A stretch of 51,056 bases of DNA, taken from NCBI GenBank assembly GCA_019637095.1, contig JAHBWG010000071.1, forward strand, positions 1 through 51,056, written 5' to 3'. The DNA is from Sandaracinaceae bacterium. Lineage in GTDB: Bacteria > Myxococcota_A > Polyangia > Polyangiales > Sandaracinaceae. How positions within the stretch are numbered: position 1 is the stretch's first letter; each line of letters opens with the position of its first letter. This document shows, one piece after another, positions 1-51,056 of the stretch. The notes under the pieces were generated by a model. It was not told the DNA's origin, searched no databases, and saw only the letters and a program-made list of their open reading frames with translations. The translations under genes were made by a program, and so were the position numbers.

Positions 1-58
1 GAACGGTGAGGGCGGCCGCCGAGGGCGCGCCGAGCACGCCGAACGGGGCCGTGAGAGG

Positions 59-88
59 GCTCGACCCCGGCTGGCGCCGGGGTCGAGC
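59..88. repeat. 12-bp perfect inverted repeat (hairpin)
   Basis: Bases 59-70 pair perfectly with 77-88 across a 6-base loop, giving a strong GC-rich stem. No T-run follows on either strand, so a classical intrinsic terminator is not shown. It lies about 230 bases past the stop of the minus-strand phosphoesterase and could end a transcript from either side. No gene is visible in bases 1-314. Confidence 0.5.
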
Positions 89-108
89 TGGACCGCCTGT
101 AGCAATCG

Positions 109-240
109 CAATCTTCGTTGTCCACGACCCTGGGTCGTGGACCAGACCAGGGTCGTGGACCAGACCAGACCCCACAATCTTCGTTGACTACGATCCTGGG
201 CCATGGACCAGACCAGGGCCATGGACCAGACCACGACCCC
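109..240. repeat. Diverged 66-bp tandem duplication with nested 18-bp repeats
   Basis: Units 109-174 and 175-240 both open with the 12-mer CAATCTTCGTTG and align along their whole length without gaps. Each unit contains an internal 18-bp tandem pair: GGTCGTGGACCAGACCAG at 133-150 and 151-168, and GGCCATGGACCAGACCAG at 199-216 and 217-234. In the first unit, 122-129 and 133-140 form an inverted repeat around a 3-base centre. The nested layout suggests two rounds of duplication followed by drift. No coding function is evident. Confidence 0.85.
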
Positions 241-314
241 TGGGTCGGATCGCTTCCGGCGCGCGCGGGAGGCCTCGCGTCGATGGTCGCGCTCGGCCGG
301 ATCTTCGGGACCGA

Positions 315-1616
315 TCATCCCATGATCACGACACGGTCCTGCATCGCGCCGTCTTCGGCGGCGTAGCGCGTGAGCGTGAGCGCTCCGTCCGCGTCCACCT
401 GCGCGATGGTCGTCCCGTGGCTGCGCGACGCCGCCTGGCGCAGCGCGATCTCCTCGGGCCGCGCGGCGCGCACGTCCTCGAGGTCCTCGTCCGGGTCGTA
501 GAGCACCGCGCCGCCGCCGCCGTCGATCAGGTAGGTGACGCCATCGACCGCGAAGCGCTCGTACGCGTGCACGTGCCCGGCGAGCACGAGCGGCACCCCG
601 TGCTCGACGCAGCGCGTGTGGACGGCCTCGCGCTGCGCGAGGCTGCCCGGCGCGTGGCGGCTGAAGGTGTAGGTCGGCCGGTGGAACGCGAGGACCGGGA
701 AGCGCACGTCGGCGTCGGCGCGCGCCGCCTCGAGCTCCGCGTCGAGCCACGCGAGCTGCGCCGCGTCGGTCGCGAGCGAGCTGGTCTCGCTGTCGAGGTG
801 GATGAAGCGGATCCCGCCGAACGTGTACGCGAAGTGGCGCGGGCTCGCGCCGGGCGCGCCTTGGCCGCCGAAGAGGCGGTCGTACATGTGGTCGACCTCG
901 TGGGCCATGTCGAACTCGTGGTTGCCGATCGTGACCATGAACGCGGCCTGCTGCGTGATCGGCGAGAAGCCGCGCATCATCGCGTTCCACGTGTCGAACG
1001 GGTTGGCGGCGTACGTGATGTCGCCGCCGTGCAGGACGAGGTCGGGCGCGTGGCGCGCGACGAGCTCGACCGACGGGTCGCTGAACGGGACGCTCGTGTC
1101 GGCGAGCCAGGCGAAGGAGAACGGCGTGCCCGTCTCGGGCGACGCGAGGAAGCTCCCGCTGACGGGCGGGCCCTCCGCCGGGGTGACCGTCCACTCGACC
1201 TGTTCGCCCGGCGCGAGGTCCTCGAGCACGACCTCGTGCAGCACGTGCCGGCCCGCGAAGTCGGGCAGGCGCGCGGCCATCCCGAGCGCGTCGCGCTCGT
1301 AGCGCACGTCGAACCCACGCTGCGCCGCCTCGGGCGCGTCGTCGCCGCTCGCGCGCCCGATGCGCACGGGGACCGCGGCGTCGACGTAGGTCTCGAAGCG
1401 CAGGTGCGCCCGACCGGGCGAGGTGAGCTGCACCCACGGCCCCTTGGTGAGCCCGCGGAAGTCGAGCGGCGAGCCGGCGTCCGGGCGCGGCTCGACGTGG
1501 GCGTCGAAGCCCGCGTCGAGGGGCGACGGATCGCCGTCGCACCCGAGGAGCTGGGCGGGGAGGAAGAGGCCGGCGCCCGCCCCGAGCGAGCGGCGCAAGA
1601 AGTCACGGCGGCGCAT
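315..1616 (-). CDS. Tat-exported purple-acid-phosphatase-like metallophosphoesterase lipoprotein
   Basis: A 433-residue protein. It begins with a twin-arginine signal (R3-R4-D-F-L) that ends in a lipobox LLGC with the lipidated Cys at 26, so export in folded form and membrane anchoring are expected. Residues of about 55-160 look like the fibronectin-like N-domain of purple acid phosphatases. The calcineurin-fold metal motifs follow: D173 (LADTS), GGDITYA near 197-203, GNHE 231-234 and a C-terminal GHVHAYER block. Such enzymes hydrolyse phosphomonoesters or diesters outside the cytoplasm. The ATG at 1616 is the only start that leaves the Tat signal at the N-terminus; the open frame upstream is a shadow of the divergent deacetylase. 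The exact substrate is unknown. Confidence 0.85.
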   Translation of the reverse strand: MRRRDFLRRSLGAGAGLFLPAQLLGCDGDPSPLDAGFDAHVEPRPDAGSPLDFRGLTKGPWVQLTSPGRAHLRFETYVDAAVPVRIGRASGDDAPEAAQRGFDVRYERDALGMAARLPDFAGRHVLHEVVLEDLAPGEQVEWTVTPAEGPPVSGSFLASPETGTPFSFAWLADTSVPFSDPSVELVARHAPDLVLHGGDITYAANPFDTWNAMMRGFSPITQQAAFMVTIGNHEFDMAHEVDHMYDRLFGGQGAPGASPRHFAYTFGGIRFIHLDSETSSLATDAAQLAWLDAELEAARADADVRFPVLAFHRPTYTFSRHAPGSLAQREAVHTRCVEHGVPLVLAGHVHAYERFAVDGVTYLIDGGGGAVLYDPDEDLEDVRAARPEEIALRQAASRSHGTTIAQVDADGALTLTRYAAEDGAMQDRVVIMG

Positions 1617-1787
1617 GCGCGCTGGAGCATACCCCCGAGACGCCGCGCGTTCGATGACGCCCCCCGCGTCGACCCCGAGACGCGGCGCCGTGGACGTCGA
1701 GCCACGACGCGCCCGCGCGCTCCGTGCGCGCGCAGGAGATCGGGGCCCTCGCCGCGGTTGGTACGCGGGCTGCCATCTGCGCCAGCC

Positions 1788-2738
1788 ATGATCGACCGCG
1801 CCTTCACCGTTGCCGCCCTCGCCCTCGCCATGCTCGCGCCCGCCGCGCGCCTCGCCGCCCAGGGGCCGGTGCTGCCGACGCTGCGTACCGCGCTCGACGC
1901 GACCGCGGACGTCGCGGAGGCGGCGCCCGAGCCCGCGCCGGAGCACGACGCGCTCGCCGCCGACATGGCGGACGGACGCACGACCCGCGGCTTCGCGCGC
2001 CACCGCATCCTGCACTTCACCTTCGACGACGGCCCGCGCGCGGCGACCACGCCCCGCGTGCTCGAGACGCTCGACGCGTACGGCGTCCGCGCGACCTTCT
2101 TCGTCGTCGGCCGTCAGCTCGAGGGCGCGCGCGGCGAGGGCGCGCGCGCGCTCGTGCGCGAGATGGCGGCGCGTGGCCACACCGTCGGGACCCACACGTG
2201 GGATCACGCCAACCTCACGCGCCTCACCGAGGCGCAGGTCGAGTCGCAGCTCGAGCGCTCGGAGCGCGCGTTCGAGGCGACGCTCGGCGGCCGCCCGTGG
2301 CTCGTGCGCCCGCCCTACGGCGCCCGCGACGCCCGCGTCGACGCGCTCCTCGCGCGCCGCGGCTACACCGCGATGCTCTGGAACCTCACCTCGTCCGACA
2401 CGGTCACGCGCGACCCCGACGTGATGGTCGAGCGCTTCCGCGCGCAGCTCGACCGCCAAGAGCGCCACCCGCTCGGCCCGGGCGGCATCGTCCTGTTCCA
2501 CGACACGCACGAGCACACCGTCGAGGCGCTGCCTCGGATCCTCGACGAGGTCCGCGCGCGCAACTGCGCGCTGCTCGAGCAGCCCGGCGAGGAGCTGTGG
2601 GACCTCGCGGGCGACCCGCGGCTCTACTTCCAGGCGCGCCAGGGGACCGCGGCGGCGACGAGCGTGCGCCTCGACGCGGCGACGCTCGCCGCGCGGCAAA
2701 CCGCCGTCCGCGCGGAGGCCGAGACCTACTGCCGCTGA
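1788..2738 (+). CDS. Polysaccharide deacetylase (NodB/CE4 family)
   Basis: A 316-residue protein with a Sec-type signal peptide (about residues 1-24, ending near LAAQ). The NodB domain starts near residue 72. The TFDDGP motif gives catalytic D80 and metal D81, and GTHTWDH supplies the metal histidines H136 and H140. RPPYG and a late FHDTHEHT block complete the CE4 set. These enzymes remove N- or O-acetyl groups from peptidoglycan, chitin oligomers or surface polysaccharide outside the inner membrane. The roughly 60-residue C-terminal tail after the catalytic domain is not recognised. ATG 1788 was chosen because it begins the signal peptide; the in-frame open stretch upstream overlaps the divergent gene and has no coding character. 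Confidence 0.88.
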   Translation: MIDRAFTVAALALAMLAPAARLAAQGPVLPTLRTALDATADVAEAAPEPAPEHDALAADMADGRTTRGFARHRILHFTFDDGPRAATTPRVLETLDAYGVRATFFVVGRQLEGARGEGARALVREMAARGHTVGTHTWDHANLTRLTEAQVESQLERSERAFEATLGGRPWLVRPPYGARDARVDALLARRGYTAMLWNLTSSDTVTRDPDVMVERFRAQLDRQERHPLGPGGIVLFHDTHEHTVEALPRILDEVRARNCALLEQPGEELWDLAGDPRLYFQARQGTAAATSVRLDAATLAARQTAVRAEAETYCR

Positions 2739-2782
2739 CGAGGCCCTTGTCGCCGCGCCCGGCTTCGGCGATGGTCCCGGTC

Positions 2783-3349
2783 ATGGCCGAGTTCGAAGTG
2801 AAGGTCCGCAACCTCGAGACGGGCGAGATGATGGTCGCGAGCATGCCCGACTGCGAGACGTGCATCGCGTGGCTGTCCGAGCGCCCGCAGAACCTCGAGA
2901 TCGTCTCGGTGCTCTCCGACGTCTCGCCCGCCGACAGCCGCCGCCTCAAGGAGGCGATGCGGCCCTACGACGCGGGCGAGCTGCGCCTCAAGCAGGAGTT
3001 CGATCGCCGCGTGACCGAGGCCGCGATGGCGCAGTACGGCAAGGAGCTCGAGCTGATCGAGGGCCTCCAGAAGGAGTCGCAGGAAGACGGGAGCCTCGAC
3101 CCGAACCGACCGCTCTCGGTGCGCTACGAGGTCGACGCGGGGCTCAGCGTGGTCGACGACCGGCGTCCGCTCACCGACGCCGCGCGCGCCGCGTGCATGG
3201 CGTGGATCGAGGAGCGCAACGGCTGGGTGCGGGGCAAGGGGCAGGTCGTCGGTGAGGCGCACCTCGAGGTGTGGCCGAACGACGTCCCGAGCGGCGACGA
3301 AGCGGACCGCGTGCTCGACGGCGGCCAGTTCTACCCGCGCCTCGCCTGA
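2783..3349 (+). CDS. Hypothetical protein, 188 aa
   Basis: Not recognised. It is a soluble, acidic-to-neutral protein with no signal peptide or membrane segment. It opens with a beta-rich stretch containing the pair C-E-T-C near residue 29, followed by a charged helical region (about 50-95) and a C-terminal domain rich in W and E. The composition is typical host coding sequence. ATG 2783 (MAEFEV) is preferred, and an in-frame ATG at 2771 would add four residues; neither has a convincing ribosome-binding site. The gene ends immediately before the first copy of the multi-hairpin repeat. Confidence 0.6.
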   Translation: MAEFEVKVRNLETGEMMVASMPDCETCIAWLSERPQNLEIVSVLSDVSPADSRRLKEAMRPYDAGELRLKQEFDRRVTEAAMAQYGKELELIEGLQKESQEDGSLDPNRPLSVRYEVDAGLSVVDDRRPLTDAARAACMAWIEERNGWVRGKGQVVGEAHLEVWPNDVPSGDEADRVLDGGQFYPRLA

Positions 3350-3600
3350 CTTGCTGAGGGGTGCTGCGCACCGAGCTTGCTGAGGGGTGCTTCGCACCCC
3401 TCCCCCGCTGCGGCGAAGCCGCAGCGGGGCCCCCTCCCCAGTGCGAACGCGGCGGAGCCGCGTTCGACCCCATCGCGGGGCGATGGGGCCCCCTCGGCCA
3501 ACGGCCCTCGCTGCGCGAGGGCCTGGCCTCGAACGGCGTCGTCGGTCGGGTGCGCGGTGCGCGCTCGATCGATCGACAGCGCTCGCTCGATCGAACGGGC
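3350..3600. repeat. Multi-hairpin dispersed repeat, family A copy 1 (convergent gap)
   Basis: Five consecutive perfect hairpins, each with a 3-base loop flanked by GC...GC, fill the gap between convergent genes: 3382-3402 (9-bp stem, loop ttc), 3403-3429 (12 bp, loop gaa), 3444-3466 (10 bp, loop gga), 3468-3488 (9 bp, loop ggg) and 3503-3523 (9 bp, loop tgc). A partial sixth precedes them near 3356-3375. A less structured tail (about 3524-3600) is shared with copy 2. The same array recurs at 6856-7160. It may act as a bidirectional terminator or as a REP/MITE-like element; no transposase lies nearby. Confidence 0.85.
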
Positions 3601-3611
3601 TCGGGGTTACC

Positions 3612-4163
3612 TCACGCAGGGGCGCGGACGTTCTCCACCGCGTACGTGCCGACCACGCGCCATCCTCCGTCGGCGCGCGCGAGGAGTCGGAACGTCCCGA
3701 GCTCGGTCGAGAGGGCGACGTGGCGATCGCAAGCGAGGCTGACGCGCCCGGCGTCGCGATCCACCGGGATGTCGCGCGCGCGGCCGTAGATCGCGCCGGT
3801 CGGGTCGACGTACTCGACGTCGACGCGCCGCGCGTCGGCGTCCGGCGGCAGGCGCAGGTGACCGACGCAGATCGCGACGCCCTCGTCGATCACGCAGCGC
3901 ACCGTCTCGCCCGGCTCGATCGTGAACTCGGCGATCTCCGCGCCGCGCGCGCGCAGCTCCTCGAGACCGCGCGCCGAGAGGCCGGCGCCGAGCGTCCCGT
4001 AGTGCGCGCGGATCGAGGCGATCCCGTCGACGACGGCGAGGAACGCGGTCGCGACCGCGGCGGCGCTCGCGTCGTCGAAGAGCTCGCGCTCGAGGTCGGC
4101 CTCCGCGTCGGGGGCGAGCGCGCCCGCGAGGTAGTCCGACAGCTCGCTCCACTCGGCGCTCAC
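3612..4163 (-). CDS. ECF-sigma-associated protein, putative anti-sigma factor
   Basis: A 183-residue protein starting at GTG 4163, which overlaps the sigma-factor stop by four bases (GTGA), so it is translationally coupled. The N-terminal 60 residues are helical and acidic, as in anti-sigma domains, but the zinc-finger motif HxxxCxxC is absent and no transmembrane helix is visible. The C-terminal half (about 85-183) is beta-rich with repeated short strands. Position after an ECF sigma gene suggests it binds and controls that sigma factor. This is inference from context; the family itself was not recognised. Confidence 0.6.
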   Translation of the reverse strand: MSAEWSELSDYLAGALAPDAEADLERELFDDASAAAVATAFLAVVDGIASIRAHYGTLGAGLSARGLEELRARGAEIAEFTIEPGETVRCVIDEGVAICVGHLRLPPDADARRVDVEYVDPTGAIYGRARDIPVDRDAGRVSLACDRHVALSTELGTFRLLARADGGWRVVGTYAVENVRAPA

Positions 4164-4690
4164 GACGCGTCCCCTTCGAGGCAGCGCCGCACCTCGGCGA
4201 GCGCCCGGTGGCGGAGCACGCGCACGTGGTTCGGCGTGAGCGTGAGCGCGTCCGCGATCTCGCCCGCGTCCTCGTCCGCGAAGTACGTGCGCTCGAGGAC
4301 GGCGCGCGCGCGCTCGGTGAGCTGCGAGAGGCACATCCAGAGGTGCATGCGGAAGCCGACGTACGCCGGCTCGTGCGCGTCGGGGACCGCGGGCACCGCG
4401 CGCCGCGAGCGCGCGCGCGTCCGGCGCGCCTCGTGGACCTTGTTGCGCGCGACACCGAGCACGAAGCCGCCGAGCCGCTCGCCGTCCTCGAGCCGCCCCG
4501 CGCGCAGCAGCACCAGCACGGTGGCGAGGGCGTCCTGCGCGAGGTCCTCCGCGGCGCCCGCGTCCCCGAGGTGGCGGCGCCCGTAGAGCCGCAGGATCGG
4601 CCCGAAGTGCGCGCAGAGCGCGGCCTCCGCCGCGGTCCGGTCGTCTCGGCTCGCGAGGCTCTTCGCGAGCGCGCTCAGATCCACGCTCAC
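4160..4690 (-). CDS. ECF-family RNA polymerase sigma factor
   Basis: A 176-residue protein with the two-domain ECF layout. Region 2 (about 25-90) carries AEDLAQDALATV, and region 4 (about 120-172) carries LTERARAVLERTYFADEDAG followed by a helix-turn-helix ending RHRALAEVRRCL. It directs core RNA polymerase to a small regulon, often its own operon. GTG 4690 overlaps the hydrolase stop (GTGA), placing it second in a hydrolase/sigma/anti-sigma-like operon. The promoter presumably lies in the 5623-5754 gap. The linker between domains is Arg/Pro-rich and longer than average. Confidence 0.85.
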   Translation of the reverse strand: MSVDLSALAKSLASRDDRTAAEAALCAHFGPILRLYGRRHLGDAGAAEDLAQDALATVLVLLRAGRLEDGERLGGFVLGVARNKVHEARRTRARSRRAVPAVPDAHEPAYVGFRMHLWMCLSQLTERARAVLERTYFADEDAGEIADALTLTPNHVRVLRHRALAEVRRCLEGDAS

Positions 4691-5622
4691 GCGGCGTGGC
4701 TCACGGCGCGGTCCGCGCGCGCGATCAGGGCGCGGACGATCTCCGCGTACGCGTCGGGGTCGTCGAGCCAGGGCAGGTGCCCGATCCCGGCGACGGCGGT
4801 GGTGGCGTCGGGCGCGAGCTCGGCCGCGGCCTCTGCGACCTCGAGCGCGCCGAAGGGATCGCTCGCCGAGACGCCGAACACGATCGGCATCGAGAGGCGC
4901 GCGAGCTGCGCCGCGTCAATCGACATCCCCGGCGCGCCGCCCGAGAGGCGCAGGCACGCGCCGAGCAACGAGCGGAACGTGCGCGGGAAGCTCGGCGCCG
5001 CGCCGAGGGCGGCCGTCACCTCGACGAGCTCGGGCGTGATCGCGGCGTCGGGGTGTCCCATCATCTTCCAGAGTCGACGCGCCTGCGTGGGGCCCGGCGG
5101 GTCGAGCGCCATCATCATCCGCCCGATCGGCTCCTTGCCCATGAGGCGCAGCGGGAACGGCGCGGCCGTGTCGAGGAGGAACGCGGGGATCCCGAGCGCC
5201 GCGATGCCGCGCACGCGCGACGGGTGCTCGAGGGCGAACCACGTCGTCCAGCGGGCGCCCATGGAGTTGGCCACGAACGTCGCGGACTCGAGCTCGAGCG
5301 CGTCGAGGACCTGCGCCAGCCACGCGACCGCGTGACGCTGGAGATCGACGCCGCGGTAGTCGAACCCGTCGGAGCCGCCGCCTCCCGGCCGGTCGGGCGC
5401 GAGCAGGCGCACGCCCTCGAGCCGGCTCATCAAGGGCGCCCAGCCGACCGCCGCGCCACCGCCGCCGTGGACCATCACCACCGGCTCCCCGCTCCCGAGC
5501 TCCAGCACCTGCGTGCGCACCTTCGCGCCGAGGTCGACCTCGAGCCAGCGCGTGCGCGTGTGGCCGATCCCGTGCGCCGCGAGAAAGCGGCCCTGCGCCT
5601 CTTCGAACCTCTTCGTGGACAT
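4687..5622 (-). CDS. Alpha/beta-fold hydrolase
   Basis: A 311-residue alpha/beta hydrolase. HGGGGAAVGW near residue 54 forms the oxyanion-hole region, ANSMGA holds the nucleophile Ser (an N-S-M-G elbow rather than G-x-S-x-G), SASDPFG offers the acid and GIGHLPW the catalytic His. The family hydrolyses esters, amides or C-C bonds of small or acyl substrates; the substrate is unknown. ATG 5622 has a strong GGAGG ribosome-binding site 5-6 bases upstream. It is the first gene of the sigma-factor operon and is divergent from a KAS III gene across a gap with a palindromic operator, so a role in lipid or acyl metabolism is plausible. Confidence 0.82.
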   Translation of the reverse strand: MSTKRFEEAQGRFLAAHGIGHTRTRWLEVDLGAKVRTQVLELGSGEPVVMVHGGGGAAVGWAPLMSRLEGVRLLAPDRPGGGGSDGFDYRGVDLQRHAVAWLAQVLDALELESATFVANSMGARWTTWFALEHPSRVRGIAALGIPAFLLDTAAPFPLRLMGKEPIGRMMMALDPPGPTQARRLWKMMGHPDAAITPELVEVTAALGAAPSFPRTFRSLLGACLRLSGGAPGMSIDAAQLARLSMPIVFGVSASDPFGALEVAEAAAELAPDATTAVAGIGHLPWLDDPDAYAEIVRALIARADRAVSHAA

Positions 5623-5727
5623 GCACCCTCCGTGGTCACCCGGCTCGTGACCCGAGGGGTGCAGGTCATTACACGCGAGCTGCGGATCGTTCGCCGGCGC
5701 CTCGCGCGAGTCCCCTTGCGTAGGCTT

Positions 5728-5742
5728 GTTAATACCATTAAC
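5728..5742. promoter_or_regulatory. 15-bp palindromic operator candidate
   Basis: GTTAATACCATTAAC is a perfect 6+6 inverted repeat around a 3-base centre. It stands out as AT-rich in GC-rich surroundings and sits 13 bases before the KAS III ATG and about 105 bases upstream of the divergent hydrolase. Its size and symmetry fit a TetR-type dimer site controlling both genes. The nearest TetR gene is at 7186-7896. Confidence 0.6.
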
Positions 5743-5754
5743 TCTCCCCCATCG

Positions 5755-6855
5755 ATGTCCACCGGCACCGCGCTGACAGGCTCGGGCGTCCACACGCCGC
5801 CCCACGTCGTGACCAACGAACAGCTCTGCGGGACGTTCAACACCTGGGCGCGCCGCCAGAACGCCGCCGGCGGGTCGCCGCCGATCGCGGAGTCGAGCCC
5901 CGAGCAGGTCGCGCAGCTCTCCGGGATCCGCGCGCGCCACTACGTCGACGCGAGCGGGATCCTCGATCCCGAGCGGATGTGCCCGCACATCCCGGATCGT
6001 CCGCCCTCGGAGCGCTCGGTGCAGGCGGAGCTCGCGCTCGCCGCCGCGACGCGCGCGCTCGCGTCCGCGGGCCGCGTCGGGGAGGACGTCGACCTCGTGA
6101 TCGTCGGCGCCTCCAGCCTGCAGCGCCCCTATCCCGCGATCGCGATCGAGCTACAGGACGCGCTCGGCGCGCGGGGCTTCGCGTACGACCTCTCCGTCGG
6201 CTGCGCGTCGGCGGCGTTCGGGATCCAGCTCGCGAGCGAGGCGATCCGCGCGGGCAGCGCGCGCTGCGCGCTCGTCTGTGCGCCGGAGATCCCTTCCGCC
6301 TACAGCAACTTCCGCGACCGCGACAGCCACTTCATCCTCGGCGACGCGGCGGCGGCGGTCGTCGTGGAGCCGCTCGAGCGCGCGCGCCCCGGCGCGTGGG
6401 AGATCCTCGCGAGCGCGAGCGCGTCGCGCTTCAGCTCGAGCGTGCGCAACGACGGCGGGTTCCTCAACCGCTGCGACGCGGAGGGGCGCGAGCGGCCCGA
6501 CAAGCTCTTCCACCAGGACGGCCGCCGCGTGTTCGGCGACATCGTGCGGCTCGTCCCGCGCTTCGCGACCGACCTGCTCGAGCGCGTCGGCCTCGGGCCG
6601 GGCGATCTCTCTCGCGCGTGGCTGCACCAGGCGAACGGCCGGATGAACGAGGCGATCGCGCAGCGGCTCTTCGGCGAGGGCGCGGGCGCCGAGCGCGCGC
6701 CGACGGTGCTCGCGGAGCTCGGCAACACCGCGGCCGCGGGCGCGCTCGTCGCGTTCGATCGCCACCGCGAGGGGCTCGCGCCCGGCGACCTCGGCGCGCT
6801 GCTCGCGTTCGGCGCGGGCTACACGCTCGGCGGCCAGGTCCTGCGTCAGCTCTGA
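5755..6855 (+). CDS. Beta-ketoacyl-ACP synthase III family protein (FabH/ketodecanoyl-synthase type)
   Basis: A 366-residue thiolase-fold enzyme with the KAS III triad: C150 (SVGCASAAFG), H291 (WLHQANGR) and N324 (ELGNTAAAG). Motifs such as LQRPYPAIA and FRDRDSHFILGDAA resemble, from memory, the Pseudomonas PA3286 beta-ketodecanoyl-ACP synthase group rather than housekeeping FabH. These enzymes condense an acyl-CoA with malonyl-ACP, linking fatty-acid degradation to synthesis. ATG 5755 follows the palindromic operator directly. The divergent hydrolase may act in the same pathway. The gene ends next to repeat family A copy 2. Confidence 0.85.
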   Translation: MSTGTALTGSGVHTPPHVVTNEQLCGTFNTWARRQNAAGGSPPIAESSPEQVAQLSGIRARHYVDASGILDPERMCPHIPDRPPSERSVQAELALAAATRALASAGRVGEDVDLVIVGASSLQRPYPAIAIELQDALGARGFAYDLSVGCASAAFGIQLASEAIRAGSARCALVCAPEIPSAYSNFRDRDSHFILGDAAAAVVVEPLERARPGAWEILASASASRFSSSVRNDGGFLNRCDAEGRERPDKLFHQDGRRVFGDIVRLVPRFATDLLERVGLGPGDLSRAWLHQANGRMNEAIAQRLFGEGAGAERAPTVLAELGNTAAAGALVAFDRHREGLAPGDLGALLAFGAGYTLGGQVLRQL

Positions 6856-7160
6856 GTCTGCTGAGGGTGCTTCGGCCCCCGCCCCCCGCTGCGGCGAAGC
6901 CGCAGCGGGGCCCCCTCCCCAGTGCGAGCGCGGCAGAGCCGCGTTCGACCCCATCGCGGGGCGATAGGGCCCCTCGACCTACGCCCGTCGCTGCGCGACG
7001 GGCTGGTCTCGAATGGCGCTGTCGGCCGCGTGCGCTCGACCCATCGACAGGCGTCGAGCTGACTGGAAGGTCGTGCCCTCGGCCGACGGTCCTGCGTGAT
7101 TGCCTCGCCTCGAAGGCGCGCTCGGCAGCGCTTGCGCTCGATCCATCGACAGGCTCCTCG
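6856..7160. repeat. Multi-hairpin dispersed repeat, family A copy 2 (convergent gap)
   Basis: The second copy of the element also lies between convergent genes. The 12-bp hairpin (6884-6910) is identical to copy 1. The next (about 6924-6947) keeps its stem with one G-T wobble, and the third (about 6949-6969) carries a mismatch. The fourth, 6983-7003, has two paired changes relative to copy 1 that both preserve base pairing. The tail module recurs twice here (about 7001-7065 and 7105-7153), each ending in a CGCTCGAYCCATCGACAGG block. No gene is seen in this 330-base gap. Confidence 0.82.
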
Positions 7161-7185
7161 CGCGCCGCGAGCGCGCGAGCGGCGA

Positions 7186-7896
7186 TCACGTGCGCGTGCG
7201 GGCTCTGCGCTTCGCGGGCGGCGCCGGGGGCCCGAGCCCGAGCTGCGTCGCGAGCGCCTCCACGAGGCGGTCGTACAGCTCTCCGTCCGCGAGGAGCGCG
7301 CGCGGCAGGTGCCCGTCGAGCTCCTGCCACACGAGCGCGTGCAGCTGCGCCCACACGAGGTAGGTGACGGTGACCAGGCGCGGCGGGACCTCGCCGCCGG
7401 TGAGCGGCTGGAGCGCGCGGCCCACGCCCGTCGGGACGTCCTGGTAGGCGGGCGGCAGCGCGAGCGCGCCGGCCGCCTCCGCGTCGGAGAGCACGCCCAC
7501 GAAGAGCCGCAGGATCTTCACGGCCGCGGTCGCGATCTCCGCGAGCGGCGCGCGGTAGCCGGGGACGACGGCGCCGTGGATCAGCACGTAGTCTTGCGGG
7601 TGCGCGAGCGCCCACGCGCGGTACGCGCGCGCGATCGCGCGAAAGCGCGCGCCGAAGTCGCGCGGGTCGAGGTCGGCGACGGCGCGCTCGGTCTGCTCGC
7701 CGAGGTCCGCGTAGCCGTCGACCACGAGCGCGGTGACGAGCGCGTCGCGGCTCGCGAAGTAGCGGTAGAGGGCCGGCGTCGAGATCCCGAGCGCGCGCGC
7801 GATCGAGCCGAGCGAGAGCGCGGCGGCGCCGTCCCGCGCGATCAGCGCACGCGCGGTCTCCTTGATCTCGTCTCGACGATCGCGACGCGAGTCCAA
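7186..7896 (-). CDS. TetR family transcriptional regulator with WHG-type C-terminal domain
   Basis: A repressor of about 236 residues. The N-terminal helix-turn-helix reads LSLGSIARALGISTPALYRY, and the C-terminal ligand domain carries PQDYVLIHGAVVPGY and a YLVWAQLHALVWQEL block typical of the WHG subgroup. TTG 7896 with GGGGA just upstream gives a normal-length TetR. The frame stays open to 8052, but the extra residues are Arg/Pro-rich and unlike coding sequence, so the start is uncertain. It is divergent from the aldehyde dehydrogenase and may regulate it, or the nearby palindrome at 5728. Confidence 0.78.
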   Translation of the reverse strand: MDSRRDRRDEIKETARALIARDGAAALSLGSIARALGISTPALYRYFASRDALVTALVVDGYADLGEQTERAVADLDPRDFGARFRAIARAYRAWALAHPQDYVLIHGAVVPGYRAPLAEIATAAVKILRLFVGVLSDAEAAGALALPPAYQDVPTGVGRALQPLTGGEVPPRLVTVTYLVWAQLHALVWQELDGHLPRALLADGELYDRLVEALATQLGLGPPAPPAKRRARTRT

Positions 7897-8168
7897 CGTT
7901 CCCCGCGGGCACGCATGGCCGACGGTGGGGGCGCGCGCAAGCGCTCGCGAGCGCGCGCGCACGGTCGCGCGAGGTGGCGAGCGCGGCCTCGTGTGGTAGG
8001 TCGGGAGAGGATCGGCCTCGCACGAACGCGCGCCAGGGCGCCGCGGCCGCACGCGGGAGCGCGTGCGCAGGGGGCGGCCGGAGCGTCACTCGCCAAGGGA
8101 CACGCCTCGCGCGTGCGCCGGCGGTCGACCCTCGCCGGGGCTCCCCCCACCGACGAAAGGAGAGAGAC

Positions 8169-9536
8169 ATGTTGACAGCGATCCACCCCGCGACCGGGCA
8201 GCTCGTGCGGGCGATCGAGCCGGACGCGTCGCCCGTGGTCGACGCGACCTTGGCCCGCGCGCGCGAGGCGCTCCGCGCGTGGCGCGAGCTCTCGTTCGAC
8301 GCGCGCGGCGCCCACCTCGTGCGCGTCGCCGCGCAGCTCCGCAGCGACGCAGACGCGATCGCGCCGCTCATGACCGAGGAGATGGGCAAGCCGATCCGCG
8401 AGGCGCGCGGCGAGCTCGAGAAATGCGCGCTGACCGCCGAGCACTTCGCGGCCCACGGCGCGGCGTGGCTCGCGGACGAGGAGCTTCCGTCCGACGCGAC
8501 GCGGAGCTGGGTGCAGCACGTGCCGCTCGGCGTCGTGCTCGGGATCTTGCCGTGGAACTCGCCGTTCTGGCTCGCGTTCCGGGTCGCCGCCCCGGCGCTG
8601 ATGGCCGGCAACGTCTGCGTGATCAAGCCCGACCCGCACGTGCCGGCGTGCGGCGCCGCGCTGCGAGACGTGTTCGCGCGCGCCGGGGTGCCCGAGGGGG
8701 TGCTCTCGGTCGTGCGCGTCGAGACCGACGCGGTGCGCGCCCTGATCGAGGACCCGCGCGTCGACGCGATCTCGTTCACGGGCTCGACGCGTGCCGGACG
8801 CGCGGTCGCCGCGATCGCGGGCGCCGCGATCAAGCCGTCGGTGCTCGAGCTCGGAGGCTCCGATCCCGCGATCGTCCTCGAGGGTGCCGATCTGGCCGCC
8901 GCCGCCGACGCGCTCGCGCTGAGCCGCACCATCGCGTCGGGGCAGTCCTGCATCGCGCCCAAGCGGCTCCTCGTGGCCGCCGCGGTGCACGACGCGTTCG
9001 TCGAGCGGCTCGCCGCGCGCCTCGCCGCGATCCGCGTCGGTGATCCGAGCGAGCCCGAGACCGACATGGGGCCGCTCGCGCGCGAGGACCTGCGCGCGGA
9101 GCTGCACCGCCAGGTCGCGGGCTCGCTCGCGATGGGCGCGCGCGCCCGCCTCGGCGGCGCGATCCCCGAGGGGCCCGGGTGGTTCTACCCCGTCACGCTG
9201 TTGACCGACGTCACGCCCGAGATGCCGGTGTTCCGCGAGGAGACCTTCGGCCCCGTCGCGGCGGTCACGCGCGTCGCCGGCGAGGCCGAGGCGCTCGCGC
9301 TCGCGAACGCGACCGAGTACGGCCTCGCGGCGAGCGTGTGGGGCCCGTCGGACCGCGCCCTCGCGCTCGCGCGACACATCGAGGCGGGGCAGGTCGTGAT
9401 CAACGGCCTGGTCAAGACGGACCCGCGCCTGCCGAGCGGCGGCATCAAGCGCTCCGGCTGGGGCCGCGAGCTCGGCCCCGACGGCATCCGCGAGTTCGTG
9501 AACCGCCAGCAGGTCTGGCTCGGGCCCAAGGCATAG
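8169..9536 (+). CDS. NAD(P)-dependent aldehyde dehydrogenase, succinate/aspartate-semialdehyde type (DoeC candidate)
   Basis: A 455-residue ALDH with the full catalytic set: N130 in PWNSPF, K153 in VIKPD, E227 in LELGGSDP and nucleophile C261 in SGQSCIAPKR. The length fits the short Sad/GabD-like group. A strong AGGAG site precedes ATG 8169. It converges on the EctB-like transaminase that ends the ectoine operon, leaving only 39 bases between the stops. In ectoine breakdown, DoeC oxidises the semialdehyde formed from diaminobutyrate to aspartate; the position makes this the best guess. General succinate-semialdehyde dehydrogenase is the alternative. Confidence 0.85.
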   Translation: MLTAIHPATGQLVRAIEPDASPVVDATLARAREALRAWRELSFDARGAHLVRVAAQLRSDADAIAPLMTEEMGKPIREARGELEKCALTAEHFAAHGAAWLADEELPSDATRSWVQHVPLGVVLGILPWNSPFWLAFRVAAPALMAGNVCVIKPDPHVPACGAALRDVFARAGVPEGVLSVVRVETDAVRALIEDPRVDAISFTGSTRAGRAVAAIAGAAIKPSVLELGGSDPAIVLEGADLAAAADALALSRTIASGQSCIAPKRLLVAAAVHDAFVERLAARLAAIRVGDPSEPETDMGPLAREDLRAELHRQVAGSLAMGARARLGGAIPEGPGWFYPVTLLTDVTPEMPVFREETFGPVAAVTRVAGEAEALALANATEYGLAASVWGPSDRALALARHIEAGQVVINGLVKTDPRLPSGGIKRSGWGRELGPDGIREFVNRQQVWLGPKA

Positions 9537-9575
9537 CCCTGGACCTCCTGCGCCTCTCTTCGCGCCGAACGAGGC

Positions 9576-10823
9576 TCACCTCGCGAGGGTCGCCTCGATC
9601 GCGTCGACGAGGATCGCCAGGCCCTCGTCGAGGGTGTCGTCCTCGATGGTGAGCGGCGCCATCACCTTGAGCACGCGGCCGCCGGGGCCGCACGTCGCGA
9701 TGATCAGCCCGCGCGCGAAGGCCTCCGCGCATGCGCGCGCGGCGAGCGCGCCGTCACCGAAGTCGATCCCGTGGATCATCCCCTTGCTGCGCAGCGACAA
9801 CGACTCGTGCCGATCGACGAGCGCGCTCAGCGCCTCGTCGGCGCGTCGACCCTTCGCGAGCACGGACGGGAGGAACGCCGGGTCCTCGAAGTAGCGGAGC
9901 GCCTCGGCGCCGGCGATCATCGACAGGCACTGGCCTCGGAACGTGCCCGTGTGCTCGCCGGGCCTCCACGCGTCGCGCGCGGGCTTGATCAGCAGCATCG
10001 CGAGCGGCAGCCCGTAGCCGCCGATGCCCTTCGCGAGCACGACGACGTCCGGATCGAGGCCGAGGTCCTCGAAGCTGAAGTAGCGCCCGGTGCGCCCGCA
10101 GCCGACCTGGATGTCGTCGACGACGAAGAGCGCGCCGTGCTCGCGCGCGAGCGCCTCGACCGCCCGCAGCCACTCGGGGCGCGCGACGTTGACGCCGCCC
10201 TCCGCCTGCACCGTCTCGACGACGAACGCCGCCGGCGGGGTGAGGCCGCTCGACGGGTCGCCGAGCTGACGCCGCAGCGCGGCGAGCGTGTCCACGCCGG
10301 GCCCGAGGTAGCCATCGAACGGCACGCGCGTCACGTGGTCGAGCGAGACGCCGGCCGCTGCCCGGTGCAGGCCGTTGCCCGTGATGGCGAGCGCGCCGAG
10401 CGTCATGCCGTGGAAGCCGTTGGTGAACGAGACGACGCCGGCGCGGCCGGTGATCTTGCGCGCGAGCTTGAGCGCGGCCTCGACCGCGTTCGTGCCCGTC
10501 GGGCCGGTGAACTGGAGGCGGTAGTCGAGGCCGCGGGGCTCGAGGATGGTCGTGACGAAGCGCTCGATGAAGCGGGCCTTGGCCCGCGTGTACGTGTCGA
10601 GGCTGTGCGCGACGCCGTCGGCCTCGAGGTACTCGACGAGGGCGCGCTTGAGCGGCTCGGGGTTGTGGCCGAAGTTCAGCACGCCGGCGCCGGCGAAGAA
10701 GTCGACGTACGAGCGGCCGTCGACGTCGGTCTGTCGAGCGTTCTTGGCCTTGTCGAACACCGCCGGCCAGGTGCGGCAGTAGCCGCGCACCTCGGACTCG
10801 TGTCGTTCGAAGATCTCTCTCAC
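9576..10823 (-). CDS. EctB-like diaminobutyrate/2-oxoglutarate transaminase, second copy (DoeD candidate)
   Basis: A 415-residue class III PLP transaminase. It shares long blocks with the ectB at 15267-16592: FTGPTGTNAVEAALKLARK, SFTNGFHGMTLGAL, VDDIQVGCGRTG and the PLP-lysine region VVLAKGIGGYG. GTG 10823 overlaps the TRAP binding-protein stop (GTGA), so it is last in the ectoine operon. A second transaminase at the catabolic end, beside an aldehyde dehydrogenase, suggests it runs the reverse reaction (2,4-diaminobutyrate to aspartate semialdehyde), as proposed for DoeD. A duplicate biosynthetic EctB cannot be excluded. Confidence 0.85.
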   Translation of the reverse strand: MREIFERHESEVRGYCRTWPAVFDKAKNARQTDVDGRSYVDFFAGAGVLNFGHNPEPLKRALVEYLEADGVAHSLDTYTRAKARFIERFVTTILEPRGLDYRLQFTGPTGTNAVEAALKLARKITGRAGVVSFTNGFHGMTLGALAITGNGLHRAAAGVSLDHVTRVPFDGYLGPGVDTLAALRRQLGDPSSGLTPPAAFVVETVQAEGGVNVARPEWLRAVEALAREHGALFVVDDIQVGCGRTGRYFSFEDLGLDPDVVVLAKGIGGYGLPLAMLLIKPARDAWRPGEHTGTFRGQCLSMIAGAEALRYFEDPAFLPSVLAKGRRADEALSALVDRHESLSLRSKGMIHGIDFGDGALAARACAEAFARGLIIATCGPGGRVLKVMAPLTIEDDTLDEGLAILVDAIEATLAR

Positions 10824-11863
10824 GGGGCTCTCCTCTCGTTGGGTGGTGCAGGTGGAGACGGCGCGTCGGCCTCCGCCTGCGCGATCGCGCGATCGAGGTG
10901 CTCGAGCAGCGCGGCGCCGCGGGGGCCGACGCGCTCGACGTAGAGCGCGCGCACGGCGCGGGCGCGCGCCCGGAACGGGGCGCGCTCCTCGGGTGTGAGG
11001 TCGACGACCTCGAGCGCGGGGCGCCGCGCGCGGATCGTCGCGAGGCGATCCGCGTTGAGGCGCGCCTGGACCTCGTGGATCTCGCCTTGGAGCTCGGCGA
11101 CGACGTCCTCGAGCATTCGGCGCCGCGCCGGCGAGAGGCGCGCGAGCCAGCGCGGGCTCGCCGCGAGGGTCGTGACGAACTCCGCGTCGTGCGGGAAGGT
11201 CAGGACGTCCGCGACCTCGTAGAAGCTCATCTCCTCGATCGCGAAGACCGGGTTGACCTGTCCGTCGATCATGCGGAGCTGGAGCGCGGAGTAGACCTCG
11301 CCGTAGGGGAGCGGCGTCGGGCGCGCGCCGTACGCCTCGAAGGCCGCGAGGGAGAGCGGCGAGGTCATCACGCGCATCCGGACGCCCTCGAAGTCCTCGG
11401 GCCGCCGCACCGGGCGCCGCGTCGTCCACGCCATCGGGCCTTCGCCGAACGCGGCGAGGAACGCGAGGCCCTTCTCGGCGTAGAGCGCGTCGAGGAACGC
11501 GCGCAGCGCCGGGTCGGCGAGCGCGCGCGCGTTGGTCGAGGAGCGCTCCGCGAGCGCGAACGGGATCAGGAAGACCTGCACCTCCGCGATGAGCTTCCCG
11601 AGGTGACCGGGAGAGCTCGTCGCCAGCTCGAGCGTGTCCATGTAGAGCTGCTCGGTGATCTGGTCGCTCGTGCCGAGCGCGCCGTACGGATAGACGACGA
11701 CGCGGACGGCGCCCCCCGTGCGCTCCTCGACGCGCTCGGCGAGGCGCGTCGCGTAGGTGTGTTGAACCGAGCCCGCCGTCTCCTCGATCGCGAAGCGCCA
11801 CACCTCGGCCTCACCGTGGGCCGGCGCGCACCCGAGCAGCGTCAGCGCGGCGAGCGCCCTCAT
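10820..11863 (-). CDS. TRAP transporter substrate-binding lipoprotein, DctP/TeaA family
   Basis: A 347-residue periplasmic binding protein of the DctP family. It has an unusually short signal with lipobox LLGC (Cys 12). Typical DctP features follow: an Arg-rich dimer/ligand block RPEDFEGVRMRVMTSPL, then GEVYSALQLRMIDGQVNP and a long C-terminal helix. ATG 11863 overlaps the stop of the large permease gene (ATGA). It would deliver ligand to the two membrane subunits just upstream. The operon makes ectoine or hydroxyectoine the likely ligand, as for Halomonas TeaA, but specificity cannot be read from sequence here. Confidence 0.85.
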   Translation of the reverse strand: MRALAALTLLGCAPAHGEAEVWRFAIEETAGSVQHTYATRLAERVEERTGGAVRVVVYPYGALGTSDQITEQLYMDTLELATSSPGHLGKLIAEVQVFLIPFALAERSSTNARALADPALRAFLDALYAEKGLAFLAAFGEGPMAWTTRRPVRRPEDFEGVRMRVMTSPLSLAAFEAYGARPTPLPYGEVYSALQLRMIDGQVNPVFAIEEMSFYEVADVLTFPHDAEFVTTLAASPRWLARLSPARRRMLEDVVAELQGEIHEVQARLNADRLATIRARRPALEVVDLTPEERAPFRARARAVRALYVERVGPRGAALLEHLDRAIAQAEADAPSPPAPPNERRAP

Positions 11864-13149
11864 CGGTCGAACGCCAGGTCGCGCAGCAGCAGCGCGACGT
11901 CGGGCAAGACGATGAGCAACGCCGTGACGCCGAGCAGGATCGCGATGAACGGCGGCGTGGCGCGGATGACCTCGAGGTAGGGCCGGCGGAAGATCGCGAT
12001 CGCCGTGAAGATGTCGCAGCCGAACGGCGGCGTCGCCGAGCCGATCGCGACCTGGAGCGTGACGAGCACGCCGACGAGCACCGGGTCGATCCCCGCGGCG
12101 ACGGCGATCGGGTGGAGGATCGGCGTCAGGACGAGGATCACCACGATCGGGTCCACGAACATGCAGCCGATGAAGTACGCGACCGCGATCGCCGCGAGGA
12201 TCGTGAGCTGGCCGCTCTCGGGCCCGAGGCCGAGCACCTCGCCGACGAGGTGGCTCGGCAGCTCCGCGTAGCTGATGACCCAGCTGAACGCGGCGCCCGC
12301 GCCGACGAGCACGAACACCACGGCCGTCACGAGCCCGGTGGCGCGCGCGAGCTCCGGCAGGTCCCGGAGCGAGAGCGCGCGGTAGACGACGATCTCGAGG
12401 AACGCGGCGTAGACGACGCTGACGGCGGCGGCCTCCGTCGGGCTGAAAACGCCCGCGTAGATGCCGCCGACCACCAGGAGCGGGAAGCCGAGCGGGAGGA
12501 GCGCGCGGCGCAGCGCCACGCCGCGCTCGCGCCAGCTCGCGCGTGGCTCCGGCGTGACGCGCATGCGCAGCGAGGCGACCCAGCACCACCCGCAGAAGAG
12601 CGCGAGCACGACGAGCCCGGGGCCGATCCCGGCGATGAACAGCTCGCCGATCGAGGTGCCGCTGACGACGCCGTACACGATCATCGCGATGCTCGGCGGG
12701 ATGAGGAGCGCGAGATCCGACGCGTTGATGATCAGCGCCATCGCGAACGAGTCCGGGTAGCCGGCGGCCGTCATCTTCGGGCGCAGCGGCCCGCCGATCG
12801 CGACGACGGTGGCCTGCGTCGAGCCGCTGAGCGCGCCGAACAGGGCGCAGCTCACGGCGGCGGTGATCGGCAGGCCTCCGCGCACGTGCCCGACGAGCCG
12901 CATCACCAGCGCGAGGAGACGATCGGCTGCTTGGCCGCGCGTCATGATCTGCGCGGCGAAGATGAACATCGGCACCGCGAGCAGCGCGGCCGGCGAGACG
13001 CCGCCGATCATCTGCTGCACGAGCGTCTCGGGTGCCGCGCCCGGGAGCCACACCGTGACGGCCGCGAGCGCCGCGGCGAGGAGCGGCACCTTCATCGGGT
13101 AGCCGGCGAGGAGCAGGAGCACCATCAGGCCGAGCAGCGCGAGGGCCAT
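11860..13149 (-). CDS. TRAP transporter large permease, DctM/TeaC family
   Basis: A 429-residue integral membrane protein with about twelve hydrophobic segments covering its length. Family hallmarks include FALFGALSGSTQATVVAIGG-like and DLALLIPPSIAMIVYG segments, and PILHPIAVAAGIDPV towards the C-terminus. It forms the sodium-driven translocation channel with the small subunit encoded just upstream. The order small-large-binding protein and the tight spacing (3 bases to the small subunit, ATGA overlap to the binding protein) show one transporter. The neighbours suggest a compatible-solute substrate. Confidence 0.9.
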   Translation of the reverse strand: MALALLGLMVLLLLAGYPMKVPLLAAALAAVTVWLPGAAPETLVQQMIGGVSPAALLAVPMFIFAAQIMTRGQAADRLLALVMRLVGHVRGGLPITAAVSCALFGALSGSTQATVVAIGGPLRPKMTAAGYPDSFAMALIINASDLALLIPPSIAMIVYGVVSGTSIGELFIAGIGPGLVVLALFCGWCWVASLRMRVTPEPRASWRERGVALRRALLPLGFPLLVVGGIYAGVFSPTEAAAVSVVYAAFLEIVVYRALSLRDLPELARATGLVTAVVFVLVGAGAAFSWVISYAELPSHLVGEVLGLGPESGQLTILAAIAVAYFIGCMFVDPIVVILVLTPILHPIAVAAGIDPVLVGVLVTLQVAIGSATPPFGCDIFTAIAIFRRPYLEVIRATPPFIAILLGVTALLIVLPDVALLLRDLAFDR

Positions 13150-13152
13150 CGC

Positions 13153-13692
13153 TCAGCGCGCCTCCTCGCGCGGCGCGTCGTCGGCGACCTCGAAGCTCAG
13201 CCACACCCCCTCGCTCGTCAGGTTCTTGTAGAGGGCGAGCGCGTACTCCACCCCGGCGACCGCCAGGCCGAGCGGCGCCGCGAGGTAGGCGAGCCAGAGC
13301 GGCACCTCGAGCGCGGGCGAGACGGATCCGAGCGCGCGCACCGTCCCGAGCGCGTAGCTACCGCCGAGGTACGCGAGGTAGAAGAGGAGCAGCGACGTCG
13401 TCGCGCAGATCATCACGCGCAGCGCCTTCTTGGGCCGCGGCGGCAGCGCGTCGTAGAGCGCGGTCATGCGGATGTGACGCCCCTTGGCCGCCGCGTGCGC
13501 GAGGCCCACGAACGTGACGAGCACGACGAGGAGCTGCGCGAGCTCTTCGGCGAACGCGAGGCTGTGCCCGAAGCCCGCGCGGCCGACGACGTTGGCGATC
13601 GTGAGCGCCGCGATGCCGAGGACTCCCCACGCCAGGCACCCCTCCTCGAGGCGCGTCACCCACCGCGAGACCCGCGCCGCTGCCTCGCTCAC
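13153..13692 (-). CDS. TRAP transporter small permease, DctQ/TeaB family
   Basis: A 179-residue protein with four predicted transmembrane helices (about 20-38, 52-72, 95-115 and 135-155), the DctQ layout. The motif AAAKGRHIRMTAL after helix 2 is typical. GTG 13692 overlaps the M24 protein stop (GTGA). It works as the partner of the large permease encoded 3 bases downstream. The open frame upstream of GTG 13692 is a shadow of the M24 gene. Confidence 0.85.
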   Translation of the reverse strand: MSEAAARVSRWVTRLEEGCLAWGVLGIAALTIANVVGRAGFGHSLAFAEELAQLLVVLVTFVGLAHAAAKGRHIRMTALYDALPPRPKKALRVMICATTSLLLFYLAYLGGSYALGTVRALGSVSPALEVPLWLAYLAAPLGLAVAGVEYALALYKNLTSEGVWLSFEVADDAPREEAR

Positions 13693-14855
13693 GCGCACAC
13701 GACGAGGCCGCGCTCGAGGGCGCCGAGCGGCTCGGCGCCGGTCCGGGTGATGCGCACGGTCTCGCTGATGCCCATCACGCGGCCACCCTCGTAGTCGAAG
13801 AGCCACGGGATGAGGTGGAACGTCATGTTCTCGCGCAGGACGCGCGAGTCGCCGGGCTTGAGGCTCATGATGTAGCCCTCGTCCCAGCTCGGCGCGAAGG
13901 CGATGCCGATGGCGTAGCCCGCGCGCGTGACGAGGCCGCCGCCGACGTGGCTGCGGTCGAGCACCGCGCGCGCGAGCCGATCCGCGTTCGACACGGTGAT
14001 CCCGGGCCGCAGGCCCTCGAGCATCGCGTCGAGCGCCTCGAGGACGAGCTTCTCCGCCTCTCGCACGACCGGGGGCGGCTCGCCGACGAACGCGGTGCGC
14101 ATCATGGCGGCGTGGTAGCGGCGCACGCACCCGCCGACCTCGAGGAACACCGTGTCGCCTGCCTCGATCGTGCGGCCCTCCCACGTCGCGTGGCCGATGG
14201 TGCAGCGCGGGCCGCTCGTCACGTAGGGGAGGACCGCCGGGTACTCGCCGCCCGCGCGGAACATCGCGGCGCAGATCTCCGCCGCGAGCTCGTTCTCGCT
14301 CACGCCCTCGGCGATGGCGGCCAGGCCCGCGGTCATCCCCGCCTCGCCCGCCTTCGCGGCGCGGCGCATCACGTCGAGCTCGAGCGCGCTCTTGACGATC
14401 CGACCCTCCTCGACGATGCCGAAGCAGTCGACGAAGGTCGCGTCGTACCAGCTCGCGGTCATTCGATCCTGCTGGTAGGCGGGGAAGAAGTAGCTGTTGC
14501 GCTCGTAGCCGATGCGCTTGTGCTCGACGTGACCGAGCTCCTTGAGCGCATGCCAGAGCGTCTCGATCGCGTCCCCGGTGTCGCTGTACGGGCGCGTGAG
14601 CTCGACCCACGTGCGCGCGTGCACGTTCGTCTCCTCGAGCCAGCGCGTGACCATGAAGGGCTCGTCCTCGATCGGGACGACGAGGGCCTGGAAGTACGAG
14701 TAGCCGGTCGTCTGGTACTCGGTGAGGTAGAAGAGGTTCTCGGGGTCGGTGATCACGACCACGTCGAGGTTCCACTCCGCCATGCGCTCGCGCAGCTCGC
14801 GCAAGCGCCGCTCGTGCTCCTCGAACGGGAAGAGCAGGTCGTCGCGTCGTCGCAT
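13689..14855 (-). CDS. M24-fold hydrolase without metal ligands, ectoine hydrolase type (DoeA/EutD candidate)
   Basis: A 388-residue protein with a creatinase-like N-domain (about 1-160, ENLFYLTEYQTTGYSYFQ) and a pita-bread C-domain. The five metal ligands of M24 peptidases are mostly gone: GDTVFLEVGG has Glu for the first Asp, YHAAMMRT has Ala for the second, the His block reads GYAIGIAFAPSW and the next ligand block reads MTFHLIPW. Only the last Glu (ISETVRIT) remains. This pattern fits the non-metal DoeA/EutD ectoine hydrolases, which open ectoine to N-acetyl-diaminobutyrate. It sits six bases after ectC, among ectoine genes. The assignment rests on motif memory plus context. Confidence 0.78.
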   Translation of the reverse strand: MRRRDDLLFPFEEHERRLRELRERMAEWNLDVVVITDPENLFYLTEYQTTGYSYFQALVVPIEDEPFMVTRWLEETNVHARTWVELTRPYSDTGDAIETLWHALKELGHVEHKRIGYERNSYFFPAYQQDRMTASWYDATFVDCFGIVEEGRIVKSALELDVMRRAAKAGEAGMTAGLAAIAEGVSENELAAEICAAMFRAGGEYPAVLPYVTSGPRCTIGHATWEGRTIEAGDTVFLEVGGCVRRYHAAMMRTAFVGEPPPVVREAEKLVLEALDAMLEGLRPGITVSNADRLARAVLDRSHVGGGLVTRAGYAIGIAFAPSWDEGYIMSLKPGDSRVLRENMTFHLIPWLFDYEGGRVMGISETVRITRTGAEPLGALERGLVVCA

Positions 14856-14860
14856 CCTCG

Positions 14861-15262
14861 CTACCCTGGGGCCTTCGCGTCGTCCGCCGGCGCGTAGGCG
14901 CCCTGTGCGTCGTGGACCTCGCGGCCGGTGAGCGGCGGATCGAACACACAGATCATGCGGAGCCGGGTGCGCGCGCGGAGCACGTGGGGGTCGTGCTCGT
15001 CGAGCGCGTAGATCGTGCCCGGCGCGATCGGCCAGCGCTCGCCAGTGGCGCGCGACACGAGCTCGCCCTCGCCTTCGACGCAGTAGACCGCCTCGAGGTG
15101 GTGGCGGTAGTGCATCACGAGCTCCGCGCCCGCCTCGATCACGGTGTCGTGCATCGAGAAGCCCATGCCGTGCCGCGCGAGCAGGAGCCGGCGGCTGTTC
15201 CAGCCGGGCGCGCTGACGTCGTCTTCGGAGCCGATGACCTCGGCCAGCGTGCGGACGATCAT
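14861..15262 (-). CDS. ectC: L-ectoine synthase
   Basis: A 133-residue cupin, the normal EctC length. Family blocks are clear: MIVRTLAEVIGSE at the start, WNSRRLLLARHGMGFSMHDT, then HYRHHLEAVYCVEGEGEL holding the cupin metal-binding residues and a C-terminal FDPPLTGREVHD. It closes the ring of N-gamma-acetyl-2,4-diaminobutyrate to give ectoine in the cytoplasm. ATG 15262 lies four bases after the ectB stop. The next gene, an ectoine-hydrolase-type protein, starts six bases after its TAG stop. Confidence 0.95.
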   Translation of the reverse strand: MIVRTLAEVIGSEDDVSAPGWNSRRLLLARHGMGFSMHDTVIEAGAELVMHYRHHLEAVYCVEGEGELVSRATGERWPIAPGTIYALDEHDPHVLRARTRLRMICVFDPPLTGREVHDAQGAYAPADDAKAPG

Positions 15263-15266
15263 CGCG

Positions 15267-16592
15267 TCACGCCTGCGCCACGGTGGAGGGCGACGCGCGG
15301 CGCTCGTGGGCGCGGCGCGCGAGCGCGGCGCCGAGCGCGGCGGCGACCACGTCGAGCCCCTCCGCGAGCGCCTCGTCGGGGATCGTGAGCGGGCAGAGCA
15401 GCTTGAGCACCTCGTCGCGCGGGCCCGCCGTCTCCATGAGCACGCCGCGCGCGAACGCCTCGCGCGAGGTCGCGACCGCGAGGCTCGGGTCGGCGAAGAC
15501 GATCCCCTGGATGAGCCCCACGCCGCGGTGCTCGACGACGTGCTCGGGGTGCGCGTCGCGCATCGCCGTCAGGCGCGCCTTCGCGAGCGCGGCCTTGCGA
15601 ACCACGTCGCGGCTCAGCCCGCCGTCGCTCCAGAAGTGCTCGATCGCCGCCGCCGCCGTGACGAAGGCGAGGTTGTGTCCGCGGAACGTGCCGTTGTGCT
15701 CGCCGGGTGCCCACTGGTCGAGGTCGGGCCGGATGAGCACGGCCGACAGCGGCGTGCCGAAGCCGCTGAGCGACTTGCTCAGCGTCACGACGTCGGGCGT
15801 GATGCCCGCGCGCTCGAAGCTGAAGAACGGCCCGGTCCGACCGCAGCCGACCTGGATGTCGTCGACGACGAGCACGATCGAGCGCTCGCGACAGATCCGC
15901 GCGAGGCGCCCCAGCCAGGCGGCGCTCGCGACGTTGACGCCGCCTTCGGCCTGTACCGTCTCGACGATCACCGCGGCGGGGCGGTCGAGGCCGCTCGACG
16001 CGTCCTCGAGCTGCTGCTCGAAGACGTCGAGGGTGTCGACTCCGCCGCCGAAGTAGCCACAGAACGGCATCGCGGTCGCGTCGTGGAGCGGGACGTGCGC
16101 GCCCGCGCGCTTGGAGGCGTTGCCGGTCACCGACAGCGCGCCGAGCGTCATCCCGTGGAAGCCGTTGGTGAACGAGACGACGTTCGTGCGCCCGGTCACC
16201 TTGCGCGCGAGCTTGAGCGCGGACTCCACCGCGTTGGTGCCGGTCGGGCCCGGGAACATCACGCGGTACTCGAGCGCGCGCGGGGCGAGGATCCGCTCCT
16301 CGAGCCGCTCGAGGAAGTGGCGCTTGGCGCTCGTGTAGAGGTCGAGGCTGTGCACGATCCCGCCGCGGCCGAGGTACTCGACGAGCGCGGCGTGGAGGTG
16401 CGGCTCGGCGTGCCCGTAGTTGAGCGCGCCCGCGCCGGCGAAGAAGTCGACGTAGCGGCGCCCGCGCTCGTCGACGAGCTCGTGCCCACGCGCCGTCTCG
16501 AACACGGTCGGGAAGGAGCGGCAGTAGCCGCGGACGGACGACTCGAGGCGCTCGAACACGCGCGCGTCGTTGTTCCGGTTGGGAGGGGTCAC
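15267..16592 (-). CDS. ectB: L-2,4-diaminobutyrate:2-oxoglutarate transaminase
   Basis: A 441-residue class III PLP transaminase. EctB signatures include FPGPTGTNAVESALKLARKV, SFTNGFHGMTLGALSVTGN, VETVQAEGGVNVAS, VDDIQVGCGRTGPFFSFERA and the PLP-lysine block VVTLSKSLSGFGTPLS. It converts aspartate semialdehyde plus glutamate to 2,4-diaminobutyrate, the first committed ectoine step. GTG 16592 overlaps the ectA stop (GTGA). The C-terminal tail is slightly longer than usual. A paralogue at 9576-10823 closes the same operon. Confidence 0.94.
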   Translation of the reverse strand: MTPPNRNNDARVFERLESSVRGYCRSFPTVFETARGHELVDERGRRYVDFFAGAGALNYGHAEPHLHAALVEYLGRGGIVHSLDLYTSAKRHFLERLEERILAPRALEYRVMFPGPTGTNAVESALKLARKVTGRTNVVSFTNGFHGMTLGALSVTGNASKRAGAHVPLHDATAMPFCGYFGGGVDTLDVFEQQLEDASSGLDRPAAVIVETVQAEGGVNVASAAWLGRLARICRERSIVLVVDDIQVGCGRTGPFFSFERAGITPDVVTLSKSLSGFGTPLSAVLIRPDLDQWAPGEHNGTFRGHNLAFVTAAAAIEHFWSDGGLSRDVVRKAALAKARLTAMRDAHPEHVVEHRGVGLIQGIVFADPSLAVATSREAFARGVLMETAGPRDEVLKLLCPLTIPDEALAEGLDVVAAALGAALARRAHERRASPSTVAQA

Positions 16593-17122
16593 AGGTCGCT
16601 TTCTGCGCCGGCCGCGAGCGGGCCGATGCGGATGAGGCGCTCGGCCTCGTGGGGGCCATCGAAGAGGGGCTCGGGGTATCCGTCGCTCCACGCGACGGGC
16701 GCGCCGCGGCGGCGCGCGAACGATTCGAACAGGCGCCGGCTCGCCTCGTTGGACGGCGCCACGGTCGCCTCGAGGAAGCGCACGCCCGCGCAGCCGGGCG
16801 CGGCGACGAGCGCGTCGAGCAAGCCGCGCGCGACGCCGAGGCCGCGCGCGCCCGGCGCGACGCCCACCTGCCAGACGAACACGGCGTCCGGGTGGGTCGG
16901 CGGGCGGTAGGCCGCGACGAAGCCGACCGGCGCGCCGCCTCGCTCCGCGAGCAGGGTGGTGGCGCGGAAGTGATCGGCCAAGAGCACGTACGCGTAGCCG
17001 GTGTTCGCCTCGAGCGTGCCGGCCGCGTGCACGAGGCGGCGCAGCGCGCGCCCGTCCTCGGGGCGCGCCGCGCGGTAGCCGACGCACCCGGACGCCTCGC
17101 GCGCGGCGGGCGCGGCGCTCAC
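16589..17122 (-). CDS. ectA: L-2,4-diaminobutyrate acetyltransferase
   Basis: A 177-residue GNAT acetyltransferase. [15 protein letters not shown] matches the EctA N-region, [20 protein letters not shown] is the acetyl-CoA-binding motif A and [17 protein letters not shown] is motif B. It makes N-gamma-acetyl-diaminobutyrate for EctC. GTG 17122 overlaps the aspartokinase stop and its own stop overlaps ectB, so all three are translationally coupled. The first 15 residues are Ala-rich and may not be part of the fold. Confidence 0.93.
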
Positions 17123-18414
17123 GCCGCGGCCTCGGCGGGGACCTCGAGGAGCGCGCGGTGCAGGAGCTGGACGGCGCGGTCGACCTCGCCGACGGGCACG
17201 AGGCAGGTGACGGCCTCGCGCGAGGTGAAGCTCGTCACCACCTCGATCGACGCGGCGCGCAGCACGCCGAGCACCTCGAGCAGCGCGGCCGGCCTGTCGC
17301 CGACGCCGAGCCCGACGGCGCTGGCCGAGCCCAGGCCGTCGCGAACCACGAGCCCGGCCTCGACGAAGCGGGCCTCGAGCCGCGCGGCGAAGCCGGCCGG
17401 GTCCGGGAGGTTCTCGGTGGCGATCACGATGTCGAAGCGATCGCGGCGTGGCTCGATCCCGCTCGAGAGCACGTCGCATTCGGACAGCGCCTCGAGCACG
17501 TCCTCTGCGCAGCCGCCGCAGCACGCGCCTTCGCAGAGGATCCGCAGCAGGTCCTTGCGCCCCGTGACCCCGGTGACGCCGTGGGCGCTCAGCTCGCGGA
17601 GCCGCGCGCGGGCGGCGCCGTCGGCGCGCTCGACGCGCGTGTGCGCGGCGCCGCCGAACGTGGAGCGCGCGTAGATCGCGATCTGGTGGCGCCGCGCGAG
17701 CTCGACCGCTTGCGCGTTCAGCACGCGCGCGCCCTGCCGCGCGAGCTCCTGCATCTCCTCGTACGCGAGGCGCTCGAGCCGCTGCGCGTCGTCGACCACG
17801 CGGGGGTCGGCGCTGTAGACGCCGTCGACGTCGCTGAAGATGTCGCAGCGCTCCGCGTCGAGCGCCGCCGCGAGCGCGACCGCCGTCGTGTCGCTGCCGC
17901 CCCGGCCGAGCGTGGTGATCTCGCCGGCGTAGCTCGCGCCCTGGAAGCCCGCGACGATCACGACGTTGCCGCGCTCGAGCTCGTCCTCGACCCGGAACGG
18001 CCGCAGCTCGATGATGCGCGCGTTCGTGTGGACGTTCGTGGTGACGATCCCCGACTGCGCGCCGGTGAGCGACACGGCCGGCGCGCCGGCCTCCGCCACC
18101 GCCATCGCGCAGAGCGCCATGCTGGCCTGCTCACCGCTGGTCAGCAGCACGTCCATCTCGCGCGCGGGCGGCGCTGCGCTGAGCGCGCGCGCCTGCGCCA
18201 CGAGCTCGTCGGTCGTCCCGCCCATCGCGGAGACGACGACGACGACGTCCCAGCCCTCCGCGCGCGTGCGCGCGACCCGCGCGGCCACGCCGCGCAGGCG
18301 CTCGAGGGTCGCGACGGACGAGCCGCCGAACTTCATCACCACCCGCCGCGGGCGCTCGCGCGCGGCCCTCTCGCGAGGTGGGACCGCCTCGTCATTCGTT
18401 TGAACACAAAGCAT
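17119..18414 (-). CDS. Aspartate kinase, LysC type, in the ectoine operon
   Basis: The longest frame gives 431 residues. The kinase domain starts KFGGSSVA (28-35) and continues with [11 protein letters not shown] and [22 protein letters not shown]; two ACT domains follow (about 275-425). It phosphorylates aspartate, feeding aspartate semialdehyde to EctB. The sequence is LysC-like, not the KIGGTSM type of Ask_Ect. An unusual CX3CCX2C cluster (C294, C298, C299, C302) lies in the first ACT domain. The start is doubtful: a promoter at 18424-18451 would put ATG 18414 almost at the transcription start, and GTG 18342 (VVMKFGG) fits the family better. Confidence 0.9.
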
Positions 18415-18451
18415 ACGGCGGGGATACTAACGGCCCCTCTCGCCGATTCAA
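18398..18451 (-). promoter_or_regulatory. Promoter and operator candidate for the ask-ect operon
   Basis: Read on the minus strand, TTGAAT (18451-18446) and TAGTAT (18429-18424) are separated by 16 bases, a good sigma-70 pattern in an AT-rich island. Just downstream, 18399-18410 holds an inverted TTTG/CAAA pair around four bases, the right place for a roadblock operator. The MarR gene ends at 18448. Autogenous or ectoine-responsive control by that MarR protein is inferred. Confidence 0.5.
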
Positions 18452-19020
18452 GCTCTTTTTCGTGGCTTCTTTTGGGGGTGTCGGCGTGGTCCCCGGCTCT
18501 TCGGTGCATCGTCCTGAAAGAAACGGAGGACGTCTTCGGGCTCCGCGCCGGCGGGCCCCGACATCAACAGGGGGGCGGCCTCTTCGTCGTCTGCGGCGCC
18601 GAAGAGCCCGACGACGCGCGCGACGACCCAGTCGATCATCGCCTGCTCGCCCTCGGGCAGGCGCGCGAGCCGCGCGCGGAAGTCCTCGTGCAGCGGCGAG
18701 GGCGCGGCGGCGACCGCGGCGCGGCCGCTCGGCGTGAGGCGCAGCAGCACCTGCCGCTTGTCGTCGGCGCTGCGCTCGCGCGTCGCGAGGCCGCGCGCGA
18801 CGAGGCGGTCGACGATCCCGGTGACGGTGCCGCCGCTGAGCGAGACCGCGCGGGCGAGCGCCGACGGCGTGACGCCTTCGGCGCGCGCGATCTCGCGCAG
18901 GCAGACGAGCTGCGGTCCGGTCAGCTCGTGCTGTCTCGCGAGCTGCTTGCTGTGGAGATCGATCGCGCGCGAGATGCGGCGCAGCGAACGAAGGATCGAC
19001 TCCTCGTATCGGCTACCCAT
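18448..19020 (-). CDS. MarR family regulator, EctR/CosR-like
   Basis: A 190-residue MarR protein. The winged helix-turn-helix covers about 35-105 (LTGPQLVCLREIARAEGVTP, then SGGTVTGIVDRLVARGLATR with wing residues SADDKRQVLLRLT). Dimerisation helices flank it, and a basic tail ends the protein. MarR proteins of the EctR/CosR branch control ectoine operons in other bacteria, and this gene lies directly upstream of the aspartokinase/ect genes with a 33-base gap. A further promoter between the two genes suggests that the ect operon can be transcribed on its own. Confidence 0.85.
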   Translation of the reverse strand: MGSRYEESILRSLRRISRAIDLHSKQLARQHELTGPQLVCLREIARAEGVTPSALARAVSLSGGTVTGIVDRLVARGLATRERSADDKRQVLLRLTPSGRAAVAAAPSPLHEDFRARLARLPEGEQAMIDWVVARVVGLFGAADDEEAAPLLMSGPAGAEPEDVLRFFQDDAPKSRGPRRHPQKKPRKRA

Positions 19021-19039
19021 GGCGCCCCGACGGTACCAA

Positions 19040-19062
19040 GGCGCGCGCCTCGCGGGCGCGCC
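19040..19062 (-). terminator. Possible terminator hairpin after the M23 peptidase gene
   Basis: A perfect 7-bp GC stem (19040-19046 with 19056-19062, 9-base loop) starts 10 bases past the M23 stop and ends 20 bases before the MarR start. No U-run follows, so termination is only suggested by position. Confidence 0.3.
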
Positions 19063-19071
19063 CGCAGACCT

Positions 19072-20034
19072 TCACCCGCGCGCGGGGCCGCGGCTCGGGA
19101 AGAACGCGCCGTCGTAGTCGCGGTGCGAGAACGGCAGGTCGAGCCGCGGCGCGCGCGCGTGCGCCTCGGGGTAGAGCCGGGGGCGCGCGGTGAAGCGCGT
19201 CGGGAAGTAGTTCACGAGGAAGAGGATCGTGCCGGCCTTCTCTTCCAGCGTCGGTGCCGCCTCGATCTCGGCGCGCGCCTCGTCGTGGACGCACGCCTCG
19301 AGCGCCTCGCCGACCGCGGCCTCGCGCCACGCGGTCGGCGCGCAGTCGCTCGCGCCGACCTCGCCGGGCGCCGCGGGCACCGGGGCGGCGCCGCCGCGCC
19401 AGAGCGAGGGCGCGCCGTCGTGCGGGAACGGGTCGACGTACGCGCCGTCGAGCCAGACGTTGAAGTGCACGTGCGGCGGCGTCCACGGGAAGCCGACCAC
19501 CGCGTCGATCCCGCTGTAGCCCGAGAGCGCGATCGCCTGCCCGCGGGCGACGGTGTCGCCGGGCGCGACGAGCGCGCGCGCGAGGTGGTTGTAGCTCGTG
19601 GCGAGCCCGCCGCCGTGGTCGAGGAACACCTTGAGCCCGCCGCGGTGGAACTCGCGCGAGACGCGGATCACGCGGCCCGGCGCCGCCGCGACGACGTCCG
19701 TGCCCGGCGGCACCGCGAAGTCGGTCCCGTTGTGGCTGTCGTAGGTGTTCGCGCCACCGGTGAAGTCGCGCACGCGGGTCACGCGCACGGACCAGCCGAG
19801 CTCGGGCGGCGGCTGCCGGTGGTTGAACAGGTTGGTGACCGGAACGAGGCGCCCGCGCGGCCTCTTGCCGAGCCACAGCGGGATCGCGAACCGCGGCTGG
19901 AGCTGGCGCAGGCTCGAGAGGTCGAAGCGGGTCTTGGGCGTCGCGGCGTCGCCCGCGAGCGCGAGCCGCGCCTCGCGCGCGCTCTTGTCGAGCGGCAAGA
20001 GCCCGAGCGCTTCGATCAGGGTCACCCTCGGCAT
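19072..20034 (-). CDS. M23 family metallopeptidase (LytM/peptidoglycan hydrolase-like)
   Basis: A 320-residue protein. The M23 domain (about 95-205) has the zinc motifs HNGTDF (HxxxD) and HVHFNVW (HxH), with the intervening YNHLARALVAPGDTVARGQ block typical of LytM-type endopeptidases that cut peptide cross-bridges or remodel the wall. No obvious signal peptide is present at the chosen start, which is unusual for a wall enzyme; it may be cytoplasmic, exported another way, or mis-started. ATG 20034 has a GGAGG site at ideal spacing. The C-terminal 100 residues are not recognised. Confidence 0.85.
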   Translation of the reverse strand: MPRVTLIEALGLLPLDKSAREARLALAGDAATPKTRFDLSSLRQLQPRFAIPLWLGKRPRGRLVPVTNLFNHRQPPPELGWSVRVTRVRDFTGGANTYDSHNGTDFAVPPGTDVVAAAPGRVIRVSREFHRGGLKVFLDHGGGLATSYNHLARALVAPGDTVARGQAIALSGYSGIDAVVGFPWTPPHVHFNVWLDGAYVDPFPHDGAPSLWRGGAAPVPAAPGEVGASDCAPTAWREAAVGEALEACVHDEARAEIEAAPTLEEKAGTILFLVNYFPTRFTARPRLYPEAHARAPRLDLPFSHRDYDGAFFPSRGPARG

Positions 20035-20184
20035 CGCGTCCTCCGGGCGCGGAGGATAACGGCAAACCGCGCCGCGGCAGGGGACGTTCGGCGGCGCCCG
20101 GCGCCCGAATCTGCCTCTTGAGCGCCGGCGCGGTCCGCCGCAAGCTCGGGCCGCTTTCGTCTCGCCGACCGGAGGACCTCGACC

Positions 20185-21795
20185 ATGGCACGCACCCCGT
20201 CGTTCGATCTCTTGCGCCGCGCCGCGCGGCTCTTTCGCAGCGCCGAGCGCGCCGGTGAGCCGGTCCGCGAGCACGCGGAGCGGCTGCGCGCGCAGTACCT
20301 CGCGGCGCGGCTCGATCGCCGCGCGTTCCTGCGGGCCACCGGCGGCGCGGCGGCGTTCGCGGCGTTCCCGCTCGCGCTCTCGGGCTGCGAGAGCGGCGGC
20401 GGCGCGCGCGTCGGCATCGTGGGCGCGGGGCTCGCGGGCTTGCACTGCGCGCACCGGCTGATCGCCGCGGGCGTGGACACGCGCGTGTTCGAGGCGTGGA
20501 ACCGCACGGGCGGGCGCACGTTCACGGCGCGCGGCATGCTCGCCGGCGACCAGCTCGTCGAGCTCGGCGGCGAGCTCATCGACTCGGGGCACGAGACGAT
20601 GCGCGCTCTCGCCGAGGAGCTCGAGCTCACGCTCGACGATCTCGCCGAGCCCAGCGGGGTGCGGGCCGAGACGTTCTACTTCGGCGGCTCCGTCCTGAGC
20701 GAGGCCGACGTCATCGAGGCGTTCGAGACCGTCGCGCCCGCGCTCGCGACCGCGTTCACCGCGGCCGAGGAGGACGACGCGGAGTTCGAGCGGCTCGACA
20801 ACCTGTCGATCCCCGAGTTCCTCGAGTCCTCCGGCGCGAGCGACCTCATCCAGCGCATCCTCGAGGTCGCCTACGTCGGCGAGTACGGGCTCGAGGCGGA
20901 CGAGCAGTCCATCCTCAACGTCGTCTACCTCATCGACGCGGAGACGACCGACCCGTTCCGGATCTTCGGCGACTCCGACGAGCGCTACCACCTGCACGAG
21001 GGCAGCGAGGCGATCGCCCAGGCGCTCACGGCGCGCCACGCGAGCCACATCGAGCTCGAGCACCGCCTCGTCGCGATCCGCCGCGCGGGCGAGCGCATCC
21101 GGCTGACCTTCGACGTCGCGGGCGGGGGCTCGGTCGACGAGGACTTCGACCACGTCGTGCTCACGCTGCCGTTCACGCAGCTGCGCACGGTGGCGATCGA
21201 GGAGGGGCTCTTCCCCGAGGACAAGCTCGAGGTCATCCGCGAGCTCGCCTACGGCACGAACGCGAAGCTCATGATGCAGTTCGAGCGCAAGCCGTGGCGC
21301 GAGGACCACTCCGCGGGCGGCGCCGGCTTCGCGGACAACGGGACCGAGACGTTCTGGGAGACGTCGCGGGGGCAGGCAGGAACGCAAGGCATCTTGACGC
21401 ACTACACGGGCGGGCGCGCCGGCGTGATGCTCTCGACGGGCACGCCGGTCGAGCGCGCGCAGGCGGTGCTCCCCGCGTTCGACGCGATCTTCCCCGGCAC
21501 GCAGGCGGCCTTCAACGGGATGGCGGTCCGCATGCACTGGCCGAGCGCGCCGTTCCACGGCGGGAGCTACGTCTGCTACCGGCCGGGCCAGTGGGCGTAC
21601 TACGGCCTCGAGGGCCGCCGCGAGGGCCGCGTCCACTTCGCGGGCGAGCACACCAGCCTCGAGTTCCAGGGCTACATGGAGGGCGCGGCGGAGACCGGCG
21701 CGCGCGCCGCGATGGACATCCTCGTCGACCTCGGGCTCGCGACCGGCGCGCCGCTCGTGCGCGCGCCGAGCCGCCGCCGCGCCTGGCTGCGGTGA
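20185..21795 (+). CDS. Tat-exported FAD-dependent amine oxidase lipoprotein
   Basis: A 536-residue flavoprotein. An unusually long N-region (about 45 residues) precedes the Tat motif DRRAFLRATGG and a lipobox LSGC. The Rossmann motif VGIVGAGLAGLHCAHRL follows, then RTGGRTFTA, both typical of flavin monoamine oxidases, and a C-terminal FAD block FAGEHTSLEFQGYMEGAAETG. It oxidises an amine or amino acid outside the membrane with release of ammonia and peroxide; the substrate is unknown. ATG 20185 follows GGAGG by eight bases. The gene is divergent from the M23 peptidase gene. Confidence 0.88.
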   Translation: MARTPSFDLLRRAARLFRSAERAGEPVREHAERLRAQYLAARLDRRAFLRATGGAAAFAAFPLALSGCESGGGARVGIVGAGLAGLHCAHRLIAAGVDTRVFEAWNRTGGRTFTARGMLAGDQLVELGGELIDSGHETMRALAEELELTLDDLAEPSGVRAETFYFGGSVLSEADVIEAFETVAPALATAFTAAEEDDAEFERLDNLSIPEFLESSGASDLIQRILEVAYVGEYGLEADEQSILNVVYLIDAETTDPFRIFGDSDERYHLHEGSEAIAQALTARHASHIELEHRLVAIRRAGERIRLTFDVAGGGSVDEDFDHVVLTLPFTQLRTVAIEEGLFPEDKLEVIRELAYGTNAKLMMQFERKPWREDHSAGGAGFADNGTETFWETSRGQAGTQGILTHYTGGRAGVMLSTGTPVERAQAVLPAFDAIFPGTQAAFNGMAVRMHWPSAPFHGGSYVCYRPGQWAYYGLEGRREGRVHFAGEHTSLEFQGYMEGAAETGARAAMDILVDLGLATGAPLVRAPSRRRAWLR

Positions 21796-21801
21796 GCGCG
21801 C

Positions 21802-24129
21802 CTACTCGGACGCGAGGCGGAAGCTCGCGCCGAGCGACCACGCGCCCAGGAGCGCGCGCGCCTCGTCGGTGAGCGCGAAGCGCGCGCCGAGCGCGACGTC
21901 GACGAGCCCGAAGCGACCCTCGAGCGCGCCGCCGAGCGAGAGCGCGGCGCCCGCCGCGCCGTCCGCGAAGACGCCCACCGCCGCGTCGAGCTCCGCGCCG
22001 ATGGCGAGCCACGACAGCGGCGCGACGTCGACGCCCACCGCCCACGCCCAGAGGCGCGCGCCGTCTCCGGTCGCGTCGAGCAACGCGCCTTGTCGCGTGC
22101 GCAGCGCGAGCTCGGTCAGCGGTCGCCACGAGCCCTCGAGCGACGGCGCGAGCCGGACGCGGCCCAGGCTCTCCGGCTCGGCGCGGGTCGGGAACCAGGC
22201 GCCGAGCTCGAGCGCGAGGCCGAGCTCGCCCGCGTCCACGGCGAGCACGCCGGCGCTCGCCCAGAGGTCCGCGCTCCCGCGGCGATCCGCGCCGAGCCCG
22301 CCCGGCGCGAGCACGTCGAGCTGCGACGCGAACCCCAGGCGCACGGGCGTCTCGGGCAGGGTCGCGCGCGCGCTCACGCCGAGGCGGACCTGCGGATCGC
22401 CCGGCGCCTCCGCGACGGCCGCCCAGAGGCTCGCCGCGAGGCCGCCGCGGCGCTCGTCGCGCAGCCCCAGGACCGTGGGCCACCCGAGCTCGCCGAAGAG
22501 GCCCTGCGCGGGGCGCGGGCGCGGCGGCGCGACCTCGGGCGGCGCGCTCGCCGCCGCGGTGCCCGCCGGATCGAGCACCGGCAGCGCCAGCGCGCCGAGC
22601 GGGACGTGCTCGCTCCCCGCGGCGACCGCGATCGCGAGCGAGGCCTCGGCGGGCGCGTCCGGGCTCGCCCAGACGTCGACGACGAGCGCGTCGCCGTCCG
22701 CGCGCGTCGCCTCGATCCGGAATCCGTCGCCGACGCGCGCGACGAGGTGCCGCGCGGGCGGCGGCCGCGGCGCGACGACGTGGACGCGCACCGGCGTGAC
22801 GCGGTCGCGCGCGAGGCCGCCCGCCGGCGTGCGCAGCGCGACCGGCGCGACCTCGACGGTCAGGAGCGCCGCGCCGCCGGCGCCGTCGGCACACGTCAAC
22901 GTCTGTTGCCCACTCCGTCGCAGCGTCACGATCCCGCTCGGCGGCTCACCGTCGAGCGCGCACTCCATCGAGCGCGGCGCGACGAGCCACGTCCCCGGCC
23001 ACACCTGCGGCACGTCGGCGTCGATCCGGGCGGCCGCGCCGCCGGGCTCGACGAGCCGCGCGAGCCGCACGCCGAACGCGCGCCACGGCGAGCGGCGCCC
23101 CTCGAGCCCGTCGGCCGCGACGCTCGCGACCGAGACGTACACCGTGCCCTCGGGCAGGCCCGGCGCCTCGAAGCGCGCCTCGCCGCCGTCGACCTCGAGC
23201 GCGACCACGAGGTCGTCTCCGTCGGGGCGCCGCGCGACCTCCACGCGGTAGCGCGCGGCGCCGGCGACGGGCTCGAACCCTCCGCTCAACGTCGCGCCCC
23301 GCCCGACGAAGCCGACGACCGGGCCGGTGCGATCCGCGCGCCAGCGCGGCGCGGGCAAGAGGCGACGCGGCGCGGACGGACGCTCGCCGCGGGCGACGAC
23401 CGCGCCCGTCCCCGGCGGCAGCGTCACACGCGCGCCGCCGGCCTCGACGGTGGCCGCGCGCCGGCCGTGGTTGGCGACGCGGCTCGATCCGTCGGGCTCG
23501 ACGCTGACGACCGCCTCGCCGTCGAGGCTCGCGCGCGCGCTCGGCGTCTCGACCTCGAGCGGGCGCCGCCCGGCGAGCTCGTCGAGGCGGCTGCGCAGCG
23601 CGCCGCTCTCGAGCTCCGCGCGCGTGACCGGGCGCTGGGTCAGCCGGCGCTCGCCGCCCCAGACGATCACGAGCGTGCGCTCGCGGACCTGCACCTCCTC
23701 GCGATCCGCGAACCGGATCGTCGCGCTCGCGCCGTCGTGCGTGCGCAGCTGGCTGCCGCGCGGCAGCGGGTGCCCCGCGCGCGCCTCCGCGAACGCGGCG
23801 GCGTCCGGCGGTCGCCGCTCGACGCGCCGGTGGACCAGGGCGACGCGCGCCGCGGCCTCGGGCGGCGGGACCCGGAGCACGGTGCCCGGCACGAGCCGAT
23901 GCGGCATCGGGCCGAGCTCGGGGTTGTGTCGGTGCAGGAGCGAGTACGCGTCCGCGTCGCCGTACACGCGCGCCGCGATCGAGCGGCAGGTGTCGCCCTC
24001 GCGCACGGTGATCTCGACGAGCTCGGGCTGCGCGGCGAGCGAGGCGGGCAGCACCAGCGCGAGCGCGAACGCGAGCGACGGCGCGCGCGGCAGCGCGTGC
24101 TCGCTCGCGCGCCGGCGGCGGCGCGTCAC
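21802..24129 (-). CDS. LysM and FecR domain envelope protein
   Basis: A 775-residue protein with a signal peptide (about 1-33, cleaved near LAAQ). It has one LysM domain (about 36-88, VREGDTCRSIAARVYGDADAY) for peptidoglycan binding and a FecR-like domain (about 115-265, LPRGSQLRTHDGASATIRFADREEV). A fibronectin-like middle region follows, then a C-terminal third (about 540-775) of alternating short beta strands that could form a barrel or beta-sheet array. GTG 24129 overlaps the kinase stop (GTGA). Its place in a cyclase/kinase operon suggests that it senses or anchors at the cell wall. The role is inferred. Confidence 0.75.
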   Translation of the reverse strand: MTRRRRRASEHALPRAPSLAFALALVLPASLAAQPELVEITVREGDTCRSIAARVYGDADAYSLLHRHNPELGPMPHRLVPGTVLRVPPPEAAARVALVHRRVERRPPDAAAFAEARAGHPLPRGSQLRTHDGASATIRFADREEVQVRERTLVIVWGGERRLTQRPVTRAELESGALRSRLDELAGRRPLEVETPSARASLDGEAVVSVEPDGSSRVANHGRRAATVEAGGARVTLPPGTGAVVARGERPSAPRRLLPAPRWRADRTGPVVGFVGRGATLSGGFEPVAGAARYRVEVARRPDGDDLVVALEVDGGEARFEAPGLPEGTVYVSVASVAADGLEGRRSPWRAFGVRLARLVEPGGAAARIDADVPQVWPGTWLVAPRSMECALDGEPPSGIVTLRRSGQQTLTCADGAGGAALLTVEVAPVALRTPAGGLARDRVTPVRVHVVAPRPPPARHLVARVGDGFRIEATRADGDALVVDVWASPDAPAEASLAIAVAAGSEHVPLGALALPVLDPAGTAAASAPPEVAPPRPRPAQGLFGELGWPTVLGLRDERRGGLAASLWAAVAEAPGDPQVRLGVSARATLPETPVRLGFASQLDVLAPGGLGADRRGSADLWASAGVLAVDAGELGLALELGAWFPTRAEPESLGRVRLAPSLEGSWRPLTELALRTRQGALLDATGDGARLWAWAVGVDVAPLSWLAIGAELDAAVGVFADGAAGAALSLGGALEGRFGLVDVALGARFALTDEARALLGAWSLGASFRLASE

Positions 24130-25379
24130 GGCGCCTTCGCGCCCCGGCGCAGCACGCGCGTGAGCTTCTTCGCGAGCTCCGCCGCGCCCACGGGGGACAG
24201 GACCACGTCCGCCGCGCCCGCGCGCAAGAGCGCGGTGAGCCGCGCGCCGTCGCCGCGCTCCGCATCGGTGACGACGGGGACGCCGCCCGCGGCGAGCGCG
24301 CGGACCTCCTCGGGCGAGGCGCTCGGCGCGTAGAGCGCGCGCGTCGCCGGCCCGATCGGCGCGTCCGGGCCCACCGCGAAGGGCGTGAACCCGTTGGCGC
24401 CGAGGCCGAGGAGCAGCTCGGGCCGCACCGCGCCGACGATCCCGACCTCGATCTCGTCCGGGCGCGCGGGCGGCGCCGCGGGCGCCGCCTCGACCATGCG
24501 CCGGGCCCGCGCGCCGAGGTAGCCGTGCTCGCGCGCCCGCGCCCGCGCGCGGTCGGGGTCGGGGTCGAGCGCGGTGAGCCGATCGCGCACCTCGTCGGCG
24601 GCCGGGCGGCGCGCGGCGAGCTTGTCGAGCATCGCGCGGCGCAGCTCGTCGAGCGCGGCCGGCGCCGGCTCGCGCGCGTCGAGCGGGGGCGGCGGCGCGA
24701 ACATCTGCTTGGTCAGCACCTCGAGCTCGGACCCCGCGAAGGGCGGCCGGCCCGTCAGCATCTCGTGCAGCAGACAGCCGAGCGCGTAGACGTCGGTCGG
24801 CGGGCCGACGTCCTCGCCGCGCGCCTGCTCGGGCGAGAGGTACTCGGGCGTGCCGACCACGACGCCCTCGCGCGTGAGCCGCCCGCTCGCCTCGCCGCGC
24901 TCGGCGGGCGCGCGCAGGAACGCGAGCCCGAAGTCGAGGACGCGCGCGCGATCCTCCCCGATCACCACGTTGCTCGGCGTCAGATCGCGGTGCACGAGCC
25001 CGATCGCGTGCGCGGCCGCGAGCACGTCGGCGAGCTCGGCGCCGAGCGCGAGCGCGCGGGCCACGCCGAGCGGCCCCGCGGCGAGCTGCGCCGCGAGCGT
25101 CGGCCCCTCGACGAGCTCCATCACCAGGAACGCCGCGCCCGCGTGCTCGCCGAAGTCGAAGACCGTCACCGCGGACGGATGCGCGAGCGCGCTCGCGACG
25201 CGCGCCTCGCGCTCGAAGCGCAGCCGCGCGCGCTCGTCGCCGACGAGCTCGGCGCGCAGGACCTTGAGCGCGACCGCGCGCCCGAGCGGCAGCTGCGCGG
25301 CGCGGTAGACGATGCCCATGCCGCCGCGGCCGAGCTCCGCCTCGACGCGATAGCGCCCCGCGACGAGCGCGCCGATCAC
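24126..25379 (-). CDS. Hanks-type Ser/Thr protein kinase with C-terminal receiver-like domain
   Basis: A 417-residue protein. The kinase domain (about 8-265) has GRGGMGIVY, the VALKVL lysine, HRDLTPSN as the catalytic loop (Thr instead of the usual Lys) and DFGLA. After a short linker, about 315-412 look like a degenerate receiver fold (VGIVGAVRPELLLGLGANGF, later DVVLSPVGAAELAKKL), lacking a clear phosphoacceptor Asp. No transmembrane helix is visible. GTG 25379 overlaps the cyclase stop by four bases; a GTG one codon upstream is equally open. It is likely controlled together with the cyclase. Confidence 0.82.
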   Translation of the reverse strand: MIGALVAGRYRVEAELGRGGMGIVYRAAQLPLGRAVALKVLRAELVGDERARLRFEREARVASALAHPSAVTVFDFGEHAGAAFLVMELVEGPTLAAQLAAGPLGVARALALGAELADVLAAAHAIGLVHRDLTPSNVVIGEDRARVLDFGLAFLRAPAERGEASGRLTREGVVVGTPEYLSPEQARGEDVGPPTDVYALGCLLHEMLTGRPPFAGSELEVLTKQMFAPPPPLDAREPAPAALDELRRAMLDKLAARRPAADEVRDRLTALDPDPDRARARAREHGYLGARARRMVEAAPAAPPARPDEIEVGIVGAVRPELLLGLGANGFTPFAVGPDAPIGPATRALYAPSASPEEVRALAAGGVPVVTDAERGDGARLTALLRAGAADVVLSPVGAAELAKKLTRVLRRGAKAP

Positions 25380-27094
25380 CACCGCACCTCGTGGAGCTCG
25401 ACCGGCGCGGCGCGGCCGGGGACGGTCCGCTCGCCCACCGGCGCCGTCTCGAACGCCTCGGAGGAGGCCTCGCTCGCCGCGTCGCGCGTCGCCCGCGTCA
25501 CGAGGATCTGCGAGGGCCGCGCGATCGTCTCGAGGCGGGCCGCGACGTTCACCACGTCGCCGATCGCCGTGTACTCCATGCGCGTCTCGGAGCCGACGTT
25601 GCCGACGACCGCGTCGCCGGTGTTCACGCCGATCGCGAGCTGGATCGTCACGCCGTAGCGGTCCTCGAAGCCCGCGTTCGCGCTCTCGAGGAAGCGCATC
25701 ATGTCCTCTGCCGCGAAGAGCGCGCGCGCCGCGTGATCGGGCTGCTCGGCCGGCGCGCCGAAGAGGGCCATCAGCGAGTCGCCGACGAACTTGTCGACGG
25801 TGCCGCCGTGCCGGAAGACCGCCTCCGTCAGGAGCGTGAAGAGCTCGTTGAGGATCGCGACCACGTCCTCGGGCGCGAGCCGATCCGAGAGCGGCGTGAA
25901 CGCCACCACGTCGGCGAACAGCACGGTGATCGCGCGGCGCTGGCCGCCGAGCTCCATGCTCTGCTCCCGCGCCACGATCGCCTCGACGAGCTCGGCCGGC
26001 AGGTAGCGCCCGAGGTCCGCGCGGATCGCGACGTCCGCGCGCGCTCTCTCCTCGGAGCGCTCGAGCTCGGCCGCGGCGTCGTCGAGCGCCGCGCCGAGCA
26101 CCTCGAGCTCGTCACCGGTCGAGAGCCCCACGCGCCGATCGAACCGCCGCGCGGCGAGGGCCTTGGTGAAGTCGACGAGCACGCCGATCGGCGCGGCGAG
26201 GCGGCGCGCGAGCAAGAGCGCGGCGAGGAGCGCGGCGAGCACCGCGAGCGTCACCGTGGCCGCGACGACGCGCTGCATCTGCGTGAGCGACGCGTACGCG
26301 ACGTCGGCCGGGATCGACGCGACGGCCGCCCAGGGCAGCGCGCGCAGCCCGACGCTCGTGTCGAGCCAGGTGCGACCCGCCTCGTCGCGCTCCTCGCTCC
26401 GCGGCGCGCGCGTCGCCTCGCGCGGTCGGGCCGGGAACGCCTCGAGCCGCTGCGCGGCGTCGGGGTGCGCGAGCGCGCGTCCGTCCTCGCCGACGAGCGC
26501 GAGCACGCCCTCGCGCGAGGCGAGCAGCGCGCTCGAGGCGTCGGTGACGCGCGCCTGGATCGCCGCGAGCGACCACGGCGCCGCGGCGAACCCGGTCACG
26601 CGCTCGTCCGCGCGCACCGGCACCACGAGCAGCACGCGCACGACGCCGCCGTCGCCGAGCTGCGGCGCGCCGCTCGCGCGCCCGGAGGCCTCTGCCCGCG
26701 CGCGCAGGTCCGCGTCGAGCGCGTCCGGGCTCGCGGCGTCGCGCGAGGGGTCCTGCATGCGATCGATTAGCGCGCCGTCCGCGTCGTAGATCGCCACCCC
26801 CTCGAGCGCGGGCTCCGCGTCGAGGATGCGCAGCGCCGCCGCGAGCCGCGCGTCCTCGCTCAGCGCGCCGTCGGCGAGCGTCGCGGCGATGGCGCCGAGC
26901 GCGCCCTCCGCCCGCGCGAGCTCCGCGTCCACTTGCTCGGCGAGCTGCCCGACGAGCGCGAGCTGCAGCGCCTGCGTCGCGCTCTCGACCTCGCGCGCGT
27001 TGATCCCGACGAGCAGCGCGCCGAGCGCGATCAGCGGCACCGCCGACACGACGGCGGCGAGCGAGGCGATCTTGAGGCGGAACGAGGCGCGCAA
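25376..27094 (-). CDS. Membrane-bound class III adenylate/guanylate cyclase
   Basis: A 572-residue receptor cyclase. It has a transmembrane helix (about 10-30), a periplasmic Cache-like sensor (about 35-275), a second helix (about 280-300), a HAMP linker (about 300-350) and a class III catalytic domain (about 385-560). Catalytic features are intact: TVLFADVVAFTPLSDR with a metal Asp, TVDKFVGDSLMALFG with the purine-contact Lys and second metal Asp, and EYTAIGDVVNVAARLE with the Asn/Arg transition-state pair. Lys with Asp favours ATP as substrate. TTG 27094 gives the first helix, but the start is uncertain. Two downstream genes overlap in series. Confidence 0.88.
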   Translation of the reverse strand: MRASFRLKIASLAAVVSAVPLIALGALLVGINAREVESATQALQLALVGQLAEQVDAELARAEGALGAIAATLADGALSEDARLAAALRILDAEPALEGVAIYDADGALIDRMQDPSRDAASPDALDADLRARAEASGRASGAPQLGDGGVVRVLLVVPVRADERVTGFAAAPWSLAAIQARVTDASSALLASREGVLALVGEDGRALAHPDAAQRLEAFPARPREATRAPRSEERDEAGRTWLDTSVGLRALPWAAVASIPADVAYASLTQMQRVVAATVTLAVLAALLAALLLARRLAAPIGVLVDFTKALAARRFDRRVGLSTGDELEVLGAALDDAAAELERSEERARADVAIRADLGRYLPAELVEAIVAREQSMELGGQRRAITVLFADVVAFTPLSDRLAPEDVVAILNELFTLLTEAVFRHGGTVDKFVGDSLMALFGAPAEQPDHAARALFAAEDMMRFLESANAGFEDRYGVTIQLAIGVNTGDAVVGNVGSETRMEYTAIGDVVNVAARLETIARPSQILVTRATRDAASEASSEAFETAPVGERTVPGRAAPVELHEVRW

Positions 27095-27104
27095 CGCGCC
27101 AAGA

Positions 27105-27124
27105 TTCTACGCGTTTCTACGCGT
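27105..27124. repeat. Two tandem 10-bp repeats upstream of the cyclase
   Basis: TTCTACGCGT occurs twice head to tail (27105-27114 and 27115-27124) in the 48-base gap before the cyclase gene. One helical turn per unit puts both on the same DNA face, as in activator or response-regulator sites. Confidence 0.5.
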
Positions 27125-27142
27125 TCGACGGCCGCCTCGCGC

Positions 27143-27607
27143 TCACGCGAGCCCGAAGCCCGCGATCATCCCGCCGACGAGCCCCACCGCGACGAGGGTC
27201 GAGCGGGCGAGGTTCGCGCGGCCCCACTCGTCGACGAGGCGCCCCGCCTCCGCCTCCGCCGGCGCCTCGGCGGCGAAGAACAGCTTGGCGTTGCGCGGGA
27301 AGAAGTACGCGACGGTCAGCGCCTCCGCGAGGACCGCGGCCGCGAGCGCGCCGCCCACCAGGACGTTGCGCGCGAGGGTGCCCCAGCCGAGCGCGAGGGC
27401 GACGAGCAGCACGAGGATCGTCAGCGGCGAGAGCACGCGATAGAAGTGCCCCGCGTTGCGCACCGTCGTGAACGACCGGTACGCGGCCAGGCCGCCCGGC
27501 CGGCGCCAGTTGGGCACGTCGACGACGGCCTCGAACAGGTTCGCCCCCAGGAGCGACGCCTGCAGCACGAGGCCCACCAAGAGCGCGCAGCTCGCGACCA
27601 CGTCCAT
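27143..27607 (-). CDS. Small four-helix membrane protein (DUF1772-like)
   Basis: A 154-residue protein with four hydrophobic helices (about 2-22, 52-72, 76-98 and 130-152) separated by short loops. One loop contains NWRRPGGLAAYRSFTTVRNAG. The layout resembles DUF1772/anthrone-oxygenase-like small membrane proteins, but the match is from general appearance only. ATG 27607 has a GGGAGG site at good spacing. It is divergent from a TetR gene, with two identical palindromes between them, so it is very likely the regulated target. Confidence 0.65.
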   Translation of the reverse strand: MDVVASCALLVGLVLQASLLGANLFEAVVDVPNWRRPGGLAAYRSFTTVRNAGHFYRVLSPLTILVLLVALALGWGTLARNVLVGGALAAAVLAEALTVAYFFPRNAKLFFAAEAPAEAEAGRLVDEWGRANLARSTLVAVGLVGGMIAGFGLA

Positions 27608-27642
27608 CTCAACCTCCCTCGGTGCCCGCCGGCACCCCGCGC

Positions 27643-27694
27643 GTTGACATGGTGTCAACGGAACGATTCTGTACTACGTTGACATGGTGTCAAC
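27643..27694. promoter_or_regulatory. Two identical 17-bp TetR operators between divergent genes
   Basis: GTTGACATGGTGTCAAC, a 7+7 inverted repeat around TGG, occurs at 27643-27659 and again, base for base, at 27678-27694 (35 bp centre to centre). Each contains TTGACA on both strands. On the minus strand, TTGACA (27693-27688) plus CAGAAT (27671-27666) with a 16-base spacer is a plausible promoter for the DUF1772-like gene. The second palindrome covers the TetR start codon. Confidence 0.85.
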
Positions 27695-28310
27695 CGAGAA
27701 CGGTGGTGACGCCCCCGAACAAGCGGGGGCGACGCGCGCAGACGCGACCCGGGCGCTGCTCCTCGCGGCGGCGGCGGAGGCGCTGCGCGAGGGCGACGCG
27801 GGCTTCTCGATGGGCGAGGTGGCGCGCCGCGCGGGCGTGACCCGGCAGGCCGTGTACCTCCACTTCCGGCACCGCGGGGAGCTCCTGGTCGCGGCGATCG
27901 CGGAGATCAACGCCGAGCTCGGGCTCGAGGCGCACCTCCGGGAGGTGATGGAGGCGCCGAGCGGGCCGCAGGCGCTCGATCGGCTCGTCGCGACGCTGGT
28001 GCGCCACGGCGCGCGCACGCGGGCGGTCGCTCGCGCGCTGCGCCGTCACCTCGAGGACGATCCGGAGGCGCGCGCGGCGTGGGCGCGTCGCGGCCCGGGC
28101 CGCGCGGCCGCGGTCCGGCGCGTGACGCGCCGGCTGGGGGCGGAGGGCGCCTTGCGCGACGACCTCGCGCCGGCCGACGCCGCCGGGCTCGTGACCGCGA
28201 TCGTGTCGGCCGACGCGATCGAGGCGCTGGTCGAGGGGCGCGGCTGGTCGCTCGCGCGCACGGCGGAGGCGCTCGGGCGGGCCGTGCGCGCGGCGCTCCT
28301 CGCGCCCTGA
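27684..28310 (+). CDS. TetR family transcriptional regulator
   Basis: A 208-residue protein. The helix-turn-helix is FSMGEVARRAGVTRQAVYLH (about 35-55), followed by a helical C-domain with no recognised ligand class. The ATG at 27684 lies inside the second operator and has no ribosome-binding site, so translation from a leaderless mRNA or from a later codon is possible. A conserved-looking region only begins around residue 20 (TRADATRALLLAAAAEAL). Repressor binding would block both its own gene and the divergent membrane-protein gene. Confidence 0.85.
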   Translation: MVSTENGGDAPEQAGATRADATRALLLAAAAEALREGDAGFSMGEVARRAGVTRQAVYLHFRHRGELLVAAIAEINAELGLEAHLREVMEAPSGPQALDRLVATLVRHGARTRAVARALRRHLEDDPEARAAWARRGPGRAAAVRRVTRRLGAEGALRDDLAPADAAGLVTAIVSADAIEALVEGRGWSLARTAEALGRAVRAALLAP

Positions 28311-28360
28311 AGCCCACGCGGCGCTACCCGCCGGCCCGGCACCGGTGCTATCTCTGGCAG

Positions 28361-29503
28361 ATGCGAGCCCCCTCGATCTTCGCCCTCTCGTGGTGTCTCC
28401 TCGCGAGCGCGTGCGGGACCGCGCCCGCCGCGCCCGACGCGGCGACGCCGGCCCCCGACGCGGGCGTCGACGCCGCCGCCGTGCCGCGAGACGCGGGGAG
28501 CGACGCGGGCACGGACGCCGGACCGCCGGAGCCGGGGGACGCCGCGCGCGGGGCGGCGCTCTACCGGACGTACTGCACGCTCTGCCACGGCGCGGACGGA
28601 CAGGGCTACGCCGCGGACGACGCGCCCGCGCTCAACAGTCAAGACCTCTTGCGGATCGCGAGCGACGAGTTCCTGTACGCGAACGTCTACGACGGGCGCC
28701 CCGGCACGCCGATGAGCGCGTGGGGCGACGCGCACGGCGGCCCGTTCAGCGTGGCGAGCGCGCGCGACGTCGTCGCGTTCCTGCGGAGCTGGGCGACCGA
28801 GCCGTTCGAGGACGTCTCGGCGCTCGCGGCGGACGGCGACGCCGGGCGAGGGGCGCCCCTCTTCGCGGAGCACTGCGCGGAGTGCCACGGCGAGCGCGGG
28901 CAGGGCGTGCGCGCGCCCACCCTCGACAACCCCGTCTTCCAGCGGACCGCGACCGACGGCTTCCTCCTGCGCACGATCGAGCGCGGGCGGCGCGACACGC
29001 CGATGGAGGGCTTCGAGGACCGGCTCACGAGCGCCCAGATCCACGACGTCGTCGCGTTCGTGCGCACGCTCCGCCGCGACCCGATGGAGGAGTGGCCGAT
29101 CGAGGATCCGCCGACGCTCGAGACGCTGGTGCTCCACCCGGGCGGCGAGGCGCCGACGTTCACGCTGCGCGAGGGCCGCTACGTCCCGGCGGCGGAGGTC
29201 GCCGCCGCGCTCGCGGCGGGCCGCCGCATGGTCCTGCTCGACGCGCGCGCGACCTCGGACTGGGTGCTCGGCCACATCCCGGGCGCCGCGCCGTTCCCGT
29301 TCTTCTCCGTGGACGAGCTCGCCGGCACGCTGCCGAACGACGGCACGTTCATCATCGCGTACTGCGCCTGCCCGCACGCCGCGTCGGGGCGCGTCGTGGA
29401 CGACCTGCGCGCGCGCGGCTTCGCGAGCACCGCGATCCTCGACGAGGGGATCGTGCACTGGCGCGAGGCTGGCTACCCGATGGCGCGCGGCCGCCTCCCT
29501 TGA
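28361..29503 (+). CDS. Diheme cytochrome c-rhodanese fusion lipoprotein
   Basis: A 380-residue exported protein. The signal peptide ends in a lipobox LASAC, followed by an Asp/Ala/Pro-rich tether (about 20-60). Two class I cytochrome c domains follow with heme sites CTLCH (72-76) and CAECH (172-176). The C-terminal part (about 280-375) is a rhodanese domain (LLDARATSDWVLGHIPGA) with Cys at 335 and 337 (YCACPHAAS) where the sulfur-carrying Cys is expected. It may move electrons to or from sulfane sulfur at the outer face of the membrane. Each domain is certain; the joint role is inferred. Confidence 0.88.
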   Translation: MRAPSIFALSWCLLASACGTAPAAPDAATPAPDAGVDAAAVPRDAGSDAGTDAGPPEPGDAARGAALYRTYCTLCHGADGQGYAADDAPALNSQDLLRIASDEFLYANVYDGRPGTPMSAWGDAHGGPFSVASARDVVAFLRSWATEPFEDVSALAADGDAGRGAPLFAEHCAECHGERGQGVRAPTLDNPVFQRTATDGFLLRTIERGRRDTPMEGFEDRLTSAQIHDVVAFVRTLRRDPMEEWPIEDPPTLETLVLHPGGEAPTFTLREGRYVPAAEVAAALAAGRRMVLLDARATSDWVLGHIPGAAPFPFFSVDELAGTLPNDGTFIIAYCACPHAASGRVVDDLRARGFASTAILDEGIVHWREAGYPMARGRLP

Positions 29504-29514
29504 CCCGGCGGCGC

Positions 29515-30528
29515 TCACGCGAGCGCGCGGCGCAGCGCGTGGGCGGCGCGGGCGACCGCCTCGCGGCTCACGGGCAAGAGCTCCCCCGACGAGAAGAACC
29601 CGTGGAACGTGGTGGGGTAGCGCGCGAGCTCGACCGGCACGCCCTCCGCCTCGAGGCGCGCGGCGTAGGCGACGCCCTCGTCGCGCAGCGGATCGAAGCC
29701 GGCGATCACGACGTGCGCCGGCGGGTGCCCGGCGAGGCTCGGCGCGAGCAGCGGCGAGACGTCGGGCTCCGCGCGCCGCGCCGGGTCCGGCACGTAGTGA
29801 TCGATGAACCAGCGCATGCCGTCGCGAGTGAGCAAGAAGCCCTCCGCGAAGGTCGCGTACGACGGCGCCTCGCGCGTGACGTCGGTGACCGGGTAGACGA
29901 GCAGCGCGAAGCGCGGCGCGGGGCCGCCCGTCCGCGCCATGCGCTGCGAGACGACGGCGGCGAGGTTGCCGCCGGCGCTGTCGCCGCCGATCGCGAGGCG
30001 CGCCGGGTCGACGCCGAGCGCCGCCGCGTTCGCGGCGAGGTGGCGCCACGCCGCCTCCGCGTCGTCGGCGGCCGCGGGGTAGCGGTGCTCGGGCGCGAGC
30101 CGGTAGTCGACCGAGACGACGACGACGCCCGCGTCGCGCGCGAGGCACGAGCAGACGTGGTCGTGGTCGTCGAGCGTGCCGAGCACCCAGCCGCCGCCGT
30201 GCAGCCAGAGCAGCGCGCCCGGCGCGCCGCCTGGGCCCTCGGGGTGGTAGGCGCGCAGCGCGAGCCGGCCGGCCGGCGTGGGGATCCTCAGCTCGTCCAC
30301 CCGCGGCACGACCATCGGCAGCCCGCCGCGGCGCAGCTTGGCGAGCCGCGCGCGCGCGTGGGCTGGCGTGAGCGTCTCGAGCGGCGGGCGCATGCCGCGC
30401 ACCACGAGCGCGTTCACGAGCTGGCTCGGACCGTCCATGCGCTGTCCGTCGCGCTCGATCGCGCCGCCCGTCAAGGCGTGTTGCCATCGTTCCGGGAGTC
30501 GGGTGGCCGCCTGGACCGCGCGCAGCAT
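29515..30528 (-). CDS. Alpha/beta hydrolase, HSL-type esterase/lipase
   Basis: A 337-residue carboxylesterase of the hormone-sensitive-lipase family. LLWLHGGGWVLGTLDDHD holds the HGGG oxyanion motif, YRLAPEHRYPAAADDAEAAW is the classic following block, GGDSAGGNLA holds the nucleophile Ser, GFDPLRDEG the Asp and FHGF the His. It hydrolyses short-chain esters in the cytoplasm, as no signal peptide is seen. ATG 30528 begins a plausible cap helix region. It converges on the cytochrome-rhodanese gene. Confidence 0.88.
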   Translation of the reverse strand: MLRAVQAATRLPERWQHALTGGAIERDGQRMDGPSQLVNALVVRGMRPPLETLTPAHARARLAKLRRGGLPMVVPRVDELRIPTPAGRLALRAYHPEGPGGAPGALLWLHGGGWVLGTLDDHDHVCSCLARDAGVVVVSVDYRLAPEHRYPAAADDAEAAWRHLAANAAALGVDPARLAIGGDSAGGNLAAVVSQRMARTGGPAPRFALLVYPVTDVTREAPSYATFAEGFLLTRDGMRWFIDHYVPDPARRAEPDVSPLLAPSLAGHPPAHVVIAGFDPLRDEGVAYAARLEAEGVPVELARYPTTFHGFFSSGELLPVSREAVARAAHALRRALA

Positions 30529-30553
30529 CGCGCGAGGGTAGACCGCCCCGTCG

Positions 30554-31105
30554 TCAGTACGCCACCCGCAGGTCGAGCGCGTCGCCGGTCACCCGCTCGA
30601 CCGTCACGGCGGCCTCGACGCCCGCGCAGAGCCGCACGAGCGCGCGCACGCTGTGCTCGGTCAGCTCCTCGTAGACGGGGTCCGCGAAGTACGGGAACGC
30701 CTGGTAGCGCAGCAGCGTGTCGCGCCGGCCGTGCTCGACCGTCACGAACCCCGGCCCGCGCCGGATGCTCTTCCACATGTCGGGCACCCGCGAGAGCACG
30801 AAGCGGGCGGGCGCGATCTGCACGAACGCGCCGAAGAAGCGCCCCATCCCGCGCTCCGTCGCGCCCTCGAGCAGCTCGCCGAAGCGCACGCGGTGGCCGC
30901 CCGCGAGCGTCCAGCGGAGCGAGCGCAGGCACGACTGCAGGGCGGTCTCCGGGTACCACGCGTTCCCGGTGGCGTCGCGCACGGTGGCCCGGTGTGCGGC
31001 GGGGAGCGCGTCGAGTAGCACCTCGAGGCCGTGCGGACCGAACCGGGCGGCGACCTCCTCCCGGGCCGCGATGAACCACGCCCCCCGCACCTCGTGATCC
31101 TCCAC
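30554..31105 (-). CDS. DUF2378-like myxobacterial protein
   Basis: A 183-residue soluble protein. The opening VRGAWFIAAREEVAARFGP, central YPETALQSCLRSLRW and late FPYFADPVYEELTEHSVRAL fit the approximately 180-residue TIGR02265/DUF2378 family that is expanded in myxobacteria. This is a resemblance of layout, not a confirmed match. No function is established. It lies 25 bases upstream of the esterase gene on the same strand and is divergent from the hydrogenase operon. Confidence 0.6.
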   Translation of the reverse strand: MEDHEVRGAWFIAAREEVAARFGPHGLEVLLDALPAAHRATVRDATGNAWYPETALQSCLRSLRWTLAGGHRVRFGELLEGATERGMGRFFGAFVQIAPARFVLSRVPDMWKSIRRGPGFVTVEHGRRDTLLRYQAFPYFADPVYEELTEHSVRALVRLCAGVEAAVTVERVTGDALDLRVAY

Positions 31106-31179
31106 GCCCCGTCAGCCTACCTCGAAACCGGCGCGCGCGCGTCACTGGACCGCTCTCGATTCGGGGCTAAGTCTGGGCC

Positions 31180-31647
31180 ATGGGGACGCCGGCGAGCGCC
31201 GACCTGATCGGGGACATCCTGCTCTTCGCGGGGCTGACGCCGCCGATGCGCGCGAAGCTCGCCGCCATCGCGGCGGTCGAGCCGCTGCCCGCGGGCGCGA
31301 CGATCTTCGAGGAGGGCGATCCCGCGGGCGACCTCTACGTCGTGCTCGACGGCCGCATCACGCTGTCCGTGCGCATCCCCGGCGAGCCGGAGCGGAGCAT
31401 CCTGAGCCTGCGCGAGGGCGAGCTGCTCGGCTGGAGCGCGCTGCTCGGTCGCAAGCGCGTCGCCACGGCGCGCGTCGTCCTGCCGAGCCAGGTGCTGCGC
31501 CTGCGGCGCTCGGAGCTGCTCGAGCTCTGCGAGATGGACCACGACATCGGCTACGTGATCATGCGCCAGGCCTTCGAGGAGATGGCGGACCGGCTGCTCG
31601 CGACGCGCCTGCAGCTCCTCGACGTGTTCGGACCGCGGAAGCGCTGA
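31180..31647 (+). CDS. Cyclic-nucleotide-binding domain protein without DNA-binding domain
   Basis: A 155-residue protein made almost entirely of one cNMP-binding beta-roll (about 12-130). It includes IFEEGDPAGDLYVVLDGRI and LREGELLGWSALLGRKRVATARV at the phosphate-binding cassette. There is no CRP-type helix-turn-helix, so it should act on a partner protein. It begins the hydrogenase-like operon, with its stop one base before the HydBG start. Small cNMP proteins often precede group 3b hydrogenase genes, which supports the context. Confidence 0.82.
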   Translation: MGTPASADLIGDILLFAGLTPPMRAKLAAIAAVEPLPAGATIFEEGDPAGDLYVVLDGRITLSVRIPGEPERSILSLREGELLGWSALLGRKRVATARVVLPSQVLRLRRSELLELCEMDHDIGYVIMRQAFEEMADRLLATRLQLLDVFGPRKR

Positions 31648-31648
31648 C

Positions 31649-33592
31649 GTGCAGTTCCTCGAACGCGCCGCGCTCGACGCGCTGTTCGACGCCCTGCGCG
31701 CCGAGGGCCGCGCGGTCCTCGGCCCGACCGTGGTCGACGGCGCGATCCGCCTCGCCCCGATCGACGGCGCGCAGGACCTGCCCGCCGGCTGGACCGACGC
31801 GCAGGGCCCGGGCCACTACCGCCTGCGCCGCGGCGGCGACGCGACGTTCGACGGCTACGTCGTCGGCCCCGACTCGCTCAAGCAAGTCTTCTTCCCTTCG
31901 AAGGAGACGCTCTACCGCGCCGAGCGCCGCGCCGACGGCAAGCTCGGCTTCTCGCCGGTGCTGCCCGATCCCGGCGCGAGCGCGGTCCTCGGCGTGCGCG
32001 CGTGCGACCTCGCCGCGGCGCGCATCCAACGCGCGGCGCTCGAGGGCGGCCCGTACGCCGAGCCGCGCCACCGCGCGCGCCGCGAGGCGGCGCTGATCGT
32101 CGCCGTGAACTGCACGCGCCCCGGCGCGCTGTGCTTCTGCGCCTCGACCGAGACGGGACCCCGCGTGACCGAGGGGGCGGACCTCGTGCTGACCGAGCGC
32201 CCCGATGGCTTCCTCGTCGAGGCGCCGACGCAGGCCGGTCGCGCGGTGCTCGCGCGGCTCGACACCCGCCCCGCCGCCGCCGACGAGGTCGCGTGGGTCG
32301 ACGACGCGATGCGCGAGGCCGCGGCGAACATGGGCCGCGAGGTCGACCTCGACGGACTGCCCGAGCAGCTCTTCGGCCGGCTCGATCACGCGCGCTGGAA
32401 GATCGTCGCGGAGCGCTGCCTCGCGTGCGGCAACTGCACGAGCGTCTGCCCGACGTGCTTCTGCTCGACGAGCGAGCACCCGTCCTCGATCGACGGCGAC
32501 GAGGCGAGCCGCGTGCGCCTCTGGGACTCGTGCTTCACCGAGGAGCACGCGTACATCCACGGCGGCGGCTTCCGCCCGCGCACCGAGGACCGCTACCGCC
32601 AGTGGCTCACCCACAAGGTCGGCGCGTGGGTCGCGCAGTTCGGCACCTCGGGCTGCGTCGGCTGCGGCCGCTGCATCGCGTGGTGCCCGGTCGGGATCGA
32701 TCTCACCGAGGAGATCGCCGCGCTGCGCCAGGGGGAGGGGATCGCGGCGCTGCCGGCGCCGCCCGCGCACGCGTGCGCCACCGACGAAGACCTCGTCCCC
32801 CGCGCGGCCACCGTGACGCGCGTCGAGCGCGAGAGCGACGACGTCGTCACGCTGCACGTCGCGGTCGATGAAGGATTGCAAGGCGTCTTGCCTGGCCGCT
32901 TCTGTCAGGTCTCCTTGCCCGGGATCGGCGAGGTCCCGATCTCGATCTCGGGCGGCGACGGCGCGCTCCTCGAGCACACGATCCGCGCGGTCGGCCGCGC
33001 CACCGACGCGCTGTGCGCGCTCTCGCCGGGCGACGCGGTGGGGATCCGCGGGCCCTACGGGCGCGCCTGGCCGCTCGAAGCGCTCGCCGGCCGCCCCGTC
33101 GTCGTCGTCGCCGGCGGCATCGGCCTCGCCCCGCTCCGCGGCGCGCTGCGCAGCATGATCGCGCGCCCCGACGAGTTCCCCGAGGTGCACCTCTGCTACG
33201 GCGCGCGCAGCCCCGCCGACGTGCTCTACGCGAAGGAGCTGCTCGGCTGGATGGAGGTCCCGACGATGCACCTCCACCTCACCGTCGACCACGCGAGCCC
33301 CGCGTGGCTCGGCCACGTCGGCGTCGTCACGCGCCTGCTCGACGCGCGCAGCGTCCCGGCGGGCGCGTCCGCGATGATCTGCGGCCCCGAGATCATGATG
33401 CGCTTCACCGTCGAGCGGCTCGCCCAGCTCGGCGTGCCCGACGAGCGCACCTGGGTGACGATGGAGCGCAACATGCAGTGCGCCACCGGCTTCTGCGGCC
33501 GCTGCCAGTACGGGCCCTACTTCGTCTGCAAGGACGGCCCGGTGTTCTCGTTCGACCAGATCCGCTTCCTGTTCGGCGAGGAGGGGTACTGA
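31649..33592 (+). CDS. Fused HydB-HydG: Fe-S and FAD/NAD(P)-binding subunits of group 3b [NiFe] (sulf)hydrogenase
   Basis: A 647-residue protein joining two subunits normally encoded separately. Residues of about 1-370 match the beta subunit, with two [4Fe-4S] sets: C257, C260, C263, C267 and C336, C339, C342, C346. Residues of about 380-647 match the gamma subunit: an FAD-binding barrel ([10 protein letters not shown]), an NAD(P) domain ([17 protein letters not shown]) and a C-terminal CX4CX2CX7C [2Fe-2S] site (C611-C627). It would pass electrons between NAD(P)H and the small subunit. GTG 31649 directly follows the cNMP gene. Confidence 0.88.
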
Positions 33593-33595
33593 GCC

Positions 33596-34375
33596 ATGTC
33601 CGCGCGCCCTCGCCTCGGGATCTTCAAGATGGCCTCGTGCGACGGCTGCCAGCTCCAGCTCGTCGGCTGCGAGGACGAGCTGCTCGCGGTCGCGGGCGCG
33701 CTCGACATCGCGTTCTTCGCGGTCGCGACGAGCAAGAAGGACGACGGCGGCCGCTACGACCTCGCGCTCGTCGAGGGCTCGGTCTCGAACGAGGAGCAGC
33801 TCGCGCACCTCCTCGACATCCGCGCGCGCAGCGACTTCCTCGTCACGATCGGCGCGTGCGCGACCTCGGGCGGCATCCAGGCGCTGCGCAACTGGCGCGA
33901 CGTCGACGAGATGATCCGCGTCGTCTACGCCACGCCGTCGTACATCGACACGCTCGCCACCTCGACGCCGATCGCCGACCACGTGCCCGTCGACTTCGAG
34001 CTGCGCGGCTGCCCGATCGACAAGGGGCAGCTCGTCGAGCTGATCACCGCGTTCCTCGTCGGCCGGCGGCCTGCGATCCGCGACGAGAGCGTCTGCATGG
34101 AGTGCAAGCGCGCGGGCGCGACGTGCGTCCTCGTCGCCAAGGGCGATCCGTGCCTCGGGCCGATCACGCACGCCGGCTGCGGCGCGATCTGCCCGCGCTT
34201 CGGGCGCGGCTGCTACGGCTGCTTCGGCCCCAAGGAGCGCGCCGCGGCGAGCGCGCTCGCGGCGCACCTCGCCTCGGGCGGCGTCCCCGCCGAGGCGCTC
34301 GTGCGCAAGCTGCGCGGCTTCACCGCGTGGGCCCCCGCGTTCCGCGACGCCAGCGACGCCCTCGACGAGGGTTGA
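33596..34375 (+). CDS. [NiFe] hydrogenase small (delta) subunit, group 3b
   Basis: A 259-residue small subunit of cytoplasmic type, without a Tat signal. The proximal cluster motif CDGCQLQL (C15, C18), GACATSGG and RGCPIDKG are present. The C-terminal Cys-rich block (CMECKRAGATC through GRGCYGCFGP) should hold two further clusters. All ligands look intact. ATG 33596 follows the HydBG stop by three bases. The large, NiFe-bearing subunit normally follows this gene, but after a 146-base spacer the only genes present are an opposite-strand toxin-antitoxin pair. No maturation genes are in the window. Confidence 0.9.
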   Translation: MSARPRLGIFKMASCDGCQLQLVGCEDELLAVAGALDIAFFAVATSKKDDGGRYDLALVEGSVSNEEQLAHLLDIRARSDFLVTIGACATSGGIQALRNWRDVDEMIRVVYATPSYIDTLATSTPIADHVPVDFELRGCPIDKGQLVELITAFLVGRRPAIRDESVCMECKRAGATCVLVAKGDPCLGPITHAGCGAICPRFGRGCYGCFGPKERAAASALAAHLASGGVPAEALVRKLRGFTAWAPAFRDASDALDEG

Positions 34376-34521
34376 GCGCAGCGCTCCCCGTCGCCGCGTC
34401 GCGCCCGCGCTCGCGCGCGGGTGGCGGTGTCAGCAGTCCTCGGACTCGCGATCGGGTCCGTCCCGCTCGCCTCGCGGGCGCGTCGGTCGTCGCTGACGAA
34501 GACGGCGAAGACGGGCGAAAG

Positions 34522-34845
34522 CTACTTTGCCCTCTCCTTCGTGAGGCGGTTCTTCCAGTAGTCCGGCTTCTCTCGGCCTGGGGCGATGGCGATGACCTCG
34601 CGCTCGCCCTCGACCACCGCGACGACGACGGAGATTCCGAACTTCGGGATCACGAAGCGACGGACGTCGAGCCGGGGATCGTGACCGGGCACGGCTTGAC
34701 CAAGCTCGGGGTGCTCCTCGGCGAGCCTGGCGCGCTCGTGGACCTCGTCGAAGAGCTTGGATCCCCAGCCAGGCCGCTCGATCTCGAGATGGGTCACCTC
34801 CCAGTCGAGCTCGTCGACCGCTTCGGACGAGAACGGAAGCGCCAT
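34522..34845 (-). CDS. ParE/RelE-type toxin of a type II toxin-antitoxin pair
   Basis: A 107-residue protein with the RelE/ParE fold pattern: an N-terminal helix (SSEAVDELDWEVTHLEI), a helical hairpin, then strands VRRFVIPKFGISVVVAVVEG and VIAIAPGREKPDYW. It probably targets mRNA on the ribosome or gyrase. Its ATG overlaps the antitoxin stop by one base (TGATG), the usual order of this class. GC content is visibly lower than in the surrounding genes. It converges on the hydrogenase small-subunit gene. Confidence 0.8.
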   Translation of the reverse strand: MALPFSSEAVDELDWEVTHLEIERPGWGSKLFDEVHERARLAEEHPELGQAVPGHDPRLDVRRFVIPKFGISVVVAVVEGEREVIAIAPGREKPDYWKNRLTKERAK

Positions 34846-35099
34846 CAGAGCCTGCTGAGCGACTTCTTGATTCGCGCTTCGACCTCCGACCACGGAACAG
34901 TCTTCGACTCGCCGCTCCGCAGCCGCTCGATTCGGCGCGCGATCTCCTGGCTCCATTCCTCGCTGAGCTCGATGTCGTCGTCGCCCTCGCCAAGTCCCTC
35001 TTCGGCCACGCTGTCGAGGAGCGCCACGCCGATGCGCTTGCGATCCTCCGCGGGGAGCGCGAGCGCGTCTTCCATCAGCTTCTTCGCCGCGTCGGTCAC
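34845..35099 (-). CDS. Addiction-module antitoxin (TIGR02574-like)
   Basis: An 84-residue acidic, helical protein. ALALPAEDRKRIGVALLDSV and a tail with VPWSEVEARIKKSL match the putative addiction-module component family that pairs with RelE/ParE toxins. It neutralises the toxin encoded directly downstream. GTG 35099 is the start. Sampled GC is near 62% (34861-34920), clearly below the window average, suggesting acquisition by transfer. Confidence 0.82.
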   Translation of the reverse strand: MTDAAKKLMEDALALPAEDRKRIGVALLDSVAEEGLGEGDDDIELSEEWSQEIARRIERLRSGESKTVPWSEVEARIKKSLSRL

Positions 35100-35180
35100 C
35101 CGAGGATCGTACGTGCCGCGTCGCGGGGACGCCAGCGCGCAGCGTCGCGGCGGGACGTCGGGCGCGACTTCGAGGGCGAC

Positions 35181-35732
35181 CTACAACCGGCCGCGGGCGG
35201 CGTAGGCGGCGAGCGCGACGACCTCGCGCAGGGCGCCCTTGGCGCGCGCGCTCGGCGGACCGAGCGAGCCGGTCGCGGCGACCTCGGGGAAGTGGCGGGC
35301 GAACACCCGCGCGGCGCGCACGACGTGGTAGGCGTCGGTCACCACCAGGACGCGCATCGGGCCGACGCGCGCGGCGGCCTCGCGGGCGTTCTCCTCGGTG
35401 GTCGTGGAGACCTCCTCGAGCACGAGCGCGTCGCGCGGCACGCCGAGCGCTTCGAGCACGGCGGCGGCGGCGCGGGCCTCGCTGATCGGCGCGTCGCCGA
35501 CGCCGCCCGTCAAGACGATTCGCTCGGCACGGCCCTCGTGGAACAGCTCGCCCGCGCGCCGGGCGCGGCCCTCGAGCGAGGCGCTCGGACGCCCGTCCGG
35601 CAGCACGCGGCAGCCGAGCACGACGATGGCGTCGAAGGTCGCGCCGTCGGGCGGGGGGCGCCGGCCGCGCCAGTCGAGCAGCGCGGCCGCGCCGAGGTAC
35701 GCGAGCGAGAGCGCGCCGAGCGTGAAGAGCAC
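35181..35732 (-). CDS. YdcF family (DUF218) protein
   Basis: A 183-residue protein with one N-terminal transmembrane helix (about 2-19) and a DUF218 domain. The core motifs are DAIVVLGCRVLPDGRPSASL, RIVLTGGVGDAPISEARAA, EEVSTTTEENAREAA and VLVVTDAYHVVRAARVF. Family members act in envelope metabolism, but their reaction is not settled. GTG 35732 starts 9 bases after the upstream dehydratase-like gene ends, so the two are probably cotranscribed. The N-terminus is short, so the start could lie slightly elsewhere. Confidence 0.85.
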   Translation of the reverse strand: MLFTLGALSLAYLGAAALLDWRGRRPPPDGATFDAIVVLGCRVLPDGRPSASLEGRARRAGELFHEGRAERIVLTGGVGDAPISEARAAAAVLEALGVPRDALVLEEVSTTTEENAREAAARVGPMRVLVVTDAYHVVRAARVFARHFPEVAATGSLGPPSARAKGALREVVALAAYAARGRL

Positions 35733-35741
35733 GCCTGGCGC

Positions 35742-37163
35742 TCAGCTCAGCTCGCCGAGCGCGTCGTCCGGGTCGAGCCCGGCGAGCACGCGCGCGCGCG
35801 CGACCTTGTCGTCCCAGTCGATCGCGCGCTCGAGCAAGATGCGCTGCGCCTGCGGCGAGCCGGCCCCGTGCATGCACTCGATCCGGAACGGGACCGAGCC
35901 GGCGCCGTACGCCATCGACTCGAGCAGGCGCAGCGCCTTGGCGCGCGCCTCGGAGCCGAACACCGGGGCGAGCCCGACCGCGAGCGCCGGGTGGTCGCGC
36001 TCGGCGAGCGAGGGCAGCGTCGCCATCGCGCCGCCCGCGAGGTCCTCGGCGAGGCGCACGATCTCGTACGGCAGGCGGGTGACGTTGTGCTTGCAGACGT
36101 TGGCGAGCACCGGGTCCACCTGCCAGATGCCGCTCGGGTGCTGCGCGCTCTTCTCGCTCGCCGCGAGGCCGACGCCGTGGATCGTCTCGGTGAGGTGCGC
36201 CATCTCGACGAGCTTGTCGCGGACGTGGCTCGCGCGGCGTACGCCGTGCTCGCGCGTGACGAGGTCCGCCGCGCCGATCAGCACGTCGAGGTTGCCCGGC
36301 TTGCAGCCGCCGTAGCTCGCGCGGTGGAAGCCCGCGAACGCCTCGACGAGCTCCGCGCACGCGGCGAGGTCGCCGTCGAGGAAGACGCGCTCGCGCGGGA
36401 CGAACACGTCGTCGAAGAGCACGACGCACTCCTGGCCGCCGAAGCGCGCGTTGCCGGCGTCGGGGCCGCCGCGCCGGTCGTCCGAGGGCTGCCGGCCGAG
36501 GACCATGCGCACGCCGTCCGCGTCGGCGGGCAGGGCGCACGCGATCGCGAAGTCCTCCTCGCCCGGGCGCAGCGCCTGGCCGGGCATCACGAGGATGTGG
36601 TGCGCGTTGGCCGCGCCGGTCTGGTGCACCTTCGCGCCGCGGATCACGACGCCGTCGGCGCGGCGCTCGACGACCCGCAGGTAGGCCTCGGGCTGCTCGC
36701 TCGGGCGGCGCGAGCGATCGCCCTTGGGGTCGGTCATCGCGCCGTTGAGCACGTCGTCGGCGCGCTGCACGCCCGCGAGCCACGCGGTGAAGCGCGCGTG
36801 CGCCTCGGGCCGCGCGTGCGTCGCGAGGTAGAGCGCGTTGAGCCCGTCCATCCCGACGCAGCGCTGGAAGCACGTCCCGGTGAGGCGGCCGAGCACGCGC
36901 TGCAGGGAGATCTTCTTCACGAGGTCGTCGGGCTCGACGAACAGGTGGCAGAAGCGGTTGACCGGCGCGTCGATCAGCGCCGAGCGCGCGGTCGCGAGCT
37001 CGCGCCAGCGCGGGTCGTGCGCGAGCGCGTACGTCGCGGCGATCGCGTGGATCGCGGGGCGCACCTTCGGGTGATCGACGGGGCTCGCGCACCGCTCTCC
37101 GTCGACCCAGAGCTCGAGCCGGCGCGCGCGCAGGCTCTCGATGTACTCGGCAGCCGTCCTCAT
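35742..37163 (-). CDS. 4-Hydroxybutyryl-CoA dehydratase/vinylacetyl-CoA isomerase-like flavoprotein
   Basis: A 473-residue member of the HpaB/AbfD acyl-CoA-dehydrogenase-like fold. The [4Fe-4S] ligands that separate AbfD from HpaB hydroxylases are present: C98 and C102 (TGTCFQRCVGMD), H280 and C287 (FHRASYGGCK). Their spacing matches C99, C103, H292 and C299 of the clostridial enzyme as remembered. Other family blocks are AMTDPKGDRS and KVHQTGAANAHH. It would dehydrate 4-hydroxybutyryl-CoA to crotonyl-CoA by a radical route. No 4-hydroxybutyrate CoA-transferase gene is adjacent. The known enzyme is oxygen-sensitive, so the setting is notable. Confidence 0.82.
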   Translation of the reverse strand: MRTAAEYIESLRARRLELWVDGERCASPVDHPKVRPAIHAIAATYALAHDPRWRELATARSALIDAPVNRFCHLFVEPDDLVKKISLQRVLGRLTGTCFQRCVGMDGLNALYLATHARPEAHARFTAWLAGVQRADDVLNGAMTDPKGDRSRRPSEQPEAYLRVVERRADGVVIRGAKVHQTGAANAHHILVMPGQALRPGEEDFAIACALPADADGVRMVLGRQPSDDRRGGPDAGNARFGGQECVVLFDDVFVPRERVFLDGDLAACAELVEAFAGFHRASYGGCKPGNLDVLIGAADLVTREHGVRRASHVRDKLVEMAHLTETIHGVGLAASEKSAQHPSGIWQVDPVLANVCKHNVTRLPYEIVRLAEDLAGGAMATLPSLAERDHPALAVGLAPVFGSEARAKALRLLESMAYGAGSVPFRIECMHGAGSPQAQRILLERAIDWDDKVARARVLAGLDPDDALGELS

Positions 37164-37310
37164 CCGCCGAGCGTCCGCCGAACTCGCCGAGGTTTCAACG
37201 GCGCGCCGCCGACTGGCGCGCCGGAGCCGCCCGTGCTCCACTCGCCGCCGCGTCCGGGCCGACGGCCGCCATCTCCGCGGTGGCCCCGGGCTCGCAAGGG
37301 GGCTCTCGCG

Positions 37311-38045
37311 ATGCGCCGATTCTCTCTCCTGGTCACGGTCTCCATCCTCGCCGGCTGCGCCTCCGCGCCCGCGCCCGCCGCCACGGTGGCGCACGCGCGC
37401 CCGCGCACGGAGGCCGCCGCGCACCCGCCGGCCGCGCAGGACGCGGCCGCGCCGCCGGCGCGGATGGCGTTCACGGGGCTCACCGGCACGCTGACCTCGC
37501 GCGAGGCGCACGCCGCGCTCGACCCGCGCACCCGCGCCTTCGTCGCCTGCTTCCAGGAGCACGCGAGCGACGTGCGCGGCCTCGGCGGCGACGTGACGCT
37601 GCACATCGTCGTCAACGCGGACGGCTCCGTCCGCACCGCCTACCCGAGCGACTCGACGATCGGGCACCGCGGCGTCGAGCGCTGCCTCACCGACGTGGCG
37701 AGGGCCACGCGCTTCCCGACGCCCCGCGGCGGCGGCGAGGCCGCGCTGAGCTGGCCGCTGTCGATGGATCCGCCCGACGGCGTGCGCCACCCCGAGACGT
37801 GGGATCCGTCGCGCGTCGCCGGCGTGCTCGCGCGCCGCGCCTCGGAGCTGCGCGCGCAGTGCGGCGAGGGCACCCGCCACGTCCGCGTGACCGCGTACAC
37901 GAACGGCGGGCGCGTCGTGTCGGTCGGCGCGGCGAGCGGTGACGAGGCGGGGCACGAAGCGCTCGAGTGCGTCAGCGCTCGCGTGCGCGCCTGGGCGATG
38001 CCGCCCTCGCGCCGGCTCGCGAAGGTCACCTTCGACCTCGGATGA
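37311..38045 (+). CDS. AgmX/PglI C-terminal-like lipoprotein
   Basis: A 244-residue exported protein. The signal peptide ends in lipobox LAGC (Cys 16) and is followed by an Ala/Pro-rich tether (about 17-50). Two related beta-alpha repeats follow, each with a Cys pair (FVACFQEH...VERCLTDVARATRFP, then RAQCGEG...ALECVSARVRAWAMP), as in the C-terminal domain of myxobacterial AgmX/PglI gliding-related proteins. Its function is envelope-linked but unproven. Its stop overlaps the next gene (ATGA). Confidence 0.7.
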   Translation: MRRFSLLVTVSILAGCASAPAPAATVAHARPRTEAAAHPPAAQDAAAPPARMAFTGLTGTLTSREAHAALDPRTRAFVACFQEHASDVRGLGGDVTLHIVVNADGSVRTAYPSDSTIGHRGVERCLTDVARATRFPTPRGGGEAALSWPLSMDPPDGVRHPETWDPSRVAGVLARRASELRAQCGEGTRHVRVTAYTNGGRVVSVGAASGDEAGHEALECVSARVRAWAMPPSRRLAKVTFDLG

Positions 38046-38527
38046 GGCTCGACAAGCGCGCGCTCGTCGGGGCGATCGTCGAGGTGCTCGAAGCTCGGCT
38101 CGCCGCCGCGCGCGCCGCCGCGGACGACGCGCGCCGCGCGGCGACGCACGAGGAGGCGCGCGCCGAGAACGACAAGGACACGCGCGGGCTCGAGCAGAGC
38201 TACCTCGCGCGCGGTCAGGCGATGCGCGCCGAGGAGCTCGAGGAGGCCGCGACGCGCCTGCGCTTCTTCGATCCGCCGGCGTTCGCCGACGACGACCCGA
38301 TCGCGTCGGGGGCGCTCGTCGTGCTCGCGTGCGACGACGCCGAGCACACCTACTTCGTCACGCCGGTCGCGGGCGGCCACGAGGTCACCCTCGACGGCGT
38401 GCGCGTCCGCCTCGTCACGCCGGCCGCGCCGCTCGGCGCCGCGCTCCTCGACAAGCGCGCGGGCGACGACTTCACGCTCCGCGCCGGCGGTCGCGCGCGC
38501 GAGTACGAGATCGTCCGCGTCGAGTGA
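38042..38527 (+). CDS. Gre-factor-like protein (GreA/GreB C-terminal domain)
   Basis: A 161-residue protein. Residues of about 8-75 are a charged helical hairpin, and about 85-160 match the FKBP-like C-domain of GreA/GreB. The best block is PLGAALLDKRAGDDFTLRAG, the counterpart of the SPLGxALLGKxxGD motif. Gre factors bind RNA polymerase and stimulate transcript cleavage. The tip residues that would place the catalytic acid pair are not obvious, so this could be a polymerase-binding regulator without cleavage activity. ATG 38042 overlaps the lipoprotein stop, showing coupling. Confidence 0.72.
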   Translation: MRLDKRALVGAIVEVLEARLAAARAAADDARRAATHEEARAENDKDTRGLEQSYLARGQAMRAEELEEAATRLRFFDPPAFADDDPIASGALVVLACDDAEHTYFVTPVAGGHEVTLDGVRVRLVTPAAPLGAALLDKRAGDDFTLRAGGRAREYEIVRVE

Positions 38528-38623
38528 TCCCGCGCGCGCGCGTCGAGCGCCGCGCGATGGATCGTCGCGGTCGACGACGCGACCCCCGCCGGTTAGCCTG
38601 CGCGAAGATCGGGAGGGCGGCGG

Positions 38624-39085
38624 ATGCGGATGCAGACGAAGCGTACTTGGGTGATCGCGGCGGCGATGGGGTTCGCGGCGTGCGGCGGCGAGGAGCCGGA
38701 GGCGGCCGCGGCGCCGGCGGCGGTCGCGCCCGTGGAGGTGCAGGCGCCGGCGGCGCCCGCCGAGCCGCAGGCGGGGCTCGACGGCCTCGTGGTCGACACC
38801 CCCGAGGGCGAGACCGTGCGCGTCGGCGCGGACACGGTCGAGGTCGAGGACGGCGAGACCGGCGAGACGACCACGATCGCAGAGAACGCGGAGGGCTCGA
38901 CGGTCCAGCAGGGCGAGAACCGCGAGGTCACGCAGGACGCGCAGGGCGAGACGACGGCGCGCGAAGGGTCGAACCGCGCCACCGTGCGGCGCGACGCCGT
39001 CATCGCCTCGGACGGGCAGAACCAGGTCACGATCCGCCGCGACGGACGCGGCGTCTCGATCGGCGGGATCACCATCAACCGCTGA
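38624..39085 (+). CDS. Small repetitive lipoprotein of unknown function
   Basis: A 153-residue protein with a short signal and lipobox GFAAC (Cys 20), then an Ala/Pro/Glu tether (about 21-55). The rest is a low-complexity acidic beta-rich region rich in Thr, Glu, Gln and Gly, with short repeating units such as GETVRVGADTVEVEDGETGE. This pattern suggests a small beta-solenoid. No family is recognised. Confidence 0.65.
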   Translation: MRMQTKRTWVIAAAMGFAACGGEEPEAAAAPAAVAPVEVQAPAAPAEPQAGLDGLVVDTPEGETVRVGADTVEVEDGETGETTTIAENAEGSTVQQGENREVTQDAQGETTAREGSNRATVRRDAVIASDGQNQVTIRRDGRGVSIGGITINR

Positions 39086-39212
39086 CCCGCTTGTGCGCGC
39101 GTCGCGCGGGCCCTACATCGCTGCTCGCCTCGACGCGAGGCGCCCCATGCTTCGCCGCGCACCGGTCCTCGTCGCCGATCGAGCTCGGAGCCGCTACGGT
39201 ACGGCGGTCCCG

Positions 39213-40118
39213 ATGCGACCTCGGCCCACACGGCTCCACGAGCTCGAGCAGGCGATCGACGCCATCGTCGAGAGCTACGACGAGGGGCGCGAGATCGACA
39301 ACCTCGAGAGCGCCGCGCTGCCGAACAAGCGCCGGGTGATCGAGGCGCTGCACCACCTCGAGCACGTGCTCTTCATGGGCTTCTACAGCCCGCGCTCGCT
39401 CCAGCGCGACAACCTCCGCGACGCGCTCGCGGAGCACGCCCGCGCGGCGCACGCGCTCCTCGTCGAGCAGATCGAGCGCGCTCTCACCTACGACCACTGG
39501 ATGGGGCGCACGCGCGACGTGCTGCGCTCGGGCGCGGGCGAGGACGTCGTGCTCGAGTTCTTCCGCGCGGTGCCCGAGCTGCGCCGCAAGCTGAACCTCG
39601 ACCTGCACGCGGCGTACGACGGCGACCCCGCGGCGCAGAACATCGAGGAGATCGTGTTCAGCTACCCGGCGATCCGCGCGATCACCGCGTACCGCGTGGC
39701 CCACCACTTCTGCGGCGCCGGCGTGCCGATGATCCCGCGGATCATCACGGAGCACGCGCACTCCGAGACGGGCATCGACATCCACCCGAGCGCGGTGATC
39801 GGCGAGCGCTTCTTCATCGACCACGGCACCGGCGTCGTCATCGGCGAGACGGCCGAGATCGGCGACGGCGTGAAGCTCTACCAGGGCGTCACGCTCGGCG
39901 CGCTGAGCGTGCCCGACCGCGACCGCGCCACCAAGCGCCACCCGACGATCGAGGACGACGTCACGATCTACTCGGGCGCCACGATCCTCGGCGGCGACAC
40001 GGTGATCGGCCGCGGCTCGACGGTCGGCGGCAACGTCTGGCTCACGCGCTCGGTGCCGCCCGGCTCGCGCATCTTCGGCCGCAGCCGCCAGTCCGATCCG
40101 CCCGGCCCGCCCGAATGA
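39213..40118 (+). CDS. Serine O-acetyltransferase (EpsC/CysE family)
   Basis: A 301-residue enzyme of the EpsC type. It has a long helical N-domain (about 1-170, including YDHWMGRTRDVLRSG and AYDGDPAAQNIEEIVFSYPAI) and a left-handed beta-helix of hexapeptide repeats (about 195-285). The family signature GIDIHPSAVIGERFFIDHGTG contains the catalytic His, and GVTLGALS and KRHPTIEDDVTIYSGATILG follow. It makes O-acetylserine from serine and acetyl-CoA for cysteine synthesis. ATG 39213 was chosen because the upstream frame lacks coding character. Confidence 0.9.
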   Translation: MRPRPTRLHELEQAIDAIVESYDEGREIDNLESAALPNKRRVIEALHHLEHVLFMGFYSPRSLQRDNLRDALAEHARAAHALLVEQIERALTYDHWMGRTRDVLRSGAGEDVVLEFFRAVPELRRKLNLDLHAAYDGDPAAQNIEEIVFSYPAIRAITAYRVAHHFCGAGVPMIPRIITEHAHSETGIDIHPSAVIGERFFIDHGTGVVIGETAEIGDGVKLYQGVTLGALSVPDRDRATKRHPTIEDDVTIYSGATILGGDTVIGRGSTVGGNVWLTRSVPPGSRIFGRSRQSDPPGPPE

Positions 40119-40242
40119 TCGACAGCCCTCGGCGCGTCCGGCGCGAGCCGCCGTGCGGCGCGCGGCGAACCGGACGTGCGTGAGCGCCCTCGTGTACGAT
40201 TCGCGCGTGAGCGACCGAAGGAGCCGTCGCGGGCGGGCCACG

Positions 40243-41121
40243 ATGCCGGAGGCGGTCGACGTGCGCACGCTCTTGGCCGGCGCGAGCAAGCGCCCCGAGG
40301 CGCCGGTGCTCGTCGTGCTCACCGGCCCGCAGGTCGGCCAGCGCATCCTCCTCGAGGGGGCGGCGCTGATCGGTCAGGACCCGGAGGCCGATCTCATGCT
40401 CGTCGGCGACGGCGTCGACTGGCACCACGCGACGGTCCTGCCACGCGACGGCGGCTGGGTGATCCGCGGCATCGGCGGCGAGCGCCGCGTCGCGGTGAAC
40501 GGGATGCCGGTCTCGGAGATCCTGCTCTCGCCCGACGATCAGATCAGCATCGGGCGAACGGTGCTGCGCTTCGAGCTGCAAGACGCGGTCGAGCAGGCGT
40601 TCCACGCGGCGATCGAGGAGCGGCTGAGCAAGGACGACCTCACGGGGCTGCTCGCGCGCCGCCGCTTCGACCTCGAGCTCGCCAGCGCGATCACCGCGGC
40701 GGCGCGCCACGGCACCGAGCTCGCGCTGCTCGTCGTCGACATCGACGGGGTCAAGGACGTCAACGACCGCCACGGGCACCTCGTCGGCGCGCGAGTCATC
40801 ACCGAGGTCGGCCGCGGGATCGGCGCGCTCGTCGGCGCCGGCGGCTGCGCGTGCCGGCTCGGCGGCGACGAGTTCGGCGTGCTGCTGCCGGGCGCGGGCG
40901 CCGACGAGGGGCTGCGCCTCGGCGCGCAGGTGTGCGAAGCCATCCGAGCCGCCACGATCACGCACGACGGCGCGCGCCTCCCCATCACGGTCTCCGTCGG
41001 CGTCGCCGTGTTCCCGGGCGACGCGGGCGACTCGCTCGCGCTGCTGCGCTGCGCCGACGAGGCGATGTACGCGGTCAAGCGCGCCGGCGGCGACGCGGTC
41101 GGCCGCCACACCCCGCGCTGA
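40243..41121 (+). CDS. FHA-GGDEF diguanylate cyclase
   Basis: A 292-residue protein. It has an N-terminal forkhead-associated domain (about 15-110, VGQRILLEGAALIGQDPEADLML, then HHATVLPRDGG) that reads phosphothreonine. A GGDEF domain follows (about 125-285) with an intact RLGGDEFGVLLPG active site and DIDGVKDVNDRHGHLVGA. It should make cyclic di-GMP in response to Ser/Thr kinase signals. The RxxD inhibitory site is not seen before GGDEF. Start choice: ATG 40243; an in-frame GTG at 40207 would add 12 residues. Confidence 0.88.
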   Translation: MPEAVDVRTLLAGASKRPEAPVLVVLTGPQVGQRILLEGAALIGQDPEADLMLVGDGVDWHHATVLPRDGGWVIRGIGGERRVAVNGMPVSEILLSPDDQISIGRTVLRFELQDAVEQAFHAAIEERLSKDDLTGLLARRRFDLELASAITAAARHGTELALLVVDIDGVKDVNDRHGHLVGARVITEVGRGIGALVGAGGCACRLGGDEFGVLLPGAGADEGLRLGAQVCEAIRAATITHDGARLPITVSVGVAVFPGDAGDSLALLRCADEAMYAVKRAGGDAVGRHTPR

Positions 41122-41208
41122 CGCGCCGCGCGTGGAGCACGGAGCCCGCGACGGGCTCGTGCCCCGTGCGTGGCTCGAGCTTCTGTCGTAGAACCGCCCG
41201 GCCCGCCG

Positions 41209-42900
41209 ATGGACGTCGTCTACTTCATCGTGCTCGTGGGGGTGCTCATCTTCGTCCACGAGCTCGGCCACTTCGCGTGCGCCAAGTTCTTCGGCGTCCG
41301 CGTCCTCACGTTCAGCCTCGGCTTCGGCCCGCGCCTCGTCGGCTTCACGCGCGGCGGCACCGAGTACGTGCTCGCCGCGTTCCCGCTCGGCGGCTACGTG
41401 CGCATGCTCGGCGAGAGCCCGTACGACGACGTGCGCGAGGAGGACCGCGGCCGCTCGTTCGCGGAGCAGGCGCTCTACAAGCGCGTGATCATCGTGTGCG
41501 CGGGCCCCGCGATGAACCTCGCGTTCCCGCTGGTGCTCTTCTTCGTCGTGTTCCTCGGCGACGCGACGGCGACGCCCGCGGTGATCGGGACCGTGTTCCC
41601 GGATCGCCCCGCGGACGGCGTGCTCGAGCCGGGCGATCGCGTGGTGCGCGCCGACGGGGACGACGTCCACACGTTCTATCAGCTCGCGCGGATCATCCAC
41701 GCCAACCCCGAGCAGCCGATCGAGCTCGTGATCGAGCGCGACGGCGAGCGGCGCACCGTCACCGTCACGCCGGCGCTCGCGCGGAGCGCGCGCCCGCTCG
41801 GGCTCTACGACGAGGTCGGCCGCGTCGGCATCAAGCCGCACCATCCGCTCGCGGTGATCGGCGTCATGTCGCCCTCGAGCCCCGCGGCCTCGGCGCGCCT
41901 GCGGACGTTCGACCGCATCATCGCGGCCGGCGGCGTGCCGATCGAGCGCTGGATCGACCTCGAGCTGCCGATCGGGCGCAACCGCGGCGGCATGGTGCCG
42001 CTCACGTACATGCGGCCGACGCGCGTGGAGAGCGCGCTCGGCGGGCTGGTCGAGCTCGAGATCTACGAGCCGCACGTCGCGACGCTCACGCCGGAGCCCG
42101 GCCCCGGCGACGGGCTCACGCGCGCCGGGCTCGAGCCGGTCGATCTGTACGTGTCGCAGGTGACCGCGCGCGCGTCGGGCGAGGACGCGGGGATCCGCCC
42201 GGGCGATCGGCTCGTCATGCTCGACGATCGGCCGATCCGGCTGTGGGCGACGTTCGTGGAGGACGTCGAGGCGCGGCCCGACGAAGTCCACGAGCTGGTG
42301 TGGCGCCGCGGCGACCAGCTCGTGACGCGGCGCTACCGCCTGCGCGCGGCGCGCGCCGCGAGCGGGGAGGGCGACGATCAGCGCGTGGTGGTCGCGCACG
42401 CGACGACGGGCGAGCCGCTCGGCGCGCTCGCGCACTGGCGGCCGACGTCGCTCGACGCCGCGATCCCGAACCCGAGCCCGATCGGCTACGCGGTGGAGCA
42501 GTCGCTGCGCATCACGGCGGAGCTCGTCGAGCTCACGGTGTTCTCCGTGGTCCGGCTCTTCCAGGGCGAGCTCTCGGTCGACTCGGTCGGCGGGGTGATC
42601 CAGGTGTTCGAGGCGACGAGCACCGCGGCGCGCGAGGGCGCGCTCAACTACCTCAGCCTGATGGCGTTCATCAGCATCAACCTCGGGCTCATCAACCTCT
42701 TGCCCATCCCGATGCTCGACGGCGGGCACCTCGCGTTCTTCTTCGTCGAGGCGGTCGCGCGCCGGCCGGTGAGCACGCGCGCGCGAGAGCTCGCCTCGCT
42801 CGTCGGGCTGGTGGTGCTCGTGCTCTTGATGGTGCTCGCGTTCAAGAACGACCTCGAGCGGCAGTGGCCCCGCATCGAGGAGATGCTGGAGGCCGAGTGA
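41209..42900 (+). CDS. rseP: Site-2 protease RseP family, membrane metalloprotease
   Basis: A 563-residue integral membrane zinc protease, longer than typical RseP (about 450). The HELGH zinc motif is at 17-21 within the first helix, two PDZ domains lie in the middle (about 120-210 and 295-385), and the C-terminal LPIPMLDGGHL block holds the third ligand Asp. It cleaves anti-sigma factors and remnant signal peptides within the membrane. Extra length sits between the second PDZ domain and helix 3. It overlaps rsmB by four bases (GTGA). Confidence 0.92.
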   Translation: MDVVYFIVLVGVLIFVHELGHFACAKFFGVRVLTFSLGFGPRLVGFTRGGTEYVLAAFPLGGYVRMLGESPYDDVREEDRGRSFAEQALYKRVIIVCAGPAMNLAFPLVLFFVVFLGDATATPAVIGTVFPDRPADGVLEPGDRVVRADGDDVHTFYQLARIIHANPEQPIELVIERDGERRTVTVTPALARSARPLGLYDEVGRVGIKPHHPLAVIGVMSPSSPAASARLRTFDRIIAAGGVPIERWIDLELPIGRNRGGMVPLTYMRPTRVESALGGLVELEIYEPHVATLTPEPGPGDGLTRAGLEPVDLYVSQVTARASGEDAGIRPGDRLVMLDDRPIRLWATFVEDVEARPDEVHELVWRRGDQLVTRRYRLRAARAASGEGDDQRVVVAHATTGEPLGALAHWRPTSLDAAIPNPSPIGYAVEQSLRITAELVELTVFSVVRLFQGELSVDSVGGVIQVFEATSTAAREGALNYLSLMAFISINLGLINLLPIPMLDGGHLAFFFVEAVARRPVSTRARELASLVGLVVLVLLMVLAFKNDLERQWPRIEEMLEAE

Positions 42901-44135
42901 GCCGTCGCGTCGCCATGCGAGTGCTCTACCGCGTCGCCGAGGAGGGCGCGTACGCCGCCGTCGCGCTCGACGCGGAGCTCCGCCGCGCGGGCCTGCGCGG
43001 CTCGGACGCGGCGCTCGCGACCGAGATCGTGTACGGCGCGCTGCGCGCGCTGCCCGCGATCGACGCGGCGCTCGACGCGCGGCTGCGCTCGCCCTCGACG
43101 ACGGACCCGCTCCTGCGCGCGGCGCTGCGCGTCGGCGCGTACCAGCTCCTCTACCTCGACCGCGTCCCCGCGCACGCGGCGGTCGGCGAGACGGTCACCG
43201 CGTGCCGCGAGGCGCGCGGCGCCAAGCTCGCGGGCGTCGCGAACGCGGTGCTGCGCCGCCTCGCGCGCGAGCGCCCGGCGGTGCCCGCGACCGCGTCGCT
43301 CATGCTGCCCGCGTGGATCGAGCGGTGCGTGCGCGACGGCCTGGGCGAGCCGCGCGCGGACGTGTTCCTCGGTCCGCGCCGGCTCCCGCCGCCGCTCGGG
43401 CTGCGCTTCGCCGAGCCGCCCGACGACGCGGCGCTCGCGGCGCTCGCGGCGGCCGGCGGCGAGGCGACGCGGAGCGCGCTCGCGCCGCGCGGCGTCGCGG
43501 TGCGCGGCGTGGGCGACCCGCGCGCGCTCCCGGGCTACGCGGAGGGCCGCTTCAGCGTGCAGGAGCTCGGCGCGCAGCTCGTCGTCGCGCGGGCGGGCGC
43601 GCAGCCCGGCGAGCGCGTCGCCGATCTCTGCGCGGGCCACGGGACCAAGACGCTCGCGCTCGCGGAGGAGGTCGGCCCGAGCGGCCGCGTCGTCGCGGTC
43701 GACCTCTACGAGGAGAAGCTCGCGCGGCTCGAGCTCGAGCGCGCGCGGCTCGGCATCGCGGCCGAGCGCGTCGAGGCGCGCGCGGTCGATCTGACGCGCG
43801 GGCTCGGCGGCCTCGCGCCCAAGAGCTTCGATCGCGTGCTGCTCGACGCGCCGTGCACGGGCCTCGGGACGATCCACCGGCGCCCCGAGCTCGCGCTGCG
43901 CCTGCGGCCCGAGGACCCGGCGCGCCTGGGCGGGCTCGCGCGCGCGCTCGCGCTCCGCGCCGCCGAGCTCGTGCGCGACGGCGGCACGCTCGTCCTCGCG
44001 ACGTGCTCGGCCGCGCGCGAAGAGGGCCCCGCGCTCGCCGACGCGCTCGGCTCGCCGGCCGCGTCCGTCGACGTCGTCGGCCCGTGGCTCGGCGAGGAGC
44101 TCGACGTCTACCACGTGCTCACGTGGCGCCGGTGA
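42897..44135 (+). CDS. rsmB: 16S rRNA (cytosine-967-C5)-methyltransferase
   Basis: A 412-residue RsmB/Sun protein. It has an N-terminal NusB-like helical domain (about 1-130) and a Rossmann methyltransferase domain (about 220-412). SAM motif I is VADLCAGHGTKTLALAEE, the catalytic nucleophile is C370 in the ATCS block, and the second conserved Cys is C320 in DAPCTGLGT. It methylates C967 of 16S rRNA. GTG 42897 overlaps the rseP stop, so translation is coupled. Length is slightly short for the family, mainly in the linker. Confidence 0.9.
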   Translation: MSRRVAMRVLYRVAEEGAYAAVALDAELRRAGLRGSDAALATEIVYGALRALPAIDAALDARLRSPSTTDPLLRAALRVGAYQLLYLDRVPAHAAVGETVTACREARGAKLAGVANAVLRRLARERPAVPATASLMLPAWIERCVRDGLGEPRADVFLGPRRLPPPLGLRFAEPPDDAALAALAAAGGEATRSALAPRGVAVRGVGDPRALPGYAEGRFSVQELGAQLVVARAGAQPGERVADLCAGHGTKTLALAEEVGPSGRVVAVDLYEEKLARLELERARLGIAAERVEARAVDLTRGLGGLAPKSFDRVLLDAPCTGLGTIHRRPELALRLRPEDPARLGGLARALALRAAELVRDGGTLVLATCSAAREEGPALADALGSPAASVDVVGPWLGEELDVYHVLTWRR

Positions 44136-44176
44136 CCACCGCGTCACGGTCCGTCCCCGGTGGAATGTATCCTCGC

Positions 44177-44204
44177 TTGACAGGGGGGGGCTCGGTGCTA
44201 GCTT
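44177..44204 (+). promoter_or_regulatory. Sigma-70 promoter of the tRNA-Pro gene
   Basis: A consensus -35 TTGACA (44177-44182) and an extended -10 (TGC then TAGCTT at 44199-44204) are separated by 16 bases that include an eight-G run. Transcription should begin near 44211, about 13 bases before the tRNA. Confidence 0.75.
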
Positions 44205-44223
44205 CCCGGCCGTTTTCTCACCG

Positions 44224-44297
<74 letters not shown>

Positions 44298-44379
44298 GTG
44301 CTCTTCCCTTCCCGACGACCTCCTCTCTGACGACCTGCCTCACCGGCACCGCCGGGGGCCGAGTCCCGAAGGGCTGACG

Positions 44380-44988
44380 ATGGCCAAAGCCATTCCCGCG
44401 GTGCGGGTGCTCGTTGTCGACGACGACCCTGCGATCTGTGACTACATGGAGACCTTCCTCGCGAAGGACGGCTTCGAGGTCACCGCGCGCACCGACCCGA
44501 AGATGGTCGAACGGGAGATCCGCGAGGGCGGCTATCACATCGTGGTGCTCGACCTGATGATGCCCGGCATGGACGGCATCGAGGTCCTCGAGCGCATCCG
44601 CAAGATCGACTCGGACGTCGCGGTGATCATCTTCACCGGCTTCCCGTCGCTCGAGACGGCGGTGAGCTCGATCAAGCTCGACGCGGCGGACTACCTGAAG
44701 AAGCCCTTCAATCCCGACGAGTTCCGCGAGGTGCTCGAGCGGGTGATGAAGAAGAAGGGCCTCGCCCGCACGCCCGAAGAGAGCCTGCACAAGTACATCG
44801 GCGAGACGATCCGCAACCTCCGCAAGGGGCGCGGGCTCACGCTCAAGCAGATGTCGCGGCGCACCTCGCTGAGCGTGTCGCTCCTCTCGCAGATCGAGCG
44901 CGCCGAGTCGAGCGCGTCGATCAGCTCGCTCTACAAGATCGCGTCGGCGCTCGAGGTCCACATCGCCGAGCTCTTCGGCGACTTCTGA
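44380..44988 (+). CDS. Response regulator fused to XRE-type helix-turn-helix
   Basis: A 202-residue protein. The receiver domain (about 7-125) is complete: acidic pair D14-D15, phosphoacceptor D58 (HIVVLDLMMPGMDG), Thr in IIFTGFPS and Lys in YLKKPFNPDEF. A short linker leads to a Cro/CI-type helix-turn-helix (about 138-200; IRNLRKGRGLTLKQMSRRTS, then VSLLSQIERAESSASISSLY). The XRE output domain is uncommon for a response regulator. No histidine kinase is adjacent, so the partner is elsewhere. The gene lies 82 bases after the tRNA. Confidence 0.88.
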   Translation: MAKAIPAVRVLVVDDDPAICDYMETFLAKDGFEVTARTDPKMVEREIREGGYHIVVLDLMMPGMDGIEVLERIRKIDSDVAVIIFTGFPSLETAVSSIKLDAADYLKKPFNPDEFREVLERVMKKKGLARTPEESLHKYIGETIRNLRKGRGLTLKQMSRRTSLSVSLLSQIERAESSASISSLYKIASALEVHIAELFGDF

Positions 44989-44999
44989 GCGCGACGATC

Positions 45000-45905
45000 G
45001 TGCCCGCGATCGAGGGGCGCGCCGAGGACGACGGACAGACGCTGGCCGCGCACGTGCGGCGGCTCTGCGACGTGCCGTGGTCGCGCGCCAAGGCGCTCTG
45101 CGCGAGCGGGCGCGTGTGGCTCGACGGCGCGCGCGCCCTCGATCCGGCGCGCCGCGTCGCGGCGGGGTCGCTCGTGCGCATCGAGCCGGAGGCCAGGCGC
45201 GTGCGGCCCGGCGTGCTCGCGGACGAGGCGCTCGTGCACCTCGACGCGGAGCTCGTCGTCGTCGACAAGCCCGCGGGCACGCTGACCTTGCCGTTCGAGG
45301 GAGACGAGCGCGACACGCTGGTCCATCGCGTGCGCGCGCTGCTCCTGTCGCGCGCCGGCCGCAAGGGCGCGCGCGACCCGTTCGTCGGCGTCGTGCACCG
45401 GCTCGACAAGGACACCACCGGGGTCCTCGTCTTCGCGCGCACGATGGCGGCCAAGCGCGCGCTCGAGGCGCAGCTCCGCGCGCACACGATGGGCCGCCGC
45501 TACCTCGCGATCGCGCACGGCGCGCCACAGGCCACGACCCACACCAGCTGGATCGCGCGCGACCGTGGTGACGGCCTGCGCGGCTCGGTGCGCGACCCGC
45601 GCGACGCCAAGCGCAGCGTCACCCACGTCGAGGTGCTCGAGCGCCTCCGCGGCGCCAGCCTCGTCGCGTGCCGCCTCGAGACCGGCCGCCAGCACCAGAT
45701 CCGCATCCACCTCGCCGAGGCCGGCTGCCCGCTCGTCGGCGAGCGCGTCTACGTCCGCGACTACGACGGCCCGCGGATCGACGCCCCGCGCCCCATGCTC
45801 CACGCCGCCGAGCTCGCCCTCGACCACCCCCGCACCGGCGAGCGCGTCCGCTTCGAGCGCCCGCCCCCCGCGGACTTCCAGGCGACCCTCACCCGCTTGC
45901 GGTGA
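45000..45905 (+). CDS. RluA family pseudouridine synthase
   Basis: A 301-residue enzyme. It has an S4-like RNA-binding region (about 10-65) and a catalytic domain with HRLDKDTTG carrying the nucleophile D136. LETGRQHQIRIHLAEAGCPL and the C-terminal LHAAELALDHPRTGE motif are typical of RluA/RluC/RluD. It converts uridine to pseudouridine in rRNA or tRNA; the target position cannot be told from sequence. GTG 45000 lies 11 bases after the receiver-XRE gene. Its stop codon lies within the first unit of a direct repeat. Confidence 0.88.
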   Translation: MPAIEGRAEDDGQTLAAHVRRLCDVPWSRAKALCASGRVWLDGARALDPARRVAAGSLVRIEPEARRVRPGVLADEALVHLDAELVVVDKPAGTLTLPFEGDERDTLVHRVRALLLSRAGRKGARDPFVGVVHRLDKDTTGVLVFARTMAAKRALEAQLRAHTMGRRYLAIAHGAPQATTHTSWIARDRGDGLRGSVRDPRDAKRSVTHVEVLERLRGASLVACRLETGRQHQIRIHLAEAGCPLVGERVYVRDYDGPRIDAPRPMLHAAELALDHPRTGERVRFERPPPADFQATLTRLR

Positions 45906-45986
45906 GCGGGGACGATCCTCGTCATTTCGTCATTCGAAGGTGAGCGGGGTGAGCGGGGACGATCCTCGTCATCTCGTCATTCGAAG
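45902..45986. repeat. Two 38-bp direct repeats at the rluA-like 3' end (family C)
   Basis: Units 45902-45939 and 45949-45986 differ at a single base (T/C) and are separated by a 9-base partial third unit that repeats the GTGAGCGGG start. The first unit includes the pseudouridine synthase stop codon. The rest of the 45906-46099 gap, between convergent genes, shows no gene. Confidence 0.9.
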
Positions 45987-46099
45987 ATCGCATCGGCAGA
46001 AGCGTCGGGCGCGTGGTCGCTGGAACAGTGTCCACGCGGTTGACGACTTCGCGAGCGACGCGACGGATCCGCGATCCGGTGCTCGAATCGATGCTCTCG

Positions 46100-46675
46100 C
46101 TAGAACCGCCCCAGCACCGCGAGCCCGCCGCCCTCCGCGGTGGCGGTCGGGACGAAGGCCAGCGACGGCCCGGGACCCTCGAGCTCGCCATAGACCGTCA
46201 CGGTCTGGCGGAGCGAGACGCCGAGGATCAGCATCGTGAGGCCCGCGACCTGAAGGATCCCGTCGATCACGAGGTAGGGGCCCCATCCGTCGCGCTCCGA
46301 GGCCGGCTTGAGCGCGAGCTGGAGCCAGGGTCCCGCGAGCGGGATCACGCCCGCGAGCCGGAAGTCCGTCCACGCGCCGTCGCAGCGGCTGATGTTGCAC
46401 CCCGCCAGCGGGCTGATGAGGGCCGCGTGGACGAGCCAGCTCACCCCGAGCATCACGCCGCCGGCGATCGCGAGGCCGATGATCGGCCGCGTCTCCGTGC
46501 GCGGTGTGACCGGCGCGTAGACGGGCTGCGGCGCGTAGACGGGCTGCGGCGCGTAGACGGGCGCGTACACCGGCTGTGGCCCGACGACCGGCACCTGCTG
46601 CGCGGCGCAAGGCGCGCTCACGAGGACGACGCCGAGGGTGAGGACGAGGGCGAGCGCGAGCGCGCGGCGGGTCAT
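46100..46675 (-). CDS. Membrane protein of unknown function with YAP-rich repeat
   Basis: A 191-residue protein with a signal peptide or first helix (about 1-26), then a short tandem repeat of the type PVYAPQ (about 33-60). Two or three hydrophobic segments follow (about 65-90, 105-125 and 140-165). A Cys pair (GCNISRC) lies between the first two. No family is recognised; such repeats are common in myxobacterial envelope proteins. ATG 46675 follows an AGGGGG ribosome-binding site. The composition is typical of the host. Confidence 0.65.
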   Translation of the reverse strand: MTRRALALALVLTLGVVLVSAPCAAQQVPVVGPQPVYAPVYAPQPVYAPQPVYAPVTPRTETRPIIGLAIAGGVMLGVSWLVHAALISPLAGCNISRCDGAWTDFRLAGVIPLAGPWLQLALKPASERDGWGPYLVIDGILQVAGLTMLILGVSLRQTVTVYGELEGPGPSLAFVPTATAEGGGLAVLGRF

Positions 46676-46730
46676 CCCCCTGGGCGTGGCAACGAGGGTG
46701 CCAGCGTCCCGCGTCGATGGCGCCGCGCCG

Positions 46731-46785
46731 CGCGGTGTGGGACGCGACGCGACGGGTGTGGGGCTCCGTCCCATGGTCGGCGGGG
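46731..46785. repeat. Dispersed repeat family B, copy 1
   Basis: About 55 bases share a clear core with 47935-47988: GCGCGGTGTGGG, then ACGCGACGG, GTGTGGGGCTCC and a GGTC-CG end. It lies just upstream of the minus-strand membrane-protein gene. The hairpin seen in copy 2 is weakened here. The rest of 46676-46878 shows no gene. Confidence 0.6.
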
Positions 46786-46878
46786 AAAGAGGTGATGCGG
46801 GACGCCGTTCGCATCGTCCTCGGCCTCGTCGTGTCCCGGTCGACCACCGCTCGCGCCGAGCCGACCTCGCACCGTCGA

Positions 46879-47656
46879 TCACGGACCGCGGGTGGGCCCG
46901 GGCGCCGCGCCGCCCGACGTCGCCTGCGGCACCCACGCGAGCTCCTCGTCGATGCGCGTGACCAGCTCGTTCACGACCGCTTGCTCGGCCTCTCCGAGGC
47001 GCCACTCGTCATCGCAGATCCGCCCCACCACGCGGCTGGCCGTTCCCATGCGGCGCACGAGGTCGATCGAGATGACGAGCTCGTGCTCCCGCCACGCCGA
47101 GCGCACCGACGTCGACCGGATCTCCATCGGGTGGAGCACGCCGTCCGTCATCACCCCGACGAGGCAGCCCTCTGCGAGTCGGCGGACCGGCGCTGCGATC
47201 GTCATGAGCACGCGCCGGATCCTGCGCCGGCGCGGCGGCGAGCCGGAAGGTCCGCCCGTCGCTCTCGAACTGTGCGCGCACCACCCAGAGCTCCGAACCG
47301 TCGGAGCCCCTTCCGCGGACCCGCTCCACGCGCTCCGCCGGTCGCGTAGAGGGGACGCCCGCGCGGCTACCGCCCTCCGAGACGCTCCCGCTCGCGCGAG
47401 CCGCACCGCTCGCCGGATCCAAGGTGCAGTCGAGCTGGCTCGTCGCCCGGCCCGTCGAGACCGACGCGCACTGATAGCGCTCGCCGCGGCACTCGGCGAC
47501 CCAGCTCCGCGAGCTCAGGGTCCGGTGATCCTCGACGATGGTGATCTCCGAGGACCGGCACCCCGTCTGTGCTGCGGTGATGCTCTGCAGCGATGCGCAT
47601 CCGCCGGTGAGGAGGACCACGACCCACGGCGTGAGCGGACGGCTGCGCGCGAACAT
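46879..47656 (-). pseudogene. Lipoprotein gene with an apparent frameshift
   Basis: The first part starts at ATG 47656 and encodes a lipoprotein (lipobox TGGC, then SEITIVEDHRTLSSRSWVAE and RYQCASVSTGRATSQLDC) to about base 47230. After that, its frame turns into Arg/Gly/Pro-rich shadow sequence. Good coding character resumes in another minus frame (VLMTIAAPVRRLAEGCLVG, later LGEAEQAVVNELVTRIDEEL) and ends at 46879. A single indel near 47210-47240 would rejoin them into about 258 residues. This is a true mutation or a sequencing error; the protein family is not known. Confidence 0.6.
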
Positions 47657-47799
47657 GGGCTCTCGTACGATGCGACGTCGCAACGACGCAAGTCGCGCGT
47701 GTGGCGAGCGGCTCACGCTGGGCTGGCGCTGGGCCGAGCGCGTCGCGCTCGACCGCGAGCGGCGCGCGCGTCGCCTCCAGCCGGGGCGCGTCGCGCGGC

Positions 47800-47935
47800 A
47801 GTAGGGGTCGAACAGATCGTCGAGCGAGCGCGGGAGCGCCTCGCGCGGGATCATCTCGAAGCCCGCGCGCTCCGAGAGGACCGAGATCTCGCGGATCACC
47901 GAGCCGCCGGGCTCGAACGCGTCGGTATACGCGGC
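47800..47935 (-). pseudogene. Gene remnant
   Basis: A minus-strand stretch of about 45 codons has strong third-position GC and protein-like composition (SVIREISVLSERAGFEMIPR, then SLDDLFDPYC). It has no start, and coding character jumps to another frame near 47800 (PRLEATRAPLAVERDALGPA). It looks like the remains of a decayed gene. Its upstream edge is repeat B copy 2. Apart from this remnant and that repeat, nothing is seen in 47657-48053. Confidence 0.4.
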
Positions 47936-47988
47936 GCGGTGTGGGCCGGGACGCGACGGGGTGTGGGGCTCCACCCCACGGTCCGCCG
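47935..47988. repeat. Dispersed repeat family B, copy 2
   Basis: This copy matches the core of 46731-46785. A short hairpin (GTGGGG pairing with CCCCAC around a 5-base loop, about 47963-47979) is intact here. It separates the gene remnant from the plus-strand kinase gene and may overlap the kinase promoter region. Confidence 0.55.
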
Positions 47989-48053
47989 AGCGGGCGGGGC
48001 GGCGAGGGCGCCGCGCGTCCTCTGGTCCGAGGCTTGCCGGAGCATCGCCTGCG

Positions 48054-49778
48054 ATGGCTGCGTCCTCCACGCGAACCGATCCCGACCCGCTCGTCGGCAC
48101 CACGATCGACGGAGCCTACGAGATCGTCGGTGTGATCGGCGGCGGCGGGGCGGGCGTCGTCTACGAGGCGCGGCAGCGCCGCGTGGGGCGCGCCGTGGCG
48201 GTGAAGGTGCTGCGGCCGAACTTCGCGGCGAACGCCCAGGAGATCAAGCGGTTCAAGCGCGAAGCGCTCGCGATCGGCCGGCTCGGCCACCCGAGCATCG
48301 TGGAGCTCTACGACGTCGGCCGCCTCGCGGACGGACGGCCGTACCTCGTGATGCCGAGGCTCCGAGGCAAGGACCTCGGCAGGCTGCTGCGCGAAGGAGG
48401 TCGGATGAGCGCCTCGCGCGTCGTCGAGCTCCTCGCGGGGCCCGCGGCCGCGCTCGATCTCGTCCACCACGCGGGGATGCTGCACCGCGACGTGAAGCCG
48501 GCGAACCTGATCCTCGAGACGCTCGCGGACGGGCAGGAGCTCGTCAAGCTCGTGGACTTCGGGCACGCCTCGCTCCTCGACCCGGCCGCGCCCCGGCTCA
48601 CGCGCGAGGGCTACGCGGTGGGCACGGCCTGGTACCTCGCGCCGGAGGTCGCGTCCGGCGAGCGCGCCGATCGCCGCGCCGACGTGTACTCGCTCGCGTG
48701 CACGATGTTCGAGCTGCTCGCGGGCGAGGTCCCGATCGACGCGCCCGCGCCCCTCGACCTGCTCGTGAAGAAGACGCAGCGCGACGCGCCGCGCCTCGAG
48801 GCGCTGGGCGTCGCCGTGCCGCCGGGCGTCGGTGAGGCGATCGCCAGAGGGCTCGCCCGCGCGCCCGAGGACCGACAGCCCTCGGCCGGCGCGCTGCTCG
48901 GCGACGTGCGCCGCGCGCTCGGGATGGACGCGCCGCGCGCCCCGGTGGCGATCGGCGCGCAGCCCAGCGTCATCGTGGCAGAGGACGCGCGGCCGGGCCG
49001 GCGCTCGCCGCAGCGCGCGCTCGCGACCGAGGTCGACCGCCCCGCGGTGGCCGGGGCCCTCGGTGCGCGCGAGCCCGCCACGCGCGAGGGCGCACACGGC
49101 GGGCCGGCGCCCGAGGCGCAGCAGAGCGCGGCGCAGCAGAGCGCGGCGCAGCAGAGCGAGGCGATCGAGCTGCCGCTCACGCGCACGCCGCGGCGCGCGC
49201 TCGTCGCGCTCGCGGTCGCCGGGCTCGCGGCCGTCCTCGCGATCGCCGGCTGGCGCGCGTGGCCTCCCGAGCCGCCGGCGCCGCAGGACGGCGGCGCGCC
49301 CACCGAGCCGCCCGCGCCGATGCCCGCGCTCGGCGAGCCGGCCGCGGCCGCGGGTGCGCAAGAGACATTGCTCGGTGCGATCGAGGACGGCGTCGCGCTC
49401 GGCCTGGACTACGACCCACGTGAGCCCGGCGCCGCGCGCGGGCGACGGGCGGCGCTCGCCTCGGTCGCGCACGGGCCGCTCCCCGGCTCGCCGGAGGGGC
49501 TCGCGCACGTCGCCCCCGAGGACGGCGACGGCGCCGCGGCGCTCACGCGACAGGGCCTGCAGGCGCTCGTGGAGGGCCGCGTGCCCGCGGCGATCCGGCG
49601 CTTCGAGGCGGCGACCGCGATCGCACCCGATCACGCCCCGGCGTGGCGCGGGCTCGGCGTCGCCCACCAGCGCGTCGGCCGGACCGCCGAGGCCCGCCGC
49701 GCGTTCGAGCGCTACCTCGCGCTCGCGCCCGACGCGCCCGACGCCGCCGCGATCCGCGAGCGCATGGGGGCGCGATGA
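48054..49778 (+). CDS. Transmembrane Hanks-type Ser/Thr kinase with TPR tail
   Basis: A 574-residue protein. The kinase domain (about 20-280) has IGGGGAGVVYEA as a variant P-loop, the AVAVKVL lysine, HRDVKPANL and VDFGHA. A disordered linker (about 285-375) contains three 12-bp repeats encoding AQQS units. One transmembrane helix lies near 383-402, and an outer part with a TPR motif (about 500-570, ALVEGRVPAAIRRFEAATAI, then RGLGVAHQRVGRTAEARRAF) follows. It is a typical myxobacterial receptor kinase. ATG 48054 begins a natural N-terminus. Its stop overlaps the next kinase (ATGA). Confidence 0.88.
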   Translation: MAASSTRTDPDPLVGTTIDGAYEIVGVIGGGGAGVVYEARQRRVGRAVAVKVLRPNFAANAQEIKRFKREALAIGRLGHPSIVELYDVGRLADGRPYLVMPRLRGKDLGRLLREGGRMSASRVVELLAGPAAALDLVHHAGMLHRDVKPANLILETLADGQELVKLVDFGHASLLDPAAPRLTREGYAVGTAWYLAPEVASGERADRRADVYSLACTMFELLAGEVPIDAPAPLDLLVKKTQRDAPRLEALGVAVPPGVGEAIARGLARAPEDRQPSAGALLGDVRRALGMDAPRAPVAIGAQPSVIVAEDARPGRRSPQRALATEVDRPAVAGALGAREPATREGAHGGPAPEAQQSAAQQSAAQQSEAIELPLTRTPRRALVALAVAGLAAVLAIAGWRAWPPEPPAPQDGGAPTEPPAPMPALGEPAAAAGAQETLLGAIEDGVALGLDYDPREPGAARGRRAALASVAHGPLPGSPEGLAHVAPEDGDGAAALTRQGLQALVEGRVPAAIRRFEAATAIAPDHAPAWRGLGVAHQRVGRTAEARRAFERYLALAPDAPDAAAIRERMGAR

Positions 49779-51056
49779 GCGAGCCCGCGCCCGAGCTCGA
49801 GGGCGACGCGCCGGATCCGCTCCTCGGGGCGATCCTCGGCGGTCGCTACCGCATCCTCGAGCGCCTCGGGGAGGGCGGGATGGGCGCCGTGTACCGCGCG
49901 GAGCACCTCGAGCTCGAGCGCGAGGTCGCGGTCAAGACGCTCGCGCCCGAGCTCTCGACGCGCCCCGTCAACGTCGAGCGCTTCCAGCGCGAGGCGCGCA
50001 CCGCGAGCAAGATCGGGCACCCGAACATCGTCGACGTGTTCGACCTCGGGCGCGCCGCGGACGGCACCCCTTACCTCGTCATGGAGCGGCTCGAGGGGCG
50101 CGACCTCGACGAGGAGCTCGCCGCGACGGACGGGACGCTCCCGCCGGCGCGCGTGATCGAGGTGCTGCGCCCGGTCGCGAGCGCGCTCGACGCGTGCCAC
50201 GCGCGCGGCGTGATCCACCGCGACGTCAAGCCTTCGAACATCTTCCTCGCGCGCCTCGGCGACGGGAGCCTGTCGCCCAAGGTCGTCGACTTCGGGCTCG
50301 CGATGCTCACGAGCACGGACGCGCGCCTGACGCAGGCGGGCTACCTGTCGGGCACGCCGCACTACCTGCCGCCCGAGGCCGCCCACGGCGACCTCCCGGG
50401 GGCGGCGGGTGACGTCTACGCGCTCGCGACGATCGCCTTCGAGGCGCTGTGCGGGGCGCTGCCGTTCGACGCGGAGAACCCGAACGGGGTCCTCGTGCAG
50501 AAGGTCACGATGGATCCGCCGCGGATGGCGGAGGTCGCGGGCGGTGAGTTCCCCGAGGCGGTCGAGCTCGTCCTCCAGCGCGGGCTCCATCCCGAGCCGG
50601 CGAAGCGGTACGCGACCGCGACGGAGCTCGTCGACGAGCTCGCGCGCGCGATCGGCGAGAGCTCCGCGGCGTGGGGTCCCGGCGCGGGCGGCGCGGCGCG
50701 GCCCCGGCTCACGTACGAGGAGTACCGCAACCTATCGCGCGCAAAGGTCTCTGCGGTGCGCGAGCTCGAGGCGTCGGCGCCGCCGCCGGCGCGTCCCGCG
50801 GCGAGCCGCGCTCCGCTCTTCGCCGCGCTCGCGGGGGCTCTCGCCGTCAGCGCCGTGCTCGCGCTGGGCCTGTTCGCTTGGTGGGGCGCGGCCGAGCCGG
50901 CGCCACCGATCGCGCCCGCGACGCCGCCGCCTGTTGCCGCGCCCGATCCGACCCCGCCGGCGCCGATCGAGCGCGAGCCGCCGCGCGGGGAGGAGCCGCC
51001 GGTGATCGCGCCGCCGCCCGTGGTCGAGGAGGCGGTCGCGCCGGACGCCGTCGCGG
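49775..51056 (+). CDS. Hanks-type Ser/Thr kinase, cut by the window edge
   Basis: The first 427 codons are present with no stop before the window end. The kinase domain (about 24-290) is canonical: GEGGMGAVYRAEH, VAVKTL, HRDVKPSNIFL, DFGLAML and a GTPHYLPPEA activation segment. A transmembrane helix follows near 350-372, then a Pro/Ala/Glu-rich stretch running off the edge. ATG 49775 overlaps the previous kinase stop, so both are translated from one mRNA and may phosphorylate each other or a common substrate. Confidence 0.9.
   Translation, partial: MSEPAPELEGDAPDPLLGAILGGRYRILERLGEGGMGAVYRAEHLELEREVAVKTLAPELSTRPVNVERFQREARTASKIGHPNIVDVFDLGRAADGTPYLVMERLEGRDLDEELAATDGTLPPARVIEVLRPVASALDACHARGVIHRDVKPSNIFLARLGDGSLSPKVVDFGLAMLTSTDARLTQAGYLSGTPHYLPPEAAHGDLPGAAGDVYALATIAFEALCGALPFDAENPNGVLVQKVTMDPPRMAEVAGGEFPEAVELVLQRGLHPEPAKRYATATELVDELARAIGESSAAWGPGAGGAARPRLTYEEYRNLSRAKVSAVRELEASAPPPARPAASRAPLFAALAGALAVSAVLALGLFAWWGAAEPAPPIAPATPPPVAAPDPTPPAPIEREPPRGEEPPVIAPPPVVEEAVAPDAVA

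Follow-up and report, generated by a model that had tools for sequence, protein, structure and literature searches.

Twin 17-mer palindromic sites, one enclosing the regulator's start codon, as likely operators of a local TetR-family autorepressor in a Sandaracinaceae bacterium

How a regulator would be transcribed and translated when its start codon lies inside what appears to be its own binding site is the question raised by a short region of the window, a 51,056-nucleotide stretch of DNA (contig JAHBWG010000071.1 of assembly GCA_019637095.1) from a Sandaracinaceae bacterium. Here, a gene for a TetR-family protein diverges from a DUF1772-type gene, and two identical 17-mers occupy the space between them, the second reaching into the regulator gene. 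The features concerned are, in window coordinates:

27143 to 27607, minus strand: divergent gene, Anthrone_oxy (DUF1772-type), 154 aa; Pfam PF08592; strong Shine-Dalgarno site
27643 to 27659, no strand: predicted operator 1, GTTGACA-TGG-TGTCAAC; the same motif lies upstream of TetR relatives
27644 to 27687, plus strand: predicted TetR promoter(s), two putative candidates
27666 to 27693, minus strand: predicted divergent promoter, TTGACA (27693-27688), N16, CAGAAT (27671-27666), start at about 27659
27678 to 27694, no strand: predicted operator 2, a 17-mer identical to operator 1, 35 bp downstream
27684 to 28310, plus strand: TetR-family regulator, 208 aa from ATG 27684 or 207 aa from GTG 27687

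Both exact 17-mers read GTTGACATGGTGTCAAC and are located at 27643-27659 and 27678-27694, with an offset of 35 bp. A preliminary description of this DNA had reported two exact copies, each carrying TTGACA on both strands, and we find both statements to be correct. Its term "perfect 17-bp palindrome" is too strong, because the TGG centre is not symmetric: only the 7-bp arms (GTTGACA/TGTCAAC) are perfect, and the reverse complement of the 17-mer differs at 3 positions. No exact 17-mers are expected by chance (100 dinucleotide shuffles of the window), and no further copy with up to 2 mismatches is present outside the twin sites in the whole 9,253,515-base genome.

The gene entered by the downstream copy encodes a protein with an N-terminal TetR HTH domain (Pfam TetR_N, 34.6 bits against a cut-off of 24). 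Its AlphaFold2 model (mean pLDDT 89.5) comprises 11 helices, and the all-helical fold with a C-terminal ligand/dimer domain is that of the TetR family, the best PDB matches being TetR proteins with TM up to about 0.7. The reading frame follows a stop at 27645, after which the first usual starts are ATG 27684 and GTG 27687. No in-frame ATG, GTG or TTG lies between 27645 and 27684, and the next in-frame starts after GTG 27687, at 27810 and 27819, both fall within the HTH, so that operator 2 must contain the translation start if a usual codon is used. The ATG is thus within the second copy, as originally noted, and the in-frame GTG is enclosed as well. GTG 27687, which encodes V2 of the window protein, may be the true start, since it aligns with the M-S start of most relatives (alignment A3) and several of these (G175, G428, G319, G224 and G185) likewise read GTG at the aligned position. 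The position of the start leaves no room for a ribosome-binding site, and the earlier claim that none is present is confirmed by the calculated anti-Shine-Dalgarno pairing of +0.3 kcal/mol for the ATG and +0.7 kcal/mol for the GTG, compared with -12.6 kcal/mol for the start of the divergent gene, ATG 27607. Absence of a Shine-Dalgarno site before the regulator is a feature of the AcuR/Tn1721 tetR type.

The twin sites coincide with promoter-like elements on both strands. The predicted divergent promoter is the sole promoter-like site found in 27550-27800 (mean in shuffles, 0.0); the minus strand of operator 2 supplies its TTGACA -35 box, and the minus strand of operator 1 coincides with the predicted transcript start at about 27659, which would leave a leader of about 50 nt that includes a strong Shine-Dalgarno site. 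On the plus strand, operator 1 contains two possible -35 boxes for the TetR gene, TTGACA and GTGTCA, and operator 2 encloses the TetR start codon(s). The best plus-strand match (TTGACA 27644, N15, GATTCT 27665-27670) predicts a start at about 27677 and a leader of 7-10 nt, and a weaker match (GTGTCA 27652, N17, TACGTT 27675-27680) predicts a start at about 27687 and no leader. The preliminary description had considered the regulator mRNA to be probably leaderless; this is probable, although not exactly so at this locus, where the better match leaves 7-10 nt, and the mRNA probably has either no leader or one no longer than about 10 nt. Likewise, the proposal that repression blocks both divergent promoters agrees with the palindromes overlapping promoter-like sites in both directions, whereas repression itself is predicted from the sequence.

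An ordinary longer leader could arise if the operators act as proposed but transcription begins at a promoter upstream of 27640 and translation at an unusual codon, for example CTG 27669. Both CTG 27669 and ATT 27666 are indeed in frame after the stop at 27645, but no plus-strand promoter-like site was found upstream of operator 1 in scans of 27620-27730 and 27550-27800, and relatives begin at [AG]TG-TCA within the palindrome. We therefore regard this arrangement as improbable, and retain a transcript that would start at or close to the start codon.

Whether the 17-mers belong to the adjacent regulator was addressed by comparison with related proteins. A protein search across 56 relatives yielded three close homologues (in G022, G052 and G037), all with exact TTGACA-N3-TGTCAA sites adjoining the regulator, and in G052 two such sites are 35 bp apart, as in the window. 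Wider searches of 377 genomes of the phylum and 183 of the order yielded a clade of 16 loci scoring above 130 bits. This set excludes G017 (L085/L116), whose match begins roughly where the HTH ends, and G486 (L092; 113 bits), which lacks the N-terminus; genes in the relatives' loci were called by a crude script. Around the regulator start, 12 of 12 arm bases of TTGACA-N3-TGTCAA are matched in 8 of these 16 close relatives, at least 11 in 9/16 and at least 10 in 10/16. By comparison, the arm match reaches at most 9/12, with 0/39 at 11/12 or above, in 39 more distant TetR loci that are a selection from the lower-scoring loci of the same searches; a previous control had allowed anchoring of only 6 of its 34 loci. 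Three members (G175, G176 and G178) entered the set first through the motif itself. Seven were added independently of it, namely G428, where the site is exact, G185 (10/12), G319, G316 and G224, where it is a modified palindrome, and G261 and G292, where there is none. In total, the palindrome is lacking at three of the 16 regulators (G068, G261 and G292), and two more (G037 and G052) have it upstream of the TetR start. Across the order, 7 of the 10 genomes that have a TetR of the clade contain exact sites, compared with 8 of the 173 that lack one (Fisher P 6e-7). The recognition helix RQ[AST]xYxHF is common to all 12 rows of alignment A3, and Pfam TetR_N matches all 12 of these clade members. 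Judged by this comparison, the assignment of the twin 17-mers as putative operators of the adjacent TetR-family protein is supported.

We also considered that the palindromes could serve another TetR protein of the genome, with the adjacent regulator merely a neighbour, and find this unlikely: non-clade TetR proteins (L165 and L167) do adjoin TTGACA-N3-TGTCAA, but across families the motif goes with the clade and sits at the start codon of the regulator itself, and within the genome the sites occur solely at this locus. The TetR-like proteins outside the clade that adjoin the motif are seen around position 1501 of L165 and L167. Separately, we note that the match of clade member G017 (L085/L116) does not include the HTH in frame; the gene is possibly decayed or mis-assembled.

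Returning to the adjacent regulator as the protein that probably binds the sites, the downstream palindrome, standard or modified, encloses the start [AG]TG-TCAA in 11 of the 16 clade members; it has the standard form in the window, G022, G175, G176, G178, G151 and G428 and is modified in G319, G316, G224 and G185. Operator-borne starts are also present in three non-TetR genes, two of them cupin-like (G052 and G037) and one a sulfatase (G052). Together, these give 14 starts (11 TetR and three others), G185_div having been excluded from 15 for its normal Shine-Dalgarno site; because [AG]TG-TCAA was the criterion for choosing them, its presence tests nothing. In 9 of the 14, the promoter match positioned for a leaderless transcript reaches 8/12 or more, as do 1% of shuffles. 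The score is 7 for the window (7/12 for the exact leaderless promoter) and for G185, and such a promoter is poor or absent in three, with 5/12 in G319 and none for G224 and the G052 sulfatase. In most of the clade, positions -12 to -7 carry a -10-like hexamer, but the stronger of the two candidate promoters in the window would leave the leader of 7-10 nt described above. T is found at -7 in all 14 starts, and ten of them have A at -11 (P 9e-5, with related sequences counted as independent), whereas the mirror base, T at +10, is found in just one of 14, so that A at -11 appears to be a feature of the promoter rather than of the operator. The spacing from palindrome to palindrome is about 25-28 bp in most cases, which places the upstream TTGACA well as a -35 box; at 32-36 bp, as in the window, the G052 TetR and sulfatase genes, G319 and G224, the upstream TTGACA is not a well-placed -35. 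It is conceivable, if somewhat short of an even chance, that operator, -10/+1 region and start codon are fused in the clade and some of its targets as a portable element, TTGACACC-[AG]TG-TCAA, which would render the gene that carries it both repressible and leaderless and have its first codons (M-S) dictated by the operator.

The preliminary description had further offered the 17-mer as a search string for a regulon, an expectation that the genome search does not bear out, as the own genome yields only this locus: GTTGACATGGTGTCAAC with up to 2 mismatches, and TTGACANNNTGTCAA and TTKACANNNTGTMAA with up to 1 each, returned the twin sites and one other match, which has 1 mismatch, lies close to the end of contig C87 and was not accepted as a target. 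Elsewhere, G049 (loci L050-L056) contains 70 exact TTGACANNNTGTCAA sites in 6.7 Mb, compared with 0 for the reversed control. Of the 26 examined, from seven stretches, 18 fall inside called genes, which suggests a signal spread over the chromosome rather than operators at promoters; no TetR of the clade was found in G049, and we rejected the sites as part of this regulon. Matches to TTGACAAAATGTCAA in distant genomes are other sites, several of them upstream of one conserved gene, and were not assigned to this clade. In G052, which has 16 sites, a convincing start within the site is seen, besides TetR, only for the cupin and sulfatase genes, the rest being mixed.

The partners of the regulator vary within the clade, with cupin proteins next to the regulator in G037 and G185, an epoxide-hydrolase-like gene in G175 and a cytochrome c in G151. 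Similar cupin-domain proteins are seen at clade operators at L057 4362-5030 (G052), L069 4599-5276 (G037) and L136 2072-2722 (G185), the cupin-domain protein being the partner most often repeated there. The divergent protein of the window reaches 33.3 bits against Pfam PF08592 (gathering score 27.3) and is thus of the Anthrone_oxy/DUF1772 type, but the remaining 182 genomes of the order contain no relative of it at E 1e-8. DUF1772 was accordingly rejected as a conserved partner of the clade, and for the same reason it is position that suggests the gene as a target. The variation in partners, together with a divergent gene that has no relative in the order, points to a local regulator. On the minus strand at 27609-27650, we also observe a 13-codon open frame (MSTRGVPAGTEGG) that starts in operator 1, overlaps the Shine-Dalgarno site of the DUF1772 gene and stops just before ATG 27607; it could be a chance occurrence or a coupled leader peptide.

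On this evidence, we consider it likely that the twin 17-mers are the operators of a local autorepressor, which would close both its own and the divergent DUF1772 gene's promoter and whose mRNA would start at, or within about 10 nt of, the start codon. One dimer would bind each 17-mer, two in all, covering the -35, -10 and start of the regulator promoter as well as the -35 and start of the divergent promoter, such that both genes would be shut until a ligand frees the repressor. With a 5' end at or near its start codon, the regulator would be translated without a Shine-Dalgarno site and probably weakly, by analogy with AcuR, whereas the divergent transcript would carry its leader of about 50 nt and a strong Shine-Dalgarno site. 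Binding, repression, both transcript starts and the ligand step are what we infer from the arrangement of these sites. The palindrome could instead act as RNA, with a GUUGACA-UGG-UGUCAAC hairpin in a transcript started upstream hiding the start codon and setting translation. The 17-mer does fold with 7 pairs (-6 kcal/mol, z -2.1), but two copies, on both strands, with paired spacing and a link to the TetR clade fit DNA binding; moreover, copy 1 lies outside the predicted TetR transcript, and a leaderless transcript omits the left arm, although a start at 27677 would keep it. We consider the RNA hairpin very improbable, and operators bound by the repressor the likely function.

Leaderless TetR regulators have so far been known singly, whereas here the same geometry recurs across a clade of one phylum, spanning regulators and a few putative targets (the cupin-like genes of G052 and G037 and the sulfatase gene of G052), so that binding site, transcript start and start codon would evolve as one unit. 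The geometry makes selection on leaderless regulators open to a simple experimental test, and the motif, with its fixed position, could be used for annotating the starts of such genes. In the open-access literature (titles and abstract openings), no description of this motif, or of an operator holding a TetR start codon, was found. Among known systems, the tetR-tetA pair of Tn1721/Tn10 also combines a divergent regulator and target with two tandem palindromic operators, but differs in operator sequence and ligand. Likeness beyond the HTH to the gamma-butyrolactone receptor-like TetR proteins ScbR and AvaR1 is weak: the ScbR score of 40.7 bits is far under the NCBIfam cut-off of 150, and AvaR1 is matched in the PDB at E 2.8e-7. 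AotM of Mycobacterium bovis binds TGTCAA-N2-TTGACA, with half sites equal to those of the window in the opposite orientation (PMC11351531). LodR1 of Streptomyces is likewise a TetR regulator next to a DUF1772 gene, which it represses by binding the lodR1-lodA intergenic region, but its palindrome is CTAGCGTTGC, and twin operators or an overlap with the start codon are not among the features described in the passages of PMC10100954 consulted. The Tn1721 tetR message is leaderless, as cited in PMC3017554, and that of the window regulator is predicted to be leaderless or nearly so. AcuR of the Rhodobacter sphaeroides acuR-acuI-dddL operon is described in PMC3017554 as a weakly translated TetR-family autorepressor with acrylate as inducer, an inverted-repeat operator overlapping the promoter, no Shine-Dalgarno site and a transcript that starts exactly at the ATG by 5' RACE. 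According to that description, the AcuR operator, TAATAGAC-N6-GTCTATTA, overlaps the promoter instead of enclosing the start codon, and the regulator heads a single operon, whereas in the window it forms one half of a divergent pair.
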